A stretch of 32,866 bases of DNA. It comes from an uncultured Thomasclavelia sp. (GTDB lineage Bacteria > Bacillota_I > Bacilli_A > Erysipelotrichales > Coprobacillaceae). A program made the position numbers and the translations under genes. Of the stretch, positions 1 to 32,866 are shown piece after piece. The stretch covers positions 1 to 32,866 of the forward strand of contig NZ_CALUXO010000090.1 in the NCBI RefSeq assembly GCF_944324745.1. Direction: 5' to 3'. Within the stretch, counting starts at the first letter, position 1; every line of letters starts with the position of its first letter. Under the pieces are notes generated by a model. That model had not been told where the DNA came from and made no database searches. It was given only the letters and a program-made list of their open reading frames with translations.

Positions 1-61
1 TATCATAAAATCATTGGAATATCTATTGATATAGCTAATATATTCTTTTATAATTTAAGAT

Positions 62-95
62 TAAAAAGGATAGATATCTTGATAGATTTCTATCC
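62..95 (-). terminator. Rho-independent terminator of the truncated nucleotidase
   Basis: On the minus strand, arms GGATAGAAATC and GATATCTATCC (one A-A mismatch) flank a 6-nt loop and are followed by TTTTTAAT. The stop codon of the truncated nucleotidase frame (90-92) lies inside the 5' arm, so the reading frame now runs right into the terminator. Nothing else is recognisable in bases 1-61. Confidence 0.75.
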
Positions 96-620
96 GTTTT
101 TAATCTTCTTAAATTGACGACATTGGAATCCGATTTTCTTGCCATTACGTTCAATAATCGTATGGCATCCATCATTTCCTTCTTGTTTATTGGCTAATAA
201 ACATCCTCCATTTTGATAAATATTGGCAGCTAAAATTGGAAAATTAGCTAAAGATACATTAGCTAAGAATTGCTCAGTTCCATAATCAAACTCATGGTTT
301 CCAGCAGCCATAACATCATAACCGGCTAAATTCATTAATTTGATTACATCAGCACCTTTAGTTAATGAAGCTAGTGGTAATCCTTGAGTAGCATCACCAG
401 CATCAACTAAAATAGAATTGGGTGTCGCAGCTTTTAATCCAGCTAAAGTATCAATTCCAATAATACTTGTTCCATTTCCTTCTAAATAGCCATGAGTATC
501 ATTGGTATGATAAATAATTACTTCATTATCGATATTATTAGCATTTACTGGAACGATATAAGCAAATGATGATAATAAAACAAATAACGAAGCAACAATC
601 GAAAGTAGTTTTTTCTTCAT
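90..620 (-). pseudogene. Truncated secreted 5'-nucleotidase / metallophosphatase (N-terminal fragment)
   Basis: The 176-residue frame begins with a signal peptide (residues 1-27, cleavage near VNA-NN). It carries the N-terminal metallophosphatase motifs of the UshA/5'-nucleotidase family: YHTNDTHG (about 38-45), GDATQG (about 75-80) and AGNHEFDYG (about 106-114). Family members usually exceed 500 residues and have a second, substrate-binding domain. Here the homology stops after GKKIGF, where a phosphatase would continue with further metal ligands. Instead there is a short unrelated tail (QCRQFKKIKNG) and a stop inside the terminator. I infer an internal deletion that removed most of the catalytic domain and all of the C-terminal domain, so the product should be inactive. 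The start is supported by AAAGGGGAAAA about 8 nt upstream of ATG at 620. Confidence 0.8.
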
Positions 621-825
621 TATGTATTTTCCCCTTTCATCAATTTTAATATAGTATTTAATTACATTATAAAATAGTTATTAATGCAATAGAAGATAAA
701 CATGTTTATATTTATAATGATAAAAAATTTATCAGTAAAATAAAGAACCAGATAATGCATCTTAATGGCTATTTTTAAGAGTAATAATATGTTAATATTA
801 TTTTAAAATTAAAGGAGCATATAGT

Positions 826-1842
826 ATGAAAATATTAATAACGATTTTACTTTCTTTTTGTTTAATAGGTTGTAACTCGGAAAATGAGATAGCTACAGAT
901 AACCAGGTAACTGACTTCTGGAAAGAAACTATTACAACGATGGAAGATTATGTTAGTGAAAATACTTATCAACAAGATAACTGGTCAATTAGGCTTCAAG
1001 ATCCTAGCTATGTTAGTGATTTAGATCATCGCAGTATTTTGATCAGACAAGAAAATAAGCAGGATGTGACAACTGAAACAATTACCTTTTCATTACAAAA
1101 TCAAAATGATCAACAGTATATCGAGTATATTTATCACTTATCAAAAATAGATGGTGATAATCGTGAGGAACAAAGTTTGTCTTTAACTTCCAATGATGAT
1201 ACTTTTAAATCCTATGATATGTCTTATTCAATTGAAAATTATGTTTTTGATCAATTGAATAATAATCAGGAAGCTGCTGGTCTTTTAACAATTAATCAAA
1301 ATAATCAAATCATGTATGATAATTTACCACTTTTAAAAACAGCGATGACGGCCTGGTTGCAATTAATTGAAGATCTTCAAAATGATTTTAAAATTGATTA
1401 TGATAATACGGATTTTGTCAACTTGCCCTTGCTTGCAAGTAAAGTAGAAATTCCTGAAGTCAATGCCATAAGTGAAAATGTGACGACAACGATTGATTAT
1501 TATTCAGATGAATATGCCAATGCTCGTGGATATATTTTACAAGATGCTCTTAAAGTTTCTAAAGATTATCAAACAGGAGAATTTGGAACGATTGATATAA
1601 CGAGAAATGAAACCAGTTTTGTTTCAGTTACTTTAAAGCAACGTGATGAGGCTAATTGTTATAATATTGACCAGCCTAATGATCCTGATGAATATCTAGC
1701 AGTCTATTTTAGTAACGACAGTGCTTATATCTATCTTCAATCATTATCTGATCAAGAAATAATTGCTGATGTTGATAATGGCGCAACCAATGCTCGCTAT
1801 ATTTTAAAAACTAGCGGTTATAAAAAATTTAATGAATCATAA
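826..1842 (+). CDS. Predicted lipoprotein of unknown function
   Basis: 338 residues. The N-terminus is a lipoprotein signal with lipobox LIGC at residues 13-16, so the mature protein should be anchored on the outer face of the membrane. The rest is acidic, Asn/Asp/Gln-rich and without transmembrane segments; I recognise no known domain. AAAGGAG about 9 nt before ATG supports the start. It is monocistronic and ends at a bidirectional terminator shared with the convergent PAS gene. The second lipoprotein in this window (18373-18912) is similar in style (LFGC lipobox, acidic, Asp-rich) but shows no obvious shared motif. The function is unknown. Confidence 0.8.
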   Translation: MKILITILLSFCLIGCNSENEIATDNQVTDFWKETITTMEDYVSENTYQQDNWSIRLQDPSYVSDLDHRSILIRQENKQDVTTETITFSLQNQNDQQYIEYIYHLSKIDGDNREEQSLSLTSNDDTFKSYDMSYSIENYVFDQLNNNQEAAGLLTINQNNQIMYDNLPLLKTAMTAWLQLIEDLQNDFKIDYDNTDFVNLPLLASKVEIPEVNAISENVTTTIDYYSDEYANARGYILQDALKVSKDYQTGEFGTIDITRNETSFVSVTLKQRDEANCYNIDQPNDPDEYLAVYFSNDSAYIYLQSLSDQEIIADVDNGATNARYILKTSGYKKFNES

Positions 1843-1847
1843 TAATA

Positions 1848-1877
1848 TTAAAGGTGGACAAGAATCCACCTGTTTTA
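1848..1877. terminator. Bidirectional terminator between convergent genes
   Basis: Arms GGTGGA (1853-1858) and TCCACC (1865-1870) with loop CAAGAA. T-rich tracts follow on both strands (TGTTTTATTT on plus, TTTAATATT on minus). It serves the lipoprotein (plus) and the PAS protein (minus). Confidence 0.75.
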
Positions 1878-2249
1878 TTTCCAGTATTCTTTTACCGGTT
1901 CCATTGCATTTTCTTCGTTCCAGGCAACTTCATGTCGTTCAAAATAGCCAATTACTTCATTGTCTTTATTACGAACCGGAACGAAGAACTCACGTTCACC
2001 AGTTCGTTTATTAATAACTTCAAACATTTCTTCTTCACCGGCATCAGCTCTTTTTAAAAAAGCTTCGATTTTAGTTCTTGAATTTTCATTGTGACAATTA
2101 AAAATACTTTCTCCAATTTTAAGCCGGTTACCATGACGAATTAATGCTGTTTTATTTAGATAACGAACAATATGATTTCGATCGACAAAAACTATTTCAT
2201 AAGGGTAGGCATCTAATATATTTGCTAAAACTTCTTGATTTACTTCCAT
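1875..2249 (-). CDS. Stand-alone PAS domain protein
   Basis: 124 residues forming a single PAS fold. The early segment EIVFVDRNHIVRYLNKTA (about 18-35) is the classic PAS beta-strand pair. It is followed by IGESIFNCHNENSRTKIEAF, which resembles the PAS module at the C-terminus of DUF438/hemerythrin-like proteins (family knowledge). There is no kinase, cyclase or DNA-binding output domain, so it probably works as a small sensor or adaptor that binds a ligand or another protein. GTGAGGTATAAAAA before ATG at 2249 supports the start. It is monocistronic. The ligand is unknown. The Cys-His pair in NCHNE is the most distinctive element and could be tested as a heme or metal site, but the sequence does not prove that. 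Confidence 0.8.
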   Translation of the reverse strand: MEVNQEVLANILDAYPYEIVFVDRNHIVRYLNKTALIRHGNRLKIGESIFNCHNENSRTKIEAFLKRADAGEEEMFEVINKRTGEREFFVPVRNKDNEVIGYFERHEVAWNEENAMEPVKEYWK

Positions 2250-2359
2250 TTTTTATACCTCACTTCTTTATTTTCTTCATTATATCAAAGGAATTAATTA
2301 TATGATATGATTATTTATAGGATAATAATGAAATATTTTAATAAAAATAGCTAAAACTA

Positions 2360-2390
2360 TTGACCTTAGAGTTAGTCTAAGCCCTATATT
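2360..2390 (+). promoter_or_regulatory. MerR-type promoter with 19-bp spacer and internal dyad operator
   Basis: TTGACC (2360-2365) and TATATT (2385-2390) are separated by exactly 19 bp, the over-long spacer typical of MerR-activated promoters. The perfect dyad CTTAGA-GTTAG-TCTAAG (2365-2381) fills the spacer. A second CTTAGA copy lies at 2394-2399, forming another inverted pair with TCTAAG. Its position immediately before the merR gene predicts autoregulation. Confidence 0.8.
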
Positions 2391-2415
2391 AGACTTAGAA
2401 AAAGAGGTGACAAAA

Positions 2416-3528
2416 ATGTTAGTTAAGGAAATTCAAGAGTTATTACATGTTAGTAGTCATACTTTAAGGTATTATGAAAAGATGGGGCTACTTAAACCTA
2501 AACGAGATCAAAATGGATATCGTAATTATAGTCAGGAAGATGTTTTAAAAATCAAAAAGATTCTGTTTTTAAGAGAACTGGACCTGAGTTTAGATGATAT
2601 TCAAAAAATAATTAATCATGAAATTGAATTCCAGACAGTATTAAAAAATCATTTAAAACATTTAGATCAAAAAATCAGTTCCTTACAATATATTAAAGAT
2701 ATCTGTTTGGATTTAAAAGATCAAGAAATCCCGTTATTAGATACTATTGTTGAAGAAAATGTTTTAGCTAACCAGCAAATTGATCATCAGGAATTAAAAA
2801 AATGTTTTGAAAAAGTAATTAATTATATTAAACCATTGAAAACAGTAGTGATTGGTTATCGAATAGATTCAAATAGTTTTTTAGGATCTTTGTTATTTGT
2901 GATAATTTTATCAATAGTTGTGGGAAGTGGATTGGCCATTGGGTTACCAATTTCAATTGCTTATCTTAATCAACAGTTTATTAATAGTAATTTAAAGCCA
3001 TTGCCAACATTTACAACTAATCTGACTATGACATTGATCGCTATTGGAATTTGTTTTATTTTATTAATGCTGATGATGGCCTATCACTGTGGTAAACAAA
3101 AATACCTTGAATTAACGGAGAATAATATTTCAGTTTGTTCTTTAGAATATCAAAGTCGCTGGTCAATTTTAAAAGGAATGATCAGTAAAAATTATTATAA
3201 AGGAAATCTCAATTATTCTTATCAGGATGTTATTAAAGTAAATATTAGTTTATTATTTAATACCCTGCCAGCTTATCGGGTTGGAAATTATCGCACTTAT
3301 AATTTGCATTTTTATATCTTATTTAATGACGGTAACAAGTTTGAAATTGACTCAGGTCTTTATTTTGGTGAAAAATATCAGGATGCTTATCGTATTTTAG
3401 TTCAAAAAGAAGTTCCAATTGAAACAACTGATGAAATAATTAATTTTTTAAATCAAGATGAATTGAAAATGTACGATTATTTTGAAAATATTTATCACTT
3501 AAATTCATCGAAATCAAAAAAGCTATAA
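2416..3528 (+). CDS. Membrane-anchored MerR family transcriptional regulator
   Basis: 370 residues from ATG 2416. An upstream in-frame GTG at 2407 is rejected because it lies within the ribosome binding site AAGAGGTG. Residues 1-70 are a MerR winged helix-turn-helix (VKEIQELLHVSSHTLRYYEKMGLL, then GYRNYSQEDV). A coiled-coil dimerisation helix follows to about 130. Unusually for MerR, the C-terminal half contains two strong transmembrane helices (about 160-185 and 200-222) and then about 150 residues of soluble sequence with YQDVIKVNISLLFNT and a PH-like beta pattern. It therefore looks like a one-component sensor tethered to the membrane. It is preceded by its own MerR-type promoter. The gene end overlaps a remnant frame at 3524-3706. 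The inducer is unknown. Confidence 0.85.
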   Translation: MLVKEIQELLHVSSHTLRYYEKMGLLKPKRDQNGYRNYSQEDVLKIKKILFLRELDLSLDDIQKIINHEIEFQTVLKNHLKHLDQKISSLQYIKDICLDLKDQEIPLLDTIVEENVLANQQIDHQELKKCFEKVINYIKPLKTVVIGYRIDSNSFLGSLLFVIILSIVVGSGLAIGLPISIAYLNQQFINSNLKPLPTFTTNLTMTLIAIGICFILLMLMMAYHCGKQKYLELTENNISVCSLEYQSRWSILKGMISKNYYKGNLNYSYQDVIKVNISLLFNTLPAYRVGNYRTYNLHFYILFNDGNKFEIDSGLYFGEKYQDAYRILVQKEVPIETTDEIINFLNQDELKMYDYFENIYHLNSSKSKKL

Positions 3529-3706
3529 TGCTTATGTGGGTTATATGTTTGGACAAAAAAATAGCGATAAACCAGTTTTGTTTATTGGTGAAGTTGATTT
3601 ATCACTGGCGGATCAATATGGAGAAATTCCGATTTTTAAAAAGCATGAACAAGGGCGTCGTGATTGGCGAAATGATTTATATGCAAAATTGTATCTTGAA
3701 GCATAG
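3524..3706 (+). pseudogene. Gene remnant or small ORF of unknown family downstream of merR
   Basis: A frame shifted relative to merR reads coherently as protein from 3524: YNAYVGYMFGQKNSDKPVLF, then IGEVDLSLADQYGEIPIF, a basic KKHEQGRRDWRNDLYAKL stretch, and a stop at 3704-3706. The composition is protein-like and the frame stays open up to a perfect terminator. The coherent sequence begins before the first ATG (3545), which has only a weak TGGG upstream, so I read this as the 3' end of a lost gene or a frameshifted C-terminal extension of the MerR protein. A genuine 53-residue protein from 3545 cannot be excluded. I do not recognise the family. A 70-codon frame starting at 3528 over the same DNA is the shadow. 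Confidence 0.45.
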
Positions 3707-3737
3707 AGGTTTGAATTATTCAAACCTCTTTTTTTTA
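3705..3737 (+). terminator. Strong terminator after the merR locus
   Basis: Perfect 11-bp stem AGAGGTTTGAA (3705-3715) / TTCAAACCTCT (3719-3729), 3-nt loop TTA, then a run of T. The stop codon of the remnant frame overlaps the 5' arm. Confidence 0.9.
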
Positions 3738-3772
3738 TAAGTTTTTCTTATTGTTTCAATTAGATATCAAAA

Positions 3773-3801
3773 TTGTTTATTAGAAAAAATAATCATAAAA
3801 T
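3773..3801 (+). promoter_or_regulatory. Probable sigma-A promoter of the flavodoxin operon
   Basis: TTGTTT (3773-3778) and TAAAAT (3796-3801) with a 17-bp spacer, 30 bp before the flavodoxin start. Both boxes are imperfect. Confidence 0.45.
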
Positions 3802-3830
3802 ATAGTTGTCAAGAAGGAAAGGTGATAAAG

Positions 3831-4346
3831 ATGAGTAAAAATTTAGTTATATATTTTTCCCATGAACATGAAAATTATGTTTCTGGTAATATTGTTACTT
3901 TAGAAATTGGCAATACTAAAGTCGTTGCCAATAAGATAAAAGATATGATTGGTGCCGATATTTTTGAAATCGAACCATTGCATGATTATCCAGTAAATTA
4001 TCATCAATGTACTGATGTAGCTAAAGAAGAATTAAATAGTAATGCCCGACCAAAAATTACTAATATCATTTCGCATATTGATGAATATGAAAATATCTTT
4101 TTAGGATATCCTAACTGGTGGTCAACTATGCCAATGTGTGTTTGGACTTTTTTAGAAAGTTATGATTTAAGTGGTAAAAATATTTATCCATTTTGTACTC
4201 ATGAAGGTAGTGGTCTAGGTCAAAGTGTCAAAGATCTTCAAAAATTATGCCCTAACAGTAAGATTCATCAAGGATTGGCAATTAGGGGCAGTCAAGTTAA
4301 AAATTTTGATAATCAAATTAAACAATGGCTTAGTGAGGTGTTATAA
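3831..4346 (+). CDS. Flavodoxin-family protein
   Basis: 171 residues from ATG 3831, eight nt after AGGAAAGG. An upstream in-frame GTG at 3822 lies within the RBS and is rejected. The N-terminus LVIYFSHEHENYVSGNI corresponds to the FMN phosphate loop of flavodoxin-like proteins. FLGYPNWWSTMPMCVWTFLE (about 91-110) is the second FMN-contacting loop with the family's GYPNWW signature. PFCTHEGSGLGQSV is the third. This is the flavodoxin_4-type NAD(P)H-dependent redox protein often found near aldo/keto reductases, rather than a long electron-transfer flavodoxin. It is first in a tight operon with the CMD-like and SDR genes; its stop abuts the next start (TAAATG). A role in quinone/aldehyde reduction is inference. 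Confidence 0.88.
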   Translation: MSKNLVIYFSHEHENYVSGNIVTLEIGNTKVVANKIKDMIGADIFEIEPLHDYPVNYHQCTDVAKEELNSNARPKITNIISHIDEYENIFLGYPNWWSTMPMCVWTFLESYDLSGKNIYPFCTHEGSGLGQSVKDLQKLCPNSKIHQGLAIRGSQVKNFDNQIKQWLSEVL

Positions 4347-5096
4347 ATGGCAATTAGTGAAAAAGCAAAAGCATATCATGAAAAAATGTTTCCTGGTTAT
4401 GAATCACAGTTATTAAAAACTGATCCTGAATTTATTGAATTATTTGATAACTTTGCCTTTGATGAAGTTGTCAATCATGATGATTTAGATGATAAGACAA
4501 GATTTATCGCTATTTTGGCAACTTTACTTGGAAGCCAGGCTATCGATGAATTCAAAGCGATGTTGACAGCTGCTTATAATTTTGGAATTAGTCCTGTGGA
4601 AATGAAAGAGATCGTATATCAAGGGGTGGCTTATTTAGGTATAGGTCGCGTATTTCCATTTTTGCATGCAGTTAATGATTTTTGTAAAGATAATGGAATT
4701 AAATTACCATTACCTGGACAAAGCACAACAAATCAACAAAATCGCTTAGAAAAAGGAATACAAGCCCAAGTTGCTATTTTTGGGGAAGAAATGCGTGATT
4801 TTTATCAATCTGGTCCTCAAGAATCTAAACATATTAATTATTGGCTGGCAGATAATTGTTTTGGTGATTATTATACTAGAAATGGTTTAGATTATAAGCA
4901 AAGAGAATTGATTACTTTTTGTTTTTTAGCAGCTCAAGGGGGATGTGAACCACAACTGGTATCACATGCTGAAGCTAATATTAAACTTGGGAATGATAAA
5001 GACTTTTTGATTAAAGTAATATCACAATGTGTTCCATTCATTGGATATCCACGCAGCTTAAATGCTTTAAGATGTGTCAATGAAGCAAGTAAATAA
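4347..5096 (+). CDS. Carboxymuconolactone decarboxylase (AhpD-like) family protein, two-domain
   Basis: 249 residues with two consecutive CMD helical modules. The first (about 40-115) includes DDKTRFIAILATLLGSQAID and EMKEIVYQGVAYLGIGRVFPF. The second (about 165-245) includes KQRELITFCFLAAQGGCEPQ and SHAEANIKLG. Neither repeat shows the AhpD CxxC pair, although one conserved-position Cys remains in GGCEPQ, so peroxidase-type activity is doubtful. Two-domain CMD proteins next to flavodoxins and dehydrogenases are common in gut Firmicutes; their reaction is mostly unassigned. Its start is directly adjacent to the flavodoxin stop and the RBS GTGAGGTG lies in the end of that gene, so the pair is translationally linked. 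Confidence 0.85.
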   Translation: MAISEKAKAYHEKMFPGYESQLLKTDPEFIELFDNFAFDEVVNHDDLDDKTRFIAILATLLGSQAIDEFKAMLTAAYNFGISPVEMKEIVYQGVAYLGIGRVFPFLHAVNDFCKDNGIKLPLPGQSTTNQQNRLEKGIQAQVAIFGEEMRDFYQSGPQESKHINYWLADNCFGDYYTRNGLDYKQRELITFCFLAAQGGCEPQLVSHAEANIKLGNDKDFLIKVISQCVPFIGYPRSLNALRCVNEASK

Positions 5097-5109
5097 GGAG
5101 GTTATGAAA

Positions 5110-5940
5110 ATGAAAAATGTAATGATTGTTACTGGAGCCGGTCAAATTAGTATGGCGATTGCCAGAAGAGTTGGTTATGGAAAAAAGATTATTTTAGGTG
5201 ATAAAAATATTGAAAATGCTAATAATATTGCTAAGATCATGAACGATGCCGGATTCGATGCTGTACCATTTGAAATGGATCTATCATCAAGAGAATCGAT
5301 TTTAGCGATGATTAGTGAAGCTAAAAAATATGGTGATATTACGATGTTAGTAAATGGAGCAGGTGTTTCTCCAAGTCAGGCACCAATCGAAGCTATTTTA
5401 AAAGTTGATTTATATGGTACGGCAGTATTGTTAGAAGAAGTTGGTAAAGTTATTAAAGAAGGTGGGGTTGGAGTTACAATTTCTAGTCAATCAGGACACC
5501 GGATGCCAGCTTTAACCCCAAAAGAAGATGAACTATTAGCTACAACTCCAACTGATGAATTATTAAAATTAGATATGTTACAACCAGAAAATATCAAAGA
5601 TACTTTACATGCTTATCAAATTGCTAAAAGATGTAATGAAAAACGAGTAATGGCTGAATCAGTTAAATGGGGTGAAAAAGGGGCTAGAATTAATTCTATT
5701 TCACCAGGAATTATTGTTACGCCATTAGCTATTGATGAATTCAATGGACCACGTGGTGATTTCTACAAAAATATGTTTGCTAGATGTCCAGCCGGACGTC
5801 CTGGTACTGCTGATGAAGTAGCTAATGTAGCTGAGTTATTAATGAGTGATAAAGGAGCTTTTATCACTGGATCTGATTTCTTGATTGATGGTGGGGCTAC
5901 TGCTTCATATTTCTATGGACCATTAAAACCTGAAGAATAA
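5110..5940 (+). CDS. Short-chain dehydrogenase/reductase (SDR)
   Basis: 276 residues from ATG 5110, chosen because AAGGAGG (5095-5101) sits 8 nt upstream; an ATG at 5104 would be only 2 nt away. The Rossmann nucleotide motif is TGAGQISMAIA (8-18), a variant of TGxxxGxG. D31 of GDKN and D57 of MDLSS are usual cofactor positions, and NGAG is at 82-85. The active-site set is Ser125/126/128 and the YxxxK pair Tyr169/Lys173. PGIIVTP and SDFLIDGGA close the fold. The segment between Ser and Tyr is longer than usual (about 40 residues, with ELLATTPTDELLKLD). It is third in the flavodoxin-CMD-SDR operon and is followed by a terminator. The substrate cannot be predicted from the sequence. Confidence 0.9.
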   Translation: MKNVMIVTGAGQISMAIARRVGYGKKIILGDKNIENANNIAKIMNDAGFDAVPFEMDLSSRESILAMISEAKKYGDITMLVNGAGVSPSQAPIEAILKVDLYGTAVLLEEVGKVIKEGGVGVTISSQSGHRMPALTPKEDELLATTPTDELLKLDMLQPENIKDTLHAYQIAKRCNEKRVMAESVKWGEKGARINSISPGIIVTPLAIDEFNGPRGDFYKNMFARCPAGRPGTADEVANVAELLMSDKGAFITGSDFLIDGGATASYFYGPLKPEE

Positions 5941-5942
5941 TT

Positions 5943-5968
5943 AAAAGTGCTTTAATCGCGCTTTTTTT
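5943..5968 (+). terminator. Terminator of the flavodoxin-CMD-SDR operon
   Basis: AAAAGTGC (5943-5950) pairs with GCGCTTTT (5958-5965) with one G-U pair, loop TTTAATC, followed by T residues. Confidence 0.65.
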
Positions 5969-6037
5969 AATACCAATATTTTTTAGATGATTTATAATAT
6001 TAGTAGGGAAGCTTTTAATATTTGGAGGTTAATTGCA

Positions 6038-6277
6038 GTGGAAGAAATATCAAGGAAGCGATTTAAAAAATTATTATATTATTTTCTATTATTTATGGGA
6101 ATTGGAGTGGATATGACGTTAGAAATTAATTATTGTTTTACTTTTGCAATCGTTTTTTTAGGACAGTTATTGTTATTAGAAGAGAAAAAATTATCAGAAA
6201 TATTGATTAAGGAGTATATCATTGGCTTATTAATTATCCCAGTTATTTGTAAGCTGGTTATTAAATTTTTATTTTAG
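6038..6277 (+). CDS. Small hydrophobic membrane protein
   Basis: 79 residues from GTG 6038, preceded by GGAGGTT with a 7-nt gap. An ATG at 5987 in the same frame has no RBS and lies almost on a TATAAT box (5993-5998), so it is rejected. A basic N-terminus (ISRKRFKK) precedes hydrophobic segments at about 11-25, 30-44 and 59-78, giving two to three membrane passes with a positive-inside orientation for the start. I do not recognise a family. It lies 14 bp before the LysR gene and probably shares its transcript. Confidence 0.6.
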   Translation: MEEISRKRFKKLLYYFLLFMGIGVDMTLEINYCFTFAIVFLGQLLLLEEKKLSEILIKEYIIGLLIIPVICKLVIKFLF

Positions 6278-6291
6278 AAGGGGGAAGCGTT

Positions 6292-7182
6292 TTGTATAAT
6301 CATCAATTAGACACTTTTATTAAAGTAGCTGATGCTGGCAGTTTTAATAAAGCTTCAGAGGAATTATATATTTCACCAAATGCCGTTATGAAACAAATTA
6401 ATTTATTAGAAAGCAGTTTGGGCTTTTCTTTATTCGAACGAACACATCGGGGAATTAAATTAACTGCAGCTGGTAAATCATTATATCAAGATGCTAAATA
6501 TTTAATTGAGTATTCCTATCAGGCAATCGAACGAGCTCGAAATTTTTCTGATTCATCAAAAGAAGTTTTAAGAATTGGAACATCATTGACCACGCCGGTT
6601 AATTATTTAATTAATTTATGGACAGCAATTATTGAAAAGATGCCAGGCTTAAAATTTGATCTAGTATCATTTGAAAATACTCCTGAAAATGCTCGAGAAA
6701 TCATGAAGAATTTTGGTAATAATATTGATTTAGTAGTGGGAATTTATAATAATGAATTTTTAATTGAACGCCAGTGTCAGGCGTTAAAACTTTATGATGC
6801 TCCTATTTGTTTAACGATGTCACGGGCACATCCATTAGCTAATCGTCAAGATTTAACGCTAGCCGATTTAGAAAATCAAAAGGTCATGATTATTCGTCAA
6901 GGCTACTTCCAGGCTTTTGATTTACTTAGAGCCGATTTATTAAATAATCTTCATAATATTGAAATAATTGATATTCCTTTTTTTAATATTAAAGTTTTTA
7001 ATCGCTGTGAAAATGAAGAAATGATCTTACTGACAATTAATGATTGGCATAATATTCATCCCTTGTTAAAAACAGTTAAGATTAATTGGAAACATACGAT
7101 TCCAGTCGGAATTTTATATTCATTACAACCAAGTGCGTTAGTAAAACGTTTTTTAACAGTAATTGAACAAATTAATAGTTAG
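6292..7182 (+). CDS. LysR family transcriptional regulator
   Basis: 296 residues. The N-terminal winged HTH (residues 1-60) shows the LysR pattern LDTFIKVADAGSFNKASEEL, SPNAVMKQINLLES and LFERTHRGIKLTAAG. The remainder is the periplasmic-binding-protein-like effector domain. Translation must begin at TTG 6292 because the next Met falls inside the recognition helix; AAGGGGGAAG about 6 nt upstream supports this. It lies between the SDR operon and the aldo/keto reductase gene, with dyads in the DNA on its downstream side. It is therefore the obvious candidate regulator of the aldo/keto reductase and perhaps of the whole redox island. The effector is unknown. Confidence 0.9.
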   Translation: MYNHQLDTFIKVADAGSFNKASEELYISPNAVMKQINLLESSLGFSLFERTHRGIKLTAAGKSLYQDAKYLIEYSYQAIERARNFSDSSKEVLRIGTSLTTPVNYLINLWTAIIEKMPGLKFDLVSFENTPENAREIMKNFGNNIDLVVGIYNNEFLIERQCQALKLYDAPICLTMSRAHPLANRQDLTLADLENQKVMIIRQGYFQAFDLLRADLLNNLHNIEIIDIPFFNIKVFNRCENEEMILLTINDWHNIHPLLKTVKINWKHTIPVGILYSLQPSALVKRFLTVIEQINS

Positions 7183-7258
7183 TATGAACTAATGGGTGAT
7201 AACTATCATCTAATTGCGACTTCTGCTGATTTAAGGTTTTTGTTACAGTATAACTGTA
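7176..7258 (+). promoter_or_regulatory. Cluster of dyads upstream of the aldo/keto reductase
   Basis: Three perfect inverted repeats precede the reductase gene: TAGTT-AGTATG-AACTA (7176-7191, overlapping the lysR stop), TGATA-AC-TATCA (7197-7208) and TACAGT-ATA-ACTGTA (7244-7258). The last contains a TATAAC that could be a -10 box. LysR proteins typically bind several such sites; assignment to the neighbouring LysR is inference. Confidence 0.4.
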
Positions 7259-7277
7259 GAAAACAGGAGGTAGCGTA

Positions 7278-8243
7278 ATGAAAACTAGAATATTAGGACA
7301 AGGTTTAGAAGTATCCGCAATAGGACTTGGATGTATGGGAATGGATCATGCTTATGGGGCTCCCGCTGATCGTCAGGAGATGATCAAATTAATTAGACAT
7401 GCGGTAGAATTAGGATGCAATTTTTTTGATACCGCAGTCGTATATGGTGAAGCTAATGAGCTATTACTGGGAAAAGCTTTGGAAATATATCCGCGTGAAA
7501 AGGTTAAAATTGCCACTAAATTTGGAATCACCGGACAACGATTAGTTAATGGAAAACCTGAAAATATATTAGATAGTAAGCCAGATTCGATTAAAAAACA
7601 ATTAGATGAATCACTTAAAAGATTAAATGTTGATTATATTGATTTATATTATCAACATCGAGTTGATCCTGAAGTAGAACCAGAAGTAGTTGCTTCGGTA
7701 ATGAAAGAATTAATCGTTGAAGGAAAAATAAAACATTGGGGCTTATCTAATGCCCCACTAGATTATTTAAAAAGAGCTCATGCTATATGTCCGGTGACTT
7801 GTATTGAAAATCAGTATTCAATGGTTTTTAGAAGTCCGGAAGAAGAAATATTCAAAGTGTGTGAAGAATTAGGAATTGGCTTTGTTGCTTATAGTCCACT
7901 AGGAAATGGTTTTTTAAGTGGCAAATATACCAAAGATACAAAATATGCTGAAGGTGATTTTAGAAATACGATGGGAAGATTTAGACCAGAAGTAATGGAA
8001 ACAAATCAGGCCTTGTTAGATTTGTTAGCTAAAATTGCTGAAGATAAAAAGGCAACTAGTGCCCAAATTGTTTTAGCCTGGGAACTGGCGCAACGTCCAT
8101 GGATCGTCCCAATTCCAGGAACTACTAAAATCCATCGTTTAGAGGAAAATTTAGGTGGAGCTAAGATTGAACTAAGCAACGAGGAATTACAAAAAATCAA
8201 TCAGGCTTTAGATAATTTAGAGATTGATGAAACGCATTTTTAA
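7278..8243 (+). CDS. Aldo/keto reductase
   Basis: 321 residues, the normal length for the YajO/YakC-like AKR13 type. The AKR catalytic tetrad is visible: Asp51 (NFFDTAV), Tyr56 (VYG), Lys81 (IATKFG) and His127 (YYQHRVD). The NADPH-binding end contains IPGTTKIHRLEENLGGAKIEL. It is a soluble NADPH-dependent enzyme that reduces aldehydes or ketones; the substrate is unknown. AACAGGAGG sits 8 nt before ATG 7278. It is monocistronic, flanked upstream by the LysR gene and its putative operators and downstream by a strong shared terminator. It fits with the adjacent flavodoxin, CMD and SDR genes as a carbonyl/quinone stress cluster (inference). Confidence 0.92.
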   Translation: MKTRILGQGLEVSAIGLGCMGMDHAYGAPADRQEMIKLIRHAVELGCNFFDTAVVYGEANELLLGKALEIYPREKVKIATKFGITGQRLVNGKPENILDSKPDSIKKQLDESLKRLNVDYIDLYYQHRVDPEVEPEVVASVMKELIVEGKIKHWGLSNAPLDYLKRAHAICPVTCIENQYSMVFRSPEEEIFKVCEELGIGFVAYSPLGNGFLSGKYTKDTKYAEGDFRNTMGRFRPEVMETNQALLDLLAKIAEDKKATSAQIVLAWELAQRPWIVPIPGTTKIHRLEENLGGAKIELSNEELQKINQALDNLEIDETHF

Positions 8244-8270
8244 AAGCAGCTGGTAACAGCTGCTTTATTC
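8243..8270. terminator. Bidirectional terminator between AKR and antiporter genes
   Basis: Perfect 10-bp stem AAAGCAGCTG (8243-8252) / CAGCTGCTTT (8257-8266), loop GTAA, T-rich flank on plus (TTTATTC). The minus flank is TTTTAAAAATG. The stops of both convergent genes touch the hairpin. Confidence 0.85.
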
Positions 8271-9461
8271 TTGGGTCAATAATTTTCGATAACTTAAATC
8301 AATACCAATAGCACCAAGGGGTGCTGTAATTAAAATTCCTAAAACGGCTACTGATAAAACAATCGGACCACAGCTTAATCCCATTGCCAGGGGAACAGAA
8401 CCGATAGCAGCTTGAACCGTTGCTTTAGGAAGATATGCAATGATACAAAATAATCGTTCCTTGAAATTTAAGTTTGTTTTAAATAGACAGATCGATACTC
8501 CAATTGAACGGAAACATAATGCTAAAAAGATCATCAAAATGGCTGCAATTCCAGCGTCCATAGTATAACGAATATCAACGGCTGCTCCAACTAAAACAAA
8601 GAGTAAAACTTCAGCCCCGATCCACAGCTTACCAAATTTTTCAGATAAACGATTAGTGACATTTTTAGGACTTTTGATTTTAATCATACAAGCCATTGCT
8701 ACTACTGCTAATAAACCCGAAATGGAAACAATATCTGATAACCAAGTTTCAATTGCCATTAATAAAAATGATAAACCAAGAATGATAATAATTTTAGTAC
8801 TGTTACGAATATAATGATTATATTTATAAGTCATTTCAAAGATAATAGTAACGATATAACCGACAACAGCTCCTAAAATAACCCCAAGAATAATAGAAAC
8901 TGGAATGTTAATAAAATCAGTTATATTAGCACTGCCACCTTGGGCCATTGATGAAAAAGTTGAAAATAAAACAATAACAAAAATATCATCACAAGAAGCT
9001 CCAGCTAAGATAAATTGAGGAATACTTTTGTTAGTTCCATATTTACCATCCATCAGCTGAACCATTCTAGGAACCACAACCGCCGGTGATACAGCCGCTA
9101 AAACAGAACCCATGACAGCAGCTTCAATTCGTGTAATATGAAGAATTGATGGTGCTAGTAATAAAAACCCAAGAATTTCAAAACTGGCAGGAACAAAAGA
9201 CATCATAATGGCTGGACGGCCTACTTTTTTTAAATCTGATAAATTTAATGACAGCCCAGCTTTTAATAAAATAATAATTAAAGCCATTTGTCTTAATTCC
9301 GATGAAATTGATAAAATAGAATCATCAAGTAAGTTTAGAGCATAAGGACCAATTAAAATCCCAGTAATCAATAATCCAATCAACCGTGGTAACTTAAATA
9401 ATTGAAAAATCCCTCCAATCAATAAACCAATGATAAAAATAAACGCTAGTGATGTTAACAT
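8265..9461 (-). CDS. Cation/proton antiporter (CPA-type, NhaP/KefB-like) under fluoride riboswitch control
   Basis: 398 residues from ATG 9461; the longer open frame to 9503 lacks an RBS, whereas AGGAGG lies 6 nt before 9461. About 12 hydrophobic segments span the whole length. The CPA fold signatures are LLITGILIGPYAL (about 27-39), the discontinuous-helix region LAAVSPAVVVPRM (about 120-132), and the paired acidic site GASCDDIF (about 155-162), where two Asp residues are typical of electrogenic family members. There is no cytosolic TrkA domain. It probably exchanges Na+ (or another cation) for H+. It is a single gene whose 100-nt leader folds as a fluoride riboswitch with an intrinsic terminator, so it should be induced by fluoride. 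Antiporters are a known fluoride-riboswitch gene class besides crcB and CLC-F. Confidence 0.88.
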   Translation of the reverse strand: MLTSLAFIFIIGLLIGGIFQLFKLPRLIGLLITGILIGPYALNLLDDSILSISSELRQMALIIILLKAGLSLNLSDLKKVGRPAIMMSFVPASFEILGFLLLAPSILHITRIEAAVMGSVLAAVSPAVVVPRMVQLMDGKYGTNKSIPQFILAGASCDDIFVIVLFSTFSSMAQGGSANITDFINIPVSIILGVILGAVVGYIVTIIFEMTYKYNHYIRNSTKIIIILGLSFLLMAIETWLSDIVSISGLLAVVAMACMIKIKSPKNVTNRLSEKFGKLWIGAEVLLFVLVGAAVDIRYTMDAGIAAILMIFLALCFRSIGVSICLFKTNLNFKERLFCIIAYLPKATVQAAIGSVPLAMGLSCGPIVLSVAVLGILITAPLGAIGIDLSYRKLLTQE

Positions 9462-9475
9462 ATTAATCCTCCTCA

Positions 9476-9531
9476 TAAAAATTAAAAAGCTGACGATTTC
9501 CACGATAAAAAATCGTAGAAGTCATCAGCTT
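9476..9531 (-). terminator. Riboswitch expression-platform terminator
   Basis: On the minus strand, AAGCTGATGACTTCTACGAT pairs with ATCGTGGAAATCGTCAGCTT (20-bp stem with one mismatch and two G-U pairs) over a 5-nt T loop, followed by TTTTTAATTTTT. Its 5' arm is the same sequence that forms the 3' half of the fluoride aptamer, so ligand-bound aptamer and terminator are mutually exclusive. This predicts transcription ON with fluoride. Confidence 0.85.
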
Positions 9532-9580
9532 ATTACAGCGGTTTAGGTTTTTACCAAGGGAGAACTTCATTCCCTGATAG
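9514..9580 (-). promoter_or_regulatory. Fluoride riboswitch aptamer (crcB motif)
   Basis: Reading the minus strand from 9580, the hallmarks of the crcB RNA appear in order: a P1 hairpin GGGA-AUGAAGUUC-UCCC; the stretch AAACCGCU; P3 closed by GCU/AGC; then AGCUGAUGACUUCUAC. The hairpin-loop GAAGU can pair with ACUUC in the 3' segment, which is the defining pseudoknot. A 12-nt spacer containing a GGU-AAAA-ACC mini-hairpin separates P1 from AAACCGC, slightly longer than common examples. The predicted transcription start is near 9576, right at the aptamer start. Confidence 0.85.
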
Positions 9581-9581
9581 T

Positions 9582-9610
9582 ATTATAAAAAAATTAGTAA
9601 TGAATGTAAA
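9582..9610 (-). promoter_or_regulatory. Promoter of the riboswitch-antiporter transcript
   Basis: On the minus strand TTACAT (9610-9605) and TATAAT (9587-9582) are separated by 17 bp. Initiation about 7 nt later falls at the first bases of the aptamer. Confidence 0.65.
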
Positions 9611-9622
9611 GAAGAAAATAAT

Positions 9623-9651
9623 TGTAATTGGTAATAAAGCTTGTTATATTT
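9623..9651 (+). promoter_or_regulatory. Promoter of the GNAT gene
   Basis: TTGTAA (9623-9628) and TATATT (9646-9651) with a 17-bp spacer, 24 bp before the GNAT start and divergent from the riboswitch promoter. Confidence 0.6.
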
Positions 9652-9674
9652 TAGATAAAGTGGAGGGTGATATA

Positions 9675-10184
9675 ATGTATATTCGTCAAGCAACAGTTGC
9701 TGACTATGAATTAATTTACGATTTGGTTAAAGAAGCTTTTAAAACGGCCAAAGAAACTGATGGAACTGAGCAGGATTTTGTCGTAAGTTTACGAAACAGT
9801 GAAAATTATTTACCCGAATTAGAATTTGTCGCTGTTCAAGACGATCAGTTAATTGGTCATATTATACTAACTAAACAAGTAGTTCAATCTTCTGAAGGAT
9901 CTTATCAGGCATTATTACTAGCACCGCTTTGTGTTGCCAAGGGTTATCGTAATCAAGGAATTGGTGGTCAGTTAATTGAATATGCTAAAAAAGCTGCTTT
10001 AAAAGCTGGTTATCAGGCAATCTTTTTGCTTGGTGATTATAATTATTATGGCCGCTTTGGATTTCAGGCAGTTAGCCATTATCAAATAAAAAATATTACA
10101 AATGTCTTGGATGAATATGTTTTAGGCTGTGAACTAGTAGATGATGCTTTATTAGATATTCATGGCACGATAAAATTGGTATAA
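9675..10184 (+). CDS. GNAT family N-acetyltransferase (YhbS-like)
   Basis: 169 residues from ATG 9675, chosen because GGAGGGTGAT precedes it; an ATG at 9600 in the same frame overlaps the promoter and has no RBS. The N-terminus YIRQATVADYELIYDLV is the typical GNAT opening. The acetyl-CoA pyrophosphate loop is YRNQGIGGQLI (about 95-105). The C-terminal GDYNYYGRFGF is characteristic of the COG3153/YhbS subgroup. It is soluble and transfers acetyl from acetyl-CoA to an unknown amine. It is monocistronic and ends at a long hairpin shared with the convergent PepSY gene. Confidence 0.88.
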   Translation: MYIRQATVADYELIYDLVKEAFKTAKETDGTEQDFVVSLRNSENYLPELEFVAVQDDQLIGHIILTKQVVQSSEGSYQALLLAPLCVAKGYRNQGIGGQLIEYAKKAALKAGYQAIFLLGDYNYYGRFGFQAVSHYQIKNITNVLDEYVLGCELVDDALLDIHGTIKLV

Positions 10185-10217
10185 AAACAGCTAATGACAA
10201 AAAGCATTAGCTGTTTT
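10184..10217. terminator. Bidirectional terminator
   Basis: Perfect 13-bp stem AAAACAGCTAATG (10184-10196) / CATTAGCTGTTTT (10205-10217) with loop ACAAAAAG, between convergent GNAT and PepSY genes; T tracts on both strands come from the stem ends. Confidence 0.85.
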
Positions 10218-10219
10218 GA

Positions 10220-10792
10220 TTAATCATGATAATCTTGTTCATATTTTAGAATTTCACCAGTGCTGGCATTAATATCGATTTCGTATTCGTAATGACCATT
10301 TTTGATTTCAATTTCATAAACCAGTATATGATCATCATGATCTAATTCGCTTTTAACTAAATAACCACCACCAGTTTTATTTAAAGCAATGTTTTGGGCT
10401 TCTTCAGCACTGATAATATTATTAGTAGTTTGATTTGTCGCTGGATCAGTGTTTTGCGTAGTGTTAGTTGTAGTGTCATTATTATCAATAGGGGTTACGT
10501 TGCTTTCAGTAGTAGTATCACTGACATAGTTTTTATCTCTTTCTTTTTTTAAGATTGTACCGCTATTAGCATCAACTTCAATCTCATATTTTTCACTATC
10601 AGTAACGATAGTAAAATCATAGTAAGTAATACCATCATCATAATCTTGTTTGGCTTTTAAAACTTTTTTTCCTTCAACTTCAGCTACTGCAATATCTTGG
10701 GCTTCTTCTAGCGTCAAAGCATTGACTTTACTGTTGCTGCCACAACCGGCTAGTAAGATTGTTAATAGGGCTAATATTATAATTTTTTTCAT
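10220..10792 (-). CDS. Lipoprotein with two PepSY domains
   Basis: 190 residues from the second Met (10792), because AAAGGAG lies 9 nt upstream; an ATG at 10819 would place the RBS inside the gene. The lipobox is LAGC (about residues 14-17). Two tandem PepSY modules follow: LEEAQDIAVAEVEGKKVLKA...YEIEVDANSGTILK (about 27-83) and AEEAQNIALNKTGGGYLV...YEIDINASTGEILKYEQD (about 130-188). They are joined by a Thr/Asn-rich low-complexity linker of about 40 residues. PepSY domains are thought to be inhibitory or chaperone-like modules acting on extracellular proteases or matrix (family knowledge). The protein is expected on the outer membrane face. The specific partner is unknown. Confidence 0.88.
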   Translation of the reverse strand: MKKIIILALLTILLAGCGSNSKVNALTLEEAQDIAVAEVEGKKVLKAKQDYDDGITYYDFTIVTDSEKYEIEVDANSGTILKKERDKNYVSDTTTESNVTPIDNNDTTTNTTQNTDPATNQTTNNIISAEEAQNIALNKTGGGYLVKSELDHDDHILVYEIEIKNGHYEYEIDINASTGEILKYEQDYHD

Positions 10793-10896
10793 GTTTTTCA
10801 ACTCCTTTTCTTTTTTCATCTATATCTTAACCTATTTTTTGAATTAAAACCTTAAAGTAACATAATAATTAAATAAGAAAATTCTCATAATTATTC

Positions 10897-10927
10897 TTGA
10901 CTTCGAGTTAACTTGAAAGGCTATAAT
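10897..10927 (+). promoter_or_regulatory. MerR-type promoter upstream of the RibD-C reductase
   Basis: TTGACT (10897-10902) and a perfect TATAAT (10922-10927) are separated by exactly 19 bp. The spacer holds the imperfect dyad CTTCGAGTTAACTTGAAAG centred on GTTAAC. This is the architecture of promoters that need a MerR-family protein to distort the DNA. No merR gene adjoins it, and the arms differ from the dyad at 2365, so a regulator encoded elsewhere is predicted. Confidence 0.8.
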
Positions 10928-10950
10928 TTTAACGAAAGGATGTGAAAGCC

Positions 10951-11667
10951 ATGGAGCGACCATATATTATTTGTCACATGCTGCAATCAATTGATGGTAA
11001 GATTGCTGGCAACTTATTTGATTTTGCCACAACCCTAAAATTATCTTCATATTACCAAAAAATGTCTACTGATTTTCATGGTGATGCGATTGTTTATGGC
11101 AGTGTAACCTTAGTAGAACGATATGGAAATAGTAAAAACCTTGATTTAAGCAATTTTTCTAATTATCAAACTGATTGTAAAGATTTTGTTTATCGAGATG
11201 AAAAAAAACAATGGGTTATCGGAATTGATCCTCTAGGTGAAATTGGCTGGGATGCTAGTTGTTTAAAAAGCGATCGTCTATTAAATAAAAATGTTATTGT
11301 AATATTAAGTGATGAAGTAAGTGATAGTTATTTAGGATATTTACGTAGCTTAAATATCTCTTATTTAATTGCTGGGACTAAAGATGATTTAGATCTAGTG
11401 ATGGCTATGCAGAAATTGAAAGATTTATTTGGAATTAATAAAATCACGCTTCAAGGTGGTGGTATTATTAATGATAGCTTTTTAACATTAGGTCTAATTG
11501 ATGAAATTAGTTTGATCATTGCTCCAATTGCCAGTGGTGATAATACAGCAACATTATTTAGTGATGGTAAACATTTATTGAATCCAGTTAATTCTAAAGA
11601 GTTTGTATTAAAACAGTGTCAGCCATTGGAAAACTCAGGAGTTTATTTAAATTATCAAAAACATTAG
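10951..11667 (+). CDS. RibD C-terminal-domain / dihydrofolate-reductase-fold oxidoreductase
   Basis: 238 residues from ATG 10951 (AAAGGATG upstream; the in-frame GTG at 10942 lies in the RBS). The fold is that of the RibD C-terminal reductase: RPYIICHMLQSIDGKIAG at the N-terminus (substrate loop SIDGKIA), GDAIVYGSVTL (about 48-58), and QGGGIINDSFLTLGLIDEIS (about 173-192) for NADPH binding. The deaminase half of RibD is absent and no other riboflavin genes are near, so it is a stand-alone NAD(P)H reductase of unknown substrate. Its MerR-type promoter suggests it is induced by a stress or electrophile (inference). Confidence 0.85.
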   Translation: MERPYIICHMLQSIDGKIAGNLFDFATTLKLSSYYQKMSTDFHGDAIVYGSVTLVERYGNSKNLDLSNFSNYQTDCKDFVYRDEKKQWVIGIDPLGEIGWDASCLKSDRLLNKNVIVILSDEVSDSYLGYLRSLNISYLIAGTKDDLDLVMAMQKLKDLFGINKITLQGGGIINDSFLTLGLIDEISLIIAPIASGDNTATLFSDGKHLLNPVNSKEFVLKQCQPLENSGVYLNYQKH

Positions 11668-11668
11668 T

Positions 11669-11697
11669 AAATTCTCTAATAAAACAGAGAATTTTTT
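11669..11697 (+). terminator. Terminator after the RibD-C reductase
   Basis: AAATTCTCT (11669-11677) / AGAGAATTT (11686-11694), loop AATAAAAC, followed by TTT. Confidence 0.8.
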
Positions 11698-11739
11698 CTT
11701 TTTGTAGTATAATTAGAGATATTTAGAAAGGAAATGATT

Positions 11740-12225
11740 ATGAAGATTGTTGATGGCAGTAAATATCTAGAACAAGTAAAAGATTTGATTGTTGAATATA
11801 CTCAGTTTTTAAATCGTGATTTGAGTTTCCAAAATTTAGAAGCTGAATTGAATGATTTAAAAAGTAAATACACCGGAAATCATGGACGGATTTTAGTCGC
11901 TGTCACTGATGATAATCAGGTAGTTGGTTGTGTTGCCTTTTATCGTCATGATCAAAATCGCTGTGAAATGAAACGTTTATATGTAAGACCACAATATCGA
12001 AATCAAAAAATTGCTTCTAAATTAGTGAGTAATATCATTAAAGAAGCAAAAAATTGTGGTTATCAAGAAATGGTTTTAGATACAATTAAACCATTGAAAG
12101 CAGCAATTTCCTTGTATCAGCAATTCGGCTTTCAGAAAACCCAACCATATTATCATAATCCGATGGATGATGTTTTGTATTTTAAATTATCTTTAAATGG
12201 TGGTGAAAATGATGGAATTATTTGA
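11740..12225 (+). CDS. GNAT family N-acetyltransferase
   Basis: 161 residues from ATG 11740, six nt after AAAGGAA; an ATG at 11734 directly abuts the RBS. The acetyl-CoA binding region is EMKRLYVRPQYRNQKIASKL (about 86-105), and LYQQFGFQKT (about 127-136) matches the typical C-terminal GNAT strand. The canonical Q/RxxGxG/A loop is slightly altered (RNQKIA in place of RGxGIG). A TATAAT at 11708-11713 may be its -10 box. It starts a three-gene operon with an HD phosphohydrolase (14-nt overlap) and an RpiR regulator. The substrate is unknown. Confidence 0.85.
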   Translation: MKIVDGSKYLEQVKDLIVEYTQFLNRDLSFQNLEAELNDLKSKYTGNHGRILVAVTDDNQVVGCVAFYRHDQNRCEMKRLYVRPQYRNQKIASKLVSNIIKEAKNCGYQEMVLDTIKPLKAAISLYQQFGFQKTQPYYHNPMDDVLYFKLSLNGGENDGII

Positions 12226-12976
12226 TCAGGCTAAAAAGAGATTTAATGAGTATATTAGTAATTATGATTTGAGCCAAAGTTTAATTAAATTAAAAGTAGT
12301 ACATAGTTTTCAGGTTGTTAATAATATGGAATACTTGTGCCAGGAACTTAAATTAGATGATGAGGATTTACAGCTGGCTTTAATAATTGCTTTGTTGCAT
12401 GATTTAGGGCGCTTTGAACAATATCGTATTTATCATAGTTTTGAAGACTATAAAACAATTGATCATGCCTTGTTTTCCAGTCAGTTATTGTTTGATCAGG
12501 GATTGATCAAAGAATTTATCAGTAATCGCAAATATGATTCATTAATTAAAGTAGCGATTGAACAACATAATAAATACCAAGTAACCGGTACTTTTAGTGA
12601 GCGTGAATTATTATTTATTCATTTAATTCGTGATGCTGATAAGTTAGATAATTTTCGGGTCAAAGAAACAGAAAGCTTTGAAACGTTATTAAATGTTACT
12701 AAAGAACAGCTGGAAAAAGAAAGCATTAGTGATGGCGTTTATGATCAATATTTACAGTGTCAGCTTATTTATAGTCCCAGCCGTCAAACTAACTTAGATA
12801 AATGGTTATCTTATATTGCTTTTATTTTTGATTTACATTTTGATGCCAGTAAGAAATATATTCGGGAAAATGACTATATTAATCGTTTATTTAATCGGGT
12901 GGCGCCAAGACAAACTAAAACAGCAAACCAATATCATCAATTACAGCTATTATCATTAAAATATCTTGAGGAATAA
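12212..12976 (+). CDS. HD-domain phosphohydrolase
   Basis: 254 residues from ATG 12212; a tandem ATG at 12209 is equally in frame, and the RBS GGTGGTG favours either over the ATG at 12197. The metal-binding HD signature is complete: VVHSFQV (His about 31), ALLHDLGRFEQ (HD at about 63-64), DHALFSSQLL (His about 83), AIEQHNKY (His about 117) and RDADKLDNFRV (Asp about 143). Such enzymes hydrolyse phosphomonoesters or nucleotides with divalent metal; the substrate is not predictable here. It overlaps the GNAT gene by 14 nt and is followed 3 nt later by the RpiR gene, so the three are co-translated. Confidence 0.85.
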   Translation: MELFDQAKKRFNEYISNYDLSQSLIKLKVVHSFQVVNNMEYLCQELKLDDEDLQLALIIALLHDLGRFEQYRIYHSFEDYKTIDHALFSSQLLFDQGLIKEFISNRKYDSLIKVAIEQHNKYQVTGTFSERELLFIHLIRDADKLDNFRVKETESFETLLNVTKEQLEKESISDGVYDQYLQCQLIYSPSRQTNLDKWLSYIAFIFDLHFDASKKYIRENDYINRLFNRVAPRQTKTANQYHQLQLLSLKYLEE

Positions 12977-12979
12977 AAG

Positions 12980-13810
12980 ATGGATCTTCTAAAACAATTA
13001 CAGGAACATCATGATTTAAGTGAAAATGAATTAGTCATTGCCACTTATATGATTGAACATATTGAAGAAATTCCTAAATTATCAACCCGAGAATTTGCCC
13101 AAAGGACATATACTAGCGCTACATCAATTATTCGATTTATCAAAAAGCTAGGATATCATAATTATAATGAGTTTAAATATAATATTGGAAATGTATTAAA
13201 GAATCTACGTCTAGATACTTATCAAATTGATTTTAATGAAGATACATTGTCATTAGTTAATAAAATGGCTCAGCTAGAAATCGATGCTATTAATCAAATG
13301 AAAGAAATGCTTTCAATTACTACATTGAATAAACTAATTGAATTAATAGAAGCAACTAATTATTTAGATATTATTGCTAATGATACCAATGCTAAAATAG
13401 CACAATACGCTGCTCATTGTTTAAGCAATGTAGGCAAAATTGTCACGGTTTATCATGAAATAGATAAACAATTAAATTTTACTTTTAGTGTTTCTAATGA
13501 TCATTTAGTAATCATTTTAAGTAAATTTGCTTTAAATACTTACTTACTAGAAATGGCATTAACGTTAAAACGAAGAAGAATTACTACTATTGCTATTACC
13601 AATAATCATCAAAATAAACTGGCAGATTATTGCAGCTATACCATCAATACCCCATTTGAAAGTAAAATGGATCGAATTGGTGAATTGCGATATTTTACCG
13701 CGTGTAAATATTTTTTTGATCTAATTTATAGTATTTTAGTATCACATGACTTGAAAAAGAGTCAAAAAATGGAAGAACTTTATAATCAAATTTTCTTTAA
13801 AAAAATCTAA
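12980..13810 (+). CDS. RpiR family transcriptional regulator (HTH + SIS)
   Basis: 276 residues. The N-terminal HTH_6 domain (1-77) contains LSTREFAQRTYTSATSIIRF and IKKLGYHNYNEFKYNI, the RpiR signature. Residues about 110-250 form a sugar isomerase (SIS) fold that normally senses a phosphosugar. It differs from many RpiR proteins in that the usual GxGxS phosphosugar loop is degenerate (IIANDTNAKIAQYAAHCL, then SNDHLVIILSKFALNT). The ligand is therefore uncertain. A weak GAGG lies 8 nt before ATG. It is the last gene of the GNAT-HD-RpiR operon; no clear terminator follows. Confidence 0.87.
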   Translation: MDLLKQLQEHHDLSENELVIATYMIEHIEEIPKLSTREFAQRTYTSATSIIRFIKKLGYHNYNEFKYNIGNVLKNLRLDTYQIDFNEDTLSLVNKMAQLEIDAINQMKEMLSITTLNKLIELIEATNYLDIIANDTNAKIAQYAAHCLSNVGKIVTVYHEIDKQLNFTFSVSNDHLVIILSKFALNTYLLEMALTLKRRRITTIAITNNHQNKLADYCSYTINTPFESKMDRIGELRYFTACKYFFDLIYSILVSHDLKKSQKMEELYNQIFFKKI

Positions 13811-13887
13811 ATATGTTATCTGGTAACTTAAATTGGTAAAATAATTAGCTAAATTAGGTTACTACGTTTCTAAATTAACCAAAAATA

Positions 13888-13916
13888 TTGATGAAAAAGT
13901 GACAAAATATTATATT
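13888..13916 (+). promoter_or_regulatory. Promoter of the TIGR04076-like gene
   Basis: TTGATG (13888-13893) and TATATT (13911-13916) with a 17-bp spacer, 26 bp before the start codon. Confidence 0.6.
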
Positions 13917-13942
13917 TAAATTAATGAGTAGGAGGATTGATT

Positions 13943-14275
13943 ATGGCTAAAGTAAAAGTTACCGTTATTGATAAAAAATGTTATCCAGAATTACAGGAAA
14001 AATATTGTGCTGATCCTAAAGCAGGACCATGTCCGATATTTGAAGTTGGACAAGAATTTATTTTAGAACGGGGCAATGGCAAAGATGATTTTTGGCATAT
14101 GTTAGATGGTAAGTTCTGTGCTGAGGCTTGGGATTGTGTGAGTCGGTACATTTATGCTGGTTTGCAGGGTGGTTCGATTATGAAAGGCTGGATGAAAAAA
14201 GAAAATGAAATGATTGCCTGCTGCAATGATGGAACAAGACCAGTAATTTTTAAAATCGAACGAATTGATGAATAA
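13943..14275 (+). CDS. Small Cys-rich TIGR04076-like protein
   Basis: 110 residues from ATG 13943 (TAGGAGG seven nt upstream; the in-frame TTG at 13937 is rejected). It has eight Cys in a conserved spacing: CYPELQEKYC, GPCPIFEVGQEF, KFCAEAWDCVSRYIY and IACCNDGTRPVIFKIERI. This fits the uncharacterised TIGR04076 family, whose members have about 95-110 residues; the final 'CC-DG-RPV-F' segment is a typical family ending. The Cys set suggests metal or Fe-S binding or redox chemistry, but no function is established. It is monocistronic with its own promoter and a shared terminator. Confidence 0.8.
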   Translation: MAKVKVTVIDKKCYPELQEKYCADPKAGPCPIFEVGQEFILERGNGKDDFWHMLDGKFCAEAWDCVSRYIYAGLQGGSIMKGWMKKENEMIACCNDGTRPVIFKIERIDE

Positions 14276-14280
14276 AATAA

Positions 14281-14312
14281 GGCCATTGAATGAAAATTCA
14301 GTGGCCTATTTA
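14281..14312. terminator. Bidirectional terminator
   Basis: GGCCATTGAAT (14281-14291) / ATTCAGTGGCC (14296-14306) with one G-U pair and loop GAAA; T-rich flanks on both strands (TATTTAT on plus, TTATTTTATTC on minus). It lies between convergent genes. Confidence 0.8.
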
Positions 14313-15355
14313 TCTAAATAAATAGTAAAAGTAGTTCCCTGATCAATCTTACTTTTTACCTCGATCGTTCCTTTAGATAAATCAACGATTTTTTTGACTA
14401 AAGAAAGACCTAACCCTTTTCCCTTAGTGGCTCTTGAAGCATCACCTTGATAAAATTTATCAAAAATATGTTTAATAATCTCTGGTTCCATCCCAATTCC
14501 ATTATCTTCGATTACGACAATAATTTTGGTATCATCAGTTTTAAGATTTATTTTAATTGTGCCATTTTCATCAGTGAATTTAATGGCATTATTAATTAGA
14601 TTGATCCAAATTTGTTTTATTAATTCAGGATTGCCATAATATTCAACTGCTTCTAAACTCAGTTCTAAGTTAACATTTTTACTTTTCCAATCATCTTGCA
14701 TCATTAAAATAGTATTACGAATCTGTTCATCGAGTGAAAAAGTCTTTTTGTTTGTAATGATCATCTGGTTTTCTAATTTGGTTAAAAGCAAGATATTTGA
14801 CGACAAATTAGCTAAACGTTTTGATTCACTAATAATAATTGAAAGATAAAGTTTTCGTTCTTCTTTGGTTATATCATCACGTTCTAATTCTTCTGCAAAG
14901 CCAATGATTGAAGAAATTGGGGTTTTAAATTCATGAGAAAAATTATTGATAAAATCATTTTTGAATAATTCAATACTGGCTAATTGTTGAGTCATGACAT
15001 TAAAGCTGGAAATTAATTCGGTGATTTCTGTTTTTTTATTATTGATTAAATTAGTTTCAGGAATTGTATAATTAAAATTGCTTTGACCAATCTCTTTAGT
15101 AGCATTGATTACTTGCTGCAACGGTTTTAAAACTGTCTTACTAATGATGATGGTCACTAAAGTACCAACGGCAATTGCAACAATCGTAGCGATAATTATT
15201 AGTAAAATGGGTACCCGTCTTATTTGTGCTACCCCGATACTACCATAATTTTTAAGAATTAAATAAAGTAAGATAAAACTAATGAAACCGGTAATTATCA
15301 AAATAAAAAAGACAAATAGAATTAATGATTTTCTTAAGCTGCTAACATGTTTCAT
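14306..15355 (-). CDS. Sensor histidine kinase
   Basis: 349 residues. Two transmembrane helices (about 10-34 and 48-72) enclose a very short extracellular loop of about 13 residues. A HAMP domain follows (about 73-127), then DHp with H-box NNFSHEFKTPISS (phospho-acceptor His141). The ATPase motifs are N-box NLINNAIKF, G1 DNGIGM, F-box FDKFYQGD and G2 KGKGLGLSLV. All are intact. The tiny sensor loop suggests membrane-stress sensing as in intramembrane-sensing kinases (inference). It overlaps the response regulator gene by 4 nt (ATGA). The partner is frameshifted, so the kinase may be orphaned. Confidence 0.92.
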   Translation of the reverse strand: MKHVSSLRKSLILFVFFILIITGFISFILLYLILKNYGSIGVAQIRRVPILLIIIATIVAIAVGTLVTIIISKTVLKPLQQVINATKEIGQSNFNYTIPETNLINNKKTEITELISSFNVMTQQLASIELFKNDFINNFSHEFKTPISSIIGFAEELERDDITKEERKLYLSIIISESKRLANLSSNILLLTKLENQMIITNKKTFSLDEQIRNTILMMQDDWKSKNVNLELSLEAVEYYGNPELIKQIWINLINNAIKFTDENGTIKINLKTDDTKIIVVIEDNGIGMEPEIIKHIFDKFYQGDASRATKGKGLGLSLVKKIVDLSKGTIEVKSKIDQGTTFTIYLDK

Positions 15356-16022
15356 TTTTCAACTGCCTCATATCCTAATCCTCGAATAGTGACAATTTCA
15401 AAATCAGGATTATCTTTAAACTTATTACGTAAACGATTAATATGGACATCGATCGTGTGTTCATCACTTTCAGAATCCATATTCCAAATATTTTCCATTA
15501 ATTGTCTTCTTGTAAAAATCCGTCCTTTATATGAAAGTAAATGAAATAACAATAAAAATTCTTTTTTAGGTAATTCGATTATTTTATTGTTCGTAGTTAC
15601 AGTTAGACAATCATAATCAAGGGTTGTGTTTTTGATTACAATTTGTTTTTCCGTTGAAATTTTGGCTCTTCTAAGCAGGGCTTTAATTCTTAAGACCATT
15701 TCTTCATAATCGATGGGCTTAGTCATATAATCATCAACACCGGAAAGGAAACCTTTTCGTTTATCTTCGATCGTTTCTTTAGCAGTAATCATCAAGATAG
15801 GGATATTAGGATTATCTTTTCGAATGATTTCAGTTAATTCATATCCATTGATTTTTGGCATCATGACATCAACGATCATTAAATCAATCGAAGTTGATTC
15901 ATATATTTTTAAAGCAATTGCCACTTGGCACCACAAAGGACATCAAAACCTTCACGTTTTAAAGTTTTTTCAATTAATAAACGGGTATTAATTTCATCAT
16001 CAACGACTAATATTTTGATCAT
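15352..16022 (-). pseudogene. OmpR-type response regulator, frameshifted in the receiver domain
   Basis: A normal start at 16022 (AGGTGAAT upstream) encodes MIKILVVDDEINTRLLIEKT and on to GFDVLCGAKWQ. The frame then meets a stop at 15909-15911 after 37 codons. From about 15930 another frame continues the protein without a gap in homology: ALKIYE, LMIVDVMMPK (phospho-acceptor Asp), DDYMTKPID (Lys), and a complete winged-helix output domain with RRQLMENIW and TIRGLGYEA. One missing base (or two extra) near 15921-15935 would restore a full regulator of about 222 residues. The break separates the acidic pocket (DD) from the phospho-acceptor Asp. A TTG-initiated fragment at 15936 would give only a truncated receiver. 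Whether this is genuine decay, phase variation or a sequencing error cannot be told from here. Confidence 0.82.
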
Positions 16023-16093
16023 TTATATTCACCTCGTAGCTTTATTGTAACTTAAAGTAAGAAATTTTGAAGTCAAAAGTTGTACTTTGATAT

Positions 16094-16524
16094 AAAAAGT
16101 TGCCGTTGACTGTAGAGGCTATTGAAGAAAACATTTTTGATGTTGCCGGGATAAGAGTAATTTGTTCCTTTGAAAAAGACATTTATCTATTAGCTGATTG
16201 TCTGTTGCAACAAGATGATATTAAATTAATTAGAACTAAAGATTATATCAAGTATCCTAAAGATAATGGTTATCGCAGTCTACATTTAATCATGAAGTTC
16301 CTATCTTTTTAAAAAAATGAAAAAAGAGCAATGAAAGTAGAAGTCCAACTTAGAACAATAGCGATGGATTTTTGGGCTAGTTTAGAACATAAATTACGCT
16401 ATAAAAAGAATCTAGATGCATCGACTACTAAAGCAATATCGAAACAACTGTTAGATGTGCACAAATTAGTTCTATGCTTGATGATAAAATGCAAGAGATT
16501 CATCCTCAAATCAATAATTATTAA
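16094..16524 (+). pseudogene. Small alarmone synthetase (RelQ/YwaC-like) pseudogene
   Basis: Three frames together spell a (p)ppGpp synthetase of the small RelA/SpoT type. Frame 2 gives LPLTVEAIEENIFDVAGIRV, then ICSFEKDIYLLAD and DYIKYPKDNGYRSLHLI. Frame 1 gives HEVPIFLKK. Frame 2 again gives KVEVQLRTIAMDFWASLEHK. Frame 1 gives CAQISSMLDDKMQEIHPQIN and a stop at 16522-16524. At least three frameshifts are needed, near 16290, 16325-16333 and 16456. The first 80-100 residues of the family, including the start, are missing upstream, where a TGA (16088-16090) closes the frame. The conserved catalytic motif (YRSLH, EVQLRT) survives in pieces. The gene is certainly dead. Confidence 0.85.
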
Positions 16525-16542
16525 TCGTTAGGAAGTGATAGA

Positions 16543-18357
16543 ATGCAAGAAATTAAGCCGTATTTATATTATTGGATCATTGCCGTTGTTATATTATTAT
16601 TGCTAAACTGGCTGTTTTTTCTAGATTTGTACAAAAATCAAGTTGAGGAAGTTGATTATGGAACCTTTATGAAAATGACTGAGGATAAAAATATAGGTTA
16701 TGTGGAAATTGGTAGTGATACGATTACATTTACTGACAAAGATAAAGATAAAGTTTATGAAACAGGGATGATTGAAGATCCAGGATTAGTAGATCGTTTA
16801 TATAACTCTAATGCTGAGTTTAAAACAAATATTTCCAGCGATGTTTCACCATTTGTCTATATTTTGGTTAATTATATTTTGCCAGTAGTTATTTTTGTCG
16901 CTATTTGGCGGGTCATTAGCAAAAAAATGACCGAAAAAATTAATAATGGTTTTAACCCGGTCAACTCAATGGCCTTTGGTCGTAGTAAAAGTGGTGCTAA
17001 AGTGTATGTCAAATCTACCGATGGAATTAAGTTTGATGATGTAGCTGGTGAAGATGAAGCTAAAGAGCTGTTAAGTGAAATTGTTTCATTTTTACATAAT
17101 CCGAAAAAATATCAGGAAATTGATGCCTCATTACCTAAAGGAGCCTTATTAGTTGGACCACCAGGAACTGGTAAAACTTTATTAGCAAAAGCTGTCGCTG
17201 GGGAGGCTGAAGTACCATTCTTTTCAATTTCAGGTTCTGAATTTGTCGAGATGTTTGTAGGTATGGGAGCTTCAAAAGTTCGGGATTTATTTAAACAAGC
17301 TCAAGAAAAAGCACCATGTATTGTTTTTATTGATGAAATTGATGCTATTGGTAAAAAACGTAATGGTCAATTCAGCAGTAATGATGAACGGGAACAGACA
17401 CTTAATCAGTTGTTGACTGAAATGGATGGTTTTGATAGTTCAAAAGGTGTCGTTATTTTAGCAGCAACTAACACGCCAGATTCATTGGATCCAGCATTAT
17501 TAAGGCCAGGTCGTTTTGATCGACGGATCCCAGTAGAATTACCGGATCTAAAAGGACGTGAAGAAATTCTAAAAGTCCATGCTAAAAAGATTAAAACTGA
17601 AAAGAATAGCGATTATAGCGCTATTGCTAAAGTGGCTGCTGGTGCTTCTGGAGCCGAACTGGCTAATATTGTTAATGAAGGGGCTTTAAAAGCGGTTCGT
17701 GAAGGTCGTAAATTTGTTACCCAAAGTGATTTAGAAGAAAGTGTTGAAGTTGTTATTGCCGGATATCAAAAGAAAAGTCGGGTTCTTTCAAATAAAGAAA
17801 AACTTATCGTTGCTTATCATGAAATCGGCCATGCTTTAGTGGCCGCTAAACAAAGTGATTCCGCTCCGGTTCGTAAAATTACCATTATTCCTAGAACTTC
17901 AGGAGCTCTTGGTTATACGCTTCAAGTTGATGATAATGATCACTTTTTAATGAGCAAAGAGGAATTAGAAAACAAGATTGCTACATTAATAGGAGGTCGG
18001 GCAGCAGAAGAGTTAATCTTTAATCGAATGACGACTGGCGCTTCTAATGATATTGAACAAGCAACTAAAATTGCTAAGGCAATGGTCACTCGTTATGGAA
18101 TGAGTGATGAATTTGATATGGTTGCGATGGTAAATCAGACGAGCCAGTATTTAGGTGGCGATAATTCGATGACTTGTTCGGCAGCGACAGAAGCTAAAAT
18201 TGATGAAGAAGTTAACACTTTAATTAAAACGCAACATCAAAAAGCTATGGATATTTTAAAAGAAAACATTGATAAGTTACATGAATTATCTAAATATTTA
18301 TATGAACATGAAACGATTACTGGTGAAGAGTTCATGATGATTTTAAATACGAAATAA
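16543..18357 (+). CDS. ftsH: ATP-dependent zinc metalloprotease FtsH
   Basis: 604 residues. Two transmembrane helices (about 8-28 and 103-125) bracket a small extracytoplasmic domain. The AAA+ module has Walker A GPPGTGKT (205-212), Walker B IVFIDEID (Asp264-Glu265), the pore motif [13 protein letters not shown] and the second region of homology [10 protein letters not shown]. The protease zinc site is HEIGH (426-430) with third ligand Asp503 ([10 protein letters not shown]). HEIGH replaces the common HEAGH but keeps all ligands. It degrades membrane and regulatory proteins in an ATP-dependent way. GGAAGTGATAG precedes ATG. It lies directly behind the alarmone-synthetase pseudogene and not in the usual tilS-hpt-ftsH setting, so it may be a second ftsH copy. 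Confidence 0.93.
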
Positions 18358-18361
18358 ATTA

Positions 18362-18389
18362 TGACCACTGAATTATTGTTCAGTGGTCA
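18362..18389. terminator. Hairpin between convergent ftsH and lipoprotein genes
   Basis: Perfect 11-bp stem TGACCACTGAA (18362-18372) / TTCAGTGGTCA (18379-18389), loop TTATTG. T tracts are weak on both sides (AAATATT on plus, TAATTTATTT on minus). Confidence 0.7.
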
Positions 18390-18912
18390 AATATTGATAA
18401 TCTTCATAATTAATTAGCATATTTTTATTTAATTGAATCAAATATATATTACTATCTTGATCAACAAGTGTTAGGTAATCAGGAGTATCATAACCGCTAA
18501 GTGGCTCGCTGACAGTAAATGTGTTTTCCTTGTTTAAAAATGTCTTTGAAAAAGTTTGGGCTAATTCTATCGCTTGACTTTCATCGATAACATCATCTTT
18601 CAATTCATTATCAACAAATCCATATTCTTTACTAACATATTGCACTAACTTATCATCTTGAAAAACAAAGTCCAATCTTAAAGTTGGATCTTCTTTAGCA
18701 TTAGCGATACTAATAATTTTTTCATTGCTTTCATTAATCGTAAAAACATCTTGATCATCATTATTTAATTCCTGATATACTTCTTCTGGTACAAAGGTTT
18801 CAATTTGTGACATTAATTCATCGACTACCGGATCTGACTCGATTGTTTGATTTGGGGTACATCCAAATAGACCAAGACATATTAGGATCACGAAGCTAAT
18901 TTTTTTAACCAT
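18373..18912 (-). CDS. Predicted lipoprotein of unknown function
   Basis: 179 residues from ATG 18912, six nt after AGGAGGG; an ATG at 18918 abuts the RBS and is rejected. The lipobox is LFGC (about residues 15-18). The mature part is acidic and mixed alpha/beta, with DESQAIELAQTFSKTFLNKE (about 112-131) reminiscent of a PepSY/YcdB-like helix and strands DYLTLVDQDSNIYLIQLNKN at the end. No domain is recognised with confidence. On the minus strand TGTTATAAT upstream resembles an extended -10 box. It is monocistronic. Confidence 0.8.
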   Translation of the reverse strand: MVKKISFVILICLGLFGCTPNQTIESDPVVDELMSQIETFVPEEVYQELNNDDQDVFTINESNEKIISIANAKEDPTLRLDFVFQDDKLVQYVSKEYGFVDNELKDDVIDESQAIELAQTFSKTFLNKENTFTVSEPLSGYDTPDYLTLVDQDSNIYLIQLNKNMLINYEDYQYLTTEQ

Positions 18913-19136
18913 TTTCATCCCTCCTAAAGTGTATTAGTATTTAATTTCCCTGAAGATAACATCAATCATTGTTATTATAACATAGTTTATAGATTGATAA
19001 CATCATCTAAAAAGAGTAGATTATGAGATAGAAGAGTGATAATTGTGATAATTATATAATTTAATCGCACTATTTTGGGTAGTTTGTTGTAGAATATAAA
19101 AATTAAATAACAAATAATATTTATTCCAATAAATAT

Positions 19137-19165
19137 TTGATATCTTTTTTTAGTTATGATATTCT
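19137..19165 (+). promoter_or_regulatory. Probable promoter of the GntR regulator
   Basis: TTGATA (19137-19142) and TATTCT (19160-19165) with a 17-bp spacer, 23 bp before the start codon. Confidence 0.5.
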
Positions 19166-19188
19166 TAATTTATAGGTGGTGATGTTAT

Positions 19189-19890
19189 ATGGCAAAATAT
19201 GAAACAGTTGCTCAGGATATTGTAGCAAGAATCAAGCAAGGGGAGTTTGAAAAAAGTTCTAAATTGCCAACTGAAGATGAAATGATAGAATATTATCAGG
19301 TTTCACGCAATACAATTCGTTCAGCATTAAAGCTGCTTACTAGTCAGGGAATTATTTATTCAAGGCAAGGAAGTGGGTTTTATATTCGTCAAAGAAATAA
19401 TGAAAATAGTATACCGATAATGGGAACTAATGGTCTTACTTATGATTTTCCTAATAATACTTTTACCAATCAGGTTCTTTCGATTGAATTATTAGAAGCT
19501 GATGAAAAGTTAGCTAAAAAAATGTTGTGTGAGCTTGGGGATTTAATTTATTATTGTAAGCGTCTAAGAATTCTTGATGATAAGAAATTTGCTTTGGAGT
19601 TAAGTTATTATAGTAAAAAAGTAGTCCCATATTTAGGACGTGAGATTGCAGAGCAATCGATATATAGTTATCTGCAAAATGATTTAAAACTTAAATTTGG
19701 GTTTGCCGATAAAAATATTTGTGCGATTAAATTGGATGAATATCAATCGGAGTTATTAGGTTTAAATCCTGGTGATCCGGGATTGGTAGTAGCGGATACG
19801 GTTTATCTAGATAATGGGGTTTTATTTAATACGTCGCAAATAATTTATAATTATAAATATGTTAGTTTTTATGCGGCAGCTATTCGTTGA
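19189..19890 (+). CDS. GntR family (HutC/UTRA) transcriptional regulator
   Basis: 233 residues. The N-terminal winged HTH (1-70) reads KYETVAQDIVARIKQGEFEK, KLPTEDEMIEYYQVSRNTIR and SQGIIYSRQGSGFYI, the standard HutC-subfamily GntR form. Residues about 85-230 form a UTRA ligand-binding domain, in which YYCKRLRILDDKKFALELSY is the typical entry. UTRA proteins usually sense sugars, sugar phosphates or amino-acid derivatives. GGTGGTGATG precedes ATG 19189. It is separated from the glucanase gene by a terminator, so they are not co-transcribed. Regulation of that enzyme by this protein is plausible from proximity only. Confidence 0.9.
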   Translation: MAKYETVAQDIVARIKQGEFEKSSKLPTEDEMIEYYQVSRNTIRSALKLLTSQGIIYSRQGSGFYIRQRNNENSIPIMGTNGLTYDFPNNTFTNQVLSIELLEADEKLAKKMLCELGDLIYYCKRLRILDDKKFALELSYYSKKVVPYLGREIAEQSIYSYLQNDLKLKFGFADKNICAIKLDEYQSELLGLNPGDPGLVVADTVYLDNGVLFNTSQIIYNYKYVSFYAAAIR

Positions 19891-19915
19891 GATAGAGTTT
19901 GACTCTATCTTTTTA
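19891..19915 (+). terminator. Terminator after gntR
   Basis: GATAGAGT (19891-19898) / ACTCTATC (19902-19909) with loop TTG, then TTTTT. Confidence 0.85.
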
Positions 19916-19939
19916 TATTATTTGTTGGAATAAATTTTA

Positions 19940-19976
19940 TGAAAACGCTTTACATTTTAAAAATAAGTTTTATAAT
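19940..19976 (+). promoter_or_regulatory. Glucanase promoter with overlapping cre-like (CcpA) site
   Basis: TTTACA (19949-19954) and TATAAT (19971-19976) with a 16-bp spacer form a good sigma-A promoter. TGAAAACGCTTTACA (19940-19954) overlaps the -35 box and matches the catabolite-responsive element TGWAANCGNTNWCA except for one extra base near the 3' arm. The position predicts glucose repression of the glucanase. Confidence 0.6.
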
Positions 19977-20029
19977 ATGATATATTGATACCAATAAATT
20001 CAAACAATTCTAATAAATGGGAGGGCAAA

Positions 20030-23000
20030 ATGAAAAAGAAACTAATAGGAAAAATATTAAAAGTAATAGTATTAGTAACGATGATTTTCGGAAATGTTCC
20101 AATAAATGTTTTTGCTTTAGAAAGCGAACCTCGGGAACCTTTGATGTTTGAAGATTTTGAAGGATCAGATAATGATATTCAAGCAACAAATGACGCAAAT
20201 CTTAATATCGTTGATGGATCAGCTACTGGTATCGGGAATAAGGTTGCCAGTCTTGAAGTAACCAGCAGTGATTGGCCTAGCTTAACTTATCGCAGTATGA
20301 TCGTCAAAAAAGAACAACCAGTAGATGTATCTTCTTATAAGTATGTTACTCTATGGGTAAAAGATGCTGGAGCAAACAGTGTCCGCGTATCTTTAATTGA
20401 TAGTCAAGGTCGAAGTGTTGAAGGAGAATGGACTGGAAATGTAACAGCTGGAAAGTGGACTCAGGTATCAATCGGTCTTGATCTCTTTAGTACTTTAGAT
20501 TTAACACAAATTACTGGTATTTATGTTGGTGAATGGAATGCGGGGACATATTTAATTGATGATATTCAATTTAGTGATATTACTGCAAAAGATTTAGCAG
20601 TTAATGCCAGTGTACCTTCAGGTACCTATAATGATAGTTTTGAAGTTAGTTTAAGTGCTCAGGCAGGACAGATTATTTATTATACTACTGATGGTAGTCA
20701 GCCTACTAATCAAAGTAGTGTATATCAAGGGGTAATTGAAGTTAATGATGATATGGTAATTAAAGCAATAGCATATCAAAATGGTAATATTAGTGATGTG
20801 TATGAATTTGATTATAAAATCGATCATAGTGATAATTCAAATTATACTCCTGTTGTCGTTCAAACTTTTGAAGATGGTATTAATGCAGTTGCTGCCAGCA
20901 ATGCATCTTGTCAACTGGTAAGTGATGAAAAGCATAATGGTAAGCAAAGTTTAAAATATGTCAAAGAAGTAAGTAATGGAACTTCTAAAACTGATGGAAA
21001 TATTAAAATTGATTTTAATCATCCAGTTAATGTATCTGATTTAAAATATTTTGCTTTTTATATTAAAGATACTCAAGGAAGCAATACAATGCAATTATCT
21101 TTAATTGATGAAGATGGTAATGAATCAAGTTATGATTGGCGTTCTCCATCAACTTCTAAAAATAACTGGAGTCAATATTATATTAAATTATCAGATATTA
21201 GTGGTATTGATAAGACAAAAGTAACTGGTGTTCGAATGGGACAATGGAATGCTGGAACTTATTATATTGATGATTTATATTTTGATAATTACTTATCAAC
21301 TGGAGTTCCAGATATGACTCCTAGTCAACCAAAAGCTAATATTGAATCTGGATATATTTTTAAGGATTCGATTGAGGTAAGTTTAACTAATGATATGAAT
21401 GCATCAATGTATTATACATTAGATGGTAGTCAACCAACAGTTAATAGTACTAAATATGATGGTATGATTACGTTAAATGATACTGCAACAATTAAAGCTG
21501 TAAGTTATGATAATGGTGAATATAGTGAAGTAGTAACATTAAATTACTATCAAGATAGTAATATCATTAGTGATGTTGTTGCTAGTAAAGCTTCAGGAAA
21601 ATACTCAAAAGAAATGAGTGTTGCTTTACAGGCCGATGGTTTAGATATTTACTATACACTTGATGGCTCTACACCATCTTTATCAAGTGCTAAGTATACG
21701 GAGGCAATTACCGTTAATCAAACAACAGTAATTAAAGCTATTTCTTATGATGGTGATAAATTTGGAAATGTGATGACTTTTGAATATAAATTTCCAACAG
21801 CACCACAACAAGTATATCCAAGTACTGATCAGCTATTATTTAATAGCGCTTCATCAGTAGAATTATTATCAGATCCTGATGCAACAATTTACTATACAAC
21901 TGATGGAAGTGATCCAACGGTTGATTCTAATGTGGCTCAAGGATATATAACTATTGATAAAACAATGACAATTAAAGCAATTGCTGTTCGTGATGGTAAA
22001 CAAAGTGCCGTAACTACTCTTGATTATGTAATTGCTCCTAATAAAGTTGCTGCTGATAAAGTGGCTGGAACATATGATGGTTCAGTAGTAGTAGAATTTA
22101 GAGTTCCAGATACTGATCAAGTAGAAATTTACTATACAACTGATGGAAGTGATCCAACAATTGAATCTACTCATTATACTCAACCATTATTAGTTAGTGA
22201 AAATACAGTATTTAAAGTTGCTGCTACTTATAAAAACAGTGATAGTTTAGGTGAAGTTGCAACCCATGAATATGTAATCAATCCAATTGAAGAGGTAGTT
22301 AAACCAGAAATTACTCCAAGCAGTGGTAAGTTTGGTCAAAGACAATTAGTTTCAATGACGACAGTTACTGATGGTGGGAAAATTTATTATACACTTGATG
22401 GAACTGATCCTGATGAAAACAGTTTACAATTTACTAATGCTTTCTATGTAACTAAAGATACAGTAATCAAAGCAGTAACTATTAAAGATGGTAAAGTTAG
22501 TGATATTGCCACTAGTGAAATCACAATTACCGATGAACAATCAGTATTTTTGAAAACTGATGGTAAAGTAATTAGAAATAATTATGGTGCTGGTGAAGTG
22601 GTACAATTAAAAGGAACTAACATTGGTGGTTGGTTAGTAATGGAAAATTGGCAATGTCCTGTTAATTCTCCGGACCAAAAAACTACATTGGCTGTTCTTA
22701 GCGAACGTTTTGGTGAAGAAAAAGCTTGGGAATTAATTAATACTTATCAGGATAATTGGTTTACAGAAGATGATTTTGCAATCTTAAAAGAAGAAGGAGT
22801 AAATTGTTTAAGATTACCCATTAGTTATTTTGAAATGTGTAATGAAGATGGTTCATTAAAAGAAACTGCTTTTGATCGTTTAGACTGGTTTATTGAAAAT
22901 GCCGCTAAATATGATATTTACACTTTAATTGATATGCATGGAGCTTTTGGTTCTCAAAATGGTAAAGATCACTCAGGAGATACTTCTAATCCTGATGTTG

Positions 23001-24148
23001 GTAATTTCTTTGGGAATGAAGAAAATATTACTAAAACCATTAAATTATGGGAAGCAATTGCCACTAGATATAAAGATAATGCCTGGGTTGCCGGTTATGA
23101 TTTATTAAATGAACCAGGTGGTGCTTTAGGAACTGAACAATTTGAGGTTTATGATCGTCTTTATGATGCTGTTAGAGCAATCGATCAAAATCATATTATT
23201 CAAATGCAGGCAATTTGGGAACCAACTCATTTACCTAATCCAGAATTATACGGTTGGGAAAATGTGGTTTATCAATATCACTTCTACGGATGGGATGTAG
23301 AAAAGGATGCTGAAGGACAAAAAGCCTTTATTGAAAGTAAAGTAAAATATTTAGAAGATACTAATTATAATGTACCAGTTTTTGTTGGGGAATTTACATT
23401 CTTCTCAAATGAAGTAAGCTGGGATTATGGATTAGAGATCTTTAATGAACAAGGATGGTCATATACTAGCTGGACTTATAAAGTATCTGGTGATAATAGC
23501 AGTTGGGGTATGTATACGATGCCAGATAATTCAAGTACTAAAGTAGATATTTACAATGATAGTTTTGAAACAATCAAAGCTAAATGGTCATCATTCGATT
23601 TTACTAGAAATAATAAATATGCTGATAAATTATCAAAGTATATGAAAGAAACAATAGCTGATGAAACAGCACCAGTAATTGAAGGAAACGATGCTAAAGT
23701 TCAAATTGGCACAAGTGATGATATTCAAATTATTCTTAATTTATTTGTAAAAGATGATCATGATGGTGTTATTAGAAGTGATGCACTTTCAATTACTACT
23801 GATTTTGATGCTGATAAAGCTGGAGTATATAATGTTAAGATTGTAGCTAGCGATCAAGCTGGTAATACTAGCGAAGCTAATTATACAATCGAAGTATTAG
23901 AAGAAACAGAAGTACCTGAAGATCCAAACCAACCAGTAGATCCAGGTGATAACGATAATACTGATCAACAACCAACACAAACCCCTTCAAATGACCAAAA
24001 CAATACCTCTAATACTAATCAGGTAGTTTCGTTGTCATCTAGTCAGGCGGCAAAAACAGGAGATGATTTAAATCTTATCCAAATGGTATCTCTTTTAGGT
24101 TTATCGATGTTAGGTATCTTCTGTTTGAAAAAGAAATATAAGTTTTAA
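20030..24148 (+). CDS. Secreted GH5 beta-glucanase with chitobiase-C-like repeats and wall-sorting tail
   Basis: 1372 residues from ATG 20030 (GGGAGGGC upstream; an in-frame TTG at 19985 is rejected). Order: signal peptide (1-29, NVFA-LE); jelly-roll, CBM-like domain ending IDDIQF (about 38-185); CHB_HEX/Fn3-associated repeat 1 (about 188-263); second jelly-roll ending IDDLYF (about 274-421); repeats 2-6 (about 434-834). Each repeat carries YYTxDGSxPT and ends in IKA. The GH5 catalytic domain (about 839-1197) has LRLPISYFEM, IDMHGAFGSQNGKDHSG, LLNEPGG (acid/base Glu1028) and FVGEFTF (nucleophile Glu1121). The HGAxGSQNG motif is that of exo-1,3-glucanase-like GH5. A bacterial Ig-like domain (about 1209-1292), a Pro/Asn/Gln/Thr linker and a tail with KTGDD (1342-1346), a hydrophobic helix and KKKYKF follow. 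It should act on extracellular beta-glucan and be displayed on the wall. Confidence 0.9.
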   Translation: MKKKLIGKILKVIVLVTMIFGNVPINVFALESEPREPLMFEDFEGSDNDIQATNDANLNIVDGSATGIGNKVASLEVTSSDWPSLTYRSMIVKKEQPVDVSSYKYVTLWVKDAGANSVRVSLIDSQGRSVEGEWTGNVTAGKWTQVSIGLDLFSTLDLTQITGIYVGEWNAGTYLIDDIQFSDITAKDLAVNASVPSGTYNDSFEVSLSAQAGQIIYYTTDGSQPTNQSSVYQGVIEVNDDMVIKAIAYQNGNISDVYEFDYKIDHSDNSNYTPVVVQTFEDGINAVAASNASCQLVSDEKHNGKQSLKYVKEVSNGTSKTDGNIKIDFNHPVNVSDLKYFAFYIKDTQGSNTMQLSLIDEDGNESSYDWRSPSTSKNNWSQYYIKLSDISGIDKTKVTGVRMGQWNAGTYYIDDLYFDNYLSTGVPDMTPSQPKANIESGYIFKDSIEVSLTNDMNASMYYTLDGSQPTVNSTKYDGMITLNDTATIKAVSYDNGEYSEVVTLNYYQDSNIISDVVASKASGKYSKEMSVALQADGLDIYYTLDGSTPSLSSAKYTEAITVNQTTVIKAISYDGDKFGNVMTFEYKFPTAPQQVYPSTDQLLFNSASSVELLSDPDATIYYTTDGSDPTVDSNVAQGYITIDKTMTIKAIAVRDGKQSAVTTLDYVIAPNKVAADKVAGTYDGSVVVEFRVPDTDQVEIYYTTDGSDPTIESTHYTQPLLVSENTVFKVAATYKNSDSLGEVATHEYVINPIEEVVKPEITPSSGKFGQRQLVSMTTVTDGGKIYYTLDGTDPDENSLQFTNAFYVTKDTVIKAVTIKDGKVSDIATSEITITDEQSVFLKTDGKVIRNNYGAGEVVQLKGTNIGGWLVMENWQCPVNSPDQKTTLAVLSERFGEEKAWELINTYQDNWFTEDDFAILKEEGVNCLRLPISYFEMCNEDGSLKETAFDRLDWFIENAAKYDIYTLIDMHGAFGSQNGKDHSGDTSNPDVGNFFGNEENITKTIKLWEAIATRYKDNAWVAGYDLLNEPGGALGTEQFEVYDRLYDAVRAIDQNHIIQMQAIWEPTHLPNPELYGWENVVYQYHFYGWDVEKDAEGQKAFIESKVKYLEDTNYNVPVFVGEFTFFSNEVSWDYGLEIFNEQGWSYTSWTYKVSGDNSSWGMYTMPDNSSTKVDIYNDSFETIKAKWSSFDFTRNNKYADKLSKYMKETIADETAPVIEGNDAKVQIGTSDDIQIILNLFVKDDHDGVIRSDALSITTDFDADKAGVYNVKIVASDQAGNTSEANYTIEVLEETEVPEDPNQPVDPGDNDNTDQQPTQTPSNDQNNTSNTNQVVSLSSSQAAKTGDDLNLIQMVSLLGLSMLGIFCLKKKYKF

Positions 24149-24152
24149 TCAG

Positions 24153-24189
24153 GTAAGGGAGCTATTGATGTTAATCATAGCTCCTTTAC
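24153..24189 (+). terminator. Long hairpin after the glucanase gene
   Basis: GTAAGGGAGCTA pairs with TAGCTCCTTTAC (one G-U), then TGAT/ATCA with one bulged T and loop GTTA. The downstream sequence (ATTGAAATG) lacks a U tract, so termination strength is uncertain; it may instead protect the mRNA 3' end. Confidence 0.55.
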
Positions 24190-24244
24190 ATTGAAATGAA
24201 AAAGATTTATAATTACTATTTCTGTTGAATTTTTCTAGTTTAAT

Positions 24245-24274
24245 TTGACAAATATTCTACTTATAAATTATAAT
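24245..24274 (+). promoter_or_regulatory. Strong promoter of rho with long leader
   Basis: Consensus TTGACA (24245-24250) and TATAAT (24269-24274), 18-bp spacer. Initiation near 24281 leaves an untranslated leader of about 195 nt before rho. Apart from this promoter, the hairpin at 24373 and the glucanase hairpin, I see nothing else in 24149-24474. Confidence 0.75.
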
Positions 24275-24372
24275 GTCATTAAATAATACCACCACATCAA
24301 TAGATTTTAATTTATCCATCACTTAATCTAGAAATCATAAATTTAATTGAAAATTATTGGTAAATCGCTTCT

Positions 24373-24404
24373 TATCGATATTAATATATCTATAGGATTT
24401 TTTT
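24373..24404 (+). other. Terminator-like hairpin in the rho leader
   Basis: TATCGATAT (24373-24381) / ATATCTATA (24386-24394), one mismatch, loop TAAT, then GGATTTTTTT. It is A/T-rich and weak, but placed 70 nt before the rho start, where an attenuator could sit. Confidence 0.4.
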
Positions 24405-24474
24405 GTTGTGGTTAAATTATTAATTTAAAAACATATTTTAAAATTATGTTGATATATATGAAAGGGTTATTCTT

Positions 24475-25677
24475 ATGAAAACAAGTGACAGTATTTTTAT
24501 TGATGAAAGAACACCAAAAGAAAAACGTGAAGAAATTGAAAATTCCGTTAGCAACGGTGAGACAGTAACAGGAATTTTAGAAACTTTGCCTGATGGGTAT
24601 GGTTTTATTCGAAATTCTAATTACTTAGCTAGTCGTGATGATGTCTATGTTTCACAAACACAAATTCATCGTTTTAATTTGAAGACCGGTGATTTTATTA
24701 CCGGATATATTCGTCAGCCTAAAGCAACTGAAAAATACAAGGCATTAATGTATACAACATTAATTAATGGATTAGATCCTAGTGAAGCAAGAAATCGAAA
24801 GAATTTTGAAAAACTGACACCAATCTTTCCAAATGAAAGAATTAATCTAGATACAGCGGATAATAGTATTTCAATGCGCATTATTAATTTATTATCGCCA
24901 ATAGGAAAAGGGCAAAGAGGGATCATTGTTTCACCACCTAAAGCTGGTAAAACGACGCTATTAAAACATATTGCCCAATCAGTCCATGAAAGTTATCCAG
25001 ATATGCATATTTTAATATTATTGATTGATGAAAGACCTGAAGAGGTTACTGATTTTAAAGAAGCTATTCAGGGAGAAAATGTTGAAGTGATTTATTCAAC
25101 TTTTGACGAAATGTCTGAAAGACATAAAAAGGTATCGGAAATGACAATCGAACGGGCTAAAAGATTAGTTGAACATGGCAAAGATGTTATGATATTGCTA
25201 GATAGTATTACAAGATTAGTTAGAGCATACAACTTAACATGTACACCCTCAGGAAGAACTTTATCAGGTGGTTTAGATCCGGCCTCTTTATATATGCCAA
25301 AGCGCTTTTTTGGTGCAGCCAGAAATACTCGTGAAAGTGGTAGTTTGACAATTTTAGCGACTGCTTTAGTCGATACTGGAAGTAAAATGGACGATGTTGT
25401 CTATGAAGAATTTAAAGGAACCGGAAATATGGAAGTTGTCTTGAGCCGTTATTTACAAGAACGACGAATCTTTCCGGCAATTGATGTTTTAAAGTCAGGG
25501 ACTAGACGTGAAGATTTATTATTAAGTGATAAAGAACAACAGGCAATGCGAATAATTCGTCAGGCTTTTGATAGTTTAAGACCAGAGCAGGCAACTGATT
25601 CATTATTGTATTTATTTGAAAAATCTAAATCAAATGAGGAATTAGTCGATCATCTAATTAAAAAGAAAAAATTCTAA
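24475..25677 (+). CDS. rho: Transcription termination factor Rho
   Basis: 400 residues. The RNA-binding cold-shock-like domain (about 31-110) has GILETLPDGYGFIRNSNY, DDVYVSQTQIHRF and TGDFITGYIRQPK. The hexameric ATPase follows with Walker A SPPKAGKTT (153-161), RPEEVTDF (187-194), Walker B VMILLDS (238-244), DSITRLVRAYN, the Q-loop region and KRFFGAARNTRESGSLTILA, and the R-loop GTGNMEV. The N-terminal three-helix subdomain of longer Rho proteins is almost absent. In the otherwise invariant segment STFDEPxxRH the Pro is replaced (STFDEMSERH, 208-217). AAAGGG lies about 10 nt before ATG. It is monocistronic; the perfect hairpin after the gene is oriented for the opposite strand, so its own 3' end is unclear. 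Confidence 0.95.
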   Translation: MKTSDSIFIDERTPKEKREEIENSVSNGETVTGILETLPDGYGFIRNSNYLASRDDVYVSQTQIHRFNLKTGDFITGYIRQPKATEKYKALMYTTLINGLDPSEARNRKNFEKLTPIFPNERINLDTADNSISMRIINLLSPIGKGQRGIIVSPPKAGKTTLLKHIAQSVHESYPDMHILILLIDERPEEVTDFKEAIQGENVEVIYSTFDEMSERHKKVSEMTIERAKRLVEHGKDVMILLDSITRLVRAYNLTCTPSGRTLSGGLDPASLYMPKRFFGAARNTRESGSLTILATALVDTGSKMDDVVYEEFKGTGNMEVVLSRYLQERRIFPAIDVLKSGTRREDLLLSDKEQQAMRIIRQAFDSLRPEQATDSLLYLFEKSKSNEELVDHLIKKKKF

Positions 25678-25678
25678 T

Positions 25679-25711
25679 AAAAAGATAAGCACTATGTTTT
25701 CATAGTGCTTA
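25679..25711 (-). terminator. Terminator of the 43-residue minus-strand gene
   Basis: Perfect 11-bp stem TAAGCACTATG (25686-25696) / CATAGTGCTTA (25701-25711), TTTT loop. The U tract (TCTTTTTATT) exists only on the minus strand; the plus side continues CTGTGATT. This fits termination of the small minus-strand transcript rather than rho. Confidence 0.75.
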
Positions 25712-25747
25712 CTGTGATTATTTCCCGTATAGATATAGTATGTGTGA

Positions 25748-25879
25748 TTAAAATCTTTTAGTAAAGAATCGGATGATTTTTGAAAAATGTTCACAATTGA
25801 AATATTTTTCACTTTCTACCCATGCAGGATAAACATCGTGGTTGTTTAATAATGAATAATATTCGTAAGCTAAGTTCAT
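25748..25879 (-). CDS. Small protein (43 residues) of unknown function
   Basis: This short frame has a textbook start: AGGAGGGACTTCTT then ATG at 25879. It encodes MNLAYEYYSLLNNHDVYPAW, VESEKYFNCEHFSKIIRFFT and KRF, then TAA. It is rich in aromatic residues (Tyr, Phe, Trp), has one Cys, ends in a basic amphipathic helix, and has no signal peptide. A terminator with a U tract only on this strand follows, and an AT-rich region with a TATAAT (25960-25955, minus) lies upstream. It fills the rho-pucR gap. I recognise no family. The gene may be real and lineage-specific; translation is strongly suggested by the RBS and terminator. Confidence 0.65.
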   Translation of the reverse strand: MNLAYEYYSLLNNHDVYPAWVESEKYFNCEHFSKIIRFFTKRF

Positions 25880-26013
25880 AAGAAGTCCCTCCTGTTAATA
25901 AAATATTTGTTAGTAAAATGTTAAGATTAAATGTTTTATTTTTAATACAATAATATTATATAAAATTATTTAAAGATTAGTAGAGACAAGGGAACTAAAA
26001 AACTGGATATATA

Positions 26014-26032
26014 TTTGTGCATATTGCACAAA
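26014..26032 (+). promoter_or_regulatory. Palindromic operator before the PucR-family gene
   Basis: Perfect 8-bp arms TTTGTGCA-TAT-TGCACAAA, ending a few bases before the RBS AGAGGTG. Its location suggests a repressor or autoregulatory site overlapping the transcript start. A hairpin in the 5' UTR is an alternative. Confidence 0.6.
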
Positions 26033-26047
26033 AAAGAGGTGACGTAA

Positions 26048-27208
26048 ATGGGGTTTACAATTGAAGATGCTTTAATTCAAACAAAAGATATTTATCACTT
26101 GGAATTGTTAGCTGGTAAAGCAGGGTGTGGCAATAGTATTAGCTGGGTTCATATGATTGAAGATACGACGATTATCCAGCAATTATGGGGCAAAGAATTA
26201 GCTGTTACAACAGGTTTAGGATTCCAAGATCATGATTCATTGTTTGAATTTATTAAGTGTTTGGTTAAATATCATATTGTTGGGTTAATCATAAATACTG
26301 GTAAGTACATTTTTGAAATTCCTCAGGATATTATTGATTATTGTGATGAACAAGAATTTCCTCTACTGGTAATGCCATGGGAAGTTCATCTGGCAGACTT
26401 AATCAAAGATTTTAGTATGCGTTGTTTACGTTCTGAACGAGAGGATAATGAAATATCCAAATTATTTCAAAAAATCTTTATCGAACCAAATGTAGTTGAA
26501 GAAGTACGTCAAACTTTAATGAGTTCATTTGATGTTGATGGTAATTTTCAGGTTGTTTTAGTAGCAATTGAAAATTCCGATCAATTTGATGCTATTGAAC
26601 GTAGAAGAATCAGTTTTCAATTACAGTTATGCTTTGAAAAAATCGACAGTCCTTATTCTAATTTCTGGTTTGATAATTATTTTGTTTTGATCGTTAATAA
26701 TTTAAAACCAGATTTATTAGAAAAAATTATTAAAAAGATGTACGAACGGGCCCGAAAAAGAATTTATGATCGTTTTATTTATTTAGGAATAGGTAGTCAA
26801 ATGCCCGATTTGGCTCAAGTAATTTTAAGCTATAAAAGAGCATTGGCTTCTGTCAAAATGGCGATAAAATTCAAATATCCTATTTTATATTTTGAAGAAA
26901 TGGGGATTTATCAAATCCTATTTACAATTGAAGATCAGCAGATTTTAACGAGTATTTACTATAAATTGTTAGATCCAATTCTTAAATATGATCAAAAACA
27001 TCACGGAGAATTAGAAAAAACGCTATATTATTATCTGATTTATGATGGGTCAATGCAAACAATGGCTAAAAACTTATATATGCATCGTAATACCATTAAT
27101 TATCGAATGAGTAAGATTAAAGAACTGTTAGGATGCCAGTTAGAAACTTTTGAAGAAAAGATGCATTATATGCTGGCATTTTATATTAAAAGAATGATAG
27201 AAAAATAG
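26048..27208 (+). CDS. PucR family transcriptional regulator
   Basis: 386 residues. The N-terminal PucR domain (about 1-125) contains FTIEDALIQ, LELLAGKAGCGNSISWVHMI, ELAVTTGLGF and FPLLVMPWEV. A central GGDEF-like/CdaR segment of about 150 residues follows (FQVVLVAIENSD, YFVLIVNN, YLGIGSQM). The C-terminal HTH_30 has YLIYDGSMQTMAKNLYMHRN followed by TINYRMSKIKELLG. Family members activate purine, amino-acid or sugar-diacid catabolism genes in response to a metabolite. No such catabolic genes are next to it: the neighbours are rho and a HAD phosphatase. So targets may be distant or only its own promoter. The strong RBS AGAGGTGACGTAA and a palindrome lie directly upstream. Confidence 0.9.
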   Translation: MGFTIEDALIQTKDIYHLELLAGKAGCGNSISWVHMIEDTTIIQQLWGKELAVTTGLGFQDHDSLFEFIKCLVKYHIVGLIINTGKYIFEIPQDIIDYCDEQEFPLLVMPWEVHLADLIKDFSMRCLRSEREDNEISKLFQKIFIEPNVVEEVRQTLMSSFDVDGNFQVVLVAIENSDQFDAIERRRISFQLQLCFEKIDSPYSNFWFDNYFVLIVNNLKPDLLEKIIKKMYERARKRIYDRFIYLGIGSQMPDLAQVILSYKRALASVKMAIKFKYPILYFEEMGIYQILFTIEDQQILTSIYYKLLDPILKYDQKHHGELEKTLYYYLIYDGSMQTMAKNLYMHRNTINYRMSKIKELLGCQLETFEEKMHYMLAFYIKRMIEK

Positions 27209-27229
27209 GCCACTTTAGTGGTCTATTTT
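27202..27229. terminator. Bidirectional terminator
   Basis: AAAATAGGCCACT (27202-27214) / AGTGGTCTATTTT (27217-27229) with one G-U pair; the inner TT plus an opened ACT/AGT pair forms the loop. It lies between convergent pucR-like and HAD genes. Confidence 0.75.
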
Positions 27230-27957
27230 AGAACTATTTCAATCGCTTCATTAACACTATCAACTAAATAATTGGCGTGTTGTTTTATTTCAAAATCACT
27301 TCTATTAAACGTAAATGCTAAATCGACAAAATCCAACATTGGTAAATCATTATATGAATCACCAATTCCTGATAAATAGGTAATTTGCATTTTCTCTTTT
27401 AATCTTTTTAATCCACTTCCTTTAGAACAGCCCTTATTAACAATATCAATACAATCAACATTTAAATAGGCATCAACATAATCACCAAATTGCTGATTAA
27501 TAATTTCCGTTGTCTTTTTAGCATTTTCACAAGTCAAAGCATTAATTGAAATACCATATAAATGACTATTTTTTAAACTATCAATATCTTCAATTAAGGT
27601 ATGCCTAAGAGGTAGTGTACCGGCTTTAGTACAATATAATTTTTTATCACCTTGAATATAGACATAAAATAAATCATTATATTGATCAAAGATTGTTTTA
27701 ATAATATCAAAAGATACTAATTCTTCATGAATTACTTGTTGATTTTTATCAAGAACCAAAGCACCGCTGCTAACGATGTAAAAATCTAAGTCTATTGGTC
27801 CAACGTCTACATCACTTAATGGTCGACCGGTACATACTCCAAATAGGTTGTTGTTTTGTTGCCATTTTTTTATGGCTTCGATATCTTTAGCTTTGATTTT
27901 TTCAGGTAAATCGTTAAAATACAAAGTTCCATCAAGATCACTGGCGAATGCTTTCAT
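27223..27957 (-). CDS. HAD superfamily (Cof-type) phosphatase
   Basis: 244 residues. HAD motif I is ASDLDGTLYF (nucleophile Asp7, Asp9). Motif II is about CTGRPLSD (42-49) and SSGALVLD. The cap domain (about 83-180) is of C2 Cof type. Motif III/IV is KGSGLKRL (Lys) then GIGDSYNDLPML (about 197-208). It is a soluble Mg-dependent hydrolase of phosphorylated sugars or cofactors; substrate preference cannot be read from sequence. AAAGGAA precedes ATG 27957. It is monocistronic, convergent with the PucR gene and divergent from the MATE gene. Confidence 0.9.
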   Translation of the reverse strand: MKAFASDLDGTLYFNDLPEKIKAKDIEAIKKWQQNNNLFGVCTGRPLSDVDVGPIDLDFYIVSSGALVLDKNQQVIHEELVSFDIIKTIFDQYNDLFYVYIQGDKKLYCTKAGTLPLRHTLIEDIDSLKNSHLYGISINALTCENAKKTTEIINQQFGDYVDAYLNVDCIDIVNKGCSKGSGLKRLKEKMQITYLSGIGDSYNDLPMLDFVDLAFTFNRSDFEIKQHANYLVDSVNEAIEIVLK

Positions 27958-27991
27958 AATAAATTTATTCCTTTCATTATTTGCTCAGTTT

Positions 27992-28021
27992 ATTATAGCA
28001 TAGCAGTATCCTTAAATACTG
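27992..28021 (-). promoter_or_regulatory. Extended -10 promoter and dyad of the HAD gene
   Basis: On the minus strand TGCTATAAT (extended -10 at 28000-27992) is preceded at the -35 position by the dyad CAGTAT-TTAAGG-ATACTG (28021-28004), which could be an operator. Read on plus, the same dyad plus GTTTTTATTT resembles a small terminator. Confidence 0.45.
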
Positions 28022-28139
28022 GCTGTTTTTATTTATTGATTTGTAAAGATTTAGTTAATTTTTTTAATTTCTAAAACTGAAAAAGCATTTTAAATCGCTT
28101 GACTGAGCGTATAATATTTATTCAAGGGGGTTATGTAAA

Positions 28140-29468
28140 ATGATGTTTTCAAATCAGGCATTAAAAAAACTGATCATTCCATTGGTCATTGAACAATTAT
28201 TAGTAATTTTAGTTGGTTTTTGTGATACGATCATGGTTTCTAATGTTGGGGAGTCAGCGGTTTCCGCTGTTTCATTAGTAGATTCGATTAATGTCTTATT
28301 GATCAACGTCTTTTCGGCTTTAGGTACTGGGGGTGCCGTAGTTGCAGCGCAATTTATTGGTCAAGGTTCTATTAAAAAAGCGCGGTTTTCAGCTAAACAA
28401 TTATTATTGATTACGGCAATTTTATCTTTAGCGATCATGTTGATAATTTTACTTTTTAATCGCTCAATTTTACATTTAGCTTTTGGAAATGTTGATAGTG
28501 AAGTTATGAATAATGCTGAAACATTCTTTTTTGTTTCGGCCCTGTCTTATCCATTTATAGCTTTATATAATTCTGGAGCTGCGTTATTTAGGGCAATTGG
28601 AAATTCTAAAATTTCGATGGTTACTAGTGGTATCATGAATATTATTAACATTATCTTCAATACCATCTTTATTTTTGGATTAAATCTTGGCGTTTTGGGT
28701 TCCGGGTTGGCAACTTTGATTGCTAGAGCAGTTTGTTGTCTTGTCATTTTAAAATTTTTAGCTAATAAAGATAATGATTTATATGTTATCGACTATCGTC
28801 ATTGGAAATTTGATATTGGTTATATCAAAAAGATATTGACAATTGGGATTCCATCAGGTTTGGAAAATGGAATGTTTCAATTTGGTAAGATTTTAGTCCA
28901 AAGTTTAGTAGCCACTTTTGGTACTTATGCTATTGCGGCTAATGCCGTTTCTAATAACTTGGCTCAGATGCAAATTATTCCTGGGATGGCAATGTCATTG
29001 GCAATGGTTACTGTAATTGGTCAATGTGTTGGAGCCGGTGATTATAAACAAGCTAAGTACTATGTTAAAAAGTTATTGAAAATTACTTATGTAGCAACGA
29101 TTTTAGCAGTTGCCGTAGTCTTGTTGGCGACACCAACAATTTTAAAACTATATTCGTTATCTGATCAAACGATAGATTTAGCTTACCAATGTATTTTCCT
29201 TCATGGTTTCTTTGCTGCTACAATTTGGCCAACATCATTTACTTTCCCAAATGCTTTACGGGCAAGTAATGATGCTAAATTTACGATGATTGTTTCAGCA
29301 GCTTCTATGTGGACTTTTAGATTTTGTTTAAGCTATGTTTTGGGACGTTATCTAGGATTAGGATTAATCGGTGTTTGGATTGCTATGTTCGTTGACTGGA
29401 TCGTGCGGTGTATTTTCTTTGTTTGGCGTTATCTAAGTGGTAAATGGATGAATCGACAATTAATCTAG
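28140..29468 (+). CDS. MATE family efflux transporter
   Basis: 442 residues, typical for the NorM/DinF superfamily, with about 12 hydrophobic segments in two six-helix halves. The first half has QALKKLIIPLVIEQLLVILV, GFCDTIMVSNVGESAVSAVS (the conserved FxDTxM-G entry of helix 2), TGGAVVAAQFIGQG and LYNSGAALFRAIGNSK. The second half repeats the pattern (LTIGIPSGLENGMFQFGKIL, GTYAIAANAVSNN, MAMVTVIGQCVGAGDYKQA). It exports cationic drugs or metabolites in exchange for Na+ or H+. AAGGGGG lies 9 nt before ATG 28140. It is monocistronic. Divergence from the HAD gene offers no functional hint. Confidence 0.93.
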   Translation: MMFSNQALKKLIIPLVIEQLLVILVGFCDTIMVSNVGESAVSAVSLVDSINVLLINVFSALGTGGAVVAAQFIGQGSIKKARFSAKQLLLITAILSLAIMLIILLFNRSILHLAFGNVDSEVMNNAETFFFVSALSYPFIALYNSGAALFRAIGNSKISMVTSGIMNIINIIFNTIFIFGLNLGVLGSGLATLIARAVCCLVILKFLANKDNDLYVIDYRHWKFDIGYIKKILTIGIPSGLENGMFQFGKILVQSLVATFGTYAIAANAVSNNLAQMQIIPGMAMSLAMVTVIGQCVGAGDYKQAKYYVKKLLKITYVATILAVAVVLLATPTILKLYSLSDQTIDLAYQCIFLHGFFAATIWPTSFTFPNALRASNDAKFTMIVSAASMWTFRFCLSYVLGRYLGLGLIGVWIAMFVDWIVRCIFFVWRYLSGKWMNRQLI

Positions 29469-29508
29469 AAATAAAGCAGAGATGGTTTTTTTGATCTCTG
29501 CTTTATTT
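29469..29508. terminator. Bidirectional terminator after the MATE gene
   Basis: Perfect 15-bp stem AAATAAAGCAGAGAT (29469-29483) / ATCTCTGCTTTATTT (29494-29508). The loop is T-rich and T-rich arms give U tracts on both strands. Confidence 0.88.
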
Positions 29509-29521
29509 GACTTAAGATTAA

Positions 29522-30157
29522 TTATTGATCAATGATAATATTGGCATATTTTCGCCCAATTGGAAGAGTAATGTTGAATTGCAGATATAGTTCTTGTTTT
29601 TTGATATCTTTGATATATAAACTATTAACAACATATGATTTATGAATTTGAATAAATTGTTTGCAATCAATCTCTTTAATAAATTGTGATAATGTTTTTC
29701 TTTCAACCAAAGTACCTGAAAGGGCATGAATAGTTAGATAATGATTTTGAGATTCAACATAAATAATTTGTTTAATTCGAAGATTTACAGTTAAATGTCC
29801 TTTTTGATAATGATAAATTTTAAAATTAGTATTTATTTGTCTTAAAATTTCAGTTTTCTTTTTTGATAAGTCTAATAGAAAATTATCTTTATCCAAATAT
29901 AAATTTACTTGTCGAGTTAAAGCTTCATCTAATAACTGATAATTCTTTAAGCCTACAATATATACTAATGAATTACTTTTATCAATTTTACTTAAATACC
30001 TATAGTCTTCTAAACTGTTTATTTCAATTAAATAGATATCATAAACACTATCGTTAATTGATTCAATCATATATTCGATATTATTTTCGTTAAAAAAAGC
30101 TGCTAGTTTCTTTTGATAATCGAAATCATTGCTGGTTTTTAAACCAATGGAAATCAT
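29522..30157 (-). CDS. LytTR-domain regulator with degenerate receiver-like N-terminus
   Basis: 211 residues. The C-terminal LytTR DNA-binding domain (about 110-211) shows LRIKQIIYVESQNHYLTIHA, RKTLSQFIKEIDCKQFIQIH, KSYVVNS and LPIGRKYANI, the standard LytTR pattern. The N-terminal 105 residues have receiver-like alternating strands and helices (MISIGLKTSN, DIYLIEINSL, VYIVGLKNYQ). However, the acidic pair is replaced (SND at about 9-11) and the usual phospho-acceptor Asp sits in an IEIN context, so phosphorylation is unlikely. It is the second gene of a two-gene operon: its start overlaps the stop of the membrane protein gene (ATGA), and AAAGGAGAAAC lies upstream. No histidine kinase is near. 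Confidence 0.85.
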   Translation of the reverse strand: MISIGLKTSNDFDYQKKLAAFFNENNIEYMIESINDSVYDIYLIEINSLEDYRYLSKIDKSNSLVYIVGLKNYQLLDEALTRQVNLYLDKDNFLLDLSKKKTEILRQINTNFKIYHYQKGHLTVNLRIKQIIYVESQNHYLTIHALSGTLVERKTLSQFIKEIDCKQFIQIHKSYVVNSLYIKDIKKQELYLQFNITLPIGRKYANIIIDQ

Positions 30158-30741
30158 AACTGTTTCTCCTTTTCGATTTGATCAAGATAATAACTAATGT
30201 GTTCAGGTGAATTTTTTAACTGATTAATTATTTGATATTTATCTTTAAATCGAATACCAATTTTCTGTAAATAAGCTACGGCTTGATTAAAAGCTTTTCT
30301 TTGTCTGCCACATAATGCTTTAAAAATATATTCGCTATTATCTTTAGTTTTGATAATAAAGATAATATCATAACCAATATTCCAAAAAAATGGTTTTGGT
30401 AGTGGAACATAAGTGATTTCGATATAAGAAATCATTTTTAAATTAACTTTAATTTGATAATTCATTTTAGTTCTTTTTAAATATTGTCGATAAAATAGAA
30501 TTGTTTTTTGAAACAAATTATCATAGTTAGTATAATAAATGGCTTCTTGATCAACATACCAGAAAATAGATGAATATGCAGTGTTTGGTATAATAACTAA
30601 TATACACAATAAAATTAATAAAATCGAAAATGATTTTATCCCAGGATAGGGACTATATCTAAATAAAACAACAGCCCAAATAATAAAAATTAAATTAAGA
30701 AAAATAGCAATCTTAAGTCTTGGTTTACCTACTGTAATCAT
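30154..30741 (-). CDS. Membrane protein with PH-like domain, partner of the LytTR regulator
   Basis: 195 residues. Two hydrophobic helices at about 10-27 and 36-55 (FLNLIFIIWAVVLF, ILLILLCILVII) form a hairpin. The rest is cytoplasmic, starting with strands (IFWYVDQEAIYYTNYDN, NLKMISYIEITYVPLP, DIIFIIKTKDNSEYIFKALC) that resemble a bacterial PH domain. A Lys-rich tail ending KNSPEHISYYLDQIEKEKQL follows. GGAGGT seven nt before ATG 30741 is strong. It overlaps the LytTR gene by 4 nt, implying a coupled pair. I recognise no named family. By analogy with LytTR-inhibitor membrane proteins, it may bind and hold the regulator at the membrane (inference only). Confidence 0.7.
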   Translation of the reverse strand: MITVGKPRLKIAIFLNLIFIIWAVVLFRYSPYPGIKSFSILLILLCILVIIPNTAYSSIFWYVDQEAIYYTNYDNLFQKTILFYRQYLKRTKMNYQIKVNLKMISYIEITYVPLPKPFFWNIGYDIIFIIKTKDNSEYIFKALCGRQRKAFNQAVAYLQKIGIRFKDKYQIINQLKNSPEHISYYLDQIEKEKQL

Positions 30742-30828
30742 AATAAATACCTCCGATGCTTACAGTATAGATGATTAGATTAGCAATTAAAATAGCTCTG
30801 TCGTAAACACCCGATTATTAGCATCAAT

Positions 30829-30857
30829 AAAAAAAGAGATAAGCAAAAACTTATCTC
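30829..30857 (-). terminator. Terminator of the flavin reductase gene
   Basis: On the minus strand GAGATAAG (30857-30850) / CTTATCTC (30843-30836), loop TTTTTG, followed by a run of T (plus A at 30829-30835). Confidence 0.8.
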
Positions 30858-30863
30858 AAAAAG

Positions 30864-31433
30864 CTATTTCATAAATTTCTTTCCATTATCCCAAGCTTGT
30901 CCTACTTTTTCACCAATTGCATAATATCCATTTTGGAATTGATCAAAAACAAAAGCATTTAATTTAGTTGGATCAACTTTTCCTTTTTCATCTAACACTT
31001 TTTCGTCAGCTAAAACATTAACGATTTCACCTAATACTCTAAAACCATATACAGTATTTTGACATTCAACGACTTTACATTCTAATGTTAATGGATATTC
31101 AGTAATAACTGGGGCATCAACTTTATCGCTTTTAACAGCCGTCATTTTAGTTCTTTCAAATTTGTCTTCCATATTATTTCCAGAAGCAATTCCAAAGAAG
31201 TCACTTTCATCAAGATGATCAATATCAGCAATACTTAAAGTAAAAGCTTGACGCAATTTAATATTTTTTGATGTTTTATGACGTTCACCAATATTTAAAG
31301 CTACCATATTGTTAGCACAGATACCACCCCAGGCCATATTCATAACATCAACTTTATCATTTTCATCATATGTGGCAATCATTAAAACTGGCATTGGAAA
31401 AACAAAAGGACTAACTCCTAAATCTTTTAACAT
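30864..31433 (-). CDS. Flavin reductase-like FMN-binding protein
   Basis: 189 residues with the FMN-binding split-barrel fold of flavin reductase-like proteins. The N-terminal PFVFPMPVLMIATYDENDKV and VMNMAWGGICANNMVALNIG are the typical flavin-loop segments (the MAWGGI motif replaces MTxSWxx). RHKTSKNIKLRQAFTLSIAD follows, then DFFGIASGNNMEDKFERTKM and PLTLECKVVE (dimer strand). It probably reduces FMN or an FMN-linked acceptor with NAD(P)H. GGAGGT precedes ATG 31433. It is divergent from an HxlR regulator with a palindrome between them. HxlR proteins commonly control such reductases in response to electrophiles or oxidants (family knowledge). Confidence 0.9.
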   Translation of the reverse strand: MLKDLGVSPFVFPMPVLMIATYDENDKVDVMNMAWGGICANNMVALNIGERHKTSKNIKLRQAFTLSIADIDHLDESDFFGIASGNNMEDKFERTKMTAVKSDKVDAPVITEYPLTLECKVVECQNTVYGFRVLGEIVNVLADEKVLDEKGKVDPTKLNAFVFDQFQNGYYAIGEKVGQAWDNGKKFMK

Positions 31434-31470
31434 AAAAATACCTCCATACTAGATTTTTTTTCATATATTT

Positions 31471-31498
31471 ATTATAATTCTTATAGATAAATAATCAA
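31471..31498 (-). promoter_or_regulatory. Promoter of the flavin reductase gene
   Basis: On the minus strand TTGATT (31498-31493) and TATAAT (31476-31471) with a 16-bp spacer. The -35 box touches the left arm of the HxlR-type palindrome. Confidence 0.7.
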
Positions 31499-31523
31499 GT
31501 ACCTACATTCTAGTTAGGTACTT
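31497..31523. promoter_or_regulatory. HxlR-type operator palindrome
   Basis: Perfect 9-bp arms AAGTACCTA (31497-31505) and TAGGTACTT (31515-31523), 9-bp centre CATTCTAGT, in the divergent region between the flavin reductase and HxlR genes. The left arm overlaps the reductase -35 box, predicting repression by the HxlR protein. Confidence 0.75.
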
Positions 31524-31538
31524 ACTGTGAGGTAAGTT

Positions 31539-31871
31539 ATGATAAAAGATTTTATTGAAGATGCTAATTTTGAAGATACTGGATTTAGTTATACTCTATC
31601 ATTGATTTCAGGTAAATATAAAATGATCATATTATATTGTCTAATGGAATATCAACCAGTCCGTTTTAACCAGCTGCAGCGTTATTTAAAGAAAGTTTCA
31701 GATAAAACACTGAGTCAAAACCTAAAAGAACTGGTTAAAGATGAACTGATTCATCGTGAAGTTTACAACCAGATTCCTCCTAAAGTAGAATATTCATTGA
31801 CTGAACGTGGAAAATCATTGATGGTAGTCTTAGATCAATTATGTATTTGGGGTGAACAAAATCGTAAATAA
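31539..31871 (+). CDS. HxlR family transcriptional regulator
   Basis: 110 residues, the normal family length. The winged HTH has YTLSLISGKYKMIILYCLME (family GKW-x-LLIL helix), VRFNQLQRYLKKVSDKTLSQ (recognition helix region) and NLKELVKDELIHREVYNQIP, ending YSLTERGKSLMVVLDQLCIW. A single Cys in YCLM and one in LCIW could serve thiol sensing, as in YodB-type members; this is inference. GAGGTAAG precedes ATG 31539. It is divergent from the flavin reductase with a shared palindrome. No clear terminator follows directly. Confidence 0.92.
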   Translation: MIKDFIEDANFEDTGFSYTLSLISGKYKMIILYCLMEYQPVRFNQLQRYLKKVSDKTLSQNLKELVKDELIHREVYNQIPPKVEYSLTERGKSLMVVLDQLCIWGEQNRK

Positions 31872-31941
31872 GTAATTATGTATTAAAATAAAAGGAAAAT
31901 ATCTATAGATTATGGATAAAAAAATTATTTATTAAATATCG

Positions 31942-31972
31942 TTGACTTAAAGTTAGGTTTAAGTTGTATATT
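31942..31972 (+). promoter_or_regulatory. Orphan MerR-type promoter
   Basis: TTGACT (31942-31947) and TATATT (31967-31972) are separated by exactly 19 bp. The perfect dyad CTTAAA-GTTAGG-TTTAAG (31946-31963) occupies the spacer. The architecture is the same as at 2360 and 10897, with different dyad arms. No merR gene or obvious target gene adjoins it. Confidence 0.75.
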
Positions 31973-31978
31973 TTTGTC

Positions 31979-32092
31979 GTGTAGTAAGACAACTGATAGT
32001 AGATGAACATTTTCCTACCCTTAAAATACGTTATGCTGTTTTGTTGCTTTACTATTGAAAATAGATTTGGAGGAAGTTTTTCCTCCTTTTTT
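31979..32092 (+). ncRNA. Candidate short transcript from the orphan MerR-type promoter
   Basis: A transcript starting about 7 nt after the -10 box would run roughly 115 nt to the terminator at 32069-32092. It could open with a small hairpin TTGTC-GTGTAGTAA-GACAA (31974-31992). No frame inside it has an RBS and a stop before the terminator. It may be a small RNA, or the leader left after deletion of a MerR-controlled gene. Confidence 0.35.
32069..32092 (+). terminator. Terminator in the gene-poor region
   Basis: GGAGGAA (32069-32075) / TTCCTCC (32080-32086), loop GTTT, then TTTTTT. It is oriented to end a plus-strand transcript that starts in the preceding 100-200 bases. Confidence 0.85.
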
Positions 32093-32207
32093 GATTTAAA
32101 AAAGTATATGTCATTAAGTTGCGGATTGAATGACATTGGTTCAGGCTTTATTTAAAAAATCTCCTAATCATTTTTCGATAATAATGAACATATACTATTA
32201 ATAAATA

Positions 32208-32229
32208 TGAGATAAATTTGAGATAAATT
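32208..32229 (+). repeat. Exact 11-bp tandem repeat upstream of the Rpn gene
   Basis: TGAGATAAATT occurs twice back to back (32208-32218 and 32219-32229), one helical turn apart. It sits about 16 bp before an extended -10 box TGCTATAAT, where an activator would bind. Confidence 0.7.
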
Positions 32230-32358
32230 ATATCAATATTCATGCTATAATTAGTTTGTCAATAAACAATATCCCTTTATCTTTCCAAGATAAATATCTT
32301 TAATATTTACTGATTAATTTTCTAATATAAAAAAATATTTATTCTTGGAGGCCAATTT

Positions 32359-32866
32359 ATGAAAACTTTATTTAAAAACGATATTGTTTTAAAAGATTAT
32401 TTTAAAAACCCGAGATATTTTGCTGACTTCATCAATAGCATCTTATTTGATGGTAATCAAATTATCGATTATCATTGTCTTTCTTTATATGATAGCGAAA
32501 TATCTACCGTAATTAAAAGTAACAGTTTCATCAAAGACATCGAATTACGGCGCGATATTATTTTTAAATATGATGATGGTCATCGCTCAATGCTAATTGG
32601 TATTGAAAATCAAAAGTATCAAGATCGATTGATGTTATTTAGATGTCTATCTTATGATTCTATGCTCTATCAACGTCAGATAAATAACTTAACTGATAAA
32701 AAAGTTGAACAACTAAGTAAAGTTATGTCCGGTGTAATCAACTGGAGTGAATATCGCTGGAATACTAAAAGTGATCTATATAGCTATTTTGATGTTTTAG
32801 ATGATGAAAAGAAAGCCATAAGCAATTATAAGGTGTTTACTTTAAATATCTTAGATATTGATTATC
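32359..32866 (+). CDS. Rpn family recombination-promoting nuclease / putative transposase (partial, runs off the window)
   Basis: 169 codons are visible from ATG 32359, with TTGGAGG about 8 nt upstream; the 3' end is outside the window. The N-terminus NDIVLKDYFKNPRYFADFIN, with LFDG and LSLYDSE following, is typical of Firmicute Rpn proteins. The PD-(D/E)xK nuclease core is ELRRDIIFKYDDG followed by SMLIGIENQKYQD (Asp about 66, Glu about 82, Gln in place of Lys), then LMLFRCLSYDSMLYQRQI. Such proteins cleave DNA and promote RecA-independent recombination, and are often present in many recently diverged copies in gut Clostridia/Erysipelotrichia. An extended -10 box and a tandem repeat lie upstream. 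Confidence 0.85.
   Translation, partial: MKTLFKNDIVLKDYFKNPRYFADFINSILFDGNQIIDYHCLSLYDSEISTVIKSNSFIKDIELRRDIIFKYDDGHRSMLIGIENQKYQDRLMLFRCLSYDSMLYQRQINNLTDKKVEQLSKVMSGVINWSEYRWNTKSDLYSYFDVLDDEKKAISNYKVFTLNILDIDY

Follow-up and report, generated by a model that had tools for sequence, protein, structure and literature searches.

A predicted ON-type fluoride riboswitch ahead of a lone NHA/SLC9B-type antiporter gene in a Thomasclavelia genome

The window (the whole stretch of DNA that was analysed, 32,866 nucleotides from an uncultured Thomasclavelia sp., a gut member of the Erysipelotrichia) carries on its minus strand an antiporter gene preceded by a leader with a candidate fluoride riboswitch. 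We list the features in the order in which they would be transcribed.

9582..9610, minus strand: predicted sigma-70-type promoter, TTTACA (9610-9605), 17 nt, TATAAT (9587-9582), from its match to the consensus and its spacing in relatives
9509..9583, minus strand: predicted fluoride riboswitch aptamer (RF01734, 51 bits) with P1, the pseudoknot GAAGU/ACUUC and AAACCGCU...AGCUGAUGACUUCUAC
9545..9557, minus strand: insert between P1 and AAACCGC, a small predicted hairpin GGU-AAAA-ACC that is absent from the RF01734 consensus
9487..9531, minus strand: predicted intrinsic terminator hairpin (folding), its 5′ arm made of the 3′ strand of the second aptamer helix and the pseudoknot strand
9476..9486, minus strand: U-rich tract 3′ of the terminator (sequence)
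9466..9475, minus strand: putative ribosome binding site GAGGAGG, 3′ of the terminator and outside the hairpin (sequence)
8265..9461, minus strand: predicted NHA/SLC9B-type Na+/H+ antiporter of 398 amino acids (PF00999, similarity to NHA2, ion-site residues)

The ATG of the antiporter is at 9461 (minus strand), after the GAGGAGG. Divergent from the riboswitch promoter is a GNAT acetyltransferase gene (about 9672-10184, plus strand), which adjoins a gene for a lipoprotein-like protein with two PepSY domains (10220-10819, minus strand).

A search of the whole window with covariance models matched RF01734 at 9509-9583 (minus strand) over the full model (positions 1-64), with 51 bits and an E-value of 1.7e-11; the gathering score of the model is 34 bits, and matches at or above 34 were accepted. 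This is the sole Rfam match above the gathering score in the window, and the element is the only RF01734 occurrence in the 2.76-Mb assembly. The window has a single copy of the core AGCTGATGACTTCTAC, against 0.00 expected by chance. The window aptamer has the pseudoknot GAAGU/ACUUC, formed by the P1 loop with the 3′ strand. Its pairing is complete in 52 of 75 relatives, and 21 more have one U-U.

The TTTACA-17-TATAAT promoter (11 of 12 matches) is the best of the region in a promoter scan. TATAAT ends 6 nt ahead of the first base of P1, an A at 9575, so transcription should begin at the aptamer, with 9575 as the expected start. Relatives, too, most often have a spacing of 6 nt (31 of 74 leaders; 5-8 nt in 42 of 74). 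Folding places a terminator at 9531-9487 (minus strand) with a 19-bp stem, one 1x1 mismatch and a 5-nt loop, at -26 kcal/mol (z = -10.1, with none of the shuffles as good). The scan for promoter and terminator patterns misses this hairpin because of the stem mismatch, and folding detects it. The aptamer strand AAGCUGAUGACUUCUACGAU is the 5′ arm of the 19-bp terminator, with U residues after it; as predicted structures, terminator and aptamer are mutually exclusive. Overlap of the terminator with the 3′ strand of the aptamer is common to 75 of 77 leaders.

Some leaders hold additional elements. Those of two antiporter loci (L050 and L053) have a first hairpin and then a second terminator-like one. 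At L082 (2904-2988) and L088 (2895-2983) the stretch that separates the riboswitch terminator from the antiporter start contains a GA-cis RNA (RF02987, 79 and 97 bits), so that one leader combines two structured RNAs; we found no trace of the GA-cis RNA in the literature searched. Tandem fluoride riboswitches, on the same strand and about 30-45 nt apart, occur at G259:C11:68817-68968 and G353:C42:372-540.

The small hairpin in the insert after P1 is conserved. The RF01734 model handles this spacer on the P1 side as an insert, and where it could be read, in 74 leaders, it is about 11-14 nt long, mostly 12-13 nt. A stem of at least 3 bp is possible in 44 of 45 distinct inserts, against 19.3 expected and a maximum of 26 in 500 shuffles. 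The stems differ and yet stay paired (CGG/CCG, TGG/CCA, TTGG/CCAA, CAGC/GCTG, TAGC/GCTA), and GNRA-type loops are frequent. Long aptamers (matches of 71-92 nt) mostly stand before close relatives of the gene, with at least 50% identity; before distant relatives and in most Fluc or CLC-F leaders the aptamers are about 59-67 nt long.

These results agree for the most part with a first-pass annotation made from the letters of the DNA. It had proposed a fluoride riboswitch on the minus strand of 9476-9610 with the hallmarks of the crcB motif, among them P1 and the pseudoknot, and the significant full-length match with its pseudoknot bears this out. The promoter is placed as its predicted start at the first aptamer base requires, and the pairing of nearly all inserts outside the RF01734 consensus upholds its remark on a P1 spacer of about 12 nt, longer than common, with a mini-hairpin of its own. 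It had also described an overlapping 20-bp terminator; the overlap stands, gives an ON switch and recurs in relatives, but the stem is 19 bp with one mismatch.

We predict the following mechanism. Without fluoride, the aptamer's 3′ strand would pair within the terminator of the new RNA, and transcription would end ahead of the gene. With fluoride and Mg2+, the pseudoknotted aptamer would keep this strand, RNA polymerase would read through and the gene would be on. Fluoride riboswitches are documented to work in this way, with the fluoride-stabilised aptamer blocking a terminator (PMC2864571, PMC13273304). We are close to certain, judging from the sequence, that the locus holds a transcriptional ON-type fluoride riboswitch with the antiporter gene as its single target.

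The gene product matches the PF00999 Na_H_Exchanger profile across the transmembrane domain (145.6 bits, residues 12-383). It scores well below the cut-offs of two narrower models, NF003716 for the NCBIfam potassium/proton antiporter (53.6 bits, cut-off 355) and TIGR00932 for CPA2 (47 bits, cut-off 238.3). Among proteins of solved structure, the nearest to it are human and bison NHA2 (best 1.1e-36, human), followed by NhaP1 at 1.7e-6. All 88 orthologues compared have E95, D158, D159, R318, K346 and T348, which align to E215, D278, D279, R432, K460 and T462 of human NHA2 (the bison numbering is one lower). In bison NHA2, which is electroneutral, these residues make up the ion site, a salt bridge specific to NHA2 and the TM12 break (PMC8850199). 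The DD motif, the E-R salt-bridge pair and the K and T at the TM12 break are thus all present. The position of R318 is K in 10 of 13 other CPA proteins of the same order, and most of the listed positions differ in them. Beside the salt bridge, the NHA2 tryptophan W456 (bison) is replaced by Y343 in all orthologues; W456 is a feature of mammalian NHA2 and is not established as defining the wider NHA/SLC9B type. The AlphaFold model is weak (pLDDT 65.6) and its top five Foldseek matches are NHA2, which supports the family assignment only. By alignment and model, the product is an NHA/SLC9B-type antiporter in which the NHA2 ion site is preserved residue by residue, and it is most likely a Na+/H+ exchanger. 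One genome has two copies of the antiporter on the same contig, at G269:C1:522711-523901 (62% identical to the query) and 1091385-1092572 (54%), with a riboswitch before the first only.

The riboswitch accompanies the gene in many lineages. An RF01734 match that exceeds the cut-off lies upstream of the gene at 76 of 80 orthologue loci (66-82% identity), at one of them (L051) about 730 nt from the gene start, and the linked loci span Erysipelotrichia, Lachnospiraceae, Oscillospiraceae, Ruminococcus, Peptoniphilaceae and others. Two of the four misses (L083, L084) have riboswitch fragments, and the other two (L069, L099) gave no RF01734 element even at a permissive threshold. Within the order of the window, the gene is preceded by the riboswitch in all 8 genomes with an orthologue of at least 51% identity, including one (G014) with 32.1 bits, slightly below the cut-off of 34. 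We also surveyed an even draw of 293 Clostridia genomes, counting as family members proteins of 39% identity or more, fragments included. There are 52 members in 48 of the 293 genomes, and a riboswitch lies 39-161 nt upstream of 41 of the 52. Those 41 are drawn from the 76 above-cut-off riboswitches in the survey; Fluc follows 12 and CLC-F 5 (G288, G292, G207, G225 and G139, the last a CLC assigned by position and similarity alone). The antiporter family is the commonest riboswitch target in the sampled Clostridia. No conserved downstream or co-transcribed partner of the antiporter is widely common to the relatives. The association of riboswitch and antiporter is near-obligate.

Just two fluoride exporters are recognised in bacteria (PMC11139923). 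Fluc (PF02537) was not found in the window's assembly, which is 95.6% complete, nor was a recognisable CLC-F; the sole CLC has the chloride motifs GSGIP, GREGP and GIFFP. The filter motifs of CLC-F are GMxLI or GNNLI, GREGV or GREGT, and GEVTP (PMC5100911). Among the 293 Clostridia, Fluc occurs in 62 genomes overall and in 0 of the 48 with the antiporter, where about 10 would be expected (Fisher p 3e-6, uncorrected for kinship). Of 50 genomes that hold close orthologues, 2 have Fluc; three of the 50 are apparently identical to order members counted above. In the genus of the window, three species have Fluc without the antiporter, two have antiporter and riboswitch without Fluc, and four have neither. 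A clear CLC-F occurs in 1 of the 48 antiporter genomes of Clostridia (G337), and one of the 50 close-orthologue genomes (G033) has an altered CLC-F copy (GRAGV). The riboswitch precedes Fluc or CLC-F in genomes that lack the antiporter. The exclusion of Fluc may simply follow lineage.

Other CLCs are frequent. About half of the 50 close-orthologue genomes carry a CLC of the GTN/GREGA/GEIVP type. Scores with the CLC-F of G018 as query do not separate CLC-F from the GREGA type, so the filter motifs were read. The CLCs of L127-L150 and several of L158-L172 have GTNxV or GNDLI, GREGA, and GEIVP or GEVIP, and are neither of the chloride type nor of the known CLC-F set. In G337, the only survey genome found with both genes, the CLC-F gene lies next to the riboswitch-led antiporter gene and diverges from it (L162, G337:C19:80-2239). 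G018, from the same family as the window, has no antiporter and a riboswitch-led CLC-F whose frame is broken into two ORFs (L013, G018:C13:175289-176537).

The genome searches confirm the first-pass annotation in naming an antiporter, and not Fluc (crcB) or CLC-F, as the only controlled gene; they add that the assembly yielded no such exporter and that the lone target recurs in relatives. Its implication that such a target is rare does not hold. Na+/H+ antiporters are the second commonest gene class behind fluoride riboswitches, next after the exporters, in a 2024 review (PMC11139923), and the present family leads in the sampled Clostridia. It suggested a response based on ion or pH homeostasis. 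Since the protein retains the NHA2 ion-site residues, this reading has the best support, and we make it our own inference from the protein sequence.

Our best explanation overall, to which we give a probability of about 0.65, is that an ON-type riboswitch controls a single NHA/SLC9B-type Na+/H+ exchanger that acts through pH. HF passes through membranes, and the amount trapped as F- scales with the pH difference. The exchanger would swap Na+ for H+, probably 1:1, and reset the pH difference across the membrane. If H+ moves in and Na+ out, the trap would be weaker and fluoride would leave as HF without a dedicated exporter; if H+ moves out, the acid load brought by HF would be repaired. The direction of exchange is not readable from the sequence, and the first option fits better because no exporter stands alongside. 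Fluoride-adapted yeast tolerate a lower cytoplasmic pH, and a review connects pH homeostasis with the Na+/H+ antiporters that follow fluoride riboswitches (PMC11139923). Action through Na+/H+ exchange and cytoplasmic pH, taken by itself, is probable. Against the overall explanation stand the near-absence of known exporters alongside, which would be unexpected if the antiporter only assisted, and the replacement of W456 by Y343.

The near-absence of known exporters from antiporter genomes leaves room for direct export, in which the NHA-type protein itself moves fluoride, whether as HF or by F-/H+ or F-/Na+ transport, and would add a third exporter type that replaces Fluc and CLC-F. This is conceivable because the antiporter stands where exporters otherwise stand: the 48 antiporter genomes and 62 Fluc genomes of the survey do not overlap, Fluc and CLC-F are nearly missing from the genomes of close orthologues, the genus of the window divides in the same way, and the same riboswitch heads Fluc or CLC-F where the antiporter is absent. 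There is also a precedent, as CLC-F proteins were formerly annotated as chloride transporters (PMC7266159). However, the protein keeps all residues of the NHA2 cation site, whereas the filter of CLC-F departs from that of the chloride CLCs (PMC5100911). The GREGA-type CLC in about half of the 50 genomes could export fluoride, and lineage alone may account for the Fluc exclusion. We therefore regard direct export as unlikely. On a broader reading, many gut Firmicutes would rely chiefly on the riboswitch-linked NHA-type protein for fluoride resistance in place of Fluc and CLC-F, with the protein either forming a third exporter class or dissipating the pH gradient to let fluoride out as HF; this is tentative and somewhat doubtful, though better placed than direct export alone.

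A more improbable alternative makes the antiporter an accessory, with fluoride removed by another exporter that is unrecognised or constitutive (a GREGA-type or canonical CLC). Many genomes do hold CLCs outside the known CLC-F set, riboswitch control covers only about 15% of Fluc and about 30% of CLC-F (PMC11139923), and in C. difficile a CLC and an NhaP-type antiporter lie behind one fluoride riboswitch (PMC11477304). Against it, the window's assembly has one CLC only, with chloride motifs, many other antiporter genomes gave no match of the GREGA or CLC-F type, and no conserved partner gene follows the antiporter. We consider it highly improbable that the aptamer match arose by chance or marks a decayed, non-functional element, since it scores 51 bits, its terminator is intact, the promoter is in phase with it and the insert hairpin is conserved, although 4 of the 80 orthologue loci have fragments only (2) or no riboswitch (2).

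The exchanger may be the main inducible answer to fluoride in these bacteria. Its family nearly always follows a fluoride riboswitch, has the transcript to itself and occurs in genomes that mostly lack both exporters, which makes it a direct candidate for a further resistance route, and the old remark on antiporters after fluoride riboswitches becomes testable with a single gene. The basic pairing of riboswitch and antiporter is already known. The NHA-type assignment, the near-obligate linkage, the exclusion of Fluc and the extra hairpin were not found in the open literature searched, although primary papers may mention them earlier; nor did the open papers searched join the fluoride riboswitch and the antiporter with CPA or cation proton antiporter.

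The system resembles several known ones in part. Like the fluoride riboswitch class (crcB motif, RF01734), it has the full-length match, the pseudoknot and a terminator that overlaps the 3′ strand of the aptamer, as described for that class (PMC2864571, PMC13273304). It differs from the RF01734 consensus in the conserved small hairpin inserted after P1, which is usual before close antiporter relatives and mostly missing before distant ones and before Fluc or CLC-F. The protein is about 30% identical to NHA2/SLC9B2 (PDB 7b4l, 7p1i) over its full length and has the DD motif and the E, R, K and T ion-site residues in common with it; unlike NHA2, it is bacterial, lacks the long N-terminal extension, has Y for the tryptophan and is predicted to be controlled by fluoride. 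In C. difficile CD0656-CD0657 (CLC and NhaP-type antiporter, PMC11477304) a fluoride riboswitch likewise has an antiporter in its transcript, but CD0657 follows a CLC whereas the antiporter here is alone, and the comparison does not imply orthology with CD0657. The riboswitch-linked Na+/H+ antiporters of the 2024 review (PMC11139923) are the same kind of gene behind the same riboswitch; here the gene is assigned to the NHA/SLC9B type, stands alone in its transcript and is linked near-obligately to the riboswitch, in genomes without Fluc.

Follow-up and report, generated by a model that had tools for sequence, protein, structure and literature searches.

OxyS and FnrS are regulatory RNAs driven by stress regulators. 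A further class comprises small RNAs that are located in a 3′ UTR and have their own promoter (PMC7398697). MerR-regulated promoters are described as having a −35/−10 spacer of 19 to 20 bp with a palindrome inside it (PMC9909328), and MerR regulators of the NmlR/AdhR type are reported to respond to formaldehyde and methylglyoxal (PMC4776306). Here, we describe a locus in a 32,866-base stretch of Thomasclavelia DNA (the window) that resembles NmlR/AdhR-type promoters in carrying a dyad between −35 and −10 elements 19 bp apart, but differs from them in leading to a predicted noncoding RNA. With OxyS and FnrS, it would share the arrangement of a stress-sensing activator driving a short terminated RNA, whereas its promoter is of the MerR distortion type and its RNA belongs to no Rfam 15 family. 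The regulatory RNA is probably new and its promoter slightly unusual. On balance, we favor reading the locus as a small RNA gene in its own right, under the control of an NmlR/AdhR-like MerR regulator. The features concerned are as follows.

28140 to 29468, + strand: MATE transporter gene (syntenic anchor for the RNA units of the genus)
31539 to 31871, + strand: HxlR-family regulator gene, upstream of the RNA
31942 to 31972, + strand: MerR-type promoter, TTGACT, 19 bp, TATATT (consensus match and family census)
31946 to 31963, + strand: imperfect operator dyad CTTAAAGTT/AGGTTTAAG inside the spacer
31979 to 32092, + strand: predicted small RNA of ~114 nt (folding; start at ~31979 inferred from the −10 element)
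31981 to 32055, + strand: predicted 5′ hairpin of the RNA, 75 nt (folding; equal length in genomes G002 and G005)
32014 to 32022, + strand: pyrimidine-rich apical loop CCUACCCUU, closed by AUUUU/AAAAU (folding), a possible pairing seed
32069 to 32092, + strand: intrinsic terminator, GGAGGAAGTTTTTCCTCC followed by TTTTTT (terminator scan)
32359 to 32866, + strand: next downstream gene (YhgA-like/PDDEXK transposase family), truncated where the contig stops

The promoter combines the −35 element TTGACT (31942 to 31947) with the −10 element TATATT (31967 to 31972). The original prediction had called it perfect, which holds for the spacer of exactly 19 bp but not for the hexamers, each of which is one base off consensus. 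Likewise, the CTTAAA/TTTAAG dyad that it had placed in the spacer is present but imperfect, CTTAAAGTTAGGTTTAAG matching its own reverse complement at 14 of 18 positions; with that imperfection, the site has the spacer length and the palindrome by which MerR promoters are recognized. Scanning the whole window with the MerR-type consensus TTGACTTAAAGTNNNCTTTAAGTNNTATANT and allowing up to 3 mismatches returned this single match, compared to none in 100 dinucleotide shuffles. The promoter is not a chance match, and a MerR protein would be the candidate to bind and activate it.

An RNA starting at 31979 is predicted to fold more stably than its shuffles (z of −3.3, 0/200; z of −3.6, 0/300), with a 13-nt linker between the long hairpin and the terminator. 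That a strong terminator lies downstream of the promoter and that no start codon within the RNA has a recognizable ribosome binding site agrees with what had been predicted. The 4.9-kb region of the locus holds 7 terminator-like sites, versus a shuffle mean of 1.8. Judged by its sequence features, the unit has what a small RNA gene is expected to have, namely, its own promoter and terminator and no coding frame. Searching the stretch against Rfam 15 gave chance-level matches only and none at the gathering score.

Across the family, the 31-bp site was matched 68 times with up to 3 mismatches, in 31 of 43 genomes, compared to one match of a reversed control pattern. Inspected by eye, 63 of these sites precede a gene equipped with a ribosome binding site, and 4 precede a hairpin and terminator but no gene. 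The remaining one (in G026) falls within a MerR-like reading frame of the opposite strand. At up to 2 mismatches, 54 sites were found order-wide in 40 of 315 genomes, with none for the controls; 22 of them lie outside the family, and the 5 of these 22 that had no visible start codon were fetched and all found to lead to a gene, 4 of them divergent from an apparent MerR gene. The targets, as read from the translations and not from a family search, mostly belong to redox/carbonyl detoxification or are MerR genes; they include aldo/keto reductases, short-chain dehydrogenases, an iron-sulfur flavoprotein, DUF362-like and DUF3842-like proteins, a MATE transporter (G002:C43), and MerR regulators. 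Several sites drive MerR genes or adjoin an apparent divergent one; the site is, in other words, common to a regulon that includes MerR genes. These computations show that the promoter class is real and has a regulon-like distribution. Its content fits the promoters of redox/carbonyl-type MerR regulators, and the likeness to NmlR/AdhR systems extends to a regulon whose genes read as encoding aldo/keto reductases, short-chain dehydrogenases, flavoproteins, and MerR proteins, as well as to a candidate regulator whose closest solved relatives are NmlR-type proteins.

This candidate is one of three MerR proteins in the window’s genome (on C93, C74, and C18) that are related to an autoregulated family member. 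The C93:8685 gene stands second in its operon. The promoter of this operon, TTGCCCTATAGTAAGGTTTAAGTTGTATGCT, resembles the window site in its AGG-type right half, and the promoter of the gene’s G002 orthologue has 19 bases, AGTTAGGTTTAAGTTGTAT, in common with the window site. The protein contains Pfam MerR domains, and its nearest solved relatives are HI_0186 of H. influenzae and 3gpv, the latter named NmlR (PMC5045206). The autoregulated C93 protein is a candidate, and no more than that, for the regulator that might act on the window promoter. As a separate observation, small proteins come first in some MerR-type operons (L131, 1209 to 1517, ~100 aa; L013, 1190 to 1408, 72 aa), and Pfam gave no match for the ~100-aa one, which is encoded beside MerR.

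All four gene-free sites fall within the window’s own genus, Thomasclavelia, 3′ of orthologous MATE genes: the window (G000), G002:C31 (Erysipelatoclostridium sp. An173), G005, and G008 (Thomasclavelia sp. MAG.139). In G002, the whole unit is homologous to that of the window (BLAST E of 2.2e-9), with the promoter, the hairpin length (75 nt), and the terminator in common; the local alignment of the two RNAs scores 47, compared to a maximum of 28 in 1,000 shuffles, and by this measure the RNAs are clearly homologous. Among the 8 other genomes of the genus, this is the one clear sequence homologue, two more units being recognized by place and layout only. Both of these, in G005 (hairpin of 75 nt, whole-RNA z of −6.5) and G008 (hairpin of 51 nt), begin immediately after the MATE stop codon. 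Their RNAs align with that of the window no better than chance, 199 and 181 of 1,000 shuffles, respectively, being as good, and their kinship rests on place, promoter, and layout. BLAST with the G005 RNA found elsewhere only the promoter or short chance pieces. The G002 RNA folds only modestly better than its shuffles (z of −1.8 to −2.45). Folding z was also used to rank the 64 promoter sites for which 110 nt or more past the start were available; the four units took ranks 1 (G005, −4.7), 3 (window, −3.7), 4 (G008, −2.9), and 11 (G002, −1.8), rank 2 being a long aldo/keto-reductase leader in G005. Pyrimidine-rich apical loops recur across the RNA units.

MAFFT gave no sensible alignment of the three 75-nt hairpins, so pairs were counted on an ungapped overlay, in which the outer 8 base pairs hold in the window, G002, and G005, one of them (5-71) with a two-sided change. 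This is weak evidence for the structure, because the third sequence (G005) is not proven homologous. A covariance model built from two sequences (R1) was strong only for these two sources, other genomes giving E values of 0.01 to 5; it scored the G005 unit at an E of 0.29 and did not report the G008 unit. A stem-only pattern, GTAGTAA...GCTTTACTA, matched three genomes family-wide, none of them at the RNA loci; its gap is too long for the 75-nt hairpin, so that the window and G002 were missed as well. A collection-wide pattern with a GTAG start returned 9 records, including the known loci in An173 and MAG.139; the other seven comprise L087, L088, L089, and L093, which lead to apparent genes, one record that seems unrelated (L086), and two that were left out (L090 and L092).

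The orthologous MATE gene is found in all nine genomes of the genus. The RNA unit follows it directly in G005 and G008; one gene intervenes in G002, and four genes (2.5 kb) intervene in the window. In the other five genomes (G001, G003, G004, G006, and G007), there is no such unit in the first 700 bases past MATE. On the MATE tree, this presence pattern needs 3 changes, and shuffled labels gave values as low in 188 of 500 cases; the pattern could reflect one gain and two losses, and the tree is uninformative on gain versus loss of the RNA. Independently of this, the MATE orthologue is frameshifted in L084 (G001:C64), a genome without the RNA, yet the downstream gene there reads the same as that of G005. 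Elsewhere in the window, a dyad, TACCTACATTCTAGTTAGGTA, at 31500 to 31521 lies between the HxlR-type regulator gene and a divergent flavin reductase gene (30864 to 31433) and is plausible as an HxlR operator; a fluoride riboswitch (Rfam RF01734, 51 bits; 9509 to 9583, − strand) is found directly upstream of a sodium/hydrogen-exchanger-family transporter gene (8265 to 9503, − strand); and positions 19985 to 24148 encode a 1,387-aa protein with about six chitobiase C-terminal/Fn3-associated repeats.

The strongest rival to an independent small RNA gene, which we nevertheless consider unlikely, is a leader or attenuator, in which the hairpin and terminator would form a conditional 5′ leader and read-through would express the next gene. 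Aldo/keto-reductase genes in G000:C74 and G008:C20 have a promoter of like kind, with a terminator placed ahead of the ribosome binding site; in G000, this leader begins with a GTAGTT...AACTAC inverted repeat. A same-strand gene does follow the RNA in G002 and G008. However, the downstream genes vary by locus, the next gene is convergent in G005, the nearest downstream start codon in the window is 266 nt away, and the next gene in G002 has a 19-bp-spacer promoter-like site of its own. A conserved same-strand gene under the terminator, as an attenuator or riboswitch would have, was not found at the RNA loci. The two reductase loci (L095/L163 in G000:C74 and L053/L165 in G008:C20) may themselves be cases of attenuation; in G001, G003, G004, G005, and G007, the promoter of the orthologue is present but no terminator follows it, the start in G002 was not located, and G006 has no orthologue at the cutoff. 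The promoter-like site of the G002 gene, TTGCTC TAAACTATGGTTTAACCAA TATAGT (L002, reverse strand, between the RNA terminator and position 1421), has a different dyad, as might be expected for a second MerR specificity.

Alternatively, the hairpin and terminator could be the 3′ UTR, or transcription end, of the upstream gene (hxlR here, a MATE or HAD gene elsewhere) and the MerR-like site incidental, a reading that we judge improbable. The site lies 70 bp past hxlR, and a scan of the 4.9-kb region found no terminator between hxlR and the RNA promoter; in G002, G005, and G008, the site starts at the upstream stop codon or a few bases past it. For these reasons, the upstream transcript probably ends at the terminator of the RNA. 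What speaks against an incidental site is that the upstream gene varies by locus while site, hairpin, and terminator stay together, that a site this good is unexpected by chance, and that 63 of the 68 such sites, by eye, drive genes. The two roles may coexist: as in 3′-UTR small RNAs with their own promoter, the predicted RNA in G005 and G008 starts just past the MATE stop codon and would supply the terminator, and by this analogy it may double as the 3′ end of the transcript from upstream. The likeness is limited by the MerR-type nature of the promoter and by the other genes that separate MATE from the RNA in the window and G002.

The original prediction had left open whether the promoter drives a MerR-activated small RNA or is what remains of a deleted target gene. 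In favor of a deletion, almost every other site of the class does drive a gene; against it, the stretch from promoter to terminator is conserved in G002 and gene-free also in G005 and G008, and a leftover would be expected to decay. We hold a deletion to be very unlikely, as promoter and terminator enclose no gene at any of the four loci. The small RNA is the better of the two readings, and comparison supports it: the promoter class has a recognizable regulon, a sister species carries a homologous RNA, and two more promoter-hairpin-terminator units occur at a like place in the genus. Finally, a small protein read from a weak start is scarcely credible: an ATG at RNA position 25 opens the longest frame, which runs through the terminator, but it has no ribosome binding site and is kept in none of G002, G005, and G008 (the sole ATG of the G002 homologue being directly followed by a stop codon), so that the conserved coding frame named beforehand as counterevidence was not found in these relatives.

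If the small RNA gene is regulated as we propose, an NmlR/AdhR-like MerR protein would occupy the overlong 19-bp spacer and, on sensing a signal that is probably electrophile, carbonyl, or redox stress, would untwist the promoter, allowing RNA polymerase to initiate at ~31979. The resulting transcript of ~114 nt would consist of the long 5′ hairpin with its pyrimidine-rich apical loop, the short linker, and the intrinsic terminator, and would most likely act in trans, base pairing through the exposed loop. Computing the duplex energy of the loop with the start regions of 348 called genes in 375 kb of the window’s own genome gave no signal above shuffles, 21 of 100 shuffled loops reaching a mean energy at least as low. 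MATE ranked 96th among the 348 genes, the aldo/keto reductase 52nd, and DUF3842 43rd, and this pairing test supports no target, MATE included.

The genus Thomasclavelia is found in the human gut. Among literature naming the genus, no small-RNA study was found in titles and abstract openings, and searches on the promoter type, AdhR and NmlR included, likewise met no title or abstract opening that describes a small RNA directly under a MerR distortion promoter. It is tempting, although still rather doubtful, to speculate that an NmlR-like MerR-family regulon for electrophile or carbonyl stress in gut Thomasclavelia has a dedicated noncoding RNA as its posttranscriptional arm, which is fired by a DNA-distortion promoter and retained next to a MATE efflux pump. 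If the RNA is made, it would place a small RNA directly under a MerR distortion promoter, and the genus would gain a candidate regulatory RNA linked to chemical-stress defense.
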